DNA of 64,000 nucleotides, from the NCBI RefSeq assembly GCF_000745775.1, contig NZ_KN050752.1, forward strand, positions 295,074 to 359,073, written 5' to 3'. Of the stretch, positions 1 to 64,000 are shown piece by piece. The DNA is from Flavobacterium sp. ASV13 (lineage in GTDB: Bacteria; Bacteroidota; Bacteroidia; Flavobacteriales; Flavobacteriaceae). A program made the position numbers and the translations under genes. The notes below the pieces were generated by a model. The model was not told the DNA's origin. It ran no database searches and was given only the letters and a program-made list of their open reading frames with translations. Position 1 is the first letter of the stretch. Each line of letters starts with the position of its first letter.

Positions 1-2562
1 AATCGGAATGAAATTTTGCATTTTCACGATAAATCTATTGAAGAGTTTATCGAGATTAAAAAGAAAATGCTTGCGCTTTGCAAAGATTTGGAATCTGAAA
101 ATGAAAGTTGGGCAATTGATGCGCTTTCGTTAATTGATAAAAACGGAATCGATTTGAAATCATTTTCACGTGGTACTTTTCCAAATCATCTAGAAAGTAT
201 TCGTGACGGAAAATTCAATCCAAGAAATAAAACTTTTCATGAGTTTGATGACATTGCAATTAATAAAACGGCTAAAGATCGAGCTTTAATTGAAAATATT
301 ATTCCAGATTTGCTTCAGATTTTGAGTAAGATTTACAAGAATTTCGAAAAAAGAGATTTTTATAAAGCTTTCCTGAAAAATATAACGCCACTTTCTTTGT
401 TGAATACGGTAAGTAATGAATTGGCAAAAATACAGTCGGAACAAAATATTCTTTCTATTTCAGAATTTAATGCCATTATTCATCGCGAAATTCAGAATCA
501 GCCTGCGCCTTTTATATATGAGCGTTTGGGCGAAAAGTATCGTCATTTTTTTATAGATGAATTTCAGGATACTTCTGAAATGCAGTGGCAAAATTTGATT
601 CCGCTGATTGACAATTCACTTTCAGGTCAGGATGATTTAGGGAATAAAGGAACGCTAATGATTGTGGGCGATCCAAAACAATCAATCTATCGCTGGCGCG
701 GAGGAAAAGCAGAGCAATTTATTGAGCTTAGTAAAGATGTAAATCCCTTTAATAATCCGGATAAAGAAATAAAGCATTTAAATACCAATTATAGAAGTTA
801 TAGTGAGGTTATTGATTTTAATAATGCTTTTTTTAAATTAATTTCTTCTGAATTTTCAAACGAAGATTATAAGGATTTGTACGAAAATCATAGTTTTCAG
901 AATTCAAATGCAAAAAAAGGAGGATATGTAAATATTTCATTTCTTCCAATTATTGAAAAGACTGATGCTGTAGAAGAAGACGAAGTTGTTGAAAAATCAG
1001 ATTTATATGTTTTAGCAACTTTAAATACAATTCTGAAAGTTGTTAATCAGGGTTTTCAGTACAGAGACATTGTGATTTTGACTCGAAAAAGAGGTCAGGG
1101 AATTGCAATTGCAAATTATTTAACGGAGCAAAATATTCCGCTTTTGTCTTCAGAAACTTTAATGATTCAGAATGCCACTGAAGTTCGTTTGATAATTCAT
1201 CTTCTAAAATATTTGAATAATAGCGCCGATTTAGAATCCAAAGCTAATTTTCTTCATTTTTTAGCTTCTAATATAAATCATGAAATGCCAATTCATGATT
1301 TTATCGAAAAAGGAATGTCAAATAGAGTAGAAGCCGATTTTGAAAAATGGCTTTTGACTTTTGATGTTTCATTAAATTTTGAGGATGTTAGAAAAAAATC
1401 ATTGTACGAAGCAGTTGAAATTATCATTTCTAAATTTATTCCTTCAGAAGGGACTGCTTATGTGCAGTTTTTTCTAGATATTGTTTTAGAAAGAGATATG
1501 AGGAGTCAGGCTGGTATAGCCGATTTTTTAAGTTACTGGGATAAAAATGCTGAAAAATTCAGTATTCCGTCTCCGGAAGGAAATAATGCTGTTCGGATCA
1601 TGACAATTCATAAATCGAAAGGTTTGGAATTTCCAGTTGTGATTATGCCGTTTGCTGAAGAAGATTATAATCGAAAGCCAAAAGATAAATTATGGCTCGA
1701 TGCTGAAAATGAAGATTTAGGAGTTCCAAAGGCTTTGATCGATAATAGTAGCGCGGTAGAAGGTTTTGGTGAAAGTGCTTCGGCGGTTTTTAATGTGAAA
1801 AAGCAGGAAGAATTATTAGATAATATTAATGTTTTGTATGTTGCTTTAACACGTGCTGAAGAACAATTATATGTTATCTCACAATCTTTGAACGAAAGAA
1901 AAGATGGAGAATTTCCTAGCAATATGGCGTCTTTTTTTATTAAGTATTTGATTAATCAAGGAATTTATGATTCAGGGAAATTAGAATATGAATTTGGGAA
2001 TCCCACAAAATTATCTTCTTCGGTTGAATTCACTGATTCAATAAAAGAGATTCCGGTTGTCAAAGAAGTTTTAAATCCAAAAAATATAAAAATTGCACAG
2101 AGAGAAGCTTTAATGTGGGGAACACATCAGCAGGAAGCAATTGCTTACGGTAATGTTGTTCATGAAATTTTGGCTTTTGTAAAAGATAAATCAGATATTG
2201 ATTTGGCGGTTACAAAAGCAATTGAAGCTGGCTTAATAAAGATTGATCAAGTAGAGCAGGTTTTGAAAACGCTTCATGATATTGTGAATCATCCGGAAAT
2301 TAATGTATGTTTCGAAGGAAAAAACAAGATTTTAAATGAGCATAACATCATCCAGAAAGAAGGAAAAATTTTAAAACCGGATAGAGTTGTGCTTACAGAA
2401 GATAAAAATGCTTATTTGTTGGATTATAAAACCGGAGCAATAAATTCCAAATATAAGCAGCAACTTCAGGAATATGAAGATGCTATTGAGGATTTGGGAT
2501 ATAAAGTGTTAAAAAAAGCATTGGTATATATAGGAACCGAAATCGATGTAGTAAATTTGTGA
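1..2562 (+). CDS. UvrD/RecB-like (AddA-type) helicase-nuclease, 5' end missing
   Basis: The reading frame is open to the left edge, so the N-terminus with the Walker A motif lies outside the window. Visible superfamily 1 helicase motifs, numbered from the first in-frame TTG at 16, are DEFQDT (about 181), GDPKQSIYRWRG (about 217), NYRS (about 258), TIHKSKGLEFP (about 530) and LYVALTRAEEQ (about 606). A C-terminal PD-(D/E)XK nuclease domain ends in LLDYKTG (about 801). This order of ATP-dependent helicase followed by RecB-type nuclease is that of AddA/RecB, which resects DNA ends for recombinational repair in the cytoplasm. The likely partner is the AddB-like gene at 5477, separated from it by kbl and ompA. 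The family is sure; the exact name (AddA or RecB-like) is less so. Confidence 0.9.
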   Translation, partial: NRNEILHFHDKSIEEFIEIKKKMLALCKDLESENESWAIDALSLIDKNGIDLKSFSRGTFPNHLESIRDGKFNPRNKTFHEFDDIAINKTAKDRALIENIIPDLLQILSKIYKNFEKRDFYKAFLKNITPLSLLNTVSNELAKIQSEQNILSISEFNAIIHREIQNQPAPFIYERLGEKYRHFFIDEFQDTSEMQWQNLIPLIDNSLSGQDDLGNKGTLMIVGDPKQSIYRWRGGKAEQFIELSKDVNPFNNPDKEIKHLNTNYRSYSEVIDFNNAFFKLISSEFSNEDYKDLYENHSFQNSNAKKGGYVNISFLPIIEKTDAVEEDEVVEKSDLYVLATLNTILKVVNQGFQYRDIVILTRKRGQGIAIANYLTEQNIPLLSSETLMIQNATEVRLIIHLLKYLNNSADLESKANFLHFLASNINHEMPIHDFIEKGMSNRVEADFEKWLLTFDVSLNFEDVRKKSLYEAVEIIISKFIPSEGTAYVQFFLDIVLERDMRSQAGIADFLSYWDKNAEKFSIPSPEGNNAVRIMTIHKSKGLEFPVVIMPFAEEDYNRKPKDKLWLDAENEDLGVPKALIDNSSAVEGFGESASAVFNVKKQEELLDNINVLYVALTRAEEQLYVISQSLNERKDGEFPSNMASFFIKYLINQGIYDSGKLEYEFGNPTKLSSSVEFTDSIKEIPVVKEVLNPKNIKIAQREALMWGTHQQEAIAYGNVVHEILAFVKDKSDIDLAVTKAIEAGLIKIDQVEQVLKTLHDIVNHPEINVCFEGKNKILNEHNIIQKEGKILKPDRVVLTEDKNAYLLDYKTGAINSKYKQQLQEYEDAIEDLGYKVLKKALVYIGTEIDVVNL

Positions 2563-2642
2563 AAAAATTAATCAGATGTTAAAGATAAACAAGCTTATTT
2601 TAGGTTTAAGTTGTTAATTTTTAACGTTTTAAATATAAGGAA

Positions 2643-3836
2643 ATGTACGGTAAAATTAAAGAACATCTGCAAAATGAATTGCAGACTATTGAAGAAAACG
2701 GAATTTTTAAAAAAGAACGTATTATAACTTCAGCTCAAGGTGCTGAAATTACAATTTCTACAGGAGAAACTGTATTGAATTTTTGCGCAAACAATTATTT
2801 GGGCCTTTCTTCTCATCCAGAAGTAGTGCAGGCCGCAAAAGATGCAATGGATACGCATGGATTTGGAATGTCGTCTGTTCGTTTTATTTGCGGAACTCAG
2901 GATATTCATAAAACATTAGAAAAAAAGATTGCAGATTTTTATGGTACAGAAGATACTATATTATATGCTGCAGCTTTTGATGCAAATGGAGGTGTTTTCG
3001 AACCTTTATTAGGTGAAAATGATGCGATTATTTCAGATAGTTTAAATCATGCTTCTATTATAGATGGAGTTCGTTTGTGTAAAGCGGCTCGTTATCGTTA
3101 TGAAAATAGCAATATGGAAGATTTGGAGCAGCAGCTAATTAAAGCAAATGAAGCCGGAGCTCGTTTCAAATTAATTGTTACAGATGGTGTTTTCTCTATG
3201 GACGGTTTAGTGGCGCCTCTTGATAAAATTTGTGACTTAGCAGATAAATATGATGCGATGGTAATGGTTGATGAGTGTCATGCAGCAGGATTTATCGGTG
3301 CAACCGGAAAAGGAACTCTTGAAGCAAAAGGAGTTATGGGACGTGTTGATATTATAACAGGTACTTTAGGTAAGGCTTTAGGAGGTGCAATGGGAGGATA
3401 TACAACAGCAAAAAAAGAAATTATTGAGATATTACGCCAGCGTTCTCGTCCTTATTTGTTCTCAAATTCTTTAGCGCCTGCTATTGTTGGTGCTTCCATT
3501 AAGGTTTTTGAATTATTGGAAAAAGATACTTCATTGAGAGATAAATTAGAATGGAATACAAATTATTTCAAAGAAGGAATGAAAAAAGCAGGTTTCGATA
3601 TCATAGACGGAGATTCTGCAATTGTTCCTGTTATGTTGTATGATGCTAAATTGTCACAGACTATGGCAAATGCATTATTAAAAGAAGGAATTTACGTAAT
3701 CGGATTCTTTTTTCCGGTAGTTCCAAAAGACAAAGCAAGGATAAGAGTTCAACTTTCTGCAGCACATACTAAAGAGCACTTGGACAAGGCAATAGAAGCT
3801 TTCACATTAACAGGTAAAATGTTAAAAGTTATATAA
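2643..3836 (+). CDS. kbl: Glycine C-acetyltransferase (2-amino-3-ketobutyrate CoA ligase)
   Basis: PLP-dependent fold-type I enzyme of the alpha-oxoamine synthase family, 397 residues, the normal Kbl length. It cleaves 2-amino-3-oxobutanoate with CoA to glycine and acetyl-CoA, the second step of threonine degradation after threonine dehydrogenase. Visible marks are the substrate-loop [11 protein letters not shown] near the N-terminus, the VDECHAAG aspartate motif, and the PLP-lysine motif [14 protein letters not shown] (lysine about 244). No tdh gene is visible in the window. KBL, AONS (BioF) and SPT are close relatives, but the sequence and length agree best with Kbl. Confidence 0.93.
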
Positions 3837-3882
3837 TTACCATATTCTGTAAATTTTTGTAGGTTTTTTTTAACATTTCATT

Positions 3883-3912
3883 TTGTATTTAAAAAATTTG
3901 GTGTTACTTTTG
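3883..3912 (+). promoter_or_regulatory. Promoter of the ompA-like gene
   Basis: TTG at 3883-3885, a 19-nt spacer, then TACTTTTG at 3905-3912, a full match to the Bacteroidota TAnnTTTG -7 box. It lies 38 nt before the start codon at 3950. This is one of the clearest promoters in the window and fits a highly expressed outer-membrane protein. Confidence 0.8.
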
Positions 3913-3949
3913 CTTGTAATTAACTAAATTGTAATTAAAAAAATTAAGT

Positions 3950-5413
3950 ATGAAACATCTTAACAAACTTTTAGTTGCTGTGATGATGGTGATGGGTTTA
4001 AGTTCTCACGCACAAGACAGTAACAATCCATGGGCGATCTCATTTGGGGTTAATGCAGTGGATACCAGAACAAGTTCTGGAGCAGGACATGGTTGGTTCG
4101 ATCAACATTTTTCTCAACCATTTGATGTGAAAGACAACTGGAACATTCTTCCTTCTTTATCTTACATTGGTGTGTCTAGATATGTTGGTAGTGGTTTCTC
4201 TGTTGGTTTACAAGGTTCTGTAAACAAAATTGATAAATTCGTTACTTTTGCTCCAACTGCTCCTGGGCATGATGGAAGAGGTAATGTCGTAACTAATCCT
4301 GGAGACTTAATGTACTACGGAATTGATGCTACTATCAAATACAGCTTCCAAGAATTAATCAAATCTAAAGTGATTGATCCTTCGTTATCTGTTGGTGGTG
4401 GTTATACTTTCTTCGGAGATAGCAGCTACGGAACTGTTAACCCAGGTGCTGGTTTAACTTTCTGGTTTACTGATGCTATTGGTCTTGAATTAGCTACAAG
4501 ATACAAATGGGCTGTTAGTGGAGATAGAGTTGATGCTTCTGGAACTCCAGATGCTGTTTCTCACTTCCAACACACAGCTGGTCTTATCTTCAAATTCGGA
4601 GGTAAAGATACTGACGGAGACGGAATCTACGATAAAGATGACGCTTGTCCAGATGTTGCTGGTTTAAAACAATTCAACGGATGTCCTGATACTGACGGAG
4701 ACGGAATCGTTGATGCTTCTGACGCTTGTCCAGATGTATTTGGTTTAGCTGCATTAAACGGATGTCCTGATACAGACGGAGACGGAATTGCTGATAAAGA
4801 TGATGCTTGTCCAGATGTTGCTGGTTTAGCTGCTTTAAAAGGTTGTCCTGATACTGACGGTGACGGAATCGCTGATAAAGATGATAAATGTCCTACAGTT
4901 GCTGGTCCAAAAGAAAATGGTGGTTGTCCTTTCTTAGATGCTGACAAAGATGGTGTTGCTGATAAAGATGACGATTGTCCTACAGTATACGGTCCTGCTA
5001 GTAACAGAGGTTGTCCAGAAGTAACTTCTGAGGCTTTAGAAGATCTTAAAGTTCAAGCAAGAGCAGTTTACTTCAACTCAGGTAAAGCTACTTTCAAAAC
5101 AGGAGATAAAGAAACTCCAGCTAGATTAGATGCAATTAAAGAAATCCTTAAAAACTATCCAAACGCGAAATTCTCTATTGAAGGACACACAGATAGTACA
5201 GGTTCTGCTAAAATTAACCAAAAACTTTCTGAAGATAGAGCGAAAGCTGTATTGGATGCTTTAGTTGAAAGAGGTGTTAATCCAGAAAACTTAGAGTCTA
5301 AAGGATTTGGATCTTCTCAACCAGTTGCAAGCAACAAAACTGCTGCAGGTAAAGCACAAAACAGAAGAACTGAAATCAAACACGTTGGTTCTAAATATCA
5401 AGGTAAACTATAA
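3950..5413 (+). CDS. OmpA-family outer-membrane protein with thrombospondin type 3 repeats
   Basis: 487 residues: signal peptide (about 1-21, ending SSHAQ), an N-terminal beta-barrel-like domain (about 22-215), five DTDGDGI-DKDDACP calcium-binding thrombospondin type 3 repeats (about 219-353), and a C-terminal OmpA peptidoglycan-binding domain with [11 protein letters not shown] and NRRTEI (about 365-480). This architecture is that of the major flavobacterial outer-membrane proteins that tether the outer membrane to peptidoglycan. It has its own strong promoter and an intrinsic terminator, so it is a single-gene unit placed between the two AddAB-like genes. Its codon use looks biased to preferred codons, consistent with high expression. 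Confidence 0.93.
4608..5020 (+). repeat. In-gene tandem repeats coding the thrombospondin type 3 units
   Basis: Five imperfect tandem units of about 78-81 bp, each with a core like ACTGACGGAGACGGAAT and a TGTCC cysteine-proline end. They encode the calcium-binding linker of the OmpA-like protein. The later units are more diverged. The antisense strand stays open across them only because of the repeat. Confidence 0.75.
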
Positions 5414-5434
5414 TTTACTTTGTAAATAATACTT

Positions 5435-5466
5435 AAAAGCCATTCTTAATTGAATGGCTTTTTTTA
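5435..5466 (+). terminator. Intrinsic terminator after the ompA-like gene
   Basis: An 11-bp perfect stem (AAAAGCCATTC, loop TTAATT, GAATGGCTTTT) followed by a T run. It overlaps the extended reading frame of the next gene upstream of its true start, which shows that the TTG at 5450 cannot be the real start. Confidence 0.85.
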
Positions 5467-5476
5467 TTTTTATAAA

Positions 5477-8242
5477 ATGATAAACACTTCTTTTCTTGAA
5501 AAAATTGCAGCTGTAGTTATTCAGAATTATGAAACAAAGCTTGCTGAAACAACTATTATTCTGCCTAATAAAAGAGCGAAGCTTTTTTTAATTGAAGCTT
5601 TAAAAAGAAAAACTCACAAAACTATTCTTTCGCCAGATATCATTAGCATTGAGGACTTTGTTCAGGACGTGGCTTCAATTCGTTCAATAGATTCAATAGA
5701 GCTTTTGTTTGAATTTTATGAAGTGTATTTGTCTGTTACAGAAAAACAGCATCAGCACTCATTTGAATTATTTGCTAATTGGGCAAAAACACTTTTGCAG
5801 GATTTTAATGAAATTGATCGATATCTTCTAGATCCGAACCATGTGCTTTCTTATTTGAAAGATATAGAGGATATAAAGAAGTGGGGAGTCGAAGTAGAAA
5901 ACAAAACAAAACTTTTAGAGAATTATATTGATTTTTGGAAGCTTCTTCCTTTGTATTATGACGCATTATATAATCATTTGTTAAACAAAGCAATTGGTTA
6001 TCAAGGATTGATTTATCGAGAAGCAGTCAATAATCTTAATCATTTTTCGAATACGGTTTCAAGCCGTTCTTTTATTTTTGCCGGCTTTAATGCGTTAAAT
6101 GCTGCAGAAGAGAAAATAGTGCAACATTTATTGGCCCTGGATCAGGCAAAAATATACTGGGATACAGACCAGACCTTTTTAAATGATCCTTATCACGATG
6201 CAGGGCTTTTTGTAAGACGTTTTAAAGAGAGCTGGAAGTATTATAAATCGCATCCTTTTGAATGGATTGTAGATGATTTTTCACAATCCAAAAATATTCA
6301 GGTAATTGGTTCTCCAAAAACTATTGGCCAGGCAAAAATTGCAGGAAGTATAATTGAAAATTTAATTACTGAAAATCCTGCTGGATCTTTAGACAAAGTA
6401 GCTGTGGTTTTAGGTGAGGAAAACTTGCTGATTCCGGTTTTGTATTCGTTGCCTGCTTCAGTTGGTGCTTTGAATATTACCATGGGATATTCTGGTAAAA
6501 ACAATCCGTCACAGATTTTAATTGCAAAATTGTTTAAAATGCATACGAATGCGCTTTCACGAAAGGGCGACAGTTATGTATTTTATTATAAAGATGTTTT
6601 AGATGTTTTAACGCATCCGCTTGTGGCTCCTTATGCAAATGCAAATCATCTGGTTAAGATTATCAAAGAGAATAATTACACCTTTATTTCTCATAACAGA
6701 ATAGTTGAATTGTATGGCCATTCATCTAATTTGTTCGATTTATTATTTAAAAAATGGGAAAACGGTTCATTAGCTGTACTTGAAAATATTTCAGCACTTT
6801 TGCTTTTGATCAAAACAAATTTTGATAAGGATAATGAAGAGGAGAAAATTGCAAAATCTTTTGTTTATGCTGTTTTTAAAGTCATAAATAAACTTATTAA
6901 TTATTACACGAGTCATAACCATATTGATAACATTGATACGCTTCACGCCATTTATAAGCAAATTATTGATGTCGCTGAAGTTTCATTTGAAGGTGAACCT
7001 TTGCGTGGACTTCAAATAATGGGTGTTCTTGAGAGTCGTGTTCTCGATTTTGATACGGTTATTATAACTTCGATGAATGAAGGGAAATTTCCTGCTGGAA
7101 AATCTCAAAATTCCTTTATTCCTTATGATGTAAAACGAGAGTTGGGCTTGCCGACTTTTAAAGAAAAAGATGCAATTTATACGTATCATTTTTATCATTT
7201 ACTTCAGCGTGCCAAAAATATCTATCTTATTTACAATACTGAAAATGATGGATTAGATGCAGGTGAAAGAAGTCGTTTTATAACACAGTTAGAGGTGGAA
7301 AAACAACCTAGACATAATCTGACTTTTGATATTTATAATCCGGTTTTACCTTCAACGGCATATCAACCAATGGTGATTCCAAAATCGGAGGCTGTTATGG
7401 ACCGATTGAAAGAGATTGCTTTAGCAGGGTTTTCTCCTTCGGCGCTGACAAGTTATATTCGAAACCCGATTGATTTTTATTTCCAAAAAATACTTCGAAT
7501 CCGTGAAGTAGAAGAAGTAGAGGAAAATATCGCGTTGAATACTCTCGGAACGATAATACATGAAACTTTAAAAGCGCTTTACGAACCTTTTATCGGTCGA
7601 TTTATTTCTGAAGAAGATATAACAAAATGTTTTAAACTTCTTGACGAAGAGGTTTTAAAACAATTTAAAGTAGTTTATAAAGAAGGTGAAATTAAAAAAG
7701 GCCGAAATCTTTTGGCTTTCGAAGTTGCAAAACGAAATGTTTTTAATTTTCTTAAAGTAGAATTAGAAGCAATTCGAAATGGAGACGCAATTAAAATTAT
7801 TGCTTTAGAGCAAACATATCAGCGCGAACTCACACATCCAAGTTTGCCATTTCCGGTTCTTATAAAAGGAAATGTTGACCGGATTGAACAACGAAATGGA
7901 AAAATAAGAATTATTGATTATAAGACAGGAAAAGTCGAAAAAGCGAATGTTGTACTCAAAACATGGAACGGATTGACCAATGAGCTTAAAAATGACAAAA
8001 TCATTCAGGTTTTAGCTTATGCATTCATGTTTGAAAAGGAAGCTGGCAATATGCCTATTGAAGTTGGAATTATTTCATTTAAGAATCTAAAATCGGGATT
8101 TTTGCCTTTTACATTCAAAGAAGAAAAAGATTTGGATACAACTGTGTCTGAGCAAACTCTCGATTTGTATCTGAAAGAAATAGTTTTGCTTTTGAATGAA
8201 ATTTTTGACACTACAATTCCTTTTGAAGAAAAAATAAATTAA
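5477..8242 (+). CDS. AddB-like PD-(D/E)XK nuclease / inactivated helicase subunit
   Basis: 921 residues from the ATG at 5477. An in-frame TTG at 5450 lies inside the preceding terminator hairpin and is rejected. The C-terminal third holds a RecB-type PD-(D/E)XK nuclease: GTIIHETLKALYEP (about 691), IKGNVDRIEQ, and RIIDYKTGK (about 811). The N-terminal two-thirds resembles the helicase-like scaffold of AddB (for example STMNEGKFP-type motif SMNEGKFPAGKSQNSFIP), without a clear Walker A. I do not see the four-cysteine iron-sulfur cluster of Bacillus AddB. With the gene at the left edge it most likely forms an AddAB-type double-strand-break resection enzyme. It ends in a TAATG overlap with the next gene. 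Confidence 0.85.
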   Translation: MINTSFLEKIAAVVIQNYETKLAETTIILPNKRAKLFLIEALKRKTHKTILSPDIISIEDFVQDVASIRSIDSIELLFEFYEVYLSVTEKQHQHSFELFANWAKTLLQDFNEIDRYLLDPNHVLSYLKDIEDIKKWGVEVENKTKLLENYIDFWKLLPLYYDALYNHLLNKAIGYQGLIYREAVNNLNHFSNTVSSRSFIFAGFNALNAAEEKIVQHLLALDQAKIYWDTDQTFLNDPYHDAGLFVRRFKESWKYYKSHPFEWIVDDFSQSKNIQVIGSPKTIGQAKIAGSIIENLITENPAGSLDKVAVVLGEENLLIPVLYSLPASVGALNITMGYSGKNNPSQILIAKLFKMHTNALSRKGDSYVFYYKDVLDVLTHPLVAPYANANHLVKIIKENNYTFISHNRIVELYGHSSNLFDLLFKKWENGSLAVLENISALLLLIKTNFDKDNEEEKIAKSFVYAVFKVINKLINYYTSHNHIDNIDTLHAIYKQIIDVAEVSFEGEPLRGLQIMGVLESRVLDFDTVIITSMNEGKFPAGKSQNSFIPYDVKRELGLPTFKEKDAIYTYHFYHLLQRAKNIYLIYNTENDGLDAGERSRFITQLEVEKQPRHNLTFDIYNPVLPSTAYQPMVIPKSEAVMDRLKEIALAGFSPSALTSYIRNPIDFYFQKILRIREVEEVEENIALNTLGTIIHETLKALYEPFIGRFISEEDITKCFKLLDEEVLKQFKVVYKEGEIKKGRNLLAFEVAKRNVFNFLKVELEAIRNGDAIKIIALEQTYQRELTHPSLPFPVLIKGNVDRIEQRNGKIRIIDYKTGKVEKANVVLKTWNGLTNELKNDKIIQVLAYAFMFEKEAGNMPIEVGIISFKNLKSGFLPFTFKEEKDLDTTVSEQTLDLYLKEIVLLLNEIFDTTIPFEEKIN

Positions 8243-8538
8243 TGATCAGAAAGCTACTAAACATATTCGAGTTTTTTAAAACAACATTGACGGTTAATTT
8301 GTTGGTTTCTGCAATTGCTGTTTTTTTGGGTGGTTTTGACTATTTCTTTATATGGTTTCTAAGTTTTGGTTTTTTAGCCAGCGTCGGTTTTAAGGAATTT
8401 TATCGCAAAAAGGATTATTTATTTTATTTCAATAATGGTGTTTCAAAAATCCAACTTTTGTTATTTAGTTATCTGATGACTTTTTGCACCGCACTTTTAT
8501 TTGGTTTAATCGTCTTTTTAAAAAATAAATTATTTTGA
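8242..8538 (+). CDS. Small three-helix membrane protein, probable ABC transporter partner
   Basis: 98 residues, with hydrophobic helices at about 12-31, 32-50 and 70-94 and a basic segment (KEFYRKKDY) between helices 2 and 3. Not recognised as a named family. The start codon overlaps the stop of the AddB-like gene by 1 nt and its stop overlaps the TTG start of the ABC ATPase gene, so the three are translationally linked. The tight coupling suggests that it is the membrane partner of that ATPase, but the function is unknown. Confidence 0.7.
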   Translation: MIRKLLNIFEFFKTTLTVNLLVSAIAVFLGGFDYFFIWFLSFGFLASVGFKEFYRKKDYLFYFNNGVSKIQLLLFSYLMTFCTALLFGLIVFLKNKLF

Positions 8539-9206
8539 AAAAACATACTTTTGAAATTAGCGGAATTCAGAAAAGATTTGGAAATAAAACGATACTTTCT
8601 GATGTTTATTTGAGATGTGAAACTTCAGAAATTATTGGATTACTCGGGAGAAACGGCTCCGGAAAATCTACTTTGTTGAAAATTGTAGCTGGTTTAGAAT
8701 CAGTTCCGGATCGTTGCGTTCGAATCGATTCGGTTTCTTTGAATATTAAAAATGCATTGATGAATAATGTGAGTTATTTAGATCAGGATCAGTTTATTCC
8801 GAATCATTTTTCTGTTCGAAAAGTAATTTCACTTTCAATTGATAAAGAAAACAGAATTAATTTTTGTGAAGATGAGTTTATCAAAAAACTTCTAAACAAA
8901 AAAATAAGGCATTTGTCAACGGGTGAATTGCGTTATCTGGAGATAAAAATTGTGCTTTCCAATCCATCTTTGTTTGTATTGCTCGACGAACCCTATAATG
9001 GACTTTCTCCATTGATGATCGAAAGCATTAACGAAATGATAAAAGGTAGCTTAAACAAAAAAGGTATTATTGTTACGGACCACAACTATCAGAATGTAGT
9101 AAAAATCGCAAATCGGCTGGTTTTGATAAAAGACGGAAAGACTCATTCAATAAAAGAAAAAACTGAACTTGTCGAAAAAGGTTATCTTACAAGTATGGCT
9201 TTTTAA
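8535..9206 (+). CDS. ABC transporter ATP-binding protein
   Basis: 223 residues, a single ABC ATPase domain. Visible motifs: Walker A GRNGSGKST (about 38-46), Q-loop YLDQDQ, signature LSTGE (about 127, a variant of LSGGQ), Walker B FVLLDEPYNGLSP (about 146) and H-loop TDHNY (about 182). The TTG start at 8535 overlaps the TGA stop of the preceding small membrane-protein gene; no ATG fits. Such short ATPases normally pair with separate permeases, and the only candidate here is the 98-residue protein. Substrate and direction cannot be told. No terminator is seen directly downstream. Confidence 0.88.
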   Translation: MKKHTFEISGIQKRFGNKTILSDVYLRCETSEIIGLLGRNGSGKSTLLKIVAGLESVPDRCVRIDSVSLNIKNALMNNVSYLDQDQFIPNHFSVRKVISLSIDKENRINFCEDEFIKKLLNKKIRHLSTGELRYLEIKIVLSNPSLFVLLDEPYNGLSPLMIESINEMIKGSLNKKGIIVTDHNYQNVVKIANRLVLIKDGKTHSIKEKTELVEKGYLTSMAF

Positions 9207-9806
9207 TTGATTTAATAACAGCATATTTTTTTAAAGAAGTCTTTCTTTTCAAGCTCTTGCGAATCTGTACTGTTTATTTTTCCTTTTTCAAAACGAGATT
9301 TTGTACCCTTAATCATTTTGATATATAGATTAAATAGTATTTCTTAAACAGTTTTCATCTCTGCAATTATTTATGCATTTCTATAAAAACACTTCCTCTT
9401 ATAAACTGTAATGACCTATACAGCTATTTAAAATGAATTTTATGGAACAAAATGTTATTATTTTCAATGAATCTTTTTTTTATGTTGTTTTTTTTTGCGC
9501 ATTTTCTTCTAAAAAAAGCCAATAATTATGCTATAAATAAAAGTGATTCAAATGATTATGCAGTGCTTTTTTTTAACAAGTGTTTATCGCACAATTATGT
9601 TAATTAAAATATCTTTGAGGCTTCTTAAGAGGAAAATCGATTTAGATGAAGATAGAAGCAGGATTTAGAATGTGTCTGAGAATGTGAATAATGGGATCTT
9701 CAACAAAGAATAATTAAAAGTAAATCTTGGATTAACGTGAGTAACTTTGTCGAAATTTAAGAAAGACATCGTTGCCAAATTATAATTTTTTGCCCCCACA
9801 AAAGGA
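9207..9806. other. Gene-poor AT-rich gap with one orphan -7 box
   Basis: About 600 nt with no convincing coding sequence on either strand. It contains a perfect plus-strand -7 box, TATCTTTG at 9611-9618, with no clear TTG at the right distance, and it ends at a strong hairpin (9807-9849). A transcript from the box to the hairpin would be about 230 nt and could only encode a 23-residue peptide. A non-coding RNA is possible but unproved. Confidence 0.4.
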
Positions 9807-9849
9807 AGAAAAGGCTGTTTTCGATGTTTATTCGAAACGGCCTTTTCTG
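9807..9849 (-). terminator. Hairpin terminator between convergent units
   Basis: Long imperfect stem: AGAAAAGGCTGTTTTCGA paired with TTCGAAACGGCCTTTTCT around a 6-nt loop. It lies 20 nt past the stop of the minus-strand hydrolase and is flanked by T-rich sequence on the minus strand. It may also stop transcription coming from the left. Confidence 0.65.
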
Positions 9850-9869
9850 ATTTTAATATGTTTTATTTT

Positions 9870-10646
9870 TTAACTGAAAAAATCGGTTAAAACTGTTTTT
9901 AGTTCTTCTTTGTTTTCAATATGGCTCATGTGGCCGTCTTCAAACGAAACTAATTCTGCAGTTGTATCTTCGATTTGCGATAAACTGTCTTCGTAATTTA
10001 AAACCGGGTCTTTTTTGCCCAAAATCAATAAAACCGGAAAACGGTTTTCGTGTAAAAGCCATTCCCTGTCTTTTCTGATTTTCATTCCTTCAAGTGATGC
10101 TAAGATCCCTTGCAAAGGTGTTTTTAAAGCCTCTTCTTTTACTTTTTCTATTTCATCAACAAGACGAATTCGGTTGTTTTCACTAAATAAATTTGCAATC
10201 GCTAAACTCACAAAACCGGCATAATTTTGTTTTACAGCTTTTATCGCGCGCGTTCTGTTTAGTTTTTTCTCAGTACTGTCTTCTTTAGAAGTTGAATTCA
10301 ATAAAACTAATTTTTGAATTTTCTCTGGGTATAATTCGGCAAAAGCCAAACCAACGTAACCGCCCATAGAATGTCCTAAAATAATAGCTTTTTCAATTTT
10401 CAAACGTTCCAAAACTTCATTCACAACATTTGCATTTCCTTCCATTTCGTGTACGTAACCCAAGCAATCAGATTCCCCATGACCTAATAAATCGATTGTA
10501 ATTACACGATATTTTTCGGTAAACAAATCAACATATTCTTCCCACATTTTTTTGTTTTCCAAAAAACCGTGAAGCAAAACAATTGCCCTTCCTTGTCCAG
10601 AATCTGAGTATGAAATCTTGGTGTTTTTATATAAAAGCGTTTTCAA
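9870..10646 (-). CDS. Alpha/beta-hydrolase fold protein
   Basis: 258 residues, no signal peptide, so cytoplasmic. Oxyanion region LLHGFLENKKMW (about 24-35), nucleophile elbow GHSMGGY with Ser93, acid GKKDP with Asp213, and the catalytic histidine in GHMSHIEN (His239 or His242). It belongs to the large esterase/haloperoxidase/MenH-like group of hydrolases, and the substrate cannot be assigned. It stands alone, with its own terminator downstream and a perfect 20-bp palindrome about 90 nt upstream of the start. Confidence 0.85.
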   Translation of the reverse strand: MKTLLYKNTKISYSDSGQGRAIVLLHGFLENKKMWEEYVDLFTEKYRVITIDLLGHGESDCLGYVHEMEGNANVVNEVLERLKIEKAIILGHSMGGYVGLAFAELYPEKIQKLVLLNSTSKEDSTEKKLNRTRAIKAVKQNYAGFVSLAIANLFSENNRIRLVDEIEKVKEEALKTPLQGILASLEGMKIRKDREWLLHENRFPVLLILGKKDPVLNYEDSLSQIEDTTAELVSFEDGHMSHIENKEELKTVLTDFFS

Positions 10647-10736
10647 AATGAACTTTTTTTGTTATGAAGCACAAAGTTAAGAAAGCTGAAGCGAAATATT
10701 GAAATGTCTTGATTTAATTGGGAAATCTTTAAAAAA

Positions 10737-10756
10737 GTTATAAATATATTTATAAC
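10737..10756. promoter_or_regulatory. Perfect 20-bp AT palindrome
   Basis: GTTATAAATATATTTATAAC is its own reverse complement. It lies between the AIM24-family gene and the hydrolase gene, about 90 nt upstream of the hydrolase start. It could be an operator or a terminator remnant. Confidence 0.35.
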
Positions 10757-10775
10757 AAAACACGACTTGTGAAAT

Positions 10776-10809
10776 GATAAAAAATAGCTTTCGTTTCCAA
10801 AAGCTATTC
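10776..10809 (-). terminator. Intrinsic terminator after the AIM24-family gene
   Basis: On the minus strand, stem AATAGCTTT / AAAGCTATT with an 8-nt loop followed by six T. It begins just past the stop codon at 10814. Confidence 0.75.
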
Positions 10810-10813
10810 TAGA

Positions 10814-11617
10814 TTAAAATCTATTATCACCATCCAAGAGATTTCCTAATCCGCCAAGTAGACTTCCTTCTTCTCGACTATTTCCACCTGCCCTTGGTGC
10901 CGATGCAATAATACGATCGGCTAATCTTGAAAAAGGCAATGACTGTATGTAAACCGTTCCAGGACCTTTTAAAGTGGCATAAAATAATCCTTCACCTCCA
11001 AAAATAGAATTCTTAATTCCTCCAATAAATTCAATATCATAATCTATATCTTTGGTAAAACCAATAATACATCCTGTATCTACTTTTAGGACTTCACCGT
11101 GACCTAATACTTTTTTTGCCATTGTTCCGCCAGAATGTACAAATGCCATTCCGTCTCCTTCTATTTTTTGCATGATGAATCCTTCACCACCGAAAAGGCC
11201 TCGGCCCAATTTTTGAGAAAATTCGATTCCTACTGAAACGCCTTTTGCAGCACATAAGAACGAACTTTTTTGACAAATAAATTTGCCTTGAAATTGGGTT
11301 AAGTCAATTGGAAGAATTTTTCCCGGATATGGCGATGCAAATGATACTTTGCTTTTAGTATTTCCTTGGTTCAAAAATGCTGTCATAAACAAGCTTTCGC
11401 CAGTAAGAACTCTTTTACCAGCATTTAAAAGTTTGCCAAATAAACCTGATCCTTGTTGTTGAGAACCATCACCAAATATGGTTTCCATCTGGATATTGTT
11501 TTCCATCATCATAAAACTGCCAGCTTCGGCAATTACAATTTCTTGTGGGTCAAGTTCTATTTCAACATATTGCATTTCTTCCCCAAAAATCTGATAATCT
11601 ATTTCGTGTGCCTGCAT
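10814..11617 (-). CDS. AIM24 / TIGR00266 family protein
   Basis: 267 residues matching the bacterial AIM24 family (TIGR00266): N-terminal IVIAEAGSFMMME, central glycine-rich FSQKLGRGLFGGEGF, and the repeated GGEGLFYATLKGPGTVYIQSLPF near the end. The family folds as a trimeric beta-structure related to tryptophan-RNA-binding attenuator proteins. Its biochemical role is not established. No signal peptide or membrane segment, so soluble. The C-terminal tail (from about 238) is glycine-rich and low in complexity. Confidence 0.85.
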   Translation of the reverse strand: MQAHEIDYQIFGEEMQYVEIELDPQEIVIAEAGSFMMMENNIQMETIFGDGSQQQGSGLFGKLLNAGKRVLTGESLFMTAFLNQGNTKSKVSFASPYPGKILPIDLTQFQGKFICQKSSFLCAAKGVSVGIEFSQKLGRGLFGGEGFIMQKIEGDGMAFVHSGGTMAKKVLGHGEVLKVDTGCIIGFTKDIDYDIEFIGGIKNSIFGGEGLFYATLKGPGTVYIQSLPFSRLADRIIASAPRAGGNSREEGSLLGGLGNLLDGDNRF

Positions 11618-11765
11618 GATTTCTTAGTTATTTGTTTTTAAAATTAGACTCATGATGCTGCAGAATGTTACAGTTTTTGGTGTACTTCAGCTGTTTTTAA
11701 GAACATTAAGCAATTTTGTTATTTTAAATTAGTCTTAATTACGTGTTTAATTGCTTTAAATTCTA

Positions 11766-11773
11766 TATTTTTG
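11766..11773 (+). promoter_or_regulatory. -7 box TATTTTTG of the 118-residue unknown gene
   Basis: Full TAnnTTTG match, 23 nt before the ATG at 11797. No well-placed TTG. The longer reading frame opened from 11743 would run through this promoter, which decides the start. Confidence 0.55.
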
Positions 11774-11796
11774 CACCGTTATTATATTTTATCAGA

Positions 11797-12153
11797 ATGG
11801 CATTAGTTAGTGATTTGACCACCAAAGTATTATTTGAAACCGAAAAAGGATACAGTTATCAATGTGATTTGACCAATAGTATAATTATCAATTTTGTTGA
11901 TACAGTGTCAAGTTATAAAATTCACGATTTTTTGATTTTTCAAAGAAAGGTTAATAGCGTTGACATTTTGAATATGCTTTATGACTTGTCTGATCAGTCA
12001 GATGCACAGTTGATTGAAACCACCAAAAGAAATTTTTCCCGAAACCTTACCATCTGCGAAATAGTGCAGTTGAGAGATTTATTAAACGGAACTAAATTTA
12101 CCCTGAATTTACATTCTTTGCTTTGCAATACGGTCAACGTAGAGCTTATTTAG
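11797..12153 (+). CDS. Conserved-looking hypothetical protein (118 aa)
   Basis: Not recognised. 118 residues from the ATG at 11797; 18 extra upstream codons overlap the -7 box and are rejected. The protein is soluble, with mixed predicted beta and helix, no signal peptide, and two cysteines near the C-terminus (SLLCNTVNVEL). Its position just upstream of ferritin and its promoter suggest a real gene. There is no evidence for a joint function with ferritin, which is about 90 nt downstream. Confidence 0.7.
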   Translation: MALVSDLTTKVLFETEKGYSYQCDLTNSIIINFVDTVSSYKIHDFLIFQRKVNSVDILNMLYDLSDQSDAQLIETTKRNFSRNLTICEIVQLRDLLNGTKFTLNLHSLLCNTVNVELI

Positions 12154-12243
12154 ATTCTTACTTAGATTAAATCCAAATTTTTAACCACTTAGAGTTGCCG
12201 TCTTTAATTTTTGTAATTTTACACGTAATAAAAATTAAAGGTT

Positions 12244-12762
12244 ATGAAAGATTTACTAAGAACAAGTACTTCATTAGTTGAAGGAATCGAAAATATATTG
12301 AACTTACAGGCAAAAATTGAAAGCGACGCTTCTAACAAATATTTAGCTATGGCTGCATGGTTGGATAGAAACGGTTATGCAAATACAGCATCTTACTTCT
12401 ACAAGCAAGCCGAAGAAGAAAGAGAGCATTTCCTAAAAGTTTTCAAATATATTACAGATATGGGAGGGATTGCAGTTACGCCATCTGTTCCAGAAGTGCA
12501 GCAAGAATTTGCTTCTTTTAGAGAAGTATTTGAAATTGCTTTGCAAAATGAAATTGCAGTTACTCAGGCAATCAATAAAGTAATCGCAAAATGTAGAGCT
12601 GAGAATGATTATGCTACAGAAGATTTTATGATGTGGTATGTGGCTGAACAAAGAGAAGAAGAGAAAAACGCAAGAAGAGCTTTAGAGCTTTTTGAATTAA
12701 TCAACGGAAATGAAGCTGACGGCAAATTTCAATTGGATGTTCAGATTTCAAAAATCGGATAA
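12244..12762 (+). CDS. ftnA: Non-haem ferritin
   Basis: 172 residues, a four-helix ferritin-like domain over the whole length. Iron ligands are visible: a glutamate in helix A (QAKIESDASNKYLAMA), ExxH in helix B (EEEREHFLK), and the glutamate/glutamine pattern in helices C and D (QNEIAVTQAINKV, WYVAEQREEEKNAR). It oxidises ferrous iron at the dinuclear ferroxidase site and stores it in a 24-mer shell. Single-gene unit closed by a strong bidirectional terminator. A bacterioferritin is unlikely, as the haem methionine position is not evident. Confidence 0.93.
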   Translation: MKDLLRTSTSLVEGIENILNLQAKIESDASNKYLAMAAWLDRNGYANTASYFYKQAEEEREHFLKVFKYITDMGGIAVTPSVPEVQQEFASFREVFEIALQNEIAVTQAINKVIAKCRAENDYATEDFMMWYVAEQREEEKNARRALELFELINGNEADGKFQLDVQISKIG

Positions 12763-12782
12763 ATTGAAACGTTTATAAAATT

Positions 12783-12812
12783 AAAAAGCCCTTAATATTT
12801 TAAGGGCTTTTT
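12783..12812. terminator. Bidirectional terminator between ferritin and the S33-like hydrolase
   Basis: Perfect 13-bp stem AAAAAGCCCTTAA / TTAAGGGCTTTTT with a 4-nt loop. The A and T runs on both sides let it serve both convergent genes. Confidence 0.85.
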
Positions 12813-12817
12813 TAATT

Positions 12818-13732
12818 TTATGATTTTAAAAATGAATTAATATCGGAGAAATATTTCTCTCTTGCATCAAGCCACCCATAATGTTTAGAATGTTCTAATA
12901 AAATCAGTTTTGAGTTTGGGTATGTTTGTTTTGCCAATTCTCCAATTTCATTGCTGATAATATCTTCTTTTCCCTGAATAATTAAAACTGGATTTTTGAA
13001 ATTCTTCAATTTGTCTTTGCAGTCAAAATTCATCTTCTGCATATCTGCCCATAACAAACCGTTTATTGTTGAATTTCCCTGAGTTAATCTTTCAGCAATT
13101 ATTGGTACAAACTTTCGATCGTACACATAGGCCGGCGCCATAGCTCTTCCGCGTGCTAAACGCGCAGCATGAGAAGTGTCTCCTTTTTCGATTTTGTCGT
13201 TCCAATAATCCATTGAATCTTTTTCGACTTTGCTTAGATTTTTTTCGATCAAATTCGGGCCTTTCAATAAACTCAAATCAACACCGCCAGAAGACGATAA
13301 AACCAATTTATTAATGCTGTTTGGATAAACCGTCGCATAATAGGAACCAAGCATTCCACCAAAAGAATGTCCGAGGACATTCCATTTTTTGATTTTAAGA
13401 TGTTTTCTTAACGACTCAATATCATCGGCCATTATTTTCATTGAAATTGTCTTAGCATCTATTTTTGAAAGTTTCGATTTTCCGGTTCCTCTTTGATCGT
13501 AAATAATCGTTTGCTGATTTTCGCCCAAAGTTTTCGCCATATCTTCAAAACCATTACTATTCATTCCCGGGCCGCCGTTGATAATCAAAAGCGGTTCCCC
13601 TTTTCCGAACGTTTTGTAATAGGTTTTGCTCGAATCATTGTTGGTTGCGTAACCTTCTGTTTGCGCGAAAATGTTTCCGGCAATTATTAAAAAAGCAAAT
13701 AGAAAAATCTTTTTCATCATGAAATTATTCAT
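12818..13732 (-). CDS. Secreted alpha/beta hydrolase, proline iminopeptidase-like (S33)
   Basis: 304 residues with a Sec signal peptide (MKKIFLFAFLIIAGNIFAQ), so probably periplasmic. Typical S33 features are the NGGPG oxyanion motif (52-56), DQRGTGKS (79-86) and the nucleophile elbow GHSFGG (Ser123), with a GKED acid loop and an EHSKHYGW histidine near the end. The family removes N-terminal proline or hydrolyses related amides; the exact substrate is open. The start shown overlaps the stop of the upstream Xaa-Pro aminopeptidase gene; the two internal ATGs 12 and 15 nt later would give a cleaner signal peptide. The coupling of two proline-specific peptidases is sensible. Confidence 0.85.
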   Translation of the reverse strand: MNNFMMKKIFLFAFLIIAGNIFAQTEGYATNNDSSKTYYKTFGKGEPLLIINGGPGMNSNGFEDMAKTLGENQQTIIYDQRGTGKSKLSKIDAKTISMKIMADDIESLRKHLKIKKWNVLGHSFGGMLGSYYATVYPNSINKLVLSSSGGVDLSLLKGPNLIEKNLSKVEKDSMDYWNDKIEKGDTSHAARLARGRAMAPAYVYDRKFVPIIAERLTQGNSTINGLLWADMQKMNFDCKDKLKNFKNPVLIIQGKEDIISNEIGELAKQTYPNSKLILLEHSKHYGWLDAREKYFSDINSFLKS

Positions 13733-15017
13733 TCATCAAAGTTTCGATTTCATCTACTTCAACAGGAATATTACGCATCAAGTTAAAAGGTTCTCCTTTT
13801 TCCTGAACGACAACATTATCCTCTAAACGAATTCCGAATTTCTCGTTCGGAATATAAATTCCTGGTTCAACCGTAAAAACCATATTTGGTTTCATTGGTT
13901 CATGAAGTAATCCGTAATCGTGCGTGTCAAGTCCCATGTGGTGGGAAGTCCCGTGCATGAAGTATTTTTTATAAGCAGGCCATTCTGGATTTTCGTTCTG
14001 AACATCAGCTTTGTCTAATAAACCTAAACCTAATAATTCAGAAGTCATGATTTTACCCACTTCAACATGATATTGTTTCCAAAGTGTTCCTGGCGTAAGC
14101 ATTTTTGTAGCTTCGTTTTTAACTCTTAAAACAGCATTGTAAACTGCTTTTTGGCGCTCAGAAAAACGTCCTGAAACTGGAATTGTTCTCGTCATATCAC
14201 TTGAATAATTTGCATATTCAGCAGCAACGTCTAACAAAATCAAATCTCCGTTTTTACATTGCTGATTGTTTTCGATATAATGCAAAACATTGGCATTGTT
14301 TCCAGAAGCAATAATTGGCGTATAAGCAAAACCTTTAGAACGGTTTCTGATAAATTCGTGAGCTAATTCCGCTTCGATTTCATATTCTGTAACATTTGGT
14401 TTTACGAATCCTAATAATCTGCGGAAACCTTTTTCTGTAATATCACAAGCGTGCTGAATCAAATCGATTTCTTCGCTTTCTTTTACAGAACGAATTCTTT
14501 GTAAAATCGGATTACTTTTTGCTACGTTGTGCGCTGGATAACGCTCTTTCCACCATTTTACAAAACGAGCTTCGCGTGTTTCTGTTTCAACAGTTGCACG
14601 ATAATGTTCGTTCGTGTTAATGTACATTGTATCAGCATACGTCATCATTTCGTTCAAAACTTTATGAAAATCCTGTAGCCAATAAACTGTTCTAATTCCA
14701 GAAACCTGAAAAGCACGTTCTTTAGTCAGTTTTTCACCTTCCCAAACTGCAATATGATCGTTGGTTTCTCTTAAAAAAAGAATTTCTCTTTGGTGCTCAT
14801 AAGGTGCATCCGGAAACAAAAGCAAAACACTTTCTTCCTGATCTACACCGCTCAGATAAAAAATGTCTCTGTGTTGTGCAAACGGCAAAGTACTGTCGGC
14901 ACTAATTGGGTAAATGTCATTTGAATTGAACACGGCAACCGAATTAGGTTTCATTTCTGCCATGAATTTTCTGCGGTTTTTTACAAAAAGAGCGCTGTTT
15001 ATTTGATGATATTTCAT
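13725..15017 (-). CDS. pepP: Xaa-Pro aminopeptidase (M24B, aminopeptidase P)
   Basis: 430 residues, AMP_N domain (about 1-135) plus M24 pita-bread metallopeptidase domain. The five metal ligands are visible: Asp in LLDVAAEY (about 263), Asp in SDMTRTIP (about 274), His in HGTSHHMG (about 359), Glu in TVEPGIYI (about 386) and Glu in RLEDNVVV (about 402). It releases an N-terminal residue preceding proline, with two manganese ions. No signal peptide, so cytoplasmic. It forms a two-gene unit with the S33-like hydrolase downstream (8-nt overlap). Confidence 0.93.
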   Translation of the reverse strand: MKYHQINSALFVKNRRKFMAEMKPNSVAVFNSNDIYPISADSTLPFAQHRDIFYLSGVDQEESVLLLFPDAPYEHQREILFLRETNDHIAVWEGEKLTKERAFQVSGIRTVYWLQDFHKVLNEMMTYADTMYINTNEHYRATVETETREARFVKWWKERYPAHNVAKSNPILQRIRSVKESEEIDLIQHACDITEKGFRRLLGFVKPNVTEYEIEAELAHEFIRNRSKGFAYTPIIASGNNANVLHYIENNQQCKNGDLILLDVAAEYANYSSDMTRTIPVSGRFSERQKAVYNAVLRVKNEATKMLTPGTLWKQYHVEVGKIMTSELLGLGLLDKADVQNENPEWPAYKKYFMHGTSHHMGLDTHDYGLLHEPMKPNMVFTVEPGIYIPNEKFGIRLEDNVVVQEKGEPFNLMRNIPVEVDEIETLMNE

Positions 15018-15130
15018 AATAACTTAGTTTTTGAACTTCGAATTTCAAAATTACGTTTTTTCAGTAAACAGCACGAAATTGATTTCTTAAAGTTTTATTA
15101 TTTGTTTTGGTTCTAATTTTTGAGTGTTTT

Positions 15131-15148
15131 TTTAACCGCAAAGGACGC
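15131..15148 (+). repeat. 18-mer shared with the palindromic element at 19506
   Basis: TTTAACCGCAAAGGACGC occurs here and again at 19506-19523. Here it begins a degraded copy (acgcaaagcacgc follows) without the closing inverted arm. It is probably a remnant of an interspersed element. Confidence 0.6.
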
Positions 15149-15286
15149 TATGGTTTACGCAAAGCACGCAATAGATTTTAGACAATCTTGTCATTTCAAC
15201 GGAGGAGAAATCTTCGCAAGTAGCTCGACAAAGATTGAGAAAATCTTGGCGTCTCAGGACCTTAACCTTTTAGAATTTCAATAATG

Positions 15287-15369
15287 GCGTGTCCCTCCGG
15301 GCCGGGCTTTCGGCTATATCTTTTATTCCGCTCCGCTTCATAAAAGGATACCGCCTCTATCCCTCACGC
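15287..15369. repeat. GC-rich structured repeat-like element
   Basis: An 83-nt GC-rich island in an AT-rich gap. Outer arms GCGTG (15287-15291) and CACGC (15365-15369) pair. An inner hairpin GCCG-GGCTTT-CGGC lies at about 15300-15313, and a second stem TATCTTTTAT / ATAAAAGGATA at about 15317-15350. Together this is a multi-branched palindromic unit. From memory, similar sequences are scattered through Flavobacterium genomes, but I cannot verify this here. There is no gene in 15018-15458. Confidence 0.55.
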
Positions 15370-15458
15370 TTAGGGTTTCAGAAGGAAATTTATTGTTTCT
15401 GAAGAAATTATTTCCAATTGTAGATTTTGTATATTGGCTAAAAAAAAATAAATAAAAG

Positions 15459-15719
15459 ATGTTTTATTTCAAAAGATATTTTAATGAACCACGAATTGAA
15501 AAAGATGACAATTGGGGAAATTCTATTTATTACTTGGAATCAAATGAGGATGGAGGAATAATTCGTCAGATTGAGGTTTATGAAAATGGTAAAAAGCTAA
15601 AATATAGTGAAGATTTTATAGAAGATGAGTTTGGGTTTCTTTCAGATCAATCAATTGATTTAGTTGAATTTGAAGAATTCATTATTACTAAAGAGAATTT
15701 TGAAGATCAATGGAAATGA
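15459..15719 (+). CDS. DUF6881-like small protein
   Basis: 86 residues, acidic and soluble. The layout (short N-terminal strand with P and D residues, then YYLESNEDGGIIRQIEVYENGK, and a C-terminal ITKENFEDQW) resembles the DUF6881 family, in which a 'sE-d-R-vE-f-dGr' core is followed by 'I-eeFe-W'. The function of that family is not established. The stop overlaps the likely ATG of the macro-domain gene in an ATGA junction, so the two are translationally coupled. It lies in a repeat-rich, accessory-looking interval. Confidence 0.7.
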   Translation: MFYFKRYFNEPRIEKDDNWGNSIYYLESNEDGGIIRQIEVYENGKKLKYSEDFIEDEFGFLSDQSIDLVEFEEFIITKENFEDQWK

Positions 15720-16186
15720 TTATAAATTATGTCATTGGAGATGCAACAGATCCAAATGTGAAGGGTAATAAAATTATTGTGCATATCTGTAATGATATTG
15801 GTGGTTGGGGAAAAGGATTTGTAATGGCAATTTCTAAACGTTGGAAAGAACCTGAGCATGAATATAGAAAATGGTATAAATCAAAAGAGAATTTTTTACT
15901 TGGAGAAGTACAATTTGTAAAAGTAGAAGATGGTATTTGGGTGTCAAATATGATTGGTCAACATAAAATAAACAAAGATGAAAATGGAAATGCACCAATT
16001 CGCTACGAAGCTATCAAAGCAGGACTTGAAAAAGTTGCCCAATTTGCAAAAGAAAACAATGCATCTGTACATATGCCAAGAATAGGATGTGGCCTTGCGG
16101 GGGGGACTTGGGAAAAAGTTGAGCCATTAATTAAAGACTCTCTTTTGAATGCAAATATTCCAACTTACGTTTATGATTTTAATTGA
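15716..16186 (+). CDS. Macro-domain protein (ADP-ribose binding/hydrolysing)
   Basis: 156 residues from the ATG at 15716, which forms an ATGA overlap with the upstream gene; an ATG 6 nt earlier is also possible. A single macro domain: VIGDAT near residue 8, HICNDIGGWGKGF (about 25-37) and PRIGCGLAGGTW (about 121-132) are the ADP-ribose-binding loops. It looks closest to the ALC1/TARG1-like macro group, whose members remove ADP-ribose from glutamate or nucleic acids. The lysine and aspartate needed for that chemistry cannot be assigned with certainty. A run of seven G lies inside the last loop (16099-16105). Confidence 0.88.
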   Translation: MIINYVIGDATDPNVKGNKIIVHICNDIGGWGKGFVMAISKRWKEPEHEYRKWYKSKENFLLGEVQFVKVEDGIWVSNMIGQHKINKDENGNAPIRYEAIKAGLEKVAQFAKENNASVHMPRIGCGLAGGTWEKVEPLIKDSLLNANIPTYVYDFN

Positions 16187-16210
16187 AATAAAAAAATGAA
16201 ACTATAAGTC

Positions 16211-16648
16211 ATGAACTCAAAGATCAAAATCAGAAAAATCCAAAACCATGACATAAACTTCATCTACAAATCAATCTGCGAACTCGAAAACGAAATTCTA
16301 GATTTTGAAGTATTCGAAGCAATATTCAATGAAAATATTTCCAATCCAAAAAATCTTTATCTAATTGCCGAAAACGAAAATGAAGGTTTAGGATTTATTA
16401 GTTTTCACACGCAAAATCTTTTACATCATTGCGGTTTAGTTGGTGAAATTCAGGAATTTTTCATTGATAAAAATTACCGAGGTCAAGGCGTTGGAAGATT
16501 ATTAATAAATGAAATTTTAAATTTTACAGAAGAGAATAATTTAAAAAGCATCGAAGTAACGACAAATAAAAAACGAGTAGAAAACGTAGCGATTTATGAG
16601 AATCTTGGCTTTACTTTGAGTCATAATAAGTTTACGATTTATAAGTAA
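16211..16648 (+). CDS. GNAT-family N-acetyltransferase
   Basis: 145 residues, one GNAT domain. The acetyl-CoA pyrophosphate loop is visible as YRGQGVGRLLINE (about 94-106), preceded by the strand IQEFFID. The C-terminal VENVAIYENLGF is the usual motif B. Acetyl-acceptor unknown. The stop overlaps the start of a second GNAT gene (TAATG), so the two are co-translated. The two are not close copies of each other. Confidence 0.88.
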   Translation: MNSKIKIRKIQNHDINFIYKSICELENEILDFEVFEAIFNENISNPKNLYLIAENENEGLGFISFHTQNLLHHCGLVGEIQEFFIDKNYRGQGVGRLLINEILNFTEENNLKSIEVTTNKKRVENVAIYENLGFTLSHNKFTIYK

Positions 16649-17097
16649 TGATAATAGAAAAAGCCAACATAACTGATAATGAAATCCTAACTTCAATAAC
16701 CAAAAAGTCAAAAGCCTATTGGGGATATTCTGATGAACAAATTCAAAAATGGGATAAAAACTTGACCATTTCGCAGGATTATATCAGAAATAATAACACT
16801 TTTAAGTTGATAGAAAACGATTTTATTATCGGCTATTATTCTTATGTTTTTGAAAATGAAAAGATTGTAAAACTTGATAATTTATTTATCTTGCCAGAAC
16901 ATATTGGAAAAGGATTTGGGAGATATTTACTTCTTGATTTTTTAAACAAAATGAAAGCAGAGAAAATAGAAAGAATCATTCTCGATTCAGAACCAAATGC
17001 GGAAAGTTTTTACTCCAAAATGGGATTTGTAAAAATTGGTGAATTCGAAACTTCTATAAAAAACCGCTTCATGCCTATTATGGAAATGAAACTTTAA
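16648..17097 (+). CDS. GNAT-family N-acetyltransferase
   Basis: 149 residues, one GNAT domain with the acetyl-CoA loop HIGKGFGRYLLLD (about 91-103) and the C-terminal AESFYSKMGFVKIG. The N-terminal sequence (ITKKSKAYWGYSDEQI) is of the type seen in acetyltransferases annotated as acting on small molecules or antibiotics. That does not fix a substrate. It overlaps the preceding GNAT gene by 1 nt and is followed after 17 nt by the LytTR gene. Confidence 0.88.
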   Translation: MIIEKANITDNEILTSITKKSKAYWGYSDEQIQKWDKNLTISQDYIRNNNTFKLIENDFIIGYYSYVFENEKIVKLDNLFILPEHIGKGFGRYLLLDFLNKMKAEKIERIILDSEPNAESFYSKMGFVKIGEFETSIKNRFMPIMEMKL

Positions 17098-17114
17098 AAT
17101 CGAATTAAAAAAAA

Positions 17115-17855
17115 GTGAAACAGCTAAATATTTCCATAAAACATAATCTTATAATTGGTTTACTGATTGCTTTATGGCTTTTCATTTTTGCTTTCATCAT
17201 AAAACCTTTTGACGACGGAACCATAAATTTCAGAGCTTGGTTTTTAATCAGTTTTGGATTTAGTGTTGTGGCGTTTTTGTGTTATGGTTTTTTAACGATT
17301 ATTCAAAAAAGCTTTTATAAAAGAATTGGAAAATGGAATGCTGGTTTAGAAATAACAGCGATTTTTTTATTTCATGTACTATATTTGATTGGGGTTTTTG
17401 CCTTTTACAAAAGCCCAATTTTAAATGGCGGATATCACTTTTCAGAATTCTTTTCTTTCATCTTTATAAAAGTCGCTTTGATTTTAACTCCGGTAATAAT
17501 TCTCGCAAGAAGATATTTAATCAAACTGATTCCATTAAAAGATGATGTTTTAATTATTAAAGGCGAAAATAGATTAGACATTTTAAAAATCCAGAAAGCT
17601 GATTTGGTCTGCATATCAAATGCACAAAATTATGTTGAAGTTTTTTATACAGAAAACGGAAAACTAACTTCAAAACTATTACGGACTTCACTCAAAAATA
17701 TTCAAAAAGATTTTAGTTTTTTGATGCAAATTCATCGTTCGCATTTAATAAATCCGTCTCATTTTAAATCTTGGCGAAATCAAAATACCATTGTTTTAAC
17801 CCAAATTGAACTTCCGGTTTCTAAAAATTATAAAGAAACTTTATTAGCATTATAA
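17115..17855 (+). CDS. Membrane-anchored LytTR-type transcriptional regulator
   Basis: 246 residues from a GTG start. Four hydrophobic helices (about 13-32, 42-63, 80-100, 112-130) are followed by a cytoplasmic LytTR DNA-binding domain (about 150-246; AQNYVEVFY, LLRTSLKNIQ, IHRSHLINPSHF are typical). There is no receiver domain, so it is not a classical response regulator. In this family signals are thought to reach the DNA-binding domain through the membrane part or a partner. Co-oriented with the two GNAT genes, which may be in the same transcript. Confidence 0.87.
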   Translation: MKQLNISIKHNLIIGLLIALWLFIFAFIIKPFDDGTINFRAWFLISFGFSVVAFLCYGFLTIIQKSFYKRIGKWNAGLEITAIFLFHVLYLIGVFAFYKSPILNGGYHFSEFFSFIFIKVALILTPVIILARRYLIKLIPLKDDVLIIKGENRLDILKIQKADLVCISNAQNYVEVFYTENGKLTSKLLRTSLKNIQKDFSFLMQIHRSHLINPSHFKSWRNQNTIVLTQIELPVSKNYKETLLAL

Positions 17856-17975
17856 TTTCGTGGCTAAAACAAAGTCTTCTTGTATTTAAGTGATTAAAAT
17901 TGGCCTTTAAGCTCGTTTTGTTTTTGGATTGGGCTTTTTACTTTGTAAGAATGATATTAAAATAAATGAAATCTA

Positions 17976-17983
17976 TATATTTG
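17976..17983 (+). promoter_or_regulatory. -7 box TATATTTG before the TPR protein gene
   Basis: A full TAnnTTTG match 39 nt upstream of the ATG at 18022. A well-spaced TTG is missing. Confidence 0.5.
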
Positions 17984-18021
17984 AATTGATTTTATAATTT
18001 AAAGCCAATCGCATTTTAAAT

Positions 18022-18867
18022 ATGAATAAGATTTTTACGTTATTAAGTTTCCTTTTTGTATTCCATATTTCTGCGCAAAATACTATTCAATTTGACAAAA
18101 AAATTGTTCAAAGTGAAGATAAATGGGTTGCATTTTCAGCAGATAGCACAGGAGCTTATCCGTATGGATTTATATATATTGATGCGCAAGCCGGATTAAC
18201 TTTCGATTGGGAAGGAACATTTAAAATTGATCCAACAGGTAAATTTATTCCAAAAAGGAGAGAGATTGATGGACAGATGAAAGTTCGTTTGCAACCCAAT
18301 AATAATTTAGTTGCTTTTATTCCAGAATCTAAGTTTGAAGAATTACATATTGATAAAGTTCCCGATTGGCTGAAGTTTTACAAAACAGATGAAGAGTCAA
18401 TCAAACGACTTTACAATTGGGGTTATATGTATAACGGCTGGAATGAATGTCAAAAAGCGCTTGAGTTTCTTGAAAAGGCGCAAAAAATAGATCCTGAATA
18501 TAAAGGTCTTCGGGTAGAATTGGCCTATTCTTATAATTGTCTTAATCAATATCAAAAAGCTGTTGATATTTTGAAAGTTGCATTAAAAAAAGAACCTCTT
18601 GATGCTTATACAAACAAGGAATTAATTTATGCCGAGACAAAAAACGGTAATCTGCAAGACGCAGAAAATGTATGCCGTAAAGTTTTTAAAGAAGTTGCAG
18701 ATAAAACGTATAATGCTGAAAATGCATATAATATTTTGCAGGCTTATTATATTAAAAAAGATATTAAAAACTTCAATAATTGGTTTGCAGAAGCAAATTC
18801 TTATTTAATGAGCGATCAAAGATTTAAACCTTTGGCAGAACAAATGAAAGTAGAGTTGAAACAATAA
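18022..18867 (+). CDS. Secreted TPR-repeat protein
   Basis: 281 residues. Signal peptide MNKIFTLLSFLFVFHISAQ, then a beta-rich N-terminal part (about 20-105) of unknown kind, then at least three tetratricopeptide-like helical repeats (about 125-250; for example ECQKALEFLEKAQKIDPEYKGL, NQYQKAVDILKVALKKEP). TPRs mediate protein-protein contacts, so it is probably a periplasmic adaptor. No specific function recognised. Own -7 box, with another small secreted-type gene directly downstream. Confidence 0.82.
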   Translation: MNKIFTLLSFLFVFHISAQNTIQFDKKIVQSEDKWVAFSADSTGAYPYGFIYIDAQAGLTFDWEGTFKIDPTGKFIPKRREIDGQMKVRLQPNNNLVAFIPESKFEELHIDKVPDWLKFYKTDEESIKRLYNWGYMYNGWNECQKALEFLEKAQKIDPEYKGLRVELAYSYNCLNQYQKAVDILKVALKKEPLDAYTNKELIYAETKNGNLQDAENVCRKVFKEVADKTYNAENAYNILQAYYIKKDIKNFNNWFAEANSYLMSDQRFKPLAEQMKVELKQ

Positions 18868-18881
18868 ATTACAAACGAAAA

Positions 18882-19253
18882 TTGAGAAAACATATAAAAT
18901 ATCTAATAGCACTCTTTCTGACTTTTGTCTTGATTGCGGCTGACGGTACTTTATATTCTCAATCTAAATCGGCAGAATATTACCAATCTTCGTTTGTAGT
19001 TTTAAGAAGAGAACTGAATCTTAAAAATTCTCGTTTATATAAATTCGGACAGATTGTTTCTTCGGATAAAATAAGATTTTCAATTGTTCTGAATTTTCTA
19101 AAAACCGAAAATGTTTTTACTTTTCAAATTAAAAAGCTTCTGAAACTGCAGAACCTGCTTCATCAAAAACTAAATTCATTTATAAATCAGTCTATTTTTA
19201 TAAATGAAATAATCACCTCAAAACACTTCGATAAAAGTTTATACAATGCTTAA
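18882..19253 (+). CDS. Hypothetical protein with N-terminal signal/anchor (123 aa)
   Basis: Not recognised. A TTG start gives MRKHIKYLIALFLTFVLIAADG, a basic end plus hydrophobic stretch typical of a signal peptide or anchor, followed by a lysine/leucine-rich helical remainder (about 25-123). Just 14 nt after the TPR gene, so possibly in the same transcript. I recall similar genes next to a 60-residue companion in other Flavobacterium genomes but cannot check it. Coding status is likely but not certain because no ATG is available. Confidence 0.5.
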   Translation: MRKHIKYLIALFLTFVLIAADGTLYSQSKSAEYYQSSFVVLRRELNLKNSRLYKFGQIVSSDKIRFSIVLNFLKTENVFTFQIKKLLKLQNLLHQKLNSFINQSIFINEIITSKHFDKSLYNA

Positions 19254-19312
19254 GAAAATTTATTTCTAAGCACAGATGATACAATAATGTCTAATCATTT
19301 ATCATTTTTAAA

Positions 19313-19495
19313 ATGTATAAACAAAATAAACAAACACGTTTGGAGCAATCCAAGCGACCGCTTTTTCATTGGATAAAAAGGAAATTTATAATCGTAATTA
19401 CAGCCTTTATGTTGGGAATGGCAAACGGAATGCACACCGAAGACACCAGAATTAAAGGAAATCAAAATTATACTGAACAGCATAAAAAGGATTGA
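19313..19495 (+). CDS. Small basic hypothetical protein (60 aa)
   Basis: Not recognised. 60 residues from an ATG: a charged head (KQNKQTRLEQSKRPLFHWIKRK), one hydrophobic helix (about 24-36, FIIVITAFMLGMANG) and a polar tail. It looks like a single-pass or surface-attached membrane peptide. It follows the 123-residue gene by about 60 nt on the same strand. The strongly structured sequence argues against a chance reading frame. Confidence 0.5.
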   Translation: MYKQNKQTRLEQSKRPLFHWIKRKFIIVITAFMLGMANGMHTEDTRIKGNQNYTEQHKKD

Positions 19496-19505
19496 TTACT
19501 TTTTA

Positions 19506-19630
19506 TTTAACCGCAAAGGACGCAAAGGTTTTTTTTCGCGATATCTAAATAAACACAAAGTTCGCAAAGCTTTGTGTTCATAAAAAGCTTTGCGAACCTT
19601 GCGTAATCATTTGCGAACTTTGCGGTTAAA
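19506..19630. repeat. Palindromic interspersed element, 125 bp
   Basis: Outer inverted arms TTTAACCGCAAAG (19506-19518) and CTTTGCGGTTAAA (19618-19630) match perfectly. A nested hairpin pairs AAAGTTCGCAAAGCTTT (19557-19573) with AAAAGCTTTGCGAACCTT (19583-19600). CGCAAAG or its complement recurs several times. The left end is shared with 15131-15148. It contains no gene and sits in an intergenic gap, which is typical of a MITE/REP-like element. Confidence 0.7.
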
Positions 19631-19643
19631 TTTTAAAAAGCAT

Positions 19644-19675
19644 AAAAAAACCGAAACATTAAGCTTCGGTTTTGG
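19644..19675 (-). terminator. Intrinsic terminator of the HMG-CoA synthase gene
   Basis: On the minus strand, stem AAAACCGAAGC / GTTTCGGTTTT with loop TTAAT, followed by a T run, starting just after the stop at 19682. Confidence 0.8.
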
Positions 19676-19681
19676 AATTTC

Positions 19682-21043
19682 TTAATCAATCCATTTATAA
19701 TATCTCGCCCCAATTAAAACAGGGGTTTCTTTTTCAATTCGGTCTAAAACCCATTCGTTTTTAGGAGTTCTAACGCTTTGTTTTTGTTCTTTTTTATGAA
19801 GACTTTCATAAGTATTGAAATCAATTTCTACGCTTTCGGCCAAATTTTCAAAAAGCTTTACATTTTCTAAAGCCGATTTCCATTCTGACTGAATCGTTCC
19901 TTCAAAGACTTTTGATTTCGATCCGCTTCCGTAAGCTAAGAAACCAAATTTAGTTCCTGCAACTTCTTTCTTAGTGTCATAAAAATGAGCCAAAGTCGAT
20001 AACAATCCCATGAAAATAGAACCTGTATAAAGATTTCCAATTAATGAAGAAGCCAATTCTGCAGGTTGTAATTTCTCGGTTACAAAAGTTCTGTAATCTT
20101 CCGATTTTGCTACTTCTTTAATTTTTGTTTGATAATCTGCAGGTGCAATATCATCGGCAATAATTTTTTCGGCACTATCTAAAGCATAAATTTCAGATAA
20201 CATTCTTCTTCCTTGGAAAGAATATGGTAAATGCATTACAATGCTGTGCCAAGTGTTGTATAAATTTTCGGTGGTATTTTTTAATTTTTTGAATGAAAAG
20301 TAAGCATTACGCGTACGATCCATATAACATTGGTTCGAATATTGTCCGTCAAAAACCGGCTGATCTTTGTGGATTTCGATTTCGGCTTCTAAATTGTCAA
20401 ACCAAGAATCGTTGTTTGTGTTTTTTGTGATTTCTTCTTTAGAAATAGTTCTGTACGGTTTAAAGAAATCGAAAACGCCTTTTGTGCTCGTTGCCCAATT
20501 ATCATTAAAAGCAATAATTTTTGGGTTTACTGTTACCAACATCGCAACAGCTCCGGCACCTTGTGTATATTCTCCGCCAGAATTTAAATCGTATTTTGCA
20601 AAATCAGTTGCAACAACAATTGCTTTTTTAGTTGGATTCAATTTTACAAAATCAAGGCAGTTTTGTAAAGCGTCAACGCCACCAATACAAGCAAAAGTAA
20701 AATCGACAACATCGCATTCTGCTAATGAATCTTCGCCAAATTTTTGCTCCATTAAATTAATTAAATAAGAAGCAATTGGTTTCGAACTGTCGATACCACT
20801 TTCGGTACCAACATAAATTCTGCTAATTTCTTTTAAGTCAATTTTATTGTCAAGGATTAGTTTGGTTAAAGCATTTGCTCCAAAAACAACCGCGTCCTGA
20901 TGAACGTCTGGAAAAGTCATTTTTAGTAATCCAAGACCTTTTTCTAATTTTTCTGGTTCAATATTTCTGGCGATCGCCAAAGTTTTTATGGGTAAATGTA
21001 TGTTTGCTACGTCAAAAGAGATAGCATCAATTCCTGTTTTCAT
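19682..21043 (-). CDS. Hydroxymethylglutaryl-CoA synthase
   Basis: 453 residues, thiolase-fold enzyme of the HMG-CoA synthase family. The catalytic triad regions are visible: glutamate in VGTESGIDSSKP (about 82), cysteine in FACIGGVDAL (about 119) and histidine in MHLPYSFQGRRM (about 264). It condenses acetyl-CoA with acetoacetyl-CoA to HMG-CoA, the entry to the mevalonate pathway to isoprenoids (menaquinone, carotenoids, undecaprenyl phosphate). It is monocistronic with its own terminator; no other mevalonate gene is in the window. A polyketide beta-branching HMGS is less likely as no such cluster is near. Confidence 0.9.
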   Translation of the reverse strand: MKTGIDAISFDVANIHLPIKTLAIARNIEPEKLEKGLGLLKMTFPDVHQDAVVFGANALTKLILDNKIDLKEISRIYVGTESGIDSSKPIASYLINLMEQKFGEDSLAECDVVDFTFACIGGVDALQNCLDFVKLNPTKKAIVVATDFAKYDLNSGGEYTQGAGAVAMLVTVNPKIIAFNDNWATSTKGVFDFFKPYRTISKEEITKNTNNDSWFDNLEAEIEIHKDQPVFDGQYSNQCYMDRTRNAYFSFKKLKNTTENLYNTWHSIVMHLPYSFQGRRMLSEIYALDSAEKIIADDIAPADYQTKIKEVAKSEDYRTFVTEKLQPAELASSLIGNLYTGSIFMGLLSTLAHFYDTKKEVAGTKFGFLAYGSGSKSKVFEGTIQSEWKSALENVKLFENLAESVEIDFNTYESLHKKEQKQSVRTPKNEWVLDRIEKETPVLIGARYYKWID

Positions 21044-21191
21044 TCTTATTTTTTTGAGCCGCTAAAGGTAAAACTATGTTATGGAATGACAATTTTTTGC
21101 TTTGATTAAATTAAGTACAGCCGGCACTTTTGAAGAAAATAAATCAAAACTTTGAATAAAATAACAATATGATAAATTTTTAGTAATCTGA

Positions 21192-21273
21192 ATACGTATT
21201 AAAATTAAGAGAAAGTGGCTGTAAAGCAATTTTTTAGATTTGCTATACTGAATTTATACGTAAAAATACGTAT
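21192..21273. promoter_or_regulatory. Three TACGTA boxes upstream of the sdh operon
   Basis: ATACGTAT at 21192-21199, TATACGTA at 21255-21262 and ATACGTAT at 21266-21273, in a 335-nt gap between the divergent HMG-CoA synthase and sdhC genes. They lie 43-124 nt before the sdh -33 element, where a regulator could act. No other gene lies in this gap. Confidence 0.35.
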
Positions 21274-21315
21274 GCGCAGTCTATTTTAAAATGATTATAA
21301 ATAACAACGAAATGG

Positions 21316-21346
21316 TTGTAGTTCTTTTGTATTTGAGTTATTTTTG
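21316..21346 (+). promoter_or_regulatory. Promoter of the sdhCAB operon
   Basis: TTG at 21316-21318, 20-nt spacer, TATTTTTG at 21339-21346, 33 nt before the sdhC start. Both elements and the spacing fit the Bacteroidota consensus. Confidence 0.75.
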
Positions 21347-21378
21347 TGTAATTTTTTAAAACAAACTACTTAACACTT

Positions 21379-22044
21379 ATGGCACAATCTGCACAGTTGA
21401 ATGCTTCCATCTTAAAGAAAGTGGCTATGGCTCTTTCGGGAATATTCTTAATCACGTTTTTAGCGCTGCATGTTTCCTTAAATTTTATTTCTATTCTTAG
21501 TGAAGACGTTTTCAACGAAGCTTCTCACTTTATGGGATACAATCCGCTGATCCAGTATGTAATGCAGCCAGTTTTGGCATTTGGAGTAATTTTCCACTTT
21601 GTAATGGGATTTGTACTTACAGCTCAAAACAGCGCAGCAAGACCAATTGCTTATGCAAAATACAACGGAGCTGCAAACGCTTCTTGGAGTTCTAGAAATA
21701 TGATTATTTCTGGATTGGTTATTTTGGCTTTCTTAGGATTGCACTTTTATGATTTCTGGTTTCCTGAAGTTACCTATAAATATATTGCAGGTACAGCACC
21801 GGATGCTACAAGGTATTATGGAGAGTTAGTTCACAAATTTCATGACCCAATCCGTACAGGATTATACTGTGTGTCTTTCATTCTTTTAGGATTTCACTTA
21901 TGGCACGGGTTTGCATCTTCTCTTCAATCAGTAGGGATGCACAACAAATACTCTAGATTTTTAAGTAAAGTTGGTTACGGTTTCGCAGTAGTGGTTCCGG
22001 CACTTTTCGTAATTATCGCATTATTTCATCATTTCAATAATTAA
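21379..22044 (+). CDS. sdhC: Succinate dehydrogenase cytochrome b subunit
   Basis: 221 residues with five membrane helices (about 15-38, 60-82, 103-124, 150-175, 193-215), the one-subunit anchor type found in Bacteroidota and epsilon-proteobacteria. Histidines within the helices ([36 protein letters not shown]) are candidate axial ligands for two b haems. It binds menaquinone and anchors SdhAB in the inner membrane. First gene of sdhCAB, 11 nt before sdhA. Confidence 0.93.
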
Positions 22045-22055
22045 TATCAATTATA

Positions 22056-24056
22056 ATGGCATTAGATTCAAAAATTCCAAATGGTCCTATAGCGGACAAA
22101 TGGACAAATTATAAAGATCATATTAATTTAGTAAACCCTGCTAACAAACGTAATTTAGATATTATCGTTGTTGGTACAGGTTTGGCTGGAGGTTCTGCGG
22201 CAGCTACTTTAGCTGAGTTAGGATATAACGTAAAAGCATTTTGCTTTCAAGATTCACCTCGTCGTGCGCACTCTATTGCAGCACAAGGTGGTATCAATGC
22301 AGCAAAAAACTATAAAGGTGATGGTGACTCAATTTACAGATTGTTTTATGACACTGTAAAAGGTGGTGATTACCGTGCTCGTGAGGCAAACGTTTATCGT
22401 TTGGCTGAAGTTTCTGGAAATATTATTGACCAGTGTGTGGCTCAAGGGGTGCCATTGGCTCGTGAATATGGCGGACTTTTAGATAACCGTTCTTTTGGAG
22501 GAACTTTGGTTTCTCGTACATTTTACGCACAAGGACAAACAGGACAGCAATTATTGTTAGGAGCTTATTCTGCAATGAACCGTCAGATTGGTCGTGGAAA
22601 AATCAAAATGTACAACCGTCACGAAATGCTTGACATTGTTATCGTGAACGGAAAAGCGAGAGGTATTATCGCTCGTGACTTAATCACAGGTAAAATAGAA
22701 AGACATTCTGCTCACGCGGTAGTAATTGGTTCTGGAGGATACGGAAACGTATTTTTCCTTTCAACAAATGCTATGGGAAGTAACGCAACAGCAGCTTGGA
22801 AAATTCATAAAAAAGGAGCGTTTTTCGCAAATCCTTGTTATACACAAATTCACCCAACATGTATTCCAGTTTCAGGAGATCACCAGTCTAAATTGACTTT
22901 GATGTCTGAGTCTTTGCGTAATGACGGTCGTATTTGGGTTCCTGCAAAATTAGAAGATGCTCAGGCAATTCGTGAAGGAAAGAAAAAAGCAACAGATTTA
23001 TCTGAAGAAGAAAGAGATTATTTCTTAGAAAGAAGATATCCTGCTTTTGGTAACTTAGTGCCTCGTGACGTTGCGTCTCGTGCGGCTAAAGAAAGATGTG
23101 ATGCTGGTTTTGGAGTTAACAAAACGGGTGAAGCAGTTTACTTGGATTTCGCAGCGGCAATTAAACGTTACGGAACTGAAGATGCTTATGTAAAAGGTTT
23201 AGATGATAAAGATGCTGCTTTGGTAACTAAATTAGGAGCTGCAATCGTGAAAAGTAAATACGGAAACTTATTCCAGATGTATTACAAAATCGTTGATGAG
23301 GATCCTTATACAACACCAATGATGATTTACCCTGCGGTTCACTACACAATGGGTGGAACTTGGGTTGATTATAACTTAATGACTACAATTCCTGGATGTT
23401 TCTCAATTGGAGAATCTAACTTCTCTGATCACGGAGCAAACAGACTTGGAGCTTCTGCTTTAATGCAAGGTTTAGCTGACGGATATTTTGTACTTCCTTA
23501 TACAATAGGAGATTATTTAGCTCCAGATATTAAAATGGGAGAAATTTCTACAGACTTACCAGAATTCGTTGAAGCTGAGAAAGCAGTTGTTGATCAAATA
23601 AATAAATTTATCAATAACAACGGTAAACATTCTGTAGATTATTTCCACAAAAAATTAGGAAAAATCATGTGGAATAAAGTAGGTATGGCTCGTAATGCTA
23701 AAGGTTTAACTGAAGCTATCGAAGAAATTGCTGCTTTACGTGAAGAGTTTTATAAAGATGTAAAAGTTCCTGGAAGTGCTTTCGAATTTAATCAGGAATT
23801 AGAAAAAGCAACTCGTGTTGCCGATTTCTTAGAATTAGGAGAATTGTTCGCGAAAGATGCTTTACACCGTAACGAATCTTGTGGTGGTCACTTCCGTGAG
23901 GAGTACCAAACAGAAGAAGGAGAAGCACTTCGTGATGATGATAACTTTGCATACGTTGCAGCTTGGGAATACAAAGGGAAACCAAGTGATGCAGTATTAC
24001 ACAAAGAACCGCTTAATTACGAAAACATTAAATTAGTTCAAAGAAGTTATAAATAA
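22056..24056 (+). CDS. sdhA: Succinate dehydrogenase / fumarate reductase flavoprotein subunit
   Basis: 666 residues. FAD-binding Rossmann motif [19 protein letters not shown] (about 36-54), the covalent-FAD region [12 protein letters not shown] (about 72-83), substrate-binding HPTCIPV, and the catalytic [13 protein letters not shown]. It oxidises succinate to fumarate in the TCA cycle and passes electrons to SdhB. The length and the di-haem anchor partner match the menaquinone-linked type. sdhB is separated from it by an inserted four-helix-bundle gene rather than following directly. Confidence 0.96.
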
Positions 24057-24058
24057 AA

Positions 24059-24480
24059 AAGTTAAGAGTTAAGGGTTATGAGTTTAAAGTCGTTCGAAGA
24101 TTTAGAGTGCTGGAAAGCAGCACGTGAATTAAGAATCTTTGTTTCTCAAAATATTCTTTCGAAATTTCCAATTGACGAAAAATATGCCTTAACTAGTCAG
24201 CTTAAACGATCTTCTAGATCTGTTAGTGATAATATTGCCGAAGGGTTTGGAAGATATCATTATCAAGAAAATATTCAATTCTGCAGAATTGCCCGAGGTT
24301 CTTTAACAGAATCTTTAAATCAGGTAATCACTGCTTTAGATGAGAACTATATTGAAGAAGATTTGTTGCAAAAATTTAGAGAAAGGTTTGAAAGAACCAA
24401 AGCAATATTAAATGGATATATAAATTATTTAGCTAGGACTAAAATGGAGTAGTAACCCTATGACGTTTAACTCTTAACTT
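24059..24480. mobile_element. Candidate IVS-like element: inverted 14-bp arms and heptamer repeats around a four-helix-bundle gene
   Basis: Perfect inverted arms AAGTTAAGAGTTAA (24059-24072) and TTAACTCTTAACTT (24467-24480) enclose the four-helix-bundle gene. Both flanks are tandem heptamers: GTTAAGA-GTTAAGG-GTTATGA-GTTTAAA on the left, and on the right, read on the minus strand, GTTATGG-GTTATAA-GTTAAGA-GTTAAAC. The start codon of the gene lies inside the left heptamers. The insert splits sdhA from sdhB without breaking either. The protein family is known from intervening sequences in 23S rRNA, whose ends also pair into a stem. That this copy moved as a unit is inference. Confidence 0.6.
24078..24452 (+). 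CDS. Four-helix bundle protein (23S rRNA intervening-sequence / S23 family)
   Basis: 124 residues with the family signature: FEDLECWKAARELR at the N-terminus, FPIDEKYALTSQLKRSSRSVSDNIAEGFGR (about 32-61) and CRIARGSLTES (about 71-81). The family (TIGR02436) forms pentameric four-helix bundles; its role is unclear, and relatives act as accessory proteins of diversity-generating retroelements. No template/variable repeat or reverse transcriptase is here. It sits between sdhA and sdhB in the same orientation, flanked by inverted heptamer repeats. Transcription of sdhB should read through it, since no terminator or promoter is evident inside. Confidence 0.92.
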   Translation: MSLKSFEDLECWKAARELRIFVSQNILSKFPIDEKYALTSQLKRSSRSVSDNIAEGFGRYHYQENIQFCRIARGSLTESLNQVITALDENYIEEDLLQKFRERFERTKAILNGYINYLARTKME

Positions 24481-24498
24481 ATAACCCATAACAAAATT

Positions 24499-25245
24499 AT
24501 GAAACTTACATTAAAAATATGGCGTCAAAAAAACGCTCAAGATAAAGGAGGGATTGTAGAATATCCTATCGATGGAATCGAACCAGATATGTCTTTCCTT
24601 GAAATGTTAGACGTTCTTAACGAAGGTTTAATCAATAAAGGAGAAGAACCAGTAGCATTTGATCACGATTGTCGTGAAGGAATCTGCGGGATGTGTTCTT
24701 TATTCATCAACGGAGAAGCACACGGACCAGACAGAGGTGTTACAACTTGTCAGTTGCACATGCGTATGTTTAAAGATGGTGATACAATTTTTATTGAGCC
24801 ATTTAGAGCAAAAGCTTTCCCGGTAATTAAAGATTTAGTTGTTGATAGAACTTCTTTTGACAGAATTCAACACGCTGGAGGATTTATCTCTGTAAATACT
24901 TCAGGAAATACAATTGATGCGAATACAATTCCAGTTAATAAAGACGACGCAGATAAATCATTTGATGCTGCTGCTTGTATTGGTTGTGGAGCTTGTGTTG
25001 CAACTTGTAAAAACTCTTCAGCAATGTTATTCGTTTCTGCAAAAGTTTCTCAATATGCATTATTGCCTCAAGGTAAAGTTGAAGCAACTGACCGTGTTTT
25101 AAACATGGTTCACCAAATGGATTTGGAAGGTTTTGGAAACTGTACAAATACTGGAGCTTGCGAAGTAGAATGTCCTAAAGGAATTTCTCTTGAAAATATT
25201 GCACGTATGAATCGTGAATATTTAGCAGCAAGCTTGAAAGGATAA
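24499..25245 (+). CDS. sdhB: Succinate dehydrogenase iron-sulfur subunit
   Basis: 248 residues. N-terminal ferredoxin domain with the 2Fe-2S ligands CREGICGMC (about 58-66) plus a cysteine in TTCQ, and a C-terminal domain with [11 protein letters not shown] (about 160-170) and [12 protein letters not shown] (about 215-226) for the 4Fe-4S and 3Fe-4S clusters. It carries electrons from SdhA to the cytochrome b anchor. Last gene of the operon, followed by a very strong terminator. Confidence 0.95.
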
Positions 25246-25272
25246 TCTAAAAAACATTTTTAGTTTTAAATA

Positions 25273-25310
25273 AAAAAAAGCATCCCGTCTCCTGACGGGA
25301 TGCTTTTTTT
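25273..25310. terminator. Strong bidirectional terminator, sdhB / hexosaminidase
   Basis: Perfect 17-bp stem (arm AAAAAAAGCATCCCGTC) with loop TCCT and symmetrical A/T runs, placed between two convergent stop codons. Confidence 0.92.
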
Positions 25311-25315
25311 ATGTC

Positions 25316-27604
25316 TTATTCGTAATATAAATTTGATTCGCTAATTTCCTGTTTTTCTTTTCCTTCCTGCTGAATGAAACAGGTTAAAGAAGTTCCTCCA
25401 ATCTGATCAAAATAACTGATGTTGAGTTTGTGAAATCCTTTTTCAAGCTTGACAACTCCATATGCTTCGTTTAACCAATGAATGCCGTCATTATTTACAA
25501 TCAGTTCATTGTCTATAAAAAGCTTCGATCCATCGTCTGAAAGCGTCGAAATCGTATAATTTGCCGTTTCTGGAATAAAGATATATCCGTCAAATTTTAA
25601 ACCGATATAACGCTCGGTTTTTGTTTTCCATTTTTCACTGCTGATTGTTCCTTCAAATATTCCTGAATTGACAGGTTTTGAAAGTTCTAAATCTTGAACT
25701 TGCTGAAATGCTCCGGTATAATAATCATATTTCAGTCCTTTTTTGGTTGGTTGTATGGCTAAAGCCGATTTTAAATCAGGATTTCGGACTAATATTTTAC
25801 TAATAGAACTTCTTCGTCCGCTTGGGCTTATTTGAACTGTTTTTATGATTCGATATTCTCCTTTCGGAATATTTATAGCTACTGGTTTGGTATATAGTTC
25901 GGCCGTTTCATCAGGATTGTAACCATCAATAGTGTAAAAAATTTGACCGTTTTTGATTGTTGGTTTTAAATCTAAAGTATATTTTGATGCAATTACAGCA
26001 GTTTCATTAGATCCAAAAGGCGTTGGAACTTTATAAAGCCTTTTTTGCTGTTCTAATTTTTCTAAATGATACGGCATCTGATTCAAAATAAAATGATTGT
26101 AGTTTTTGTTTTCAGGTTGCGTCCATGCAATTTCTGCCAAAGCAAATAATCGTGGATAAAGCATGTAATTTAATTTCGCCGGACTTGTTAAATATTCGGA
26201 CCAAAGATTCGACTGAACGCCCCAAATGTATTTCTGTTCTTCAACAGTCAAGCTGTCAACTGGAGTTGGATTGTAATTGTAAATTTTTTCAACGGTAGTA
26301 AATCGGCCAATTGTTAAAGGTTCTTGTGGTGAATATCCTTGATTATAATCCAGATAAAGAACTTGCTCCGGGTTCATAATTACAAAATGTTTTTGTTTCG
26401 CAGCACTGATTCCGCCTGATTCACCTCGCCAAGACATTACGGCTGCATTTGGTGCTAATCCGCCTTCAAGCATTTCATCCCAGCCAAGAATTTGTCTTCC
26501 GTTTTTATTTAAGAATTTCTCTATTCTTGTTGTTAAGTAACTTTGTAATTCATGCTCGTTTTTTAAACCCAAGTCTTTAATCCTTTTTTGGCAATTTGGA
26601 CATTCTTTCCATCTTGCTTTCGGGCATTCGTCTCCGCCGATATGAATATATTTACTCGGAAACAAAGCGATAACTTCAGTTAAAACATCTTCTAAAAAAG
26701 TAAAAGTTTCCTCTTTTCCAGCACAAAAAATATCTTCAAAAACACCCCATGTTTCGACAACTTTATAAGTTCTGTCTGGAAAACAAGATAAATTTGGATA
26801 AGCGGTTACCGCCGCAGTTGCGTGACCCGGCATTTCGATTTCGGGAATAATATTTACATAATGCGCTTCGGCAAATTTTACAACGTCTTTAATTTCTTCT
26901 TGTGTGTAAAATCCGCCATATGGATTTCCGTCAAAAAAAAGCGGTGATCTTTCAAATTTATTTCCGACTAAAGTCTGTGCTCTTTTAGATCCGACTTCAG
27001 TTAATTTTGGATATTTTTTTATTTCAATTCTCCAACCTTGATCGTCAGTTAAGTGCCAATGAAAGTTATTTAATTTATAGCTAGACATTTGTGCAATAAA
27101 ATCTTTTATAACATCAACAGAGAAAAAGTGACGACAAACATCTAGGTGTAATCCTCGGTAAGCGTATCGTGGCGCGTCTTCAACGGTTATGCAAGGCAGT
27201 TTTATTTCATTTTTATTTGATGGTTTATTTGGTAAAAGTTGCAAAAGACTTTGAACAGCATAAAATAATCCTTCTTCAGAACCTGTTACTATAATTTTTT
27301 TAGAAGAAATAGAAATTTTATAGGATTCTTTACTTGCCGATGATGGATTTTTGGCAACAAACAAAACTTCAATTGGACTTTTTTTTGCGGGTAAATTTCC
27401 ATTTACTGCCGCTTCAAAAATTTGCGCTGTTTTAAGTTCTTTTGCACTGAATTTATTGTTTTCAAAAACAACTTTTATTTGTCCGTTCAAACTTATGCTG
27501 TTGCCAGTTGCTTTGTATAAATTTGGAGCAGGAATTATAGAAGTGTTTTGAGCTTTTCCGATAAAACAGCAAAATAATAAAAAGAGGAAGATGTTTTTTT
27601 TCAT
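25316..27604 (-). CDS. GH20 beta-N-acetylhexosaminidase with C-terminal PA14 domain
   Basis: 762 residues, signal peptide (MKKNIFLFLLFCCFIGKAQ). GH20b-type N-terminal domain (about 20-140), GH20 catalytic barrel (about 143-500) with FHWHLTDDQGWRIEIKKYP and the acid/assisting pair in HIGGDECPK (about 318-326), a short chitobiase C-terminal-like domain (about 545-610), and a PA14-type domain (about 645-755, NYTISTLSDDGSKLFIDNE) that probably binds carbohydrate. It releases terminal GlcNAc or GalNAc from chitin oligomers or glycans in the periplasm or at the surface. Its promoter carries the same palindromic motif as susC at identical spacing, which links it to the amino-sugar locus although it faces a separate operon. 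Confidence 0.94.
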   Translation of the reverse strand: MKKNIFLFLLFCCFIGKAQNTSIIPAPNLYKATGNSISLNGQIKVVFENNKFSAKELKTAQIFEAAVNGNLPAKKSPIEVLFVAKNPSSASKESYKISISSKKIIVTGSEEGLFYAVQSLLQLLPNKPSNKNEIKLPCITVEDAPRYAYRGLHLDVCRHFFSVDVIKDFIAQMSSYKLNNFHWHLTDDQGWRIEIKKYPKLTEVGSKRAQTLVGNKFERSPLFFDGNPYGGFYTQEEIKDVVKFAEAHYVNIIPEIEMPGHATAAVTAYPNLSCFPDRTYKVVETWGVFEDIFCAGKEETFTFLEDVLTEVIALFPSKYIHIGGDECPKARWKECPNCQKRIKDLGLKNEHELQSYLTTRIEKFLNKNGRQILGWDEMLEGGLAPNAAVMSWRGESGGISAAKQKHFVIMNPEQVLYLDYNQGYSPQEPLTIGRFTTVEKIYNYNPTPVDSLTVEEQKYIWGVQSNLWSEYLTSPAKLNYMLYPRLFALAEIAWTQPENKNYNHFILNQMPYHLEKLEQQKRLYKVPTPFGSNETAVIASKYTLDLKPTIKNGQIFYTIDGYNPDETAELYTKPVAINIPKGEYRIIKTVQISPSGRRSSISKILVRNPDLKSALAIQPTKKGLKYDYYTGAFQQVQDLELSKPVNSGIFEGTISSEKWKTKTERYIGLKFDGYIFIPETANYTISTLSDDGSKLFIDNELIVNNDGIHWLNEAYGVVKLEKGFHKLNISYFDQIGGTSLTCFIQQEGKEKQEISESNLYYE

Positions 27605-27638
27605 GGCTGGTTACTGTTCGATTTATTGTGGTTTCAGG

Positions 27639-27670
27639 CAAATTTAGTATTTGAAATTTCTTTTCTGCAA
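27639..27670 (-). promoter_or_regulatory. Promoter of the hexosaminidase gene
   Basis: Minus strand: TTG at 27670-27668, 21-nt spacer, TAAATTTG at 27646-27639, 35 nt before the start codon at 27604. The TTG lies inside the palindromic operator candidate at 27666-27680. Confidence 0.7.
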
Positions 27671-27680
27671 AAAATATGCA
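27666..27680. promoter_or_regulatory. Operator candidate TGCA-N7-TGCA, hexosaminidase promoter
   Basis: TGCAAAAAATATGCA, one mismatch from the two copies before susC. It ends 19 nt from the -7 box, the same distance as at susC, and overlaps the -33 element. The divergent DeoR/GlpR-type gene is the obvious candidate regulator. Confidence 0.6.
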
Positions 27681-27777
27681 AAACGTTTAGGTGTTTAAAT
27701 GTCTTTAAAATAGCTTAGTTAATTTTTTTATTACATTGTGTTATAATTTGTTTCGCAATAATATTGCATTATTTGTT

Positions 27778-27785
27778 TACATTTG
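27778..27785 (+). promoter_or_regulatory. -7 box TACATTTG of the DeoR/GlpR gene
   Basis: Full TAnnTTTG match, 18 nt before the ATG at 27804. The in-frame TTG at 27783 is the end of this box and so cannot be the start codon. No TTG at the usual distance, which suggests regulated or weak use. Confidence 0.6.
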
Positions 27786-27803
27786 TTTAAAAAATATATT
27801 GGC

Positions 27804-28580
27804 ATGAATAATGAAAATGAATTGGTAAATTACACTAAGGAAGAACGAAAAAATCTTATTTTAAAAGAGATTAACTTGCACACTCGTGTAAGTTTTGAAA
27901 CACTTTCTGCCAAATTATTTGTTTCAGAAGATACTGTCAGACGTGATATTAATGAACTTGAAGCAGACTCTTTATTGATTAAGGTAAAAGGCGGTGCGAT
28001 GACAAAAGCGTACCATCATTCTTCATCTAATCAAACTTATGCCGGTGAATCAAAACAGATTATTGCTCAAAAAACATTGGGACTTCTTCGTGACGGAATG
28101 GTTCTCTTGATTGGAGGCGGAACCACAATTAGAGAATTTATCCGTTTAATTCCGAATGATTTAAATCTTACCATTTTTACGGTTACTGTTTTATCTGCTG
28201 TTGAACTTTTGGATAAACCGAATGTCAAAATCATCATGATTGGCGGCAGTATTTCTTCTTACAGCCAAATGTGCGTGAGCGGCGACGTCTACAATCAATT
28301 GGCTAATATTAAAGTTGATTTGTTAATATTAGGAACCAATGCCTTAGATATCGAAGGCGGTTTCTCAGATTCTGACTGGGAAACAGTTCAGGTAAAAAAA
28401 GCAATGATTCAGGCTTCTGAAAAAACTGCAATTTTGACTATTTCTGAAAAATTAGACACCGTTTTAAAAATGAAAATTGCCAACTTATCTGAAGTTGATT
28501 ATGTTGTCACCGAAGTTGATCCGAGTGACGAAAAATTAAAATCGTATAAGAAGGCAGTTCCAAGTTTAGTTTTTATTTAA
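27804..28580 (+). CDS. DeoR/GlpR-family transcriptional regulator
   Basis: 258 residues from the ATG at 27804. N-terminal winged helix-turn-helix (about 8-55) with the family signature in RVSFETLSAKLFVSEDTVRRDINELE, then a sugar-phosphate-isomerase-like effector domain (about 70-250; VLLIGGGTTIREF, GGSISSYSQMCVSGDV, GTNALDIEGGFSDSD). Members sense phosphorylated sugars and mostly repress catabolic operons. It lies between the hexosaminidase gene and the SusCD/amino-sugar-acid cluster, convergent with the latter (4-nt overlap of stops). It most likely controls both through the TGCA-N7-TGCA motif. KDPG or KDG would be sensible effectors (inference). Confidence 0.92.
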   Translation: MNNENELVNYTKEERKNLILKEINLHTRVSFETLSAKLFVSEDTVRRDINELEADSLLIKVKGGAMTKAYHHSSSNQTYAGESKQIIAQKTLGLLRDGMVLLIGGGTTIREFIRLIPNDLNLTIFTVTVLSAVELLDKPNVKIIMIGGSISSYSQMCVSGDVYNQLANIKVDLLILGTNALDIEGGFSDSDWETVQVKKAMIQASEKTAILTISEKLDTVLKMKIANLSEVDYVVTEVDPSDEKLKSYKKAVPSLVFI

Positions 28581-29647
28581 TCCCAATTTTTCATTAAAAA
28601 ATTAATCCAGTTCTGGTGAAAGATTTTATCTAAATCTTCATCAGAATAGCCGTTGTTTTTAAATATCGGAACTAGTTTTTGCAAATCGGCAATGGTATTT
28701 AAATCATACGGAGATTGTTCTGTACCAAAAGCGCCGTCAAGATCAGAACCAATTCCGATATGATCTGCATTTCCGGCCAATTGGCAAATATGATCCATAT
28801 GTTTAAAAACGGTTTCTAAATTGCAATTAGTGCCTTTTGGAGTAGAAACGCCTCTTTCCCAATTTGGAACTAACATCCAGGCATCTAAAGCGCCACCAAT
28901 AACGGCTCCTCTTGAAATTAATGCTTTGATCATTTCATCGCTGTATTGACGATTGTGATCAACCAGACTTCTGCAATTGTTATGACTTGCCCAAACTGGT
29001 CCATTATAATGATCTAATGCCTGCCAAAAAGCATCATCGCACAAATGCGTTGCATCCAAAATAATATTCAAACGCTCCATTTCTTTTAATAAATCAATAC
29101 CGTTTTGATTCATTTTTCCCGTCGCATCAGTTCCGTTTGCGTATCGTCCAGGACCATAATGCGCGGGACCAATGGCGCGTAATCCGTAATTGTAAGCTTT
29201 CTCTAAATAGGAAATATCGATAATAGAATCGGCGCCTTCTAAACTTAGAATATATCCAATTGGTTTTTTATCATTTGGCGTTCCGTCATTCCATAAATCA
29301 ATTTGTTTTTGGAGCGATTTTTTATCTGTAATCTGCGTCATTTCTCCAGCTTCTTCCATGGCTTTATACCACGTAATTTGCCCTTGAGTTTGTGCCCAAG
29401 CTTGCTCAGGAGAATTCCAGCCCGGAATAATACTGCCTGGTTTTACAAATCGTGCAATTTGAGTTGCCACAACAATCCCAATATTGCCTCGTCGCAAATC
29501 TGGAAAAGAAACCGTCGCGCGCTCACGATCTGGTTTATCTGTCATTCCTTTTTCTAAATGACGTAAAGTTGGAACATCATTTCGTAAATCTCTATTCCAT
29601 TCCATCGCATTCATGCTCAGGTCTAAATGGGCGTCTAGTATAAACAT
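28577..29647 (-). CDS. M19 (renal-type) dipeptidase
   Basis: 356 residues, amidohydrolase barrel of peptidase family M19. Zinc ligands are visible: His7 and Asp9 (DAHLD), the bridging Glu137 (SLEGAD), His201 (DATHLC) and His222 (ASHNN), with an aspartate in GIGSDLDGAFG (302/304). No signal peptide, so cytoplasmic, unlike the secreted forms. The family cleaves dipeptides and, unusually, accepts a D-amino acid on the C-terminal side. As the last gene of the cluster it might free a D-amino-acid-like product such as D-glucosaminate from an amide-linked conjugate; that role is speculative. 18 nt separate it from the PLP-enzyme gene. Confidence 0.9.
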   Translation of the reverse strand: MFILDAHLDLSMNAMEWNRDLRNDVPTLRHLEKGMTDKPDRERATVSFPDLRRGNIGIVVATQIARFVKPGSIIPGWNSPEQAWAQTQGQITWYKAMEEAGEMTQITDKKSLQKQIDLWNDGTPNDKKPIGYILSLEGADSIIDISYLEKAYNYGLRAIGPAHYGPGRYANGTDATGKMNQNGIDLLKEMERLNIILDATHLCDDAFWQALDHYNGPVWASHNNCRSLVDHNRQYSDEMIKALISRGAVIGGALDAWMLVPNWERGVSTPKGTNCNLETVFKHMDHICQLAGNADHIGIGSDLDGAFGTEQSPYDLNTIADLQKLVPIFKNNGYSDEDLDKIFHQNWINFLMKNWD

Positions 29648-29665
29648 ATTCGTTTGAACTTAATT

Positions 29666-30781
29666 TTATATATTAATTTTTCTGCTTCGGGCAGCAACTT
29701 TCCATTCGTCACAAATTTCATGTGTTGAATTCACGACTTGAACCGAATCATAAAGTGCGCAAGTTGGGCACACATGATAAGGAATTGCGTAAATAAGATC
29801 GCCGATAGCATACTGATTTTGTCCTTTGTTTTCAATGATTAAATGTTCTTCTGAATGAGCAGTCGGAATCAGATTTTCATCATTTAAAATAACTAATCTT
29901 TTATCAATTGGGTTTTCTGAAGAAACGGCTTTGTAGCCAATATCGATACAAAAAGTTGATTTTGTTGGTTTTGAAATAATCGTTCCAACAATAACAAATG
30001 CCGGTTCAAATTTTTGTTCCGAAAGATGAATCTGATAATTGGAATCCCAGAAAACAAAAGTTCCCGGACTGCATTCTACATTTTTTTCTGAAGCATAAAA
30101 CGGAAATGTATTCGATCCGCCGGCAACTATTTTTAATTCATAATCTAGTTTTTCCTGAATCGTTTTTAGCTTTTCGCTGATGCTGAAAAAAGAATTAGAA
30201 GCTACAGCTATTCGATCTTCTAAAGTTCCTTTTAAATGGCCGTCATAAATGTGAATTCCGGCAAAATGAATGTTTTTTAGCTTTAGAATTTCTTCTACTA
30301 ATTCAGGCCAATTTTCAGAAATTGAAATTCCGGTTCTGTTCATTCCAGTATTTAAATCCAAATAAACCGTCAGCGATAAATTATTTTTTTGAGCAATTTC
30401 ATTTAAGGCTTTCGCCGAATCTAAATTATCGACAATGGTTGAAAAAGCGCTTTTTGGATATTTCTGAATAAGAGAAATCCATCTTTCTTTTTTATTTCCA
30501 ACAGGCTGATAGGCGAGAAGAATATCCGAAATTTCATGAATGGCGGCAAGTTCAGCCTCCGCAATTGTGGCGCATTTTGTTTTATTGATTCCGTATGTCT
30601 TGAATAAATCTAGAATTTCGCCAATTTTATGCGTTTTGATATGAGGCCTCAAATTTTGAACTTCACCATTTACATCTTCAATCAGACGCTCGACATTGTG
30701 TTGCATACGATCTTCATAAACAGCAATAAACGGAGTGTCAACACGGATTTCGGAATTTATTTTCCACCAATTTTCTTGCAT
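29666..30781 (-). CDS. D-threonine aldolase / D-serine dehydratase-like PLP enzyme, possible D-glucosaminate dehydratase
   Basis: 371 residues, fold-type III PLP enzyme: N-terminal alanine-racemase-like barrel with the PLP lysine in RPHIKTHK (Lys49), and a C-terminal metal-binding domain with HSEEH and PYHVCPTC (His336, Cys338) as in D-threonine aldolase and zinc-dependent D-serine dehydratase. From memory, the D-glucosaminate dehydratase of Pseudomonas belongs to this same family. The neighbours (KDG-type kinase, KDPG aldolase, RidA, GntP) fit a dehydratase that turns a 2-amino-2-deoxy-sugar acid into 2-keto-3-deoxygluconate and ammonia. D-serine or D-threonine chemistry remains possible. 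Only 3 nt from the aldolase gene. Confidence 0.85.
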   Translation of the reverse strand: MQENWWKINSEIRVDTPFIAVYEDRMQHNVERLIEDVNGEVQNLRPHIKTHKIGEILDLFKTYGINKTKCATIAEAELAAIHEISDILLAYQPVGNKKERWISLIQKYPKSAFSTIVDNLDSAKALNEIAQKNNLSLTVYLDLNTGMNRTGISISENWPELVEEILKLKNIHFAGIHIYDGHLKGTLEDRIAVASNSFFSISEKLKTIQEKLDYELKIVAGGSNTFPFYASEKNVECSPGTFVFWDSNYQIHLSEQKFEPAFVIVGTIISKPTKSTFCIDIGYKAVSSENPIDKRLVILNDENLIPTAHSEEHLIIENKGQNQYAIGDLIYAIPYHVCPTCALYDSVQVVNSTHEICDEWKVAARSRKINI

Positions 30782-30784
30782 AAC

Positions 30785-31432
30785 TTAGTTTCTGGTTTTT
30801 TCTACAACTTCAATTAAATCCTGAAAAGCTTTTAAAGATTGCTCATAACTTAAATTTAAAAGCATTTCTTTCGAAAACAAATTAGAACCAATTCCCACGC
30901 AAACAACACCAGATTTGAACCAAGATTTTAAATTGCTTTCTTCTAAAGTTACGCCTCCGGTTGGCATTATTTTTAAATTCGGAAATGGAGCTCTAATTGC
31001 TTTTACATATCCGGGTCCGCCAATTTTATCAGCAGGAAAAAGCTTTACAACTTCGGCACCTAATTTATTGGCATGAAGCACTTCATTTAAAGTAGCAGCG
31101 CCGGGAATCCAGTAAATATTATTCTTGAAACAGTAATTTCCAATTTCAGAATCAGTATGCGGACAAACAATGCAATCTGCTCCTAGGTTTATGAATGTTT
31201 CGGCATCTTCAACACTTAAAATAGATCCAACGGCCAGTTTAACATCTAAATTGTTTGCCTTTTTAAACTCGATCATTTGACTGAAAACTTCTTTAGCATC
31301 ATCTGCACGCGCGGCAAATTCAATAATTTTTATGCCAGAATCAGCAGCTGATTGCAAAACAATTTTAGCTGTTTCAATGTTGATTTGTGTTACTAGCGGA
31401 AGCACGCCTTGAGCTTTTAAAATGCTATACAT
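30785..31432 (-). CDS. KDPG/KHG aldolase (2-dehydro-3-deoxy-phosphogluconate aldolase)
   Basis: 215 residues, class I aldolase of the Eda family. Catalytic residues visible: Glu38 and Arg42 (IIEFAARAD), the PG of IPGAAT (110-111) and the Schiff-base lysine Lys130 in VVKLFPADK, followed by the phosphate-binding MPTGGV. It splits KDPG into pyruvate and glyceraldehyde 3-phosphate. With the adjacent kinase it forms the classical lower branch for 2-keto-3-deoxygluconate. No phosphogluconate dehydratase (edd) is near, so it is not an Entner-Doudoroff pair. Confidence 0.92.
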   Translation of the reverse strand: MYSILKAQGVLPLVTQINIETAKIVLQSAADSGIKIIEFAARADDAKEVFSQMIEFKKANNLDVKLAVGSILSVEDAETFINLGADCIVCPHTDSEIGNYCFKNNIYWIPGAATLNEVLHANKLGAEVVKLFPADKIGGPGYVKAIRAPFPNLKIMPTGGVTLEESNLKSWFKSGVVCVGIGSNLFSKEMLLNLSYEQSLKAFQDLIEVVEKTRN

Positions 31433-31447
31433 ATTTGGGGTAATTTA

Positions 31448-32479
31448 TTATCTATTAATTCTGTTGCTTGAGCCGTTTTCCATAAAATGATTTATTTCGG
31501 CAAGACTTGTTATGGCAAAATCGCCATGTATGCTTTGTTTGATTACACCGCAAGCCGTTGCCCATTCAATGCATTCCTGACCTGATAATTTATTGGATAA
31601 ACCATAAATTAATCCGGCATTAAACGCATCGCCAGAACCAATTTGGTCTGTAACAACGTGTATTTTGTGTTCTTTGGTTTCGTAAAAATTGCCTTCATGC
31701 ATTAATAAACCTTTGTATAAATGTGCCGGCCCATCTGATTTTCTAAAACTCATTGCGAGTGTTTTTAGAAATGGCATTTCTTTTTTTAGTAATTCAAAAG
31801 TCTTTTGAAAACGATTTTCATCGGATTCATTTTTGTCGGTTTTTATTCCGAAGTAAATTTCGATCGCGTCCAAATCAGCTACAGTGATGGTGCTGTATTG
31901 AAGCAAATCGGGCATTATTTCAGAAGGTTTTTTCCCGTATTGCCATAATTTGGAACGATAATTAAAATCAGAAGAAATTGGCAATCCTTTTTCATGTGCT
32001 GCCAAAATTCCTTCTTTGCAGACAAGTCCAGCTTCATAAGAAACGCCTGGACTAATTCCCGACCAATGAAAATGTGTTACATCTTTTAAAACTTCTTCCC
32101 AATCAATCTGATTTTTTTGAATTGTTGCAAAAGAGGAATTGCTTCTGTCGTAAATAACCTGTGATTGTCTGATTTGATTTCCGGATTCAACAAAATAAAG
32201 TCCTAATCGTTCTCCGCCATAAATACATTTTGAAGTATTTACTTTATGTTTTTGTAGTTCGTTTATGGCTAATTGAGCCAAATCATTTTGAGGTAATCTT
32301 GTAATATAATCCGTTTGGATTCCGAGTTGGGAAAGTAAAACACAAACATTTGCTTCGGCGCCTCCAACATGTATTTTTATTTCATTGGCCTGCGTAAACC
32401 GGTTTCCATCGGTTACACTCATTCGGAGTAATAATTCTCCAAATGTTGCTATTCTTGTTTGTGGTGTATTTGTATTCAT
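31448..32479 (-). CDS. PfkB-family sugar kinase, probable 2-keto-3-deoxygluconate kinase
   Basis: 343 residues, ribokinase/PfkB fold. N-terminal FGELLLRMS and HVGGAEANVCVLLSQLG (about 31-48), C-terminal ATP/anion-hole motif DQIGSGDAFNAGLIYGL with the catalytic aspartate (about 285). Related sequences are annotated KdgK. The coupling to a KDPG aldolase gene (15 nt) supports KDG to KDPG. The gap of about 208 nt upstream separates it from ridA and holds a repeat, so it may have some transcription of its own. Confidence 0.88.
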   Translation of the reverse strand: MNTNTPQTRIATFGELLLRMSVTDGNRFTQANEIKIHVGGAEANVCVLLSQLGIQTDYITRLPQNDLAQLAINELQKHKVNTSKCIYGGERLGLYFVESGNQIRQSQVIYDRSNSSFATIQKNQIDWEEVLKDVTHFHWSGISPGVSYEAGLVCKEGILAAHEKGLPISSDFNYRSKLWQYGKKPSEIMPDLLQYSTITVADLDAIEIYFGIKTDKNESDENRFQKTFELLKKEMPFLKTLAMSFRKSDGPAHLYKGLLMHEGNFYETKEHKIHVVTDQIGSGDAFNAGLIYGLSNKLSGQECIEWATACGVIKQSIHGDFAITSLAEINHFMENGSSNRINR

Positions 32480-32687
32480 ATTTGATTTTTTTTAGCCACG
32501 AATTCATGAATTATTACAAAGCATTGTACTTATATTATTTTGTACTGATTTGGGAATTGCTTCGCCTGCTCATTATGTTCGGGTCGTGGCAAATAAATTT
32601 TTAATCAGCCACAGATTTTGGGACTAAATTATTTTCCTTAACCAATACAGATTACTCTTTAATCTTTATTTCTGTGGCGTGTTTTTT
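32480..32687. repeat. Intra-cluster gap with inverted CCACAGA / CCACGA repeats
   Basis: Two imperfect inverted pairs: AGCCACGAATTC with GTCGTGGC, and GCCACAGA (32608-32615) with TCTGTGGC (32671-32678). AGCCACAGATT is also an arm of the hairpin at 58464-58498, so it is an interspersed short repeat. No gene is in this gap. Confidence 0.5.
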
Positions 32688-33155
32688 TTAATATAATTCG
32701 AAAACAGCTTCAACTTCAACAGGAATATTATCTGGTAAAGAACCCATTCCAACCGCGCTTCGAACTCCAATTCCGTTTTCCTGACCCCAGACTTCAGCAA
32801 ATAATTCGCTGCAGCCGTTTATCACGTATGGATGTCTTAAAAATTCGCCATTGCAATTCACCATTCCAAGCACTTTAATAACTCTTTTTACTTTATTCAA
32901 GCTTCCAAAATTAGTTACGATGGTAGAAAGCATGGTCAAACCGACTTGTCTTGCTGCTAATTTTCCTTCTTCAATATCCATATCATCACCAATTCTCCCG
33001 ATGATTAAGGATTTGTCATCACGAACCGGACCGTGACCAGACAGGTATAAATATTTACCATCAACTAAATAAGGTTTGTAGATGCCAAGCGGTTGTGGTG
33101 CTGGCGGTAAAGACAAACCAAGTGTTTCAAATTTTTCTTGAGGTAATAAATTCAT
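32688..33155 (-). CDS. RidA-family (YjgF/YER057c) imine/enamine deaminase
   Basis: 155 residues, RidA fold, of the slightly longer subgroup with an N-terminal extension and FLRHPYVINGCSELFAEVWG. The substrate-carboxylate arginine appears to be in GVRSAVGMGSLPDNIPVEVE (about Arg132). RidA hydrolyses reactive 2-amino-enamines released by PLP dehydratases. Its presence in the operon is a strong hint that the fold-type III PLP enzyme here is an eliminating dehydratase rather than an aldolase. 4 nt from gntP. Confidence 0.92.
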   Translation of the reverse strand: MNLLPQEKFETLGLSLPPAPQPLGIYKPYLVDGKYLYLSGHGPVRDDKSLIIGRIGDDMDIEEGKLAARQVGLTMLSTIVTNFGSLNKVKRVIKVLGMVNCNGEFLRHPYVINGCSELFAEVWGQENGIGVRSAVGMGSLPDNIPVEVEAVFELY

Positions 33156-33159
33156 GATA

Positions 33160-34479
33160 TTAATGTATTATAGAGTTTAAAATAAAAACGAAAATGATTC
33201 CTAAAACAGATACTAAGGATTCCATTACGGTCCAGGATTTAAATGTATCTTTTAGGCTGGTATTAAAATATTCTTTGAACAACCAAAAGCCTGGGTCGTT
33301 TACATGTGAACACATTAGGCTTCCGGCTCCAACTGCCAATACTAATAAGTTGGGATCCAAACCATTCTGTTGTAACAAAGGTAATAAAACACTGGCAGTC
33401 ATTAATCCGGCTGCGGTGGCTGAACCAACGCAAATGCGAATGATTGCCGCCATCAACCAAGCGAGTAAATAAGGATGAATATTGGTTTGCGTTAAAGTCG
33501 CGACAATTGTTTCGTTTACACCGCTTACAATCATAACTTCTTTTAAGCTTCCTGCTCCGCCTACGATTAAAACAATCAGCGCAACATCTTTTATTGCGAT
33601 TGCATAATCATCCATTATAGAAGCCAGACTTCGGTTCATTCTTATGCCTAATGTATAGGTGCAAAGAAGAAGGGAAATCAGCATAATTATACTTGGATCT
33701 CCAATTGTTTTGCAGATATTATTTACAGATTCATTTGTTGTAATTAATGGAAGCAATGAAGTGATAGTCAGACCAAAAACAGGGAATAAAGCCGAGAATA
33801 AACTAATTGAAAAACTTGGCAATTTGCCTTCGTTAACGACTTCTTCGACATTTATTATTTCATGATCTGATTCGGTTTTAATGTTTTTCAGCAAATTTGA
33901 AAATAATAAACCGGCAATAAAAATAGTAGGTACAGCAATGATGATTCCGTAAATTAAGACTAGGCCAATATCAGCTTTTAAAATACTGCTCAATGCCATT
34001 GGGGAAGGATGTGGAGGCAAAAAACCGTGTGCTACTGAAAGCGACGCCAGCATTGGGATTCCGAGATATACTTTTGAAAGCTTAAATTGATGGGCTACTG
34101 AGAAGATTAAGGGAACTAACAAAACAAAACCAACACTATAAAATAGAGGTATCCCAACAATAAATCCGGTAATCATTAATCCTAGGCGAACGTGTTTTTT
34201 GCCTGTCCATCCCATAACTGTTTTTGCAATGACATTTGCCGCGCCAGATGAAACGGCAAGTTTGCCAATACAGGTTCCGAAAACGATAATTAAGGTGATC
34301 GAACCCAACATTTCGCCCAAACCTTTTTGAACTGTTTGTGACAAAGTGTTTATTGGCAGACCTAAAAATAGGCCTGCCAGCAAAGCTGTAATGATAAAGG
34401 CAATAAACGGATTGATTTTAAACCAAGCGATTTGAAGGATTAAAAATGCAATACATGCCGTAAGAATTATAATGCTCAT
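33160..34479 (-). CDS. GntP-family gluconate/sugar-acid:H+ symporter
   Basis: 439 residues, about 12 membrane helices over the full length, with the GntP signature regions ITLIIVFGTCIGKLAVSSGAA and HGFLPPHPSPMALS (about 150). The family includes gluconate, fructuronate and D-serine (DsdX) permeases, so a sugar acid or a D-amino acid is expected. D-glucosaminate is both, which is consistent with the proposed pathway. Inner-membrane importer, 15 nt downstream of susD. Confidence 0.92.
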   Translation of the reverse strand: MSIIILTACIAFLILQIAWFKINPFIAFIITALLAGLFLGLPINTLSQTVQKGLGEMLGSITLIIVFGTCIGKLAVSSGAANVIAKTVMGWTGKKHVRLGLMITGFIVGIPLFYSVGFVLLVPLIFSVAHQFKLSKVYLGIPMLASLSVAHGFLPPHPSPMALSSILKADIGLVLIYGIIIAVPTIFIAGLLFSNLLKNIKTESDHEIINVEEVVNEGKLPSFSISLFSALFPVFGLTITSLLPLITTNESVNNICKTIGDPSIIMLISLLLCTYTLGIRMNRSLASIMDDYAIAIKDVALIVLIVGGAGSLKEVMIVSGVNETIVATLTQTNIHPYLLAWLMAAIIRICVGSATAAGLMTASVLLPLLQQNGLDPNLLVLAVGAGSLMCSHVNDPGFWLFKEYFNTSLKDTFKSWTVMESLVSVLGIIFVFILNSIIH

Positions 34480-34494
34480 TATCTATTTTTTTTA

Positions 34495-36024
34495 TTATTT
34501 ATCCCACCAGATTTTTGTTGTGAAATTGTCTTCACCCTGGCGCTTAACTGCTTCTGCTAAGTTAGTTGAATTCACAGAATATTCACTAGTTGGATATTTG
34601 AATCGTCTTGGAATTGTGCCATTTGTGACATTTCCAGGGAAATTTACCGGAACTAAAACTGGATATCCAGTTCGTCTCCAGTTTGAATAAACCTCTTGTT
34701 CATCTACAAAAAGAGCCACATAAATTTGAGTATGAATTTGATTCATTTTTGCTTCAAAAGAACCTGCAGTATTGAATGGATTTAGCGTTAAATAAGGTGT
34801 TGCGTCAGTTATTGCATAAGTTGGTCCATAAATTGCCATGTTTAAGAACGAAGCTTTTACTCCTTTTTCATATAAATCTTTATCGGCTTCATTAGTGTAC
34901 CAGCCTCTTGCAGCAGCTTCGGCTAACAATAAATTAGTTTCGGCATTGCTAATAACCATCAATGGCGCATCATATTTGAAAACCGTACTTTGATTTGGTT
35001 CCGAATAAGTTCCTTGTTCTACTGGAGTTGGGGCAGTTTTAGTTCCGTTAGGAAAACCTTTTTGAACAGCAAGTGATGTATTTTGAGTTGTTCCTTGCCA
35101 AACACCTGAATAAACACTAATTCTAGGATCGGCAGTTGATTTTAATAAATCGATAAATGTTTTGCCTAATTTTCCGCCTTCTACATTTTTTTGGCCGTAT
35201 GATCCAGCTGTAAAATCTTGTCTTCTTGAATCAAATCCAACAGGGTTTCTGTTAATATCATTTGGTCCGTCAGTATAGCGCATTACAGCGTTATCAGTTC
35301 CGTTTATGATTACACCTCCAGCAATTGCTTTTGTAACCCAAGTTTTTGCCAATGTTGGGTCAACTTTAGTCAATCTCATTCCTAAACGGAGCATTAACGA
35401 ATAAGAGAATTTTTTCCATTTTGCTACATCGCCATCATATAAAAAATCTGCTTTTCCAAAACTTGTTTTTGATGCATCCAAAGCAGTTGCAGCTTCATCA
35501 AGTTCTTTTAGTAAATCTTTATAGATTGATTCCTGAGTGTCATATTTTGGAAGAAAAATAGATGAAGTGTTTGCTTTTGCAGCTTGAGAATATGGAATAT
35601 CACCATATAAATCTGTAATTCTGTGATACAAATAAGCTCTCCAGATTCTGGCAATATTAAGTTTGTTGCTGTCGGTTGGATTGCCTTTTACAGCATCAAT
35701 AACAATTTCAGTTTCATTTATTCCAGTTGGATAAGCCTGATTGAAATAAGCAGAGTAATAAACCTCATTGCTAAGATATTTGTCCCCAGCTCCAGAAGCT
35801 TCTTTGTAAGTCGCATAATGCTGCAACATACCGCCACATTCCAAAATATTGGTTGCAAAATAATTGTTGTTTAAGCCATCCAATTGCGCTTTGCTGAAAA
35901 TATAATTCGGATTTGGTTTTTCAACAACATTCGGATTCGTATTGATTTCTTCAAAATCTTTGGAACAAGAAGTCATACCTCCTAAAAGTATTCCTGTTAG
36001 ATATAATAGAGTTAATTTTTTCAT
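34495..36024 (-). CDS. SusD/RagB-family nutrient-binding outer-membrane lipoprotein
   Basis: 509 residues. Lipoprotein signal with lipobox GMTSC (Cys20). The mature protein begins SKDFEEINTNPN, typical of the SusD-like_2 group (lid of the SusC barrel), with TPR helices in the middle and the C-terminal YSNWRRTGYPVL pattern. It captures the substrate and hands it to SusC. This SusD subgroup often serves peptides or small glycans rather than starch. Directly downstream of susC (11 nt). Confidence 0.93.
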   Translation of the reverse strand: MKKLTLLYLTGILLGGMTSCSKDFEEINTNPNVVEKPNPNYIFSKAQLDGLNNNYFATNILECGGMLQHYATYKEASGAGDKYLSNEVYYSAYFNQAYPTGINETEIVIDAVKGNPTDSNKLNIARIWRAYLYHRITDLYGDIPYSQAAKANTSSIFLPKYDTQESIYKDLLKELDEAATALDASKTSFGKADFLYDGDVAKWKKFSYSLMLRLGMRLTKVDPTLAKTWVTKAIAGGVIINGTDNAVMRYTDGPNDINRNPVGFDSRRQDFTAGSYGQKNVEGGKLGKTFIDLLKSTADPRISVYSGVWQGTTQNTSLAVQKGFPNGTKTAPTPVEQGTYSEPNQSTVFKYDAPLMVISNAETNLLLAEAAARGWYTNEADKDLYEKGVKASFLNMAIYGPTYAITDATPYLTLNPFNTAGSFEAKMNQIHTQIYVALFVDEQEVYSNWRRTGYPVLVPVNFPGNVTNGTIPRRFKYPTSEYSVNSTNLAEAVKRQGEDNFTTKIWWDK

Positions 36025-36035
36025 TTCTCTTTAAT

Positions 36036-39000
36036 TTAAAATTTAACGTTTAAGCTTAAACCAAAGCTTCTTGTTTTAGGCAATCCAAATTGCTCTACAC
36101 CTTGAGCATTTCCTGCACTAAATACAGATTCCGGATCAACGTTTGGCGTTTTCTTGTAAAGGATGAATAAATTTCTGGCCACAAAAGAAACAGAAAGACT
36201 CTGAAGTTTAGCCAATGCTTTTATTCTTTCAAGCGGTAAGTCATAACCAACAATTACTTGTCTTAATTTGATAAAGCTTGCGTCATAAATAAAAGTTGAT
36301 GAAATGTTTCTTAAACCATCATAATAAGTTCTTAAGTTTTCTGGGGCAATTACCATATTTACCGGATTTCCGTTTGTATCAACTCCTGAAATTGGCAATC
36401 CGGTTTCACGACCTTCTAATGTCAATTTAGTTAAACCCATACGCGTTCCGTATAAATCGGTTCCAGAATATAAGCTTCCGCCAAATTTTCCATCAATTAA
36501 AAAGCTGAAGGATAATGCTTTGTATTTGAATTCATTGTTGATTCCCGCGCCCCAAGGATGAACACCTTGTCCTAATTCTTCAAGCGGCCCTCTGGCAATA
36601 CTAGCAGATCCTCCGCTCACATTGTAAACTGTATTTCCGTTAGCATCTTTTAATGGTTTGTAACCTTTTATAATACTGTATGGACGGCCAACATCACTTG
36701 TAATGGTTACATATCCATTTACAGAAGTTGCCATTGTAATAGAATTCAAATCATCTGTAAGTGCCTGAACTGTATTTTTATTATAAGATCCGTTGAAAGT
36801 AGCATCCCATGAAAAATCCTGATTGTTGATTATTTTTCCAGAAAGCAAAAATTCAACACCGGTATTTTTCATTTTTCCAAGATTCAGTAACGCTGTGTTT
36901 GCTCCAGAACTTGTTGAGACTGTAGTTTCCACAATATCATTTGTTGTTGCACGATCGTACCAAGCAAAATCAAGATTTAACCTGTTATTGAAAAAACCTA
37001 AATCGGTACCAATTTCAAATGTTGTTGAAGTCAGCGGACTTAAAGTTGAATTTGGAACTCTGCTACTTGTTGGCCCTTGTAATTGTTGTCCGTTATGTCC
37101 GCCTTGAACCATCGAATAAGATTGATTCAAAGCATAAGGATCTGGAGTTGCTCCTCCAACCTGAGCCCAAGAACTTCTTAATTTTGCAAATGAAACCCAT
37201 TCTGGCATTTTTAATAAATCGGAAACAATGATACTTGTTCCAACTGAAGGATAAAATACCGTATTGTTTTCTGCAGAAAGTGTTGAGAACCAATCTTGGC
37301 GTCCAGTGAAATTTAAGAAAATGACATTTTTATAATCAAAGTCGGCAGCTCCGTAAACAGAGTTTGTTTTTGTTTTTCCGTAAGGATAAGAGTAGGTAAG
37401 AGTTTGTAAGTTGCTTAAAGCATAAAAATCATCTAATACATAACCAGATCCTTCAACTTTTGTTTCATCTCTCAAAGTAGTTCGGGAGTTTACACCAACT
37501 AAGGCATTTAAAGAGAAATCTTTGTAGAAATTCTTTTTAGTATAATTTAAAATTGCCTCGGAATTTAAATTTGAAAGTTTCATTCTAGAACCTTGCGCAT
37601 AACCAACAGGATTATTTAATGTTGTTTTTGGAATGTATCCAAAGAACTCATAATCGGTGTAATCTTGTCCGATTCGGCCTTGCAGAAAAAGTTCAGGTGT
37701 GAAATTCAATTTTACATTTAACATCCCGATAAAACGATTTTTGGTATCGTTATTTTTAATTTTATTGACAACGAAATAAGGATTTGTCGCTACAGCTACA
37801 GGATTCCATGCTTCTTCAATGCCGTTTTCGTCATAACCTGGGGCAAGATTTCTGATATCAACAGTATTGGCAATCATGTACGTTCCCCAGTTTGCATTAG
37901 CTTCAGCATCAGAAACGGTTGGTCTGTTAGCCGATTTTTCTAAATTATATTGCGTTACGACATCAAATTTCAACCAGTCTGTCAAATTTACATTACTAGC
38001 CAAGTTGAATGTTTTGCGGTTGAAACCAGAATTTGGTAAAATACTTTCATTTTCTAAATTCGAAAATGACAAACGTCCAGTTGCTTTTTCACTTCCTCCA
38101 GATAAAGCGACTGAGTTAATAAAAGTAGTTCCGGTTTGGTAGAAGTTTTTGATGTTGTTTTTTTGTGCTACATAAGGTCGGGCAACGCCGTCGAACTGAA
38201 CAACATCTGTTCCGTCCATTTTTGCTCCCCACGACCAGCGTCCGTCAGCAATAGCCTCAGCCTGATTTGCTGGTTTTTTTCCGTTATGACCAGAACCGTA
38301 TTCGTACTGCCAGTCTGGTATAATTGATGGAGTTTCAAAAGTAAAAGAGCTATTGTATTCAATTCCAATGCCTTTTTGGGCAGTTCCTCGTTTGGTTTGA
38401 ATTAAAATAACTCCGTTTGCAGCGTTGGCGCCATACAATGCCGCAGCTGTTCCTCCTTTTAAAACGGTAATCGATTTGATGTCGTCTGGATTAATTACTG
38501 AAGTTCCGTCACCTCGATCGACATTGATTCTGGTTGATCCCGGGCCATTTCCTATTCCTGGCAGATTCAACTGTGTATTGTCAATCGGTAAATCGTTAAC
38601 TACATACATTGGTTGGTTGTTTCCGTTTAGCGAACCGTTTCCACGAATTACAACTCGACTTGAACCATTTGGTCCCGTTGCTGTACTGCTCACGTTAACT
38701 CCGGCAATTTTTCCAACTAATGCATTCGTAATATTGGTTTCTTTTGCTTTAGTAAATTCAGTTCCTTTAAGTTCTGTTACGGCATATGAAACTGCTTTCC
38801 CGCTTTTTTTAACTCCTAATGCAGTTACTAAAACCTGATCCAAAACATTTTCAGCTGGTTTTAAACTTATCGTTACGTCTTTTGTATTGTCTAATTTGAA
38901 TTCTAATGTTCCATAACCCATGTACGAAATGATGATGTGACTTTCGTTTTCAGGAACATTCAGTTTAAATCTTCCATTTTCATCTGTTATGGTGGCAATT

Positions 39001-39191
39001 TTATTATTGCTTTTTGCAATAATTGTAGCTCCTGCAATTGGCATTCCGTCGTCCTGGCCTATAACTTGACCTGAAATTTCAGTTTGATTGCTTTTCTGTT
39101 CAAAAAGATGCGTTTTTATTGCAGTCTCTTTTGCATTTGCCGAGAAAATCATACCTCCGGCAAATACTAATGAAATTAGCCTTGTTTTCAT
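36036..39191 (-). CDS. SusC/RagA-family TonB-linked outer-membrane transporter
   Basis: 1051 residues: signal peptide (about 1-20, ending SANAK), carboxypeptidase-D-like regulatory domain (about 38-115), plug with the family motif IKSITVLKGGTAAALYGANA and NGVILIQTKRG (about 245-272), then a 22-strand barrel ending in the C-terminal aromatic LSLNVKF. Energised by TonB to import a substrate too large for porins. No N-terminal sigma/anti-sigma STN domain is present, so control is probably by the DNA-binding regulator next door. First gene of the catabolic operon. Confidence 0.95.
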   Translation of the reverse strand: MKTRLISLVFAGGMIFSANAKETAIKTHLFEQKSNQTEISGQVIGQDDGMPIAGATIIAKSNNKIATITDENGRFKLNVPENESHIIISYMGYGTLEFKLDNTKDVTISLKPAENVLDQVLVTALGVKKSGKAVSYAVTELKGTEFTKAKETNITNALVGKIAGVNVSSTATGPNGSSRVVIRGNGSLNGNNQPMYVVNDLPIDNTQLNLPGIGNGPGSTRINVDRGDGTSVINPDDIKSITVLKGGTAAALYGANAANGVILIQTKRGTAQKGIGIEYNSSFTFETPSIIPDWQYEYGSGHNGKKPANQAEAIADGRWSWGAKMDGTDVVQFDGVARPYVAQKNNIKNFYQTGTTFINSVALSGGSEKATGRLSFSNLENESILPNSGFNRKTFNLASNVNLTDWLKFDVVTQYNLEKSANRPTVSDAEANANWGTYMIANTVDIRNLAPGYDENGIEEAWNPVAVATNPYFVVNKIKNNDTKNRFIGMLNVKLNFTPELFLQGRIGQDYTDYEFFGYIPKTTLNNPVGYAQGSRMKLSNLNSEAILNYTKKNFYKDFSLNALVGVNSRTTLRDETKVEGSGYVLDDFYALSNLQTLTYSYPYGKTKTNSVYGAADFDYKNVIFLNFTGRQDWFSTLSAENNTVFYPSVGTSIIVSDLLKMPEWVSFAKLRSSWAQVGGATPDPYALNQSYSMVQGGHNGQQLQGPTSSRVPNSTLSPLTSTTFEIGTDLGFFNNRLNLDFAWYDRATTNDIVETTVSTSSGANTALLNLGKMKNTGVEFLLSGKIINNQDFSWDATFNGSYNKNTVQALTDDLNSITMATSVNGYVTITSDVGRPYSIIKGYKPLKDANGNTVYNVSGGSASIARGPLEELGQGVHPWGAGINNEFKYKALSFSFLIDGKFGGSLYSGTDLYGTRMGLTKLTLEGRETGLPISGVDTNGNPVNMVIAPENLRTYYDGLRNISSTFIYDASFIKLRQVIVGYDLPLERIKALAKLQSLSVSFVARNLFILYKKTPNVDPESVFSAGNAQGVEQFGLPKTRSFGLSLNVKF

Positions 39192-39234
39192 AATTCTTTG
39201 GTTTTCATGTTTTTTTTGGTTTTTATTGGCAAGC

Positions 39235-39242
39235 CAAATATA
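39235..39242 (-). promoter_or_regulatory. -7 box TATATTTG of the susC operon
   Basis: Minus-strand TATATTTG (plus 39242 down to 39235), about 44 nt before the susC start. The -33 position is occupied by the TGCA-N7-TGCA motif rather than a TTG, so the promoter may need an activator or be weak alone. Confidence 0.6.
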
Positions 39243-39261
39243 TATATTAATTTTTCACTTT

Positions 39262-39296
39262 TGCATTTTTTTTGCATAAAATGCATTTTTTTTGCA
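39262..39296. promoter_or_regulatory. Two operator candidates TGCA-T7-TGCA, 20 bp apart
   Basis: Identical 15-mers TGCATTTTTTTTGCA at 39262-39276 and 39282-39296; the 20-bp period puts both on one face of the helix. The proximal copy ends 19 nt from the susC -7 box. A one-mismatch copy lies at the same distance in the hexosaminidase promoter. Confidence 0.65.
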
Positions 39297-39412
39297 AAAC
39301 AAAAGTTTGATATGTTTTTAATTTCCTTATGAAATATTGATTTTAGACGTTTTTTGAGAAAATTTTGCAGAAAACGCTTTTTTGCAAAATTTATAATTTG
39401 GCTGAAAATTCG

Positions 39413-39420
39413 TATTTTTG
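39413..39420 (+). promoter_or_regulatory. -7 box TATTTTTG directly before the omega-amidase start
   Basis: Full TAnnTTTG match that ends only 4 nt before the ATG at 39425. The expected transcription start falls on or next to the start codon, so the mRNA may be leaderless. No TTG at the normal spacing. Confidence 0.5.
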
Positions 39421-39424
39421 AATT

Positions 39425-40192
39425 ATGAAAATCGCACTTATACAATCAGATCTGCATTGGGAAAATGCTTTAGAAAACAGAAAAAACTTCGAATCGGAAA
39501 TAAATTCAATTGATTCTGAGGTGAATTTGATTGTTTTGCCCGAAATGTTTTCGACCGGATTTACAATGAATGCTTCCGCAGTTGCCGAAACAATGCAAGG
39601 CGAAACTGTTCTTTGGATGAAAGAAATTGCAAAGCAGAAAAATGCTGCCGTTACCGGAAGTTTAGTAATTACTGAAAACGGAAAATTTTACAACCGAATG
39701 TTTTTTGTTTTTCCTTCTGGAGAAATTCAATATTATAACAAACGCCATTTATTTACATTGGCGGGAGAAGATCAGTTTTATACTGCAGGAACAGAAAAAG
39801 TTATTGTAGAATATTTAGATTGGAAAATCTGTCTGCAGGTTTGTTACGATTTAAGATTTCCAGTTTTTGCCCGAAATACAGAGAATTACGACTTGCTTTT
39901 ATATGTTGCCAATTGGCCAAAAATACGCACCAATGCATGGGACGCTTTGCTGAAAGCACGCGCTATTGAAAATTTGAGTTACACAATCGGCCTGAACCGA
40001 ATTGGTGTTGATGCCAACAATTACGAACACATTGGTCATTCGCAGGCGGTCGATTTTTTAGGGAATTATATTTTAGAGCCACAAGAAAAAAATGGTGTCT
40101 TTATCGTAGAATTAGATAAAAACACCATGTATGAAACTCGTAAAAAACTTGATTTTTTAAGTGATCAGGATGAATTCGAAATTAAGATCTAA
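39425..40192 (+). CDS. Nitrilase-superfamily amidohydrolase (omega-amidase/YafV-like)
   Basis: 255 residues, one carbon-nitrogen hydrolase domain with the triad Glu40 (LPEMFSTGF), Lys106 (YYNKRHLF) and Cys140 (LQVCYDLRFP). The MFSTGFTMN and NYDLLLYVANWPKIR segments match the omega-amidase (NIT2/YafV) branch, which hydrolyses 2-oxoglutaramate or 2-oxosuccinamate formed by glutamine/methionine transaminases, as part of methionine-salvage repair. Cytoplasmic. Its stop overlaps convergently (4 nt) with the lipoprotein gene. Confidence 0.9.
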   Translation: MKIALIQSDLHWENALENRKNFESEINSIDSEVNLIVLPEMFSTGFTMNASAVAETMQGETVLWMKEIAKQKNAAVTGSLVITENGKFYNRMFFVFPSGEIQYYNKRHLFTLAGEDQFYTAGTEKVIVEYLDWKICLQVCYDLRFPVFARNTENYDLLLYVANWPKIRTNAWDALLKARAIENLSYTIGLNRIGVDANNYEHIGHSQAVDFLGNYILEPQEKNGVFIVELDKNTMYETRKKLDFLSDQDEFEIKI

Positions 40193-41877
40193 AAGGCTTT
40201 TCGTTTCTTTTCGGCTTCTTTCTTTTTCTTTTCATCTGTTTTCTTCTCAACTTCAGGACTAAAAGGAATACTTAAATCAATAGGTTGATCAACATCCCAA
40301 TTCGCCCGGACATCGACTTCTTTTTGAAAATAAAAGACTTCTTCAGCGTATGTTTTAGTTAAGAAATTTCCAGTGTCGTAAACTTTGTTTTTATTGTCAT
40401 CATAAATTACTCGGATCGCAAAAGCTTCGGGCTCAACCAAATTAAACTCAATTTTGGTCTCACCTTCAGAATAAGCGCTGGCAAGTACTTTATCTCCTTT
40501 TTTGCTGGTAATTTCAACAATAATCGGGAAACGTTTTACATTTTGAAGATTTACGACTAAGTTTCCGTAATCTTCCAATTCTTTCGTGGTTAATTTATAA
40601 GATAAAGTATCATTCGACTTATCATAAAAATCAGTCAAAGCTCCAGGCAATAACGTAATACGGTATTTTTCTAATGGTTCTTTTTTGAAATCGAAATATA
40701 ATTTTTGCTCAAATTCATTATATTCGGTAGTGTATTTAACCGCAACAGAATCTTTGTTCACTAGTGAAATTTTAGAACTGTCAATTTTAACAAGCGGAGT
40801 TTCCGTTTCTAGCGTAAATCGTTCCCTGAAATTAAGAACGCCACTTTGAACTGCTGTGATATTCAAAGTGTCTTTTTTCAGATCTTTAATTTTAAAACCG
40901 AATTTCTTGTTGTACTTGTCAGAATTAATTTCCAGAGAAAGTGAATCGGTTTTTATTGGTTTGTACCAAATTTGCAGCGAATCTTTTTTAGGGAATTGAG
41001 TGACAATTGTCTGCAGAACTTCATTGTGGCTTTTAAGCGTAATTTTAGGTTTAGTAACTTTGAAATTCATATTTCCTTCATACGGAAACAATAATCTGTT
41101 TCCCGACGCCTGAATAGGTTTGAAAGTTTTTATAGGCAACTTTTCCTTGAATAATTCCAATTCAAAAATAGTATCATTTGGAACTGTAATTGGATGCTTT
41201 ATAAAGCCAATTTTATCGTCTTTCGGATTGAATTTGTTGTTGCTTGATTTGTCTTTCATGGCAACTAAAAGATATTTCCCGGCCTTTAAATTTTCTAATT
41301 TAAAAGTACGTAAACTGTCAAGTGTGTTTGTGATATATCTCGGAAATTCTTTATAAACTACAGAATCTTTATATTGGTCATTTATCTCATAAAGCATAAC
41401 GGAAACGAAATTATCGACATACTTTTCATAAGAGTCTTTGATGACACCTTTAATGGAAAGTGAATCAATATAGGGTCCAGTCGAAAAAACATATTTAAAC
41501 TGATGCATTGAGTTTCCTTCATTATTATCGGCAATACTTTCTCCAAAATTCAGGCTATAAGTGGTATTTGGCTGTAAAGTGTCTTTGATTTTTATACTGA
41601 TAAATTTACTCGCATTAGTTGGCAATACAAGCGGCTGATGCTTCATTGGCGGCGAGACTATCAGTTGTTTGTTTAAGTTTTTCAGTTTTACATATTCATC
41701 AAATGTCAAAATGATTTCATCGGCCTTAAAATTGGTGCTGAAATTTTCAGGTGAACTTGATCTTATAACAGGAGCAAGGGTGTCTTTTAATCCGCCTGTA
41801 ATACTGCCTCTTTTGGCACAGCTCATCATTAAAAATACCAGTAAAAGTGAAATGTATTTCAGAGTGTTTTTCAACAT
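40189..41877 (-). CDS. Lipoprotein with N-terminal bacterial Ig-like (Big_5) domain
   Basis: 562 residues from the ATG at 41877; a GTG 24 nt upstream is possible but would spoil the lipoprotein signal (MLKNTLKYISLLLVFLMMSC, lipobox cysteine at 20). Domain order: Big_5-type Ig-like domain (about 34-125, RSSSPENFSTNF, ITLTFDEYV-like), several beta-sandwich segments, and a very basic/acidic low-complexity C-terminus (EKKTDEKKKKEAEKKRKAF). Common in Bacteroidota as a large surface or periplasmic lipoprotein without known role. Confidence 0.82.
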   Translation of the reverse strand: MLKNTLKYISLLLVFLMMSCAKRGSITGGLKDTLAPVIRSSSPENFSTNFKADEIILTFDEYVKLKNLNKQLIVSPPMKHQPLVLPTNASKFISIKIKDTLQPNTTYSLNFGESIADNNEGNSMHQFKYVFSTGPYIDSLSIKGVIKDSYEKYVDNFVSVMLYEINDQYKDSVVYKEFPRYITNTLDSLRTFKLENLKAGKYLLVAMKDKSSNNKFNPKDDKIGFIKHPITVPNDTIFELELFKEKLPIKTFKPIQASGNRLLFPYEGNMNFKVTKPKITLKSHNEVLQTIVTQFPKKDSLQIWYKPIKTDSLSLEINSDKYNKKFGFKIKDLKKDTLNITAVQSGVLNFRERFTLETETPLVKIDSSKISLVNKDSVAVKYTTEYNEFEQKLYFDFKKEPLEKYRITLLPGALTDFYDKSNDTLSYKLTTKELEDYGNLVVNLQNVKRFPIIVEITSKKGDKVLASAYSEGETKIEFNLVEPEAFAIRVIYDDNKNKVYDTGNFLTKTYAEEVFYFQKEVDVRANWDVDQPIDLSIPFSPEVEKKTDEKKKKEAEKKRKAF

Positions 41878-41997
41878 AATCGTTTTTGAATTTGATTGCA
41901 CAAAATAACGATTATATTTGCTTTAATTGAAATTTTTTATCTATTTATTAGGATTTGCAAATTTCGGATTTCGCGCTTTTTTGTAGTAATATTTTCT

Positions 41998-42005
41998 TAC
42001 TTTTG
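41998..42005 (+). promoter_or_regulatory. -7 box TACTTTTG before the lipoprotein pair
   Basis: Full TAnnTTTG match, 25 nt before the TTG start at 42031. The nearest TTG (41981) is only 14 nt upstream, so the -33 is uncertain. Confidence 0.45.
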
Positions 42006-42030
42006 AATTCAAATGTAATATCACTTCGTT

Positions 42031-43035
42031 TTGTTTAAAAGATTTTTTTGGATTTCATTCTTTCTTTTGCTGTCAGCCTGTAGCAAAAGTGACAAACCTA
42101 CAATCGCTTTTTATTATTGGAAAACCAATTTGAAATTTTCTGAAACCGAGAAAAAAGTCTTGAAAGACAATAATGTCCGTAAACTTTATATTCGGTATTT
42201 TGATATCGGACTTCATCCACAAACACAAAACCCATTTCCGATAAGCCCGATTCATTTCAAAGAAAATATTCAGAATTTTGAAATTGTTCCAGTCGTTTTT
42301 ATTCAGAATAAAGTAATGCTTGAAGCGAAACTTGATGTTAAAGATTTGGCTGAAAAAACGGTTCATTTGATTTCAGAAATCAATAAAAAGAATAAAATTA
42401 ATTGTACCGAAATTCAAATTGACTGCGATTGGTCGTTAAATAGTAAAGACAATTATCTTAAATTTATTGAACAGATTAAAAAGCTTTCGAATAAAAAACT
42501 CTCCGCTACAATACGACTTCATCAGGTCAAATATTTTAAGAAAACTAAAATTCCAAATGTCGATTCAGGGGTTTTAATGTTTTATAATATGGGAAGTATT
42601 GCGCCAGATTCTCTAAATTCGATTTATAACCGGGAAATTTCAGAGAAATATCTTCAAAGTTTAAAACATTATCCGCTTCATTTAGATTTTGCATTGCCAA
42701 TCTATTCGTGGGCAATTCATATTAGAAATCAAAAGGTTTTGGGACTTCGGTCAAAACTGAATTTTACCGAACTTAAAAAAGATAAAAACTTTGAACAAAT
42801 CAGCTCGATTTTTTTCAAAGTCAAACAATCTAATTACAAAAACGGGGTTTATTATGAAGAAAATGATTTGCTTAAAATGGAAGCAATTTCTTCCGAAGAT
42901 TTAAAAAACATGGCCGAAGATTTGAGTGAAAATTCAGCTCTGGCTCCTAGAGAAATTATATTTTACGATTTAGATGAATTCAATTTAAAAAATTATGAAA
43001 AGAATATTTTCGAACAAACTGTTTCTTGTTTTTAG
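42031..43035 (+). CDS. Hypothetical lipoprotein, possibly DUF3142/barrel-like
   Basis: 334 residues from a TTG start, which is the only reasonable one (lipobox LLLSAC follows at 12-17). The body has alternating strands and helices with EIQIDCDWS (about 124) and a following LHLDFALPIYSWA, a pattern reminiscent of TIM-barrel glycosidase-like proteins such as DUF3142. I cannot confirm this. Its last 41 nt overlap the next gene, so the two are translationally linked. Function unknown. Confidence 0.72.
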   Translation: MFKRFFWISFFLLLSACSKSDKPTIAFYYWKTNLKFSETEKKVLKDNNVRKLYIRYFDIGLHPQTQNPFPISPIHFKENIQNFEIVPVVFIQNKVMLEAKLDVKDLAEKTVHLISEINKKNKINCTEIQIDCDWSLNSKDNYLKFIEQIKKLSNKKLSATIRLHQVKYFKKTKIPNVDSGVLMFYNMGSIAPDSLNSIYNREISEKYLQSLKHYPLHLDFALPIYSWAIHIRNQKVLGLRSKLNFTELKKDKNFEQISSIFFKVKQSNYKNGVYYEENDLLKMEAISSEDLKNMAEDLSENSALAPREIIFYDLDEFNLKNYEKNIFEQTVSCF

Positions 43036-45352
43036 TGTTGGTCTGCTTTCGGTTTACGGCGTGATTTATGCATGCGCCGGCGGAGACGACTGGGATTTTT
43101 TTGGATACAATTCGAATTTTACTCCAGAAACTTTTGCAGATAAATCCTATTCACCGCTGTTTTTATCTGGCTCCATTTTTTACGGAATTGAATTTGATAC
43201 AGAGCATAATTCCCGATTCAATAAAAACATAAAATCAGATTGGGCTTCGTATTTAAAAGGAAAAGCAGATACCACTACAGTTAATTATTTTTTAATTGGA
43301 GATGAAAAGCCGCGTTATTATTCTGACGATAAAAACGTGATTAAAAACAAAGAAGAAATTGCAGATCTTCATCTTTTTTACAAAACTAAAAAAGAGAATA
43401 AAACAGTTCAGAAATGGAATAAAAAACTCAATCTGAAAGATGAAAAAGTAAAGAGTTTTGTTGAGTTTTTGTATTTGGCCCAAAAAATTGAAACTGTATC
43501 AATTGGTGAAGATTATTGGAGTTACGATCCTGTAGTGGCAAAAACTTTTAAGGATGCAAAAATGATTCAGTCCATTGAGAATGTATATAATACAACTTCA
43601 GATCCGTTTTTGAAAAATCGTTATTGGTTTCTGACTATGAAAGCTCGTTTTTACAGTAATGACAAACAAAAAGCAATTGATTTTTTTAATAAAACAGAAA
43701 GCTCGGTTCCTAAAAATACCTTGTATTACAGAGCGCTTTCTTATGTTGCAGGAATTAATTATAAGCAAAAGAAATACGCAGTTTCGAATTATTTATATGC
43801 TAAAGTTTTTGATAAATGTCCTGAATTGCGAGTTGTAACGGCGTACAGTTTTAGTCCAAAAAATAATGCCGACTGGAATAAAGCGCTTGCAATGGCTAAA
43901 ACCAACGATGAAAAAGCGGCACTCTGGGCAATTCACGGATTTTATAAAGATGAAAAACAGGCAATTGAAAAAATTTACGAATTAGATCCAAAAAGCGAGC
44001 ACTTGAATTATCTCGCAACCCGATTGGTAAATAAACAGGAGCAAGCAATAAACAATTCGTTTAAACAAGAAGCTGGAGAAAATACGAAGGAGAAAACACA
44101 AACAGTTGCTGAAAATAAAACCGAAAATCTTGCTAAACTTAATAATGAAGCATTTGCTTTAATTGCAAAAATTTCAAACGCAGGAAATACTCAAAAACCC
44201 TATTTATGGGATTTATCTTTGGGATATCTTCAAACTTTAAAAGGAGAATATGCAAATGCAGATAAAAGTTTTGACAAAGCGACAAAAACGCTTCCTAAAA
44301 CAGAATTGGCAGGATTTCAGCTCAGATTGCTTCGTTTTGTGAATAATCTAAGCAAAATCGATAAGCTGACCGATAAAAATGAAAAAACAATTATTGCCGA
44401 CTTGAATTGGCTGTATTACGAACTTCCAAAAACATATAAAGGACTGGAATTTCGTTATCAAAACGCTTCATCCTGGAGTCGAAGCTATTTGTCAACGCTT
44501 TACAGAGAAAAAGGAGATTTTGTAATGGCTGAGATTTTTGGCGAATCTCGTTACAGTTATTGGAACGACGGAAATGCTTTTTATGATAATGAGAAGAATT
44601 TGTTAGATATAAAATCATTTTTGTCAAAGCAAAATAAAACTGAAATTGAGAAAACTGGTGCAGGAATTTATAGTTTGAAACTGAAAGATATTAATAATTT
44701 TCAGGCAGTTCAGGCGACTTTCAAGAATAAGATTCCAGAAGCAATTGAATTTATGAAAGAAGCAGATTCGGTGCAGTATTACAAGTTTTTAGGAAATCCG
44801 TTTAACGGAAACATAAAAGATTGTCACGATTGTGAACATGCAGCGTATCAGAAAAAGAAATATTCTCAAATGGATTTTCTGACTACAATCAAAGATATGC
44901 AGGATAAATTGGCGCAGAAAGAAGATATTTATACGAATAGTCTTTTATTAGGAAATGCATTTTATAATATTTCGCATTTTGGAAACGGAAGAACTTTCTA
45001 CGAAATTAGCATTGTTGGTTACGGTTCAAGTCCTTATTCATTCAGAAATTCAATGAAAGAAATGATTACGAATAATTCGGTTTCGAAAATGTATTATCAA
45101 AAGGCTTTTGAAGCGGCTTCAAATAAAGAGCAAAAAGCAAAATGTTTATATCTGATTTCGAAATGTGAACGAAATGACTATTACAATAAAAAATACAATG
45201 ACGTTAATAATTACTGGGAAATTCAAGATGATAAAATTAATTTTATCGCCTGGAATTCATTCAAAGCATTAAGAAAAGATTATTCGGATACGAAATATTA
45301 TCAGGATGTGATTGCAGAATGTGGTTACTTTAATACGTATGTAAACCAATAA
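42995..45352 (+). CDS. Large hypothetical secreted/lipid-anchored helical-repeat protein
   Basis: 785 residues, not recognised. N-terminal hydrophobic stretch with a possible lipobox (GVIYAC, cysteine about 27) followed by AGGDDWDFFGYNSNF. The remainder is lysine-rich and largely helical, with TPR-like stretches (for example NRYWFLTMKARFYSNDKQKAIDFF split over 200-230, and 410-440). A C-terminal CHDCEH motif (about 608) could bind metal. It overlaps the 334-residue lipoprotein gene by 41 nt, so they are probably expressed and acting together at the cell envelope. Confidence 0.75.
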   Translation: MKRIFSNKLFLVFSVGLLSVYGVIYACAGGDDWDFFGYNSNFTPETFADKSYSPLFLSGSIFYGIEFDTEHNSRFNKNIKSDWASYLKGKADTTTVNYFLIGDEKPRYYSDDKNVIKNKEEIADLHLFYKTKKENKTVQKWNKKLNLKDEKVKSFVEFLYLAQKIETVSIGEDYWSYDPVVAKTFKDAKMIQSIENVYNTTSDPFLKNRYWFLTMKARFYSNDKQKAIDFFNKTESSVPKNTLYYRALSYVAGINYKQKKYAVSNYLYAKVFDKCPELRVVTAYSFSPKNNADWNKALAMAKTNDEKAALWAIHGFYKDEKQAIEKIYELDPKSEHLNYLATRLVNKQEQAINNSFKQEAGENTKEKTQTVAENKTENLAKLNNEAFALIAKISNAGNTQKPYLWDLSLGYLQTLKGEYANADKSFDKATKTLPKTELAGFQLRLLRFVNNLSKIDKLTDKNEKTIIADLNWLYYELPKTYKGLEFRYQNASSWSRSYLSTLYREKGDFVMAEIFGESRYSYWNDGNAFYDNEKNLLDIKSFLSKQNKTEIEKTGAGIYSLKLKDINNFQAVQATFKNKIPEAIEFMKEADSVQYYKFLGNPFNGNIKDCHDCEHAAYQKKKYSQMDFLTTIKDMQDKLAQKEDIYTNSLLLGNAFYNISHFGNGRTFYEISIVGYGSSPYSFRNSMKEMITNNSVSKMYYQKAFEAASNKEQKAKCLYLISKCERNDYYNKKYNDVNNYWEIQDDKINFIAWNSFKALRKDYSDTKYYQDVIAECGYFNTYVNQ

Positions 45353-45362
45353 ATTTGAAACA

Positions 45363-45767
45363 ATGGTAAATAAAATAGAGCATATAGGGATTGCGGTAAA
45401 AAATATGGACGATGCAAATGTATTGTTTGAAAAAATGCTGGGTGTTCCATCTTATAAAATGGAAGCTGTAGAAAGCGAAGGTGTTTTGACTTCTTTTTTT
45501 CAGACAGGAAACAATAAAATCGAACTTTTGGTTGCAACAAATCCGGAAAGTCCGATTGCAAAATTTTTAGAGAAAAAAGGAGAAGGAATTCATCACATTG
45601 CTTTTGATGTTGATGATATCGAAGCTGAAATTACGCGTTTAAAAAATGAAGGTTTTGTTCTGATAAACGAAGTTCCGAAGAAAGGTGCCGACAATAAATT
45701 GGTTGTTTTTCTACATCCGAAGAATACTAATGGCGTTTTAGTAGAGCTTTGTCAGGAAATTAAATAA
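45363..45767 (+). CDS. mce: Methylmalonyl-CoA epimerase
   Basis: 134 residues, vicinal-oxygen-chelate fold. N-terminal KIEHIGIAVKNMDDA, middle GEGIHHIAFDVDDIEAE and C-terminal GVLVELCQE provide the His-His-Glu metal set. It interconverts the (R) and (S) forms of methylmalonyl-CoA between propionyl-CoA carboxylase and the mutase. Length and motifs match the family well. It follows the 785-residue gene by 10 nt, but no functional link to it is evident. Confidence 0.92.
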   Translation: MVNKIEHIGIAVKNMDDANVLFEKMLGVPSYKMEAVESEGVLTSFFQTGNNKIELLVATNPESPIAKFLEKKGEGIHHIAFDVDDIEAEITRLKNEGFVLINEVPKKGADNKLVVFLHPKNTNGVLVELCQEIK

Positions 45768-45870
45768 AAAAAAGTTTTTTTTGTTTTTAAATAAGGTATT
45801 GAAAATCAATCTCGTTTTTTAATACTGATACTTCAAAATAGAATTAAATACAAATGATGTCTTAAAATAT

Positions 45871-45901
45871 TTGGAGTGAATGAAAAATAGTAGTAATATT
45901 G
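45871..45901 (+). promoter_or_regulatory. tRNA promoter
   Basis: TTG at 45871-45873, 20-nt spacer, TAATATTG at 45894-45901 (one mismatch to TAnnTTTG), 12 nt before the tRNA. Confidence 0.6.
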
Positions 45902-45913
45902 CATCCTCAAACC

Positions 45914-45987
45914 GGTCCTATAGCTCAGCTGGTTAGAGCACCTGACTCATAATCAGGTGGTCCCTGGTTCGAGCCCAGGTGGGACCA
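45914..45987 (+). tRNA. tRNA with anticodon CAT (elongator Met or lysidine-modified Ile2)
   Basis: 74 nt, complete cloverleaf. Acceptor GGTCCTA pairs with TGGGACC, the D-arm is in TAGCTCAGCTGGTTAGAGC, the anticodon stem CCTGA/TCAGG has loop CTCATAA, and the T-loop is GGTTCGAGCC. The 3' CCA is not encoded (discriminator A is followed by CAA). CAT can mean Met or, after TilS modification, Ile; the arm sequence (CTGACTCATAATCAG) looks more like Ile2 to me, but I cannot settle this by eye. Confidence 0.93.
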
Positions 45988-45995
45988 CAAAATAT

Positions 45996-46028
45996 AAAAG
46001 CTTCATAAATTTTTATGAAGCTTTTTTT
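45996..46028 (+). terminator. Terminator after the tRNA
   Basis: 14-bp perfect stem AAAAGCTTCATAAA / TTTATGAAGCTTTT followed by T's, 8 nt after the tRNA end. Confidence 0.85.
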
Positions 46029-46164
46029 GTTTTTAGGGTTGTATTTCTGTAAAAATCTTCTACATTTGTCGGGTCGAGTGCTTTAGTATAAAGGGCTTGT
46101 ACGAAATTTCATAAAAGACCCCAAGTCTAATTTAAAATCGCTTGTCTGTGACAGGTTTAAACTT

Positions 46165-46428
46165 ATGAAGATAACGAAAACTATTTTTTTTACATGTTGT
46201 TTTGTCTTAATGACAGTTATGAGTGTTATGGCTGCTCCAACGCCTCCGCAACCACCACAATCAGCAGCTAGAAGTGCTGCAACAACTGCTGACGACGACG
46301 ACGATGGACCGCCAGCACCTCCGGGAGTGCCTATCGATCAAAAAATATTTATTTTGGCCGGATGCGCGTTAATATTTGGTATATATGCAATTCGCAGATA
46401 TGATTCTATAAAAAAAGCTTCAGTTTAA
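46165..46428 (+). CDS. Small proline-rich exported protein, PID-CTERM-like
   Basis: 87 residues: signal peptide (about 1-23, ending VMAA), a proline/alanine- and DDDDD-containing middle, then PPGVPID followed by a hydrophobic helix (IFILAGCALIFGIYAI) and a basic end (RRYDSIKKASV). The PID-helix-basic layout is that of the short C-terminal sorting-type segments named PID-CTERM in Bacteroidota. No sorting enzyme is in the window. The terminator stem begins within its last codons. Confidence 0.65.
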   Translation: MKITKTIFFTCCFVLMTVMSVMAAPTPPQPPQSAARSAATTADDDDDGPPAPPGVPIDQKIFILAGCALIFGIYAIRRYDSIKKASV

Positions 46429-46443
46429 ATTGAAGCTTTTTTT
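46411..46443 (+). terminator. Terminator overlapping the end of the PID-CTERM-like gene
   Basis: 12-bp stem AAAAAAGCTTCA / TGAAGCTTTTTT with the stop codon in the loop. It also faces the end of the minus-strand riboflavin synthase gene. Confidence 0.8.
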
Positions 46444-46460
46444 ATGAAAATAAGTTGCTG

Positions 46461-47051
46461 TTATTTGTTTATCGAATATAATCGTGAGATGTATTTTCCA
46501 ATAACATCAAATTCTAAGTTTATTTTAGTTCCTACTACAAAGTTTTTGAAATTGGTGTTTTCAAAAGTATAGGGGATTATCGAAACGCTAAATTCATTTG
46601 TTTTTGAATTGACTACAGTAAGACTTACTCCGTTTACGGTAATTGAGCCTTTTTCAATTGTGATATTGTTGAGGTTTTTGTCGTATTCAAAAGTGTAATT
46701 CCAGCTACCGTTTGCTTCTTCGATTTTAATACAGGTTCCGGTTTGGTCTACGTGTCCCTGAACAATATGTCCGTCAAGACGAGCGTCAAGTTTCATGCCG
46801 CGCTCTAAATTAACGATGTCGCCAGTTTTCCAGTCGCCAATATTGGTTTTTAAAATCGTTTCTCCAATTGCTGTTACCGTATAAAAAGAATCTTTTATTG
46901 ATACAACCGTCAGGCAGATTCCGTTATGAGAAACGCTTTGGTCGATTTTTAATTCATTAGTAATAGAGGAGTCAACTGTGATGTGAAGATTGCCTTGGTC
47001 TTTTTGTATTTCATGAACCCTTCCTAGGGTTTCTATAATTCCTGTGAACAT
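46461..47051 (-). CDS. ribE: Riboflavin synthase, alpha subunit type
   Basis: 196 residues with two lumazine-binding barrels (about 1-97 and 98-190). MFTGIIETLGRV at the start, the internal HNGICLTV and VNGVSLTV pair, and LDGHIVQGHVDQTG are typical. It dismutates two 6,7-dimethyl-8-ribityllumazine molecules into riboflavin and the pyrimidinedione. Divergent from pdxA, with 57 nt between the two starts. Confidence 0.94.
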   Translation of the reverse strand: MFTGIIETLGRVHEIQKDQGNLHITVDSSITNELKIDQSVSHNGICLTVVSIKDSFYTVTAIGETILKTNIGDWKTGDIVNLERGMKLDARLDGHIVQGHVDQTGTCIKIEEANGSWNYTFEYDKNLNNITIEKGSITVNGVSLTVVNSKTNEFSVSIIPYTFENTNFKNFVVGTKINLEFDVIGKYISRLYSINK

Positions 47052-47067
47052 TGTTGTTTTATTTTAC

Positions 47068-47075
47068 TAAATTTG
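47068..47075 (+). promoter_or_regulatory. -7 box TAAATTTG of pdxA
   Basis: Full TAnnTTTG match 33 nt before the pdxA ATG. The only nearby TTGs are 12-14 nt upstream, shorter than usual. Confidence 0.5.
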
Positions 47076-47108
47076 CACATCAAAATTAGTAATAAATAAG
47101 CTGAGCTC

Positions 47109-48158
47109 ATGAATAAAAAAGCAGAAAATATAATTGTTGGAATTTCAATTGGAGATTTAAACGGTATTGGAAGCGAAGTTATATTGAAAACATTCGAGGA
47201 TTCTCGTATGCTAGAATTGTGTACGCCAGTTATTTTTGCAAATGCTAAAATACTTTCTTTCATTAAAAAAAGTTTTACATCTTCTGTTCAATTTCATGGA
47301 GTGGATAAATTAGAGCAGGTTTTGTCGGGAAAAGTGAATGTTTTAAACCTTTGGAAAGAAGGTGTTGATATTACTCTTGGGAAAAATGATGAAAAAATTG
47401 GCGAATATGCCATTAAATCTTTTGTGGCAGCAACCAAAGCTTTGAAAGAAGGTTCAATTGATGTTTTAGTTACAGCTCCAATTAATAAATATAATATTCA
47501 GTCAGAGGAATTTAAATTTCCGGGTCATACAGATTATTTGGACAAAGAACTTGAAGGTGATGCATTAATGATGATGGTTCAGGATAATTTAAGAGTTGGT
47601 CTGTTAACAGATCATGTTCCTTTAAATGAAGTTTCATCACATTTGACGGAAGAATTAATCACAAGAAAAATCGAAACAATCAGAAAATCATTGATTCAGG
47701 ATTTTAGTATAGTGAAGCCAAAAATTGCTGTTCTGGGATTAAATCCTCATAGTGGAGATGGCGGAGTTATCGGAAAAGAAGAAGATTTGATTTTGAAACC
47801 AACTTTGAAAAAAATATTTGAGTCGGGAACAATGGTTTTTGGGCCTTTTTCTGCAGATGGCTTCTTTGGAAGTGGTCAATATGAAAAATATGATGCAATT
47901 ATTGCAACTTATCATGATCAGGGATTAATTCCTTTTAAAACACTATCTTTTGGAAAAGGGGTGAATTATACGGCAGGTTTGAATAAGGTTAGAACTTCAC
48001 CAGATCACGGTACAGCCTATGATATTGCAGGAAAAGATATGGCAGATTTTAATTCGTTTAAAGAGGCAGTTTATCTTGCGATCGATATTTTTCGCTCGCG
48101 TAATCAGTATGAGGAGATTAGCCAAAAACCTCTAAAAATAAAAGAAAAACAGTTATAA
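47109..48158 (+). CDS. pdxA: 4-hydroxythreonine-4-phosphate dehydrogenase
   Basis: 349 residues. Start region GISIGDLNGIGSEVILK, substrate/metal histidine in FPGHTDYLDKELEG (about 137), GLNPHSGDGG (about 203), metal-site YHDQGLIPFK (about 270) and SPDHGTAYDIAGK (about 297) are family marks. NAD-dependent step in the DXP-dependent pyridoxal phosphate pathway. The PdxA2 paralogues act on other sugar acids, but synteny with ribE/DUF177 favours PdxA. Confidence 0.94.
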   Translation: MNKKAENIIVGISIGDLNGIGSEVILKTFEDSRMLELCTPVIFANAKILSFIKKSFTSSVQFHGVDKLEQVLSGKVNVLNLWKEGVDITLGKNDEKIGEYAIKSFVAATKALKEGSIDVLVTAPINKYNIQSEEFKFPGHTDYLDKELEGDALMMMVQDNLRVGLLTDHVPLNEVSSHLTEELITRKIETIRKSLIQDFSIVKPKIAVLGLNPHSGDGGVIGKEEDLILKPTLKKIFESGTMVFGPFSADGFFGSGQYEKYDAIIATYHDQGLIPFKTLSFGKGVNYTAGLNKVRTSPDHGTAYDIAGKDMADFNSFKEAVYLAIDIFRSRNQYEEISQKPLKIKEKQL

Positions 48159-48201
48159 ACAAAAAAAGGTCAATAAGATTATTAGATTTATAATAATTTT
48201 A

Positions 48202-48209
48202 TATCTTTG
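48202..48209 (+). promoter_or_regulatory. -7 box TATCTTTG of the DUF177-rpmF unit
   Basis: Full TAnnTTTG match. It covers the in-frame TTG at 48207, ruling that out as a start codon; translation more likely begins at 48237 or 48264. Confidence 0.65.
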
Positions 48210-48263
48210 CACCCCAATTCAGATATCTGTTTACAGATGCGAATTGTTCAAATTGATGTTGAA

Positions 48264-48806
48264 ATGAGCAAAACAAAAGAATTTTTAATTCCTTTCGTAG
48301 GATTAAAACTAGGAAAACACCATTTTGAGTATCAGGTAAATAACAAGTTCTTTGAGAACTTTGAGTATAACGAATTTCAAAGTTCGGATATCAAAGTTAA
48401 TTTAGTTTTAGATAAGAAAAGCACTATGCTTGAATTGGATTTTAAACACAAAGGAACTGTAAATGTGCCTTGTGATCTAACAGGCGAAGATTTTGATTTG
48501 CCAATTAAAGGTAAAATGAAATTAATCGTTCGTTTTGGAGATGAGTTTAATAATGACAATGAAGAGTTGCTGATATTGCCACACGGAGAGTTTGAAATAG
48601 ATGTTGCACAATACATTTATGAAATGATTGCGTTGTCGGTACCTCTAAAACGAGTTCATCCAGGAGTGAAAGACGGAAGTTTGCAAACAGAAGCTTTAAA
48701 CAAACTGAATGAATTAAGTGTAAAAGAACAAAAGGAAGAGAGTAAACAAGAAGAAGATATTGACCCGCGTTGGGAAAAATTAAAGAAACTATTAACGGAT
48801 AAATAA
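48264..48806 (+). CDS. DUF177 (YceD-like) family protein
   Basis: 180 residues from the ATG at 48264 (MSKTKEFLIPFVGLKLGKH). A longer form from 48237 is possible, but one from 48207 would begin in the promoter. DUF177 core: VNVPCDLTGEDFDLPIKGKMKLIV (about 71-94) and EFEIDVAQYIYEMIALSVPLKRVHPG (about 116-141). The family is almost always next to rpmF and is thought to act in 23S rRNA/ribosome maturation. The C-terminus (EEDIDPRWEKLKKL) is conserved. 9 nt from rpmF. Confidence 0.9.
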   Translation: MSKTKEFLIPFVGLKLGKHHFEYQVNNKFFENFEYNEFQSSDIKVNLVLDKKSTMLELDFKHKGTVNVPCDLTGEDFDLPIKGKMKLIVRFGDEFNNDNEELLILPHGEFEIDVAQYIYEMIALSVPLKRVHPGVKDGSLQTEALNKLNELSVKEQKEESKQEEDIDPRWEKLKKLLTDK

Positions 48807-48815
48807 TATAGTAAA

Positions 48816-49010
48816 ATGGCACATCCTAAGAGAAAAACCTCGAAAACAAGAAGAGATAAGAGAAGAACACATTATAAAGCTACTGTAGCTCAAATCGCTA
48901 CATGTCCAATTACTGGAGAAGCACATTTATACCACAGAGCTTACTGGCATGAAGGTAAAATGTACTACAGAGGGCAAGTTGTTATCGATAAATCTGAAGC
49001 GGTTGCTTAA
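48816..49010 (+). CDS. rpmF: 50S ribosomal protein L32
   Basis: 64 residues, start [21 protein letters not shown], typical L32. Structural component of the large subunit. The zinc-binding cysteines are mostly absent (only [11 protein letters not shown]), so this is a C-minus or reduced form. Followed by an intrinsic terminator that separates it from fabH. Confidence 0.96.
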
Positions 49011-49033
49011 TACGTTTTTGTAAATTATACTAG

Positions 49034-49060
49034 AACTCTCACATAGTGAGAGTTTTTTTT
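49034..49060 (+). terminator. Terminator between rpmF and fabH
   Basis: 9-bp stem AACTCTCAC / GTGAGAGTT with 3-nt loop and eight T's. It implies that fabH-accBC needs its own promoter. Confidence 0.85.
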
Positions 49061-49143
49061 GTTGGTTATAATTTTCGTTTTTTAGGAAAATATAGACAAA
49101 TTCGTTACGTTTTTTTTTGTAATTTTCAAGTCTTTTAAAAATT

Positions 49144-49166
49144 TTTCAAATACACTGTATTTGAAA
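49144..49166. promoter_or_regulatory. Perfect 23-bp palindrome before fabH
   Basis: Arms TTTCAAATACA and TGTATTTGAAA around a single C, 17 nt before the fabH ATG. As DNA it is a strong operator candidate; as RNA it would form an 11-bp hairpin next to the start codon. Confidence 0.6.
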
Positions 49167-49183
49167 GGAAATAATAGAATATA

Positions 49184-50182
49184 ATGAATACAATCACAGC
49201 CGCAATTACCGCTGTTGGAGCTTATGTTCCTGACTTTGTACTTTCAAACAAAGTTTTAGAAACAATGGTTGATACCAATGACGAATGGATTACCACTCGT
49301 ACCGGAATTAAAGAAAGAAGAATTCTGAAAGATGCTGACAAAGGAACATCGTTTCTTGCTATAAAAGCAGCGCAGGATTTAATAGCGAAAGCAAATATCG
49401 ATCCGTTAGAGATTGATATGGTTATAATGGCAACAGCTACTGCAGATATGCCAGTAGCCTCTACAGGAGTTTATGTTGCAACAGAAATTGGAGCTACTAA
49501 TGCATTTGCATATGATTTGCAAGCTGCATGTTCAAGTTTCTTATACGGAATGTCAACTGCTGCGGCTTACGTACAGTCAGGACGTTACAAAAAAGTTTTA
49601 TTAATTGGTGCCGATAAAATGTCATCAATTGTAGATTACACAGACAGATCTACTTGTATTATTTTTGGAGATGGAGCAGGTGCTGTTTTGTTTGAACCAA
49701 ATTATGAAGGTTTAGGTTTACAAGATGAATACCTAAGAAGTGATGGTGTAGGACGCGATTTTCTTAAAATTTCTGCTGGAGGTTCTCTAATCCCAACTAC
49801 AGAAGAGACCGTTAAAAACAGACAACACAACATTATTCAAGACGGAAAAACTGTTTTTAAATATGCAGTTACCAACATGGCCGACGCTAGTGAATTGATT
49901 GTTAAAAGAAACAATTTGACTAACGAAGATGTAGATTGGTTAGTGCCACATCAAGCAAACAAACGTATTATTGATGCTACTGCAAGCAGAATGAATCTTG
50001 AAGATTCAAAAGTGTTGATGAATATTGAAAAATATGGAAATACAACTTCAGCAACTTTGCCATTAGTATTAAGTGATTTTGAACACAAATTCAAAAAAGG
50101 AGATAATATTATTTTAGCCGCTTTCGGTGGTGGATTCACTTGGGGATCTATCTATTTAAAATGGGCTTACGATACAAAATAA
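49184..50182 (+). CDS. fabH: Beta-ketoacyl-ACP synthase III
   Basis: 332 residues, thiolase fold. Catalytic Cys in DLQAACSSFLYGM (about 115), His in VPHQANKRI (about 256) and Asn in KYGNTTSATLPL (about 286). It starts fatty-acid elongation by condensing an acyl-CoA with malonyl-ACP; in Bacteroidota branched primers are expected. The gene leads a fabH-accB-accC unit. The upstream palindrome points to specific regulation of this commitment step. Confidence 0.95.
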   Translation: MNTITAAITAVGAYVPDFVLSNKVLETMVDTNDEWITTRTGIKERRILKDADKGTSFLAIKAAQDLIAKANIDPLEIDMVIMATATADMPVASTGVYVATEIGATNAFAYDLQAACSSFLYGMSTAAAYVQSGRYKKVLLIGADKMSSIVDYTDRSTCIIFGDGAGAVLFEPNYEGLGLQDEYLRSDGVGRDFLKISAGGSLIPTTEETVKNRQHNIIQDGKTVFKYAVTNMADASELIVKRNNLTNEDVDWLVPHQANKRIIDATASRMNLEDSKVLMNIEKYGNTTSATLPLVLSDFEHKFKKGDNIILAAFGGGFTWGSIYLKWAYDTK

Positions 50183-50205
50183 ATCAAAACTAAAAACGAA
50201 TCATT

Positions 50206-50694
50206 ATGGATTTAAAAGAAATTCAAAACCTAATCAAATTTGTAGCAAATTCGGGAGTTGCTGAGGTAAAGTTAGAAATGGATGATGTAAAAATCACTAT
50301 CAGAACAACTTTAGAAACAAATGTAACTGAGGCTACTTATGTACAGCAATTACCAGCTCAGGCTGCATTGCCACAGGCTGCTGTTCCTCAAGTGGCTGCT
50401 CCGGTTGTTGTAAATGTAAACAGTGAAGCAGCGGCTCCGGCTGAAAATTCTAAATTCATTACTATAAAATCTCCAATCATTGGAACATTCTATAGAAAAC
50501 CATCTCCAGACAAACCAGTTTTCACTGAAGTAGGAAGCACTATCGCAAAAGGAGATGTTCTTTGTGTAATTGAAGCAATGAAATTATTCAACGAAATCGA
50601 ATCAGAAGTTTCAGGAAAAATTGTTAAAATTCTTGTTGACGATATGTCTCCAGTTGAATTTGATCAACCTTTATTCTTAGTAGATCCATCATAA
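50206..50694 (+). CDS. accB: Biotin carboxyl carrier protein of acetyl-CoA carboxylase
   Basis: 162 residues: N-terminal helical part, an Ala/Pro/Val-rich flexible linker (about 45-80), and the biotinyl domain with EAMKLFNE (lysine about 125) and the thumb-containing KSPIIGTFYRKPSPDKPVF. The thumb loop marks it as AccB-type rather than a decarboxylase carrier. Carries carboxybiotin between AccC and AccAD. 23 nt after fabH. Confidence 0.95.
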   Translation: MDLKEIQNLIKFVANSGVAEVKLEMDDVKITIRTTLETNVTEATYVQQLPAQAALPQAAVPQVAAPVVVNVNSEAAAPAENSKFITIKSPIIGTFYRKPSPDKPVFTEVGSTIAKGDVLCVIEAMKLFNEIESEVSGKIVKILVDDMSPVEFDQPLFLVDPS

Positions 50695-50700
50695 ATAAAT

Positions 50701-50797
50701 TTAGATTTTAGATTTTAGGTTTTAGATGATCTGCAGAATTAATATCAGACATCTAAAATTATCTAATTATCAAATTGTCTAATTATCTAATTAAAAT
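50701..50797 (+). repeat. Heptamer and octamer repeats with a hairpin between accB and accC
   Basis: Four tandem heptamers TTAGATT, TTAGATT, TTAGGTT, TTAGATG (50701-50728), then five octamers of the type ATTATCTA (50758-50797). Between them TTTTAGATG-A-TCTG pairs with CAGA-CATCTAAAA, a 13-bp hairpin with one bulge. Such spacing is unexpected between two tightly cooperating genes. Confidence 0.65.
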
Positions 50798-50800
50798 AAG

Positions 50801-52147
50801 ATGTTTAAAAAAATATTAATTGCGAATAGAGGAGAAATTGCACTTCGTGTAATTCGTACATGTAAGGAAATGGGAATTAAAACAGTTGCCGTTTACTCTA
50901 CAGCCGATGCAGAAAGCTTACATGTTAAGTTTGCTGATGAAGCGGTTTGTATTGGTCCCCCACCAAGTAACTTATCGTACTTAAAAATGTCAAATATTAT
51001 TGCTGCTGCAGAAATTACAAATGCAGATGCAATTCACCCAGGATACGGTTTCCTTTCTGAGAATGCTAAATTCTCAAAAATTTGTCAAGAGCACGGAATC
51101 AAATTTATTGGTGCAGCTCCTGAAATGATCGACAGAATGGGAGATAAAGCTTCTGCAAAAGCTACAATGAAAGCGGCAGGAGTACCTTGTGTACCAGGTT
51201 CAGACGGATTATTAGAATCTTATGAGCATGCACAAAAAACAGCAGCAGAAATCGGTTATCCGGTTATGATGAAAGCTACTGCAGGTGGTGGTGGAAAAGG
51301 AATGCGTGCTATCTGGAAAGAAGATGAGCTTTTGAAAGCTTGGGAAAGCGCACGTCAGGAAGCTGCTGCAGCATTTGGAAATGACGGAATGTACATGGAG
51401 AAACTTATTGAAGAACCACGTCATATCGAAATTCAAGTAGTTGGAGATTCTTATGGAAAAGCATGTCACCTTTCTGAAAGAGACTGTTCAGTACAACGTC
51501 GTCACCAAAAACTTACTGAAGAAACACCTTCGCCTTTCATGACAGACGAATTACGTACTAAAATGGGAGAAGCTGCTGTAAAAGCTGCTGAGTTCATTAA
51601 ATACGAAGGAGCTGGAACTGTAGAATTCTTAGTTGACAAACACAGAAATTTCTACTTCATGGAAATGAATACTCGTATTCAGGTTGAACACCCAATTACT
51701 GAACAAGTAATTGATTACGATTTGATTCGCGAGCAAATTATGGTTGCAGCTGGAATTCCAATTTCAGGTAAAAACTATTTACCACAATTACACGCTATCG
51801 AATGCCGTATTAATGCTGAAGATCCTTATAACGATTTTCGTCCTTCACCAGGAAAAATTACTACGCTTCATATGCCAGGAGGACACGGAGTACGTTTAGA
51901 TACTCACGTTTATTCTGGTTACAGCATTCCACCAAATTACGATTCTATGATTGCTAAGTTGATTACAACTGCACAATCTCGTGAAGAAGCTATCAGTAAA
52001 ATGAGAAGAGCTTTGGATGAATTCGTAATCGAAGGTGTGAAAACTACAATACCTTTCCACAGACAATTAATGGATGATCCAAAATATATTGCAGGTGATT
52101 ATACAACTGCATTTATGGATACTTTCAAAATGAATAGTCCAGAATAA
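50801..52147 (+). CDS. accC: Acetyl-CoA carboxylase biotin carboxylase subunit
   Basis: 448 residues, the standard length: N-terminal [23 protein letters not shown]-grasp domain with the [12 protein letters not shown] loop (about 158-169), [23 protein letters not shown] (about 287-300), and the C-terminal biotin carboxylase domain. It carboxylates the biotin of AccB with bicarbonate and ATP for malonyl-CoA synthesis. accA and accD are not in the window. Confidence 0.96.
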
Positions 52148-52151
52148 TTTT

Positions 52152-52182
52152 AAAAGGCTGTCGATTTCGACAGCCTTTTTTA
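52152..52182 (+). terminator. Terminator after accC
   Basis: 12-bp perfect stem AAAAGGCTGTCG / CGACAGCCTTTT, loop ATTT, then T's. Confidence 0.9.
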
Positions 52183-52193
52183 TTTTTACTACA

Positions 52194-52224
52194 AACCCGA
52201 TGAGTTTTTAACTTATCGGGTTTT
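52194..52224 (+). terminator. Second hairpin after accC
   Basis: Stem AACCCGATGAG / CTTATCGGGTT (one G-T pair) with T-rich 3' side. It is a back-up terminator or a repeat remnant that isolates the next operon. Confidence 0.65.
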
Positions 52225-52245
52225 GTTGTTTTCATAAGTTAGGAA

Positions 52246-52294
52246 ACACTAAAAGTGTATAATTTTTACACACTCATTTAGAGAATTACACACT
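52246..52294. promoter_or_regulatory. ACACT boxes upstream of the PepSY-like array
   Basis: ACACT (52246-52250), AGTGTATAA inverted to TTACACACT (21-bp palindrome, 52254-52274) and a direct TTACACACT at 52286-52294, exactly 20 bp after the previous one. They lie about 150-195 nt before the first array gene, in the position expected for sites of an activator such as the sigma-54 regulator encoded at the far end of the array. Confidence 0.5.
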
Positions 52295-52312
52295 TTTTAC
52301 AATTTGAAAATT

Positions 52313-52330
52313 TTGGCATGATAATGAAAA
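52313..52330 (+). promoter_or_regulatory. Weak sigma-54-like promoter candidate
   Basis: TTGGCATGATAATGAAAA has the -24 GG context TTGGCA but not the -12 GC. It is of interest only because ACACT boxes lie just upstream and an NtrC-type activator gene is near. Confidence 0.3.
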
Positions 52331-52441
52331 GTCCTTTAAAAACAAGGGATTAGGTGTGATGGAGGTATGTTTTTACTTTACGGCATAATAATTTCATTAT
52401 CTAAAGCGTAAACAACTATAAACAAAACTAAAATTTACATT

Positions 52442-52738
52442 ATGAAAAAGATATTATTATCAGCCGCTATTGTTTTGGGAAGTTTAACTTCATTCGCAGC
52501 AAACTCTTCAAATGAAGATTCTATTGTAAAAACAGTTTCAATTCAGGATGAATATACTGAAATTAAATTAGAAGAATTGCCAGCTGCAGTTACTGACGCT
52601 TTAAAAAAATCATTTCCAAATGCAGTAGTTTCTAAAGCATACAAAAATGAAAAAGCACAATATAAACTGGATGTAACAGTTGGAGGCAAAGAAGGGAATC
52701 TTTTTGCTAACGCCGACGGAACTTGGATTCAAAAATAA
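52442..52738 (+). CDS. PepSY-like small secreted protein, array copy 1
   Basis: 98 residues: signal peptide (about 1-20, LSAAIVLGSLTSFAA), then a single PepSY-like/DUF2874 unit, QDEYTEIKLEELPAAVTDALKK and KAYKNEKAQYKLDVTV, ending in ANADGTWIQK. First of six tandem paralogues and closest to copies 2 and 3. Such domains bind or inhibit proteases in some families; here the role is unknown. It is periplasmic or exported. It is preceded by the ACACT boxes, so it probably leads the transcript. Confidence 0.85.
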   Translation: MKKILLSAAIVLGSLTSFAANSSNEDSIVKTVSIQDEYTEIKLEELPAAVTDALKKSFPNAVVSKAYKNEKAQYKLDVTVGGKEGNLFANADGTWIQK

Positions 52739-52811
52739 TCTAAAAAGCGTCCCATGTATTTTCAAATAAAAAATACTAAAATCAAATTAACTATCTTAAA
52801 ATACTATTATC

Positions 52812-53114
52812 ATGAAAAAATTATTTCTATCAGCCGCAATCGTTTTGGGAGGTTTAACATCATTTGCTTCGACTTCGACTTCTCAAATATCAAATTCAAT
52901 CGTAAAAACAGTTTCAATTCAAGACGAGTACACTGAAATTAAATTAGAAGAAGTTCCTACTGCAGTTACAGACGCACTTAAAAAAGCCTACCCAGATGCA
53001 GTGCTTTCAAAAGCATATAAAAATGCTGCATCACAATATAAACTTGACGTTACTGTAGGTGACAAAGTAGGTTCTGTTTATGCGAATGCAGACGGAACAT
53101 GGGTTAAAAAATAA
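52812..53114 (+). CDS. PepSY-like small secreted protein, array copy 2
   Basis: 100 residues with the same build as copy 1: signal peptide ending TSFAS, QDEYTEIKLEEVPTAVTDALKK, KAYKNAASQYKLDVTVGDK, ANADGTWVKK. Its DNA is very close to that of copy 3, including the signal-peptide region, so this is the most recent duplication in the array. 73 nt after copy 1, with no terminator between them. Confidence 0.85.
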   Translation: MKKLFLSAAIVLGGLTSFASTSTSQISNSIVKTVSIQDEYTEIKLEEVPTAVTDALKKAYPDAVLSKAYKNAASQYKLDVTVGDKVGSVYANADGTWVKK

Positions 53115-53163
53115 TCCCTTTTTGTTCCAATCAAATTAATTAACTCTATTAAATATACACACT

Positions 53164-53460
53164 ATGAAAAATTTATTTTTATCAGCCGCAATCGTTTTGG
53201 GAAGTTTAACATCATTTGCTTCAACTTCTCCAATTACAAATTCAATCGTAAAATCAATTTCTGTTCAGGATGAATACACAGAAATTAAAAATGAAGAAGT
53301 TCCTTCTGCAGTTATAGATGCGCTTAAAAAAGCATATCCAACAGCAGTACTTAATAAAGCTTACAAAAATACAGCTTCACAATATAAGCTTGAAATTACA
53401 GTAGGTGATAAAGTGGGTTCTCTGTATGCAAATGCAGATGGATCTTGGATCAAAAAATAA
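53164..53460 (+). CDS. PepSY-like small secreted protein, array copy 3
   Basis: 98 residues; signal peptide ending TSFAS, QDEYTEIKNEEVPSAVIDALKK, KAYKNTASQYKLEITVGDK, ANADGSWIKK. Nearly identical in its first third to copy 2 at the DNA level. The replaced K-to-N in the first helix and other changes lie on the mature part. 49 nt after copy 2. Confidence 0.85.
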   Translation: MKNLFLSAAIVLGSLTSFASTSPITNSIVKSISVQDEYTEIKNEEVPSAVIDALKKAYPTAVLNKAYKNTASQYKLEITVGDKVGSLYANADGSWIKK

Positions 53461-53488
53461 GAAGTTCAACAACTAAAAATATTACATT

Positions 53489-53770
53489 ATGAAAAAGTTA
53501 ATCTTATCGGCAGCAATCCTTTTAGGAGGGCTGTCAATACAAGCCACACCAATTGTTGCCAATGTAGCAACAGTGAAATTTCAGGATGAATACAAAGAAG
53601 TAGATGCTGTTCCGGCAGCCATCAAAACTGCTTTAGACAATGCTTATCCTGGTGTAAAACTTGATAAAGCGTATGTAAACGATAAAAAAGAATATAAAAT
53701 TGACATTATCGTGAGAGATGTGAAATCAACAGTTTACACTGACGAAAAAGGAAATATTCTTAAAAAGTAA
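53489..53770 (+). CDS. PepSY-like small secreted protein, array copy 4
   Basis: 93 residues, the shortest copy. Signal peptide MKKLILSAAILLGGLSIQA, then QDEYKEVDAVPAAIKTALDN, KAYVNDKKEYKIDIIVRD, TDEKGNILKK. Belongs with copies 5 and 6 (shared VPAA and NxKKEYK motifs) as the second subgroup. 28 nt after copy 3. Confidence 0.85.
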   Translation: MKKLILSAAILLGGLSIQATPIVANVATVKFQDEYKEVDAVPAAIKTALDNAYPGVKLDKAYVNDKKEYKIDIIVRDVKSTVYTDEKGNILKK

Positions 53771-53790
53771 CTATTTAAACTATCCCCACT

Positions 53791-54087
53791 ATGAAAAAGT
53801 TAATCTTATCGGCAGCTGTCGTTTTTGGAAGTTTGTCAATCAATGCTGCAACTATTGTTGCAAAAACTGAAATGGTTCTATCAGTAAATGTTCAGGATGA
53901 ATATACTGAGGTTGCTGCAGATGCTGTTCCGGCAGCAGTGAAATCGACTATCGAAAAATCTTTTCCAGGTACAAAACTAGAAAAAGCATATAAAAACGCG
54001 AAGAACGAATATAAACTTGTCATAGCAAGCGGAGAGAAAAAGTATACTTTTTTTACAGATGCTTCTGGAAATATTATTAAAAAATAA
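53791..54087 (+). CDS. PepSY-like small secreted protein, array copy 5
   Basis: 98 residues. Signal peptide MKKLILSAAVVFGSLSINA, then QDEYTEVAADAVPAAVKSTIEK, KAYKNAKNEYKLVIASGEK, TDASGNIIKK. Second-subgroup member; the 20-nt gap to copy 4 suggests co-translation of neighbouring frames on one mRNA. Confidence 0.85.
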   Translation: MKKLILSAAVVFGSLSINAATIVAKTEMVLSVNVQDEYTEVAADAVPAAVKSTIEKSFPGTKLEKAYKNAKNEYKLVIASGEKKYTFFTDASGNIIKK

Positions 54088-54107
54088 TTCTTAAAAAAAA
54101 GAGCATT

Positions 54108-54407
54108 ATGAAAAAGTTAGCCATCGTGACAGCTGTTGTTGTTTTAGCAAGTTTGTCTATTCCGGCAACTGCGGAAACACTTTTAACTAAAGAAAAAACA
54201 TCCGTTTTAGTTCAAACAGAATATACAGAAGTAACTGTAGACGCTGTGCCGGCGGCGGTAAAAACTGCTCTGCAGACTGCTTATCCAAATGCAAAATTGG
54301 AAAAAGCTTATGTAAATGAGAAAAAAGAATACAAATTAGAAATATCAGTTAAGGATCAGAAGGCTACTGTTTATTCAGATGTCAATGGCAATTGGCTGAA
54401 AATATAA
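54108..54407 (+). CDS. PepSY-like small secreted protein, array copy 6
   Basis: 99 residues. Signal peptide MKKLAIVTAVVVLASLSIPATA is the most diverged of the set, followed by QTEYTEVTVDAVPAAVKTALQT, KAYVNEKKEYKLEISVKD and SDVNGNWLKI. Note QTEY instead of QDEY. Last copy; an intrinsic terminator follows before the response-regulator gene. Confidence 0.85.
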   Translation: MKKLAIVTAVVVLASLSIPATAETLLTKEKTSVLVQTEYTEVTVDAVPAAVKTALQTAYPNAKLEKAYVNEKKEYKLEISVKDQKATVYSDVNGNWLKI

Positions 54408-54456
54408 TAGATATATTATAAATATAATTAGGTGAATTAGATTTATGTTTTTGGTG

Positions 54457-54491
54457 AAAAAGAGATTGCTTATAGCAGTCTCTTTTTTTTT
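54457..54491 (+). terminator. Terminator closing the PepSY-like array
   Basis: Stem AAAAAGAGATTGC / GCAGTCTCTTTTT with loop TTATA and one G-T pair, followed by a long T run. Confidence 0.85.
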
Positions 54492-54555
54492 GCATAATTT
54501 TGTGAGAATACAACTTTAATAGTATTATTTTAGCAAAAAAAGTCCTTAAAAACAG

Positions 54556-55908
54556 ATGTCAAAGATATTATTGATAGAAGATGATATTTCGTTTTGTAAA
54601 TTATTAGAGAAATTTCTAATAAAAAAAGCATACGAGGTAACAATAGCTTTCTCTGCTGCAGAAGCCAGATCAGCAATCAAAAATGAATCATTCGATTTGA
54701 TTTTGACTGATCTTCGCCTGCCTGATTCTGATGGTATCGGACTAATGACCGAATTCAAAAATTCTCATCCGCACATTCCTGTTATTATGATGACAGGTTA
54801 TTCTGATGTGAATACAGCTGTAAAAGCGATAAAAAATGGTGCAGCCGATTATATTTCGAAACCTTTTAATCCCGATGAGGTTTTATTAGTCATTACAAAC
54901 GCGTTGCAAAATAATAATGAAACTGAGGAGGTTGTTTCTAAAGAGAAGAAACCAGCTAAAAAACAAGTTTCTTCTGAAAATGAATTCGTAAGAGGAATTT
55001 CTGTCGCTTCACGAAAATTATTAGATCATATTCAATTGGTAAGTCCGACAGATATGTCTGTTTTGATTATCGGCGAAAGCGGAACCGGAAAAGAAATTAT
55101 TGCCAAAAGCATTCATCAGCAAAGTACTCGAAAAAACAATAATTTTATTGCAGTTGATTGTGGTGCAATTCCGAAAGAATTAGCGGCAAGTGAATTCTTT
55201 GGACATTTAAAAGGATCTTTTACCGGAGCAATCAGCGATAAGATGGGTTATTTTGAAGCTGCAAATGGTGGAACGCTTTTTCTGGATGAAATTGGAAATC
55301 TTTCTTATGAGAATCAAATTCAATTATTGAGAGCACTTCAGGAAAGAAAAATAAAACCCGTTGGAAGTAATAAAGAAATAAACGTCGATATCCGAATCAT
55401 AACTGCAACAAATGAAGATTTACGTGAAGCAGTAAAAAACGGCGATTTCAGAGAAGATTTATACCATAGAATCAATGAATTCTCGATTCTTTCGCCTTCA
55501 TTAAAAGAAAGAGGAGAAGATTTAATGGTTTTTGCGGATTATTTCCTGGAAAAAGCCAATCAACAACTCAATAAAGATATTATTGGATTTTCGCCAGAAG
55601 TGGTGACTATTTTTCAAAGTTACAATTGGCCAGGGAATTTGCGTGAACTTCAAAATTGCGTAAAACGTGCTACACTTTTGACTCGTGGAAATTATATTGA
55701 AAGCGAAGTTTTGCCTGCCGAATTTTTTCAGATTCAAAAGCAGAATTCATTTGAATCAGTGGCTGGTTTTTCTTTATCTGAAAATGAAAAAGAAACCATC
55801 ATTCATGCACTTTCAAAAACGCAAAACAATAAATCGGAAGCAGCAAAACTGCTTAAAATTACAAGAAAGACACTTTATAATAAATTGAAGCAATACAATA
55901 TTGATTAA
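54556..55908 (+). CDS. Sigma-54-dependent response regulator (NtrC family)
   Basis: 450 residues: receiver domain (1-120, phospho-acceptor Asp52 in ILTDLRLPDSDG), AAA+ domain (about 145-375) with Walker A GESGTGKE (about 173), sigma-54 contact loop GSFTGA (variant of GAFTGA), Walker B LFLDEIGN, and a C-terminal Fis-type helix-turn-helix (about 410-448, SEAAKLLKITRKTLYNKL). It activates sigma-54 promoters after phosphorylation. Its stop overlaps that of the convergent hybrid kinase by 4 nt, and the two are the evident two-component pair. The PepSY-like array just upstream is the likely target. Confidence 0.94.
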   Translation: MSKILLIEDDISFCKLLEKFLIKKAYEVTIAFSAAEARSAIKNESFDLILTDLRLPDSDGIGLMTEFKNSHPHIPVIMMTGYSDVNTAVKAIKNGAADYISKPFNPDEVLLVITNALQNNNETEEVVSKEKKPAKKQVSSENEFVRGISVASRKLLDHIQLVSPTDMSVLIIGESGTGKEIIAKSIHQQSTRKNNNFIAVDCGAIPKELAASEFFGHLKGSFTGAISDKMGYFEAANGGTLFLDEIGNLSYENQIQLLRALQERKIKPVGSNKEINVDIRIITATNEDLREAVKNGDFREDLYHRINEFSILSPSLKERGEDLMVFADYFLEKANQQLNKDIIGFSPEVVTIFQSYNWPGNLRELQNCVKRATLLTRGNYIESEVLPAEFFQIQKQNSFESVAGFSLSENEKETIIHALSKTQNNKSEAAKLLKITRKTLYNKLKQYNID

Positions 55909-58340
55909 ATGATTTCGTCTTCTAGGATTTTAAAAAGTGAAGTGATTTTGTTTTTTAAATCGGAATAAATGTTTTTTGCTTCAGCAATTTTAAAATCATT
56001 TTTTTCTAAAACTATTAAAATTCCGGCAATCTCATTTGCTTCAATTTGTTTGAACATCGGCGCAATTCGATGTGCAATTGCATTTATTTCTGCAGCATTT
56101 TCATCAGCAATGGCACTTTCCAAATAGACTAAATTTTCATTTGTGCTTTCTATAAATGATTTTAAAACATCATTTAAAGCATTTTTATCATGACCCAGAA
56201 AATCTTTAAGAGTTTCTAATGAATATAATTTAGTTGATGTTTTTTCTTCAGTTTCGTGTGTTTCAACTTGAGGGAGTGTTTCATTTCCTAAAATAATTCG
56301 GATAGTTTCCAGCAATATTTTTGGTGAATAGGGTTTTTTCACAACTGTTATAAATCCTGCATCTGAATAAACTGAAGCGTCAAGATCTGCTCTTCCGGTC
56401 AAAGCAATTACTGGCTGATTTTGATAAAAAGTGCTGTTTTTAAGTTTTTCTAAAAACATGAAACCATCTATTTCTGGCATTTGAATGTCGGTAATAACAA
56501 AATCAAAATTCGTTTTCTGAATAACTTCCAAAGCTTTACTGGCATTGCTAAAAGACAAAACCTGATGTTTTTCCTGTCTCAGAACGCCGCTGGTCAAATT
56601 CAGTAGATTAATATCATCATCAATAACAACAAAAGTCTGTGATTTGGTTGGAAGTAAAATAGGTTTTTTAATTTCTTTAATTGTATTCGTACTAGTGTCA
56701 AATAATAATGGAAGCTGAATTTCAAAAGTACTACCTTGCCCAAAAACACTTTCAAGCTGCAATGTTCCTCCTAAAATCGAAATTATTTTTTGGCAAATTG
56801 ATAAGCCTAAACCTGTTCCGCCATATTTTTTTTCGATGTTTTCATTCGCCTGTGCAAATTCTTCAAAAACTAATTTCTGATTTCCTTTTTCGATTCCAAT
56901 TCCGGTATCTTCAATTGTGATCGTAAAAAAATCATTGTTTTCAGTCAAAAAAGCATTAATTCTGATATAGCCCTCTTCTGTAAATTTATAGGCATTTCCA
57001 ATGATATTGCTTAAAATTTGCTTCAGGCGAAATGGATCGCCAACAATTTTTGAATTTAATTTTTCATCAACATTGATTATTAAGTCAATGTTCTTTTGTT
57101 TGTAAACGGTTTGAATACTTTTGGCGACTTCATCAATAATCTGTGGTAATGAAAACGGGACTTTTTCAATTGTAATTTTTCCTGCTTCTATCTGAGAAAA
57201 ATCCAGTAAATCCTGAACTAACTGTGTTATATATTCAGAGGAGTTTTTGATATTGTTAATGAAATAAGACTGTTTTGTATTAACATCAGAATTGCCTAGA
57301 AGTTCAGAATAACCCACAATGGTACTCAACGGCGTTTTTAAATCATGACTTACGGTCGAGATCAATTGTTCACGGCTTTTAAGAAGATTCTTTGTTTTGA
57401 AATTCGCGATTTCAAGCTGTTTTTTATACAATTGTGATTTCGAATAATCACTTACAATTAAAATAGAAAAGAAAATCGTCAGAATCAAACCGATAATAGC
57501 CGAAGCAGTTACGATTTCATTTACTTTTTTAAGTGATTTTTCTTTTAAAGAATTGTTTTTAATGGAGTTGATGATGATTTCGCGTTCGATAATTCGAAGT
57601 ACTTTTCGCAGTTGGTCAGAAATTGCGATTTCGTTTTTCAGCAATTTGTTTTCTTCAAAATTCAAAGATTCTTTTTTCTTTTCGGCTCTTAATTTTACGG
57701 AGCTTAAAAGTTTTTTTGAATTTGCTAAAATCGAGTCCGAAGCTTTTTTACTCAGCGTATTGGTGCTGTCATCCGGAATATTCTGATTGAGATAATCGAC
57801 GTATTTTTGAAGCACATTTTTTTGATACGCGCCCAACTGATTTGGATTTTTAGTAAAATCCTGAAGTTCTAATTTGCGAAGCTTAAACTCCATTTTGGTA
57901 ATTTCGTCAATTGCTGAATTTACTGAAACTTCATCGTCGGCCTTATTTTTTATGGTTTTTAGCTGCTGAATATTTTTGGTTTTTTCTGCCAATAAATAAG
58001 TCACGCTGTCTAAAAGCACTTTTTGATATTCTGTAGTAACAATTTGCTTTAAAGTGTCGATTCGCGCGCGGAGAGAATCGCTTTCAATTACATAACTTTT
58101 AAAGTCTTTATCAGAATTGGTTTGAATGGTTTTTCGTGCTAAACTTTCTGTTTTGTAAACGTTCGAGAAAAGCTTGCTGACTCTTAAGATTTTTGTTTTT
58201 TCAAATGCAATTTTATCTTCTAATTTATTATAAACTACATTCTCAGAATATAAGAACCATCCCACGGTAACAACCAATGCAAGTAATGCAACATAGCTGA
58301 AAAGCACTTTGATGGCTGTGTAACTTTTTTTGCTTTCCAT
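55905..58340 (-). CDS. Hybrid sensor histidine kinase with receiver and Hpt domains
   Basis: 811 residues: membrane helix (about 11-28), a long coiled-coil-rich periplasmic sensor (about 29-270), second helix (about 275-296), HisKA (His332 in STVSHDLKTPLS), HATPase (about 430-545; N-box NIIGNAYKF, G-boxes DTGIGI and GGTGLGLSI), receiver (Asp618 in VITDIQMPEIDG) and C-terminal Hpt domain (His757 in AIAHRIAPMFKQI). A full phosphorelay is thus present, able to feed the response regulator encoded convergently. No known ligand domain is seen in the sensor part. Confidence 0.94.
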   Translation of the reverse strand: MESKKSYTAIKVLFSYVALLALVVTVGWFLYSENVVYNKLEDKIAFEKTKILRVSKLFSNVYKTESLARKTIQTNSDKDFKSYVIESDSLRARIDTLKQIVTTEYQKVLLDSVTYLLAEKTKNIQQLKTIKNKADDEVSVNSAIDEITKMEFKLRKLELQDFTKNPNQLGAYQKNVLQKYVDYLNQNIPDDSTNTLSKKASDSILANSKKLLSSVKLRAEKKKESLNFEENKLLKNEIAISDQLRKVLRIIEREIIINSIKNNSLKEKSLKKVNEIVTASAIIGLILTIFFSILIVSDYSKSQLYKKQLEIANFKTKNLLKSREQLISTVSHDLKTPLSTIVGYSELLGNSDVNTKQSYFINNIKNSSEYITQLVQDLLDFSQIEAGKITIEKVPFSLPQIIDEVAKSIQTVYKQKNIDLIINVDEKLNSKIVGDPFRLKQILSNIIGNAYKFTEEGYIRINAFLTENNDFFTITIEDTGIGIEKGNQKLVFEEFAQANENIEKKYGGTGLGLSICQKIISILGGTLQLESVFGQGSTFEIQLPLLFDTSTNTIKEIKKPILLPTKSQTFVVIDDDINLLNLTSGVLRQEKHQVLSFSNASKALEVIQKTNFDFVITDIQMPEIDGFMFLEKLKNSTFYQNQPVIALTGRADLDASVYSDAGFITVVKKPYSPKILLETIRIILGNETLPQVETHETEEKTSTKLYSLETLKDFLGHDKNALNDVLKSFIESTNENLVYLESAIADENAAEINAIAHRIAPMFKQIEANEIAGILIVLEKNDFKIAEAKNIYSDLKNKITSLFKILEDEII

Positions 58341-58463
58341 AGATTTTTAAAGTGGGAATGTGGTGGTTTTAAAATCGAATTCTCTGCAATTTATTCAAAA
58401 AAATCTGTTTTAAAAAGAGAAATACGACCGAAAGTGTTATATAATTCAAAGGTTCAGAAAAGA

Positions 58464-58498
58464 AAATAGCCACAGATTATATAAAATCTGTGGCTATT
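58464..58498 (-). terminator. Hairpin after the S9 peptidase gene
   Basis: 14-bp stem AATAGCCACAGATT / AATCTGTGGCTATT, with T-rich sequence on the minus strand. The arm AGCCACAGATT recurs at 32607-32617, so the terminator is built from an interspersed repeat. Confidence 0.75.
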
Positions 58499-58520
58499 AA
58501 AATGTTTCTTATTTTTTAAA

Positions 58521-60422
58521 TTATAGCGTTTCGTTCAGCCATTTAAAAAATTCGCCTTGCCAAACTTGTGCATTTTGCGGATGTAAAACCCAGTGGTTTT
58601 CATCTGGAAAATAAACAAAACGACTTTTTAATCCTCTTAATTGAGCTGCCTGAAAAGCTTCTTGCCCTTGCCCGATTGGCACACGGAAATCTTTTCCTCC
58701 TTGGAAAATCAAGATTGGTCTGTTCCAGTTTTGCACTAAAGTTGCCGGATTGAAAGTTGTATATGATTTTTGAGCCACAGCATTATCTTTTTCCCAATAT
58801 GCTCCGCCAAAATCCCAATTGTTAAAGAAAACTTCTTCAGTAGTTCCTAACATTGAAACAGTATTGAAAACCCCATCATGAGCGATGAAAGTTTTGAAAC
58901 GGTTGTTGTGGATTCCCGCTAAATAAAATACCGAATATCCTCCGTAACTTGCACCAACACATCCTAAACGGCTTTTGTCAACATAATTTTCTTTAGCAAC
59001 ATCGTCAATTGCAGAAAGATAATCGTCCATAACTTGTCCGCCCCAATCTTTACTGATTTGTTCGTTCCATGTTACACCATGTCCTGGCATTCCGCGACGA
59101 TTTGGTGCAACTACTACATAACCTTTAGCAGCCATTAAAGAAAAATTCCATCGGAAAGAATACGATTGTGTCAACGCACTTTGTGGTCCGCCTTGGCAAA
59201 ATAATAAAGTTGGATATTTTTTTGTAGCATCAAAATTTGGAGGTAAAATTACCCAAACCAACATTTTTTTGCCGTCAGTTGTAGTAACATAACGTTTTTC
59301 TGTTTTGCTCAGCGTTAATGTTTTGTAAGTATCTGTGTTTACATTTGAAATTTGTTTCCAAGTGTTTTTCTTCAAATTATAAGAATAAATTTCAGCTGCA
59401 TGATTCATGTCAGTTCTTGTAACAATGATATCATCGCCCGCAAAGCCAACTAAGTCAGCCACATCAAAATCTCCGTTTGTAATTTGACGAACGTTAATTG
59501 CCATTTTAGTCAAACCAGGAAAATTAACTGTAAAAAGCTGTTTTGTACCATCAACCGGAGCAACAAAAAACACATTTTTTCCGTCTTTGCTCCAAATAAA
59601 TTGATCTACAGTTCCGTCCCAATTTGCCGTTAAATTAGTTTTGATTCCTTTAAATTCAACAATAATGTCGTTTTTATCCGCTTCATAACCGTCACGTTTC
59701 ATTTGCAGCCAAGTCAGATTTCCTGTCGGAGAAAATTGCGGAGCAGTGTCGTAACCAAGATTGTCTTCGGTTCTGTTGATTGTTTTTTGAGTTTCTAAAT
59801 TGTACTCATAAATGTTTGTGTTTGTCGAAACAGCATAAGCAGTTCCTGCTTTTTTCTTGCATACATACAAAATGCTTTTTCCATCAGGAGACCAAATATA
59901 ATCTTCGTCGCCACCAAAAGGTTTTTGAGGAGAATCAAAAGTTTCGCCTTTTAAAATATCGATTCCGACAGCGCCATCTTTATTCTCTTTATAAAAAACA
60001 TGGTTGAATTTGCCTTCGTTCCAGGTATCCCAGTGGCGGTAATCCAAACCATCATAAATTTGAGCATCAGATTTGTCAAGATTTGGATAAAAATCTTTTC
60101 CTAAAACCTTATCAATTTTTACTTCTTCATTGTAAACCAAAAATTTTCCGTCAGGCGAAACATTTTTATCTTTTAAAACATCTTTTGTGTCTTTGATTTC
60201 AGTAGCATTACCTCCATTAACTGGAATAATATACAATTTTGAAGTTGATTTGTTTTCTGCTACAGAAGGTGTAGAAACTTTAAAAACAATATTTTTTTCA
60301 TCTTTTGAAAGTCCAAGTGCAGTAACTCGTCCTAATTTCCATAACAATTCCGGAGACATTACATTTTGTCCGATAGCATTTAAACTCATCATTATTAAGG
60401 TTGTGAATAAAACTTTTTTCAT
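58521..60422 (-). CDS. Secreted S9-family prolyl-oligopeptidase-type peptidase
   Basis: 633 residues, signal peptide (MKKVLFTTLIMMSLNAIGQ). N-terminal WD40/beta-propeller-like part (about 25-370, repeated SPDGKSILY-type blades) and C-terminal alpha/beta hydrolase with nucleophile Ser492 (GASYGGYS), Asp in GGKDFRVP and His in DENHWVLHP. Resembles acylaminoacyl/dipeptidyl peptidases; acts in the periplasm on short peptides. Monocistronic. Confidence 0.92.
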   Translation of the reverse strand: MKKVLFTTLIMMSLNAIGQNVMSPELLWKLGRVTALGLSKDEKNIVFKVSTPSVAENKSTSKLYIIPVNGGNATEIKDTKDVLKDKNVSPDGKFLVYNEEVKIDKVLGKDFYPNLDKSDAQIYDGLDYRHWDTWNEGKFNHVFYKENKDGAVGIDILKGETFDSPQKPFGGDEDYIWSPDGKSILYVCKKKAGTAYAVSTNTNIYEYNLETQKTINRTEDNLGYDTAPQFSPTGNLTWLQMKRDGYEADKNDIIVEFKGIKTNLTANWDGTVDQFIWSKDGKNVFFVAPVDGTKQLFTVNFPGLTKMAINVRQITNGDFDVADLVGFAGDDIIVTRTDMNHAAEIYSYNLKKNTWKQISNVNTDTYKTLTLSKTEKRYVTTTDGKKMLVWVILPPNFDATKKYPTLLFCQGGPQSALTQSYSFRWNFSLMAAKGYVVVAPNRRGMPGHGVTWNEQISKDWGGQVMDDYLSAIDDVAKENYVDKSRLGCVGASYGGYSVFYLAGIHNNRFKTFIAHDGVFNTVSMLGTTEEVFFNNWDFGGAYWEKDNAVAQKSYTTFNPATLVQNWNRPILIFQGGKDFRVPIGQGQEAFQAAQLRGLKSRFVYFPDENHWVLHPQNAQVWQGEFFKWLNETL

Positions 60423-60527
60423 AATAAAACTTGTAATTTTTGTGCGCTAAAAATACAACATTTAAATTCCATTCTGTGAAAATGAGAATTCCAATTTTCT
60501 GTTAAAGTTTATTGCTTTTAAAGTAAG

Positions 60528-60594
60528 GATGTCATCCTGACCGAAGTCGAAGGGCGCACAGTGCGTAGGCTTTGACTTCGCTCGGCCTGACATC
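60528..60594. repeat. Inverted interspersed repeat
   Basis: GATGTC-ATCCTGACCGAAGTCGAAG on the left and CTTTGACTTCGCTCGGCCTGACATC on the right form two inverted near-copies, with GCGCACAGTGCG in the middle. GC-rich against an AT-rich gap. From memory, TGA-CGAAGTCGAAG-type repeats are widespread in Bacteroidota; here it lies between divergent genes and contains no coding sequence. Confidence 0.65.
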
Positions 60595-60683
60595 GATGTG
60601 TAATGTGAGACTAATTTTTTTAAATGAACTTATATTACTTATATGGTTCAAAAAAATCATTATTTTTATAAAAAAGTCTGAAT

Positions 60684-61796
60684 ATGGAATTGAGTTATTG
60701 GGAACTGAAAAATTGGTTTACAAATATTGATTATACAATTGTAGGCAGCGGAATTGTTGGTTTGCATGCTGCATTGCGCTTACGCGAAAGATTTCCTGCT
60801 GCTAAAATTTTGGTTTTAGAAAGAGGAATGTTGCCGCAAGGCGCTAGTACAAAAAATGCCGGTTTTGCTTGTTTTGGAAGTCTTTCTGAAATTTTAGATG
60901 ATTTAAAAACACATTCTGAGGATGATGTTGTGGCGCTGATTGAAAAACGATGGAAAGGTTTACAAATGCTCCGAAAAAGACTAGGTGATTCAGCAATTGA
61001 TTTTAAACCTCATGGCGGATACGAATTGTTTTTGAAAGACGACGAACTCGGATTTAGTGAATGTATTTCGAAAATTCCGTTTATAAATGAAGTTTTAAAA
61101 CCGCTTTTCAAAGCTGATGTTTTTTCGAAAGAAGTCGATCGTTTTGGATTTGAAAATATTCAGGAATATTTAATTTTTAATCCGTTTGAAGCGCAGATCG
61201 ATACCGGAAATATGATGCAGGAATTGTTGAGACAAGCCGTTGCAGCAGATATTCTAATTTTGAATCAGCAAACCGTGACGGGTTATTCTGATTTAGGAAA
61301 TCAGGTCGAAATTGCATTAAACGATTTTAGTTTTAAAACCCAAAAACTGTTTTTTGCAACAAATGGTTTTGCCGGATCATTGACAAATGGTGCTGTAAAA
61401 CCGGCCAGAGCGCAAGTTTTAATTACAGAACCCATTCACAATTTAGATATAAAAGGAACGTTTCATTTAGATAAAGGATATTATTATTTTAGAAATATCG
61501 GCGATCGGATTTTACTTGGCGGAGGCCGAAACCTTGATTTTGAAGGAGAAACCACAACCGAATTTGGTAACACGAAAATTATCCAAAATAAATTGGAAGA
61601 TTTGCTGAAAAATGTAATTTTACCAAATCAGGATTTTCAGATTGCGCATCGTTGGAGCGGGATTATGGGAATCGGGAACAGTAAGAATCCTGTTGTGTCA
61701 GCACTTTCTGAAAATGTATTCTGCGGAGTGCGTTTAGGCGGAATGGGCGTGGCAATAGGAAGTTTAATAGGAACAGAATTAGCAGATTTAATATAA
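60684..61796 (+). CDS. FAD-dependent oxidoreductase (DAO family)
   Basis: 370 residues. FAD-binding GxGxxG as YTIVGSGIVGLHAALRL (about 18-34), RGMLPQGASTKNAGFACFG typical of D-amino-acid/glycine oxidase relatives, and C-terminal RWSGIMGIGNSKNPVV with GGMGVAIGSLIG. Probably deaminates or oxidises a small amine; the substrate is open. The stop overlaps the ATG of the transglycosylase gene (TAATG), so they are co-translated, without an obvious functional tie. Confidence 0.85.
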   Translation: MELSYWELKNWFTNIDYTIVGSGIVGLHAALRLRERFPAAKILVLERGMLPQGASTKNAGFACFGSLSEILDDLKTHSEDDVVALIEKRWKGLQMLRKRLGDSAIDFKPHGGYELFLKDDELGFSECISKIPFINEVLKPLFKADVFSKEVDRFGFENIQEYLIFNPFEAQIDTGNMMQELLRQAVAADILILNQQTVTGYSDLGNQVEIALNDFSFKTQKLFFATNGFAGSLTNGAVKPARAQVLITEPIHNLDIKGTFHLDKGYYYFRNIGDRILLGGGRNLDFEGETTTEFGNTKIIQNKLEDLLKNVILPNQDFQIAHRWSGIMGIGNSKNPVVSALSENVFCGVRLGGMGVAIGSLIGTELADLI

Positions 61797-62569
61797 TGGC
61801 AGCAACCAAAAAACCAGCACCAAAAAAGCCGGCAACAAGTAAACCAAAACCAGCAGCAAAAAAGAAAACAAATAAAACCTTTGGCGAAAAAGTCAAATGG
61901 TTTTTTATCAAAGCAATGCTGTGGTTTTTTGGATTGTCAATAGGTTCTGTTATCTTTTTTAAATATGTTCCGGTGCCTTTTACTCCTTTAATGATTATTC
62001 GCGCCATCGAAAATAAAATGGCGGGTAAGGAAGTTTATTTCGATCATGACTGGGAACCAATTGAAAAAATTTCGAATAATCTTCAAAAAGCGGTAATCGC
62101 CAGCGAAGACGGAACTTTTTTATCACACAACGGTTTCGATTTTAAAGCACTTCAAAAAGCATATAAAAGCAACGAACGCGGTCGCCGAATCCGAGGCGGA
62201 AGTACCATTTCGCAACAAACGGCCAAAAACGTATTTTTATGGCAAGGAAAAAGTTACCTGCGAAAAGGCTTAGAAGCTTATTTTACTGTTTTGATTGAGA
62301 TCATCTGGGGCAAAGAAAGAATCATGGAAGTTTATTTGAACAGTATAGAAATGGGCGACGGAGTTTATGGCGCTTATGCAGCGACTGAACATTGGTACCG
62401 CCGTGATGCTTCGAGCTTGACACCGATGCAGGCTGCAGGAATTGCCGCAATTCTTCCAAATCCAAGAAAATTCAAGGCAACAGGTTCTTCAAGTTATATT
62501 AATAGACGAAAAGAAAGAATTGTTCGCGAAATGCGCTACGTTGGAAAAATAAATTACGATGGTAAATAA
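61796..62569 (+). CDS. mtgA: Monofunctional peptidoglycan glycosyltransferase
   Basis: 257 residues: a Lys/Pro/Ala-rich cytoplasmic head (about 1-30), one membrane helix (about 42-62), and a GT51 domain with ASEDGTFLSHNGFD (catalytic Glu about 103), GGSTISQQTAKN (about 139-150), KERIMEVYLNSIEMGDGVYGAYAAT and AAILPNP. Polymerises lipid II into glycan strands without a transpeptidase domain. It overlaps the downstream gene by 11 nt. Confidence 0.94.
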   Translation: MAATKKPAPKKPATSKPKPAAKKKTNKTFGEKVKWFFIKAMLWFFGLSIGSVIFFKYVPVPFTPLMIIRAIENKMAGKEVYFDHDWEPIEKISNNLQKAVIASEDGTFLSHNGFDFKALQKAYKSNERGRRIRGGSTISQQTAKNVFLWQGKSYLRKGLEAYFTVLIEIIWGKERIMEVYLNSIEMGDGVYGAYAATEHWYRRDASSLTPMQAAGIAAILPNPRKFKATGSSSYINRRKERIVREMRYVGKINYDGK

Positions 62570-63515
62570 AAACGTTTTTCTGGCGGTTTTTCTGCTCGTA
62601 ACAACTTTGGTTTTCGGACAGGGAAATACAAAAGAATTCGGTTTTATCTCTGATAATGATTTATATACATCGTCTAAAAATGATATGTATTATACCAATG
62701 GTTTAGAGCTTTTTTTTCGTTATTTATCCAAAAACGAAAACGAAAAAATCAATAAAAAAATAACCGAATTTCGTTTAGGGCAATACATTTACAATCCAAG
62801 ATATATCAATCAAACGGCTGTAGATATTAATGATCGTCCTTTTACCGGTTATCTTTTCGCAGAAGTTGGACGCAGTTTTTTCTACCAAAGTGAATCAGCC
62901 CTAAAAACTGATTTTCAATTGGGTTACATGGGGCCAAATGCTTTTGGACGAGAAACTCAGGAAAGTTTTCATCATCTTATTGGTTATAAAAGAGTGTATG
63001 GTTGGGAAAATCAGTTGCATAATGCTCTTGCTGTTCAGGCGCATGCTATGTATTCGAAGAAATTATTTCCGAGTAAACACAATGATTTTATAGATCTTCA
63101 TTTTCAGTCAGAAGCTAATTTGGGAACTATTTTTACAGGCGTTTCAACAGGATTTCTCACCCGAATTGGGTTTAAAAAACTCCAGCCAATTTACGATTCC
63201 AATTTGCATGATGCTTCTGTAAGTTCAGTACCACAATATGAAATCCGTGAATTTTATTTTTATGCCATGCCAAGTGTGAATTATCAGTTTTATGATGCTA
63301 CAATTCAAGGAAGCATGTTCAGCGACACGAGTCCAGTAACTTTCGATTTAGAACCGCTTCGTTTCAACGCCGAGTTTGGTTTGAAATACCGCCATAACAA
63401 ATTCAATATTTCGTATTCTTTTCTTTACCGAGGCCGAGAGTTGAAAGATCCTGGAATTGATACTAATTCGGGGTATTTTTATGGATCGATCAGGTTGGGT
63501 TTTTTATTGAGGTAG
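62559..63515 (+). CDS. LpxR-like lipid A deacylase family protein (DUF2219)
   Basis: 318 residues with signal peptide (about 1-20, ending TLVFG). The mature protein is a predicted outer-membrane barrel; the early SDNDLYTSSKNDMYYTNGLEL motif (with aspartates and asparagines) matches the calcium/active-site region of LpxR, which removes the 3'-acyloxyacyl chain from lipid A. The conserved histidine and serine of the active site cannot be assigned with certainty by eye. The 11-nt overlap with mtgA suggests joint expression of two envelope functions. Confidence 0.82.
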   Translation: MVNKNVFLAVFLLVTTLVFGQGNTKEFGFISDNDLYTSSKNDMYYTNGLELFFRYLSKNENEKINKKITEFRLGQYIYNPRYINQTAVDINDRPFTGYLFAEVGRSFFYQSESALKTDFQLGYMGPNAFGRETQESFHHLIGYKRVYGWENQLHNALAVQAHAMYSKKLFPSKHNDFIDLHFQSEANLGTIFTGVSTGFLTRIGFKKLQPIYDSNLHDASVSSVPQYEIREFYFYAMPSVNYQFYDATIQGSMFSDTSPVTFDLEPLRFNAEFGLKYRHNKFNISYSFLYRGRELKDPGIDTNSGYFYGSIRLGFLLR

Positions 63516-63524
63516 GTTTTTTAA

Positions 63525-63556
63525 TAAAAAAGCCATAACTTTTGTCATGGCTTTTT
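63525..63556 (+). terminator. Terminator after the LpxR-like gene
   Basis: 13-bp stem AAAAAGCCATAAC / GTCATGGCTTTTT (one mismatch), loop TTTT, T-rich end. Confidence 0.8.
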
Positions 63557-63974
63557 GGTATTTATCTATAATGTGAATTTCCTATCTTAATAATTTCGGG
63601 GTACTAATTCAGAAATATTTAAAAATGATACTTAATTCAAAAACAGATACTTATTTTTTTCTTAAAGATTTGAACGTGCTTTGGTCTTCTTTAGAAGAAT
63701 ATTCTACTTAAATTTTTTGCAAAAGTACAAACAACATGTTGATTAATTCTCAATTTAAGGTTAAATTTTTGTTTTTTATTTAAAATAGTAATTTTAAAAA
63801 GCTCTAAAATTGCTTAATAGTTAATTTTAGGGCAAAAAAAGCTTTCAAATTAATACATAAATTGTTTTTTGTAAATAATAAAAAGGTTCTTACTTATTTT
63901 TTAAATAACAGGCTTAACTTTTAGATAATATACAGAAATCAAAAAAGCTTTATTTTTAGAATAAAATTCACCTT
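63557..63974. other. Intergenic gap with an unassigned minus-strand -7 box
   Basis: About 420 nt, AT-rich, no convincing gene. On the minus strand TACTTTTG (63727 down to 63720) is a perfect -7 box, with TTG 23 nt further upstream. No ATG follows it in the next 100 nt, so a small RNA is conceivable. A 28-codon plus-strand frame near 63626 is too short to support. Confidence 0.4.
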
Positions 63975-64000
63975 ATGGATATCAATTGGAATATAATAGG
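63975..64000 (+). CDS. Start of a gene cut by the right edge
   Basis: ATG at 63975 opens MDINWNII and runs off the window. It is preceded by an AT-rich leader with TATTTTTA about 25 nt upstream, close to the -7 consensus. Only eight residues are visible, so nothing can be said of function. Confidence 0.35.

Follow-up and report, generated by a model that had tools for sequence, protein, structure and literature searches.

The locus analyzed here lies within a 64,000-nucleotide stretch of DNA from Flavobacterium sp. ASV13 (hereafter designated the window) and raises the question of how a small gene enclosed by inverted heptamer repeats has come to stand between sdhA and sdhB, and to what those repeats belong. 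An earlier note, made from the letters of this DNA, had described perfect 14-bp inverted arms around a four-helix-bundle (4HB) gene, tandem heptamers of the GTTAAGA type on both sides, and a start codon forming part of the repeat. All three observations held (Table 1), the ATG (24078–24080) falling within the third left heptamer and the complete right heptamers, TCTTAAC-TTATAAC-CCATAAC, occupying 24472–24492. The 14-bp arms are nested in a 28-nt pair that is 79% complementary. A PF05635 gene is the sole open reading frame (ORF) of at least 60 residues inside the element, which thus contains no transposase gene, and no target-site duplication was recognized at its ends in a comparison of carriers with gene-less spacers, the latter not being clean empty sites. 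Among Rfam families, only a tRNA reached the gathering score in the 64-kb window, and the element therefore corresponds to no known RNA family.

Table 1 Positions of the sdhA|sdhB element, its parts and neighbors, and of array-flanked PF13366 genes (window numbering unless a locus or genome is given).
Feature	Position	Strand	Remarks
sdhA, left neighbor	22056–24056	+	
Whole element, the entire sdhA|sdhB spacer	24057–24498	+	In close relatives, a gene-less spacer of 94–95 bp stands exactly here instead
Left perfect 14-bp inverted arm, AAGTTAAGAGTTAA	24059–24072	+	Perfect complement at 24467–24480
Left array, four degenerate heptamers GTTAAGA GTTAAGG GTTATGA GTTTAAA	24061–24088	+	Overlaps the start codon
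S23/four-helix-bundle (4HB) gene, 124 aa	24078–24452	+	PF05635, TIGR02436, predicted structure; nearest structures 2gsc, 2rld, Avd 4dwl
Right array TTTAAC TCTTAAC TTATAAC CCATAAC	24466–24492	+	Complementary to the words on the left
Right perfect 14-bp inverted arm	24467–24480	+	Complement of AAGTTAAGAGTTAA
sdhB, right neighbor	24499–25245	+	
PF13366 genes between inverted arrays	L209:742–1146 (ASV13), G006:C10:74617–74967, L310–L339		Period 9–10

The protein encoded by the element is a member of the S23/IVP four-helix-bundle family, matching PF05635 with an E value of 1.1e-30 (106.4 bits; curated cut-off, 33.8) and TIGR02436, 'four helix bundle protein', with an E value of 4.5e-27 (94.4 bits; curated cut-off, 24). 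Its AlphaFold model (mean pLDDT, 95.1) consists of four helices (residues 10–29, 32–57, 62–88, and 94–121), to which the closest solved structure is 2gsc (TM 0.83–0.96), followed by 2rld and then by the Avd structure 4dwl (TM 0.76/0.88, probability 1.0, though with an E value of 0.1). The solved relatives 2gsc and 2rld comprise five chains each, and the title of the 2gsc paper, as cited in PMC10053308, refers to five four-helix bundles; the 4HB protein may likewise adopt a five-subunit ring form. An arm of five words, one for each subunit of such a ring, is ruled out, since the arrays range from about two to more than ten words and thus show no fixed word number per arm. Among the six near-identical 4HB genes, codon positions 1, 2, and 3 are 97.5, 98.8, and 92.0% identical, respectively, the first two values showing that the gene is under purifying selection. 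A PF05635 match was found in 60 of 61 Flavobacterium genomes (343 matches summed) and in 90 of the 118 Bacteroidota genomes searched, and a figure legend of PMC10910872 lists the family among CRISPR-linked genes.

As a means of checking its reading, the earlier note had proposed aligning the flanks of all copies in the genome. The ASV13 genome contains seven PF05635 copies, all of which lie between inverted low-complexity arrays with an arm score of at least 14, the threshold adopted for a match; inverted arrays are thus common to the seven, but the exact words of the sdh element are not, each of the six other copies having words of its own. From the 343 matches in the genus, 96 copies were examined (the seven of ASV13, 29 at loci given by search, and 60 fetched in table order, rows at contig edges being skipped), and 94 remained after two (L018 and L036) were lost at a contig edge. 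The flanks matched each other in 72 of these 94 copies and fell below the threshold in the other 22; in the whole set including the sdh-locus copies, 78 of 106 matched, versus 3.3% of cross-copy pairs. When intergenic bases only were considered, 49 of the 94 matched, compared with 0.21% of the 7968 pairs formed between different protein clusters. As a control, ORFs of ASV13 were given the same arm score, and 12 of 358 reached 14, among which were both 4HB copies of the contig as well as a GxxExxY and a RAYT-like gene; the corresponding numbers were 3 of 302 in G041, the only one of the 61 genus genomes without PF05635, and 11 of 346 in sister contigs. The feature noticed at the sdh locus is therefore real, but it is general to PF05635 genes and not a property of this locus alone.

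GTTAAGA, which the earlier note had taken as the type, is indeed present here but represents just one word class among many, and in some classes the period is 8; over 87 arm pairs the array period was 7 in 51, 8 in 27, 9 in 6, and 10 in 3. Among seven classes grouped by hand, five have fixed anchors (A and G at 0.81–1.00) beside free positions, those of the AGT class being T 0.98, A 0.96, A 0.97, and G 1.00, and the remaining two, TTAGACTTC and AGGTTCAA, gave weak logos. Arm polarity is fixed, the G-rich strand pointing inward in 62 of the 87 arm pairs versus the reverse in 2, with 23 mixed. An inward G-rich strand also prevailed in sdhA|sdhB spacers of 45–130 bp (28 versus 0 of 42) and in gene-less periodic hairpins (13 versus 3 of 20); for non-periodic hairpins the counts were 8 versus 17 of 35.

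Moreover, word similarity climbed with protein identity, even between different sites (Mantel, 0/1000), the mean word cosine being about −0.03 to −0.02 at most identities below 60%, 0.125 at 60–80% (65 pairs), and 0.417 above 80% (6 pairs). For 117 same-cluster pairs sharing no neighbor gene, word similarity was above all permutations (0/2000), and six of the seven protein clusters stood above background at unrelated sites, the exception being one large cluster (cluster 0), in which no word similarity between unrelated sites was found. A protein 68% identical to that of the window, encoded between nrdB- and nrdA-like genes (L228), is accompanied by GTTA words of the same kind. As copies at the same site diverge, the match between left arms of different species falls from 45 to 13 and that of cross-copy arm pairs from 19 to 9.5, whereas the arms within one copy stay at 16–19, indicating that the two arms change together. 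Collectively, these results show the inverted-array design and its generality in the sampled copies, the correspondence between word and protein, and the joint change of the arms; the words follow the protein subfamily, which means that the heptamers belong to the gene.

Hairpins built of such words also occur without a gene. In 464 kb of the ASV13 contig there are 18 gene-less hairpins with a period of 7 or 8 in both arms, and many of them use words of resident 4HB copies; there were three in 395 kb of G039, a genome with six PF05635 copies, and none in 400 kb of G041, a single control genome with about equal non-coding content. Hairpins of any kind numbered 76, 25, and 47 in ASV13, G039, and G041, respectively. 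The word pattern GTTTCARGTTTCARGTTTCA occurs 116 times in the ASV13 genome and its reversed control 0 times (in one other genome, G016, the control gave 9 matches). In G008, a hairpin of GTTTCAA words lies in frame inside a leuS-like gene (ORF of 974 versus 960 residues) and is absent from the same gene in ASV13 (L223:13480–13520), G015, and G006. The hairpin-free target already resembles the GTTTCAA word, which offers a lead for the mechanism. At another site (L222:14085–14245), ASV13 and G008 have a GTTTCAA hairpin and G015 a period-8 AAGGTGCTAAG hairpin, and G006 has a PF13366 gene with arms instead.

A strict dependence of gene-less words on a cognate gene in the same genome is rejected, and what the counts show is a tendency only. 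Of the 13 genomes with a gene of at least 69% identity, 8 had 10 or more words of the L003 class, as did 4 of the 48 others (Fisher, 1.5e-4); for the L002 class, 5 or more words were present in 7 of the 14 genomes with a gene of at least 66% identity and in 6 of the 47 others (Fisher, 0.006). Both tests ignore relatedness, use thresholds set after the counts were seen, and include the arms of gene copies in the counts. Words of the GTTTCAR type are plentiful in some genomes without the cognate gene, amounting to 136 in G057, 65 in G049, 30 in G006, and 19 in G042.

As to genomic position, 86 of the 94 copies are co-directional with both neighbors, across 32 sites, versus a baseline of 166 of 249 intergenic regions of at least 60 bp in the ASV13 contig. 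Partner genes separated by copies are groES|groEL, leuC|leuD, sufC|sufD, and gmk|nadD, the last being annotated likewise in F. columnare (PMC5524665), and elsewhere in the family copies lie between cysD and cysN and between two parts of a metH-like gene; apart from those of F. columnare, the flavobacterial gene names were read from translations. Five of 12 multi-copy sites harbor different protein clusters in different species. The element is co-directional within gene strings, and its expression is probably by read-through.

The same co-directionality would suit an element acting at the RNA level, the arms pairing in the sdh transcript and being cut by RNase III as in the intervening sequences (IVSs) of 23S rRNA, with the protein binding RNA or regulating its own translation. 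Indeed, the ends of the element pair in the predicted RNA fold, which is better than that of all 100 shuffles (z, −2.74), the start codon sits in a word, and the 23S IVS of Coxiella burnetii, carrying a gene of the same family, is excised by RNase III at its 28-bp stem (PMC4990558). The mismatches between arms, by contrast, comprise 95 that are G·U-capable, 135 of the A·C type, and 439 transversions; with no excess of wobble pairs and a difference in the wrong direction (95 versus 135; binomial, 0.01), selection of an RNA stem for pairing is weakened, an account of the arms by RNA pairing, as in one alternative of the earlier note, is not supported, and recognition as DNA is favored over that as RNA. 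Gene-less hairpins that stand between convergent genes (6 of 20) or, in one case, within a coding gene also speak against action in a transcript, and we consider this explanation unlikely.

The history of the sdhA|sdhB site was followed in 109 spacers of flavobacteria and relatives, which include near-identical species and are not independent (79 of the 80 named sdh loci were used, L116 being without sdhA). The spacers measured at most 12 bp in 42 cases, 13–44 bp in 11, 45–130 bp in 42, 131–400 bp in one, and more than 400 bp in 13; 12 of these 13 contain an HMM-detected 4HB frame and the other (L062) a broken one, and their words differ, being of the GTTA, AGCGAATAG, AGCCAAAAGG, and other kinds. 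The window-type element was found in 8 of 299 genus genomes, with 81–100% identity and always next to sdhA and sdhB. When the search was widened to the family, a relative of the window protein (E, 1e-22) turned up in 22 of 249 genomes, and sdhA and sdhB flanked 11 of the 23 loci. Presence of the gene at this spot in all flavobacteria, which the earlier note had named as speaking against mobility, is accordingly not what was found. In the closest relatives (SdhB, 98–99% identical), an unrelated hairpin of CGACTTT words takes the place of the element, and the swap is exact from the sdhA stop to the sdhB start. Clean empty sites with target duplications were sought by comparison with three sister contigs and in four alignments, which mostly revealed sites occupied by a different hairpin in each species.

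When a tree was built from the flanking genes, seven carriers lay intermingled with 14 gene-less species, a distribution that requires seven changes, at least four of them forced by well-supported branches, and a single origin, with the six near-identical carriers as one clade, was rejected (p-AU, 6.8e-6). At third codon positions these six carriers are 92.0% identical in the 4HB gene, 83.9% in the tail of sdhA, and 80.2% in sdhB, and the 4HB gene was the most alike of the three in 15 of 15 pairs, showing it to be younger than sdhA and sdhB. The presence of the element at sdhA|sdhB is thus sporadic and non-vertical; being sporadic, alternating, non-vertical, and younger than its neighbors, the element has been horizontally exchanged, and the earlier view of the unit as one that behaves as inserted or exchanged is borne out.

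Ordinary homologous recombination in sdhA and sdhB could bring about such an exchange while the element itself stays passive, and this remains the simplest route, although carriers resemble one another in their flanks no more than they resemble gene-less species, so that no recombination tract shows. On this route rests the idea that the spacers are owned by the host, their hairpins serving the sdh operon through differential mRNA stability, recombination swapping one spacer for another, and the 4HB gene traveling as a passenger. Such spacers would explain why gene-less hairpins of several word classes are found here (in 42 of the 109 spacers, those of 45–130 bp) and why the close relatives' hairpin shows 96.2% identity from one species to another, matching the likeness of the 4HB element, and recombination through conserved flanks needs nothing from the element itself. 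Yet the operon does without a hairpin wherever the spacer is 12 bp or shorter, the words follow the protein across unrelated sites, the flanks of the carriers lack a shared tract, and the 4HB gene is itself constrained, all of which makes host ownership decidedly improbable. Still less credible are slippage-prone simple repeats that flank small genes by chance and are kept palindromic by template switching, since, although one survey found heptanucleotide repeats to be the commonest long simple-repeat class in the majority of its genomes (Mrazek 2007, cited in PMC4679880), five of the seven word classes have fixed anchors beside free positions (the logos of the other two being weak), the words follow the protein with fixed polarity, and few ORFs possess such arms. 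With regard to the gene-less CGACTTT spacer, it is non-coding and 96.2% identical between seven species (L178, L179, L038–L040, L042, and L044), compared with about 80–84% at third positions of sdhA and sdhB in the six 4HB carriers, and is either constrained or recently spread.

The reading that we prefer, and hold with somewhat better than even confidence, is that of a very small, horizontally exchanged S23/4HB element that includes inverted arrays of degenerate 7-nt words; its protein probably recognizes the words at its own ends. Judging from the arm mismatches, recognition would occur chiefly on DNA. Presumably, the protein takes part in movement of the element, and the gene-less word hairpins may be related to it as non-autonomous or degenerated forms, somewhat as REP sequences are to RAYT. 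That the design, with different words for different protein versions, turns up at further sites and in further bacteria points to a tiny type of mobile element that has gone largely unnoticed. The design is real, holds generally within the sampled copies, and can be tested; by the rule of one word per protein, the function of PF05635 becomes directly accessible to a single binding experiment. If this reading is true, abundant intergenic heptamer repeats would be accounted for as well, and it would become visible how very small elements can take up positions between genes for subunits of essential complexes (sdhA|sdhB, groES|groEL, and sufC|sufD) with no evident harm.

Beyond the genus, 16 of 28 new loci from across the phylum, at least two of them from the same genus (L356 and L371), reached the arm threshold, versus 1.2% of cross pairs, with a period of 7 in 12, 8 in three, and 6 in one. 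On cyanobacterial plasmids, 9 of 12 loci did so, versus 6.8% (period 7 in seven and 8 in two), the 12 having been fetched out of 23 matching plasmid records that are not all cyanobacterial. Three of these 4HB genes with word arms (L340, L344, and L350) lie, as annotated, in CRISPR operons, twice at cas6|cas4 and once at cas10|cmr3-like. Matching inverted arrays were also found at 24 of 29 loci of GxxExxY/PDDEXK_3 genes (PF13366; 30 loci were given, L312 being at an edge), versus 8.1%, the best period among the 24 being 9 in 10 loci and 10 in nine. These genes share the inverted-array design in the same genomes, but they belong to an unrelated protein family, with a nuclease fold by its Pfam name, and their words have a period of 9–10, not 7–8. 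The window itself has an inverted pair, ATTTAACCGCAAAGGACGCAAA (19505–19526 and 19610–19631, 83 nt apart), with GCAAAG words like those around some PF13366 genes.

A broader reading, which we advance tentatively and rate somewhat below an even chance, is that there are cross-phylum hairpin elements with ends made of degenerate, fixed-length words, those of 7–8 nt being read by S23/4HB proteins and those of 9–10 nt by GxxExxY nucleases, each subfamily having its own word and a swarm of gene-less hairpins. If this is true, the S23 family would gain a function, and the heptanucleotide repeats found in Bacteroidota and Cyanobacteria would be explained as traces left by it.

Tandem intergenic heptanucleotide repeats are known in cyanobacteria as STRRs, and we propose that these are such arrays around S23 genes. 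TAACTGA heptamers, for which no mechanism of transfer is evident, are described in tandem between genes of Beggiatoaceae, Cyanobacteria, and Bacteroidetes but are reported as almost wholly direct, unlike the inverted arrays of the element (PMC4679880); the terms S23, four helix, and intervening sequence are absent from the main text of that paper. Among the titles and abstracts of the open-access papers searched, none was found to link PF05635 genes with such arrays. Avd of diversity-generating retroelements has the same fold (4dwl), and a resemblance between PF05635 and Avd has been published (PMC10053308), but the 4HB gene has no reverse transcriptase, template repeat, or variable repeat beside it, its neighbors being sdhA and sdhB. 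Dependence on a reverse transcriptase is rejected, PF00078 being found in 7 of 13 genomes and in none of G008, G053, G054, and G057, all rich in GTTTCAR words; the ASV13 genome has one PF00078 match, on another contig. From DNA transposons and insertion sequences the element differs in having no transposase gene and no recognized target duplication between carriers and gene-less spacers.

With the REP/RAYT system the element shares intergenic hairpins, some of which enclose a cognate protein gene, but the 4HB protein, encoded by the only ORF of the element (PF05635), is not an HUH/Y1 transposase, and the 4HB words are tandem, degenerate, of fixed length, and different between subfamilies. The 4HB protein is not known to have a catalytic domain, and no catalytic partner for it was found. 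ASV13 also possesses a gene (L208:17318–17869) that we take to be RAYT-like, between REP-like TTCCTGCAAGGTTTTCAAAACCTTGTAGG arms, as well as a family of REP-like hairpins, TTAAACTGGACTGAAGTCCAGCTCTACAA, without word periodicity (L209:15503–15605, L210:19839–19942, L211:498–605, and L222:12446–12552, on contig C6). The 23S rRNA IVS, which in C. burnetii is described as a selfish element of 428 nt whose ends form a stem of 28 bp (PMC4990558), resembles the present element in its single S23-family gene, length of about 430 bp, complementary ends, and sporadic occurrence. The present element, in contrast, lies between the protein genes sdhA and sdhB, not in 23S rRNA, its ends are tandem degenerate words, and gene-less hairpins in such words are dispersed in the genome. 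Collectively, the element works like an IVS combined with REP/RAYT, but by the tests run it is a member of neither.
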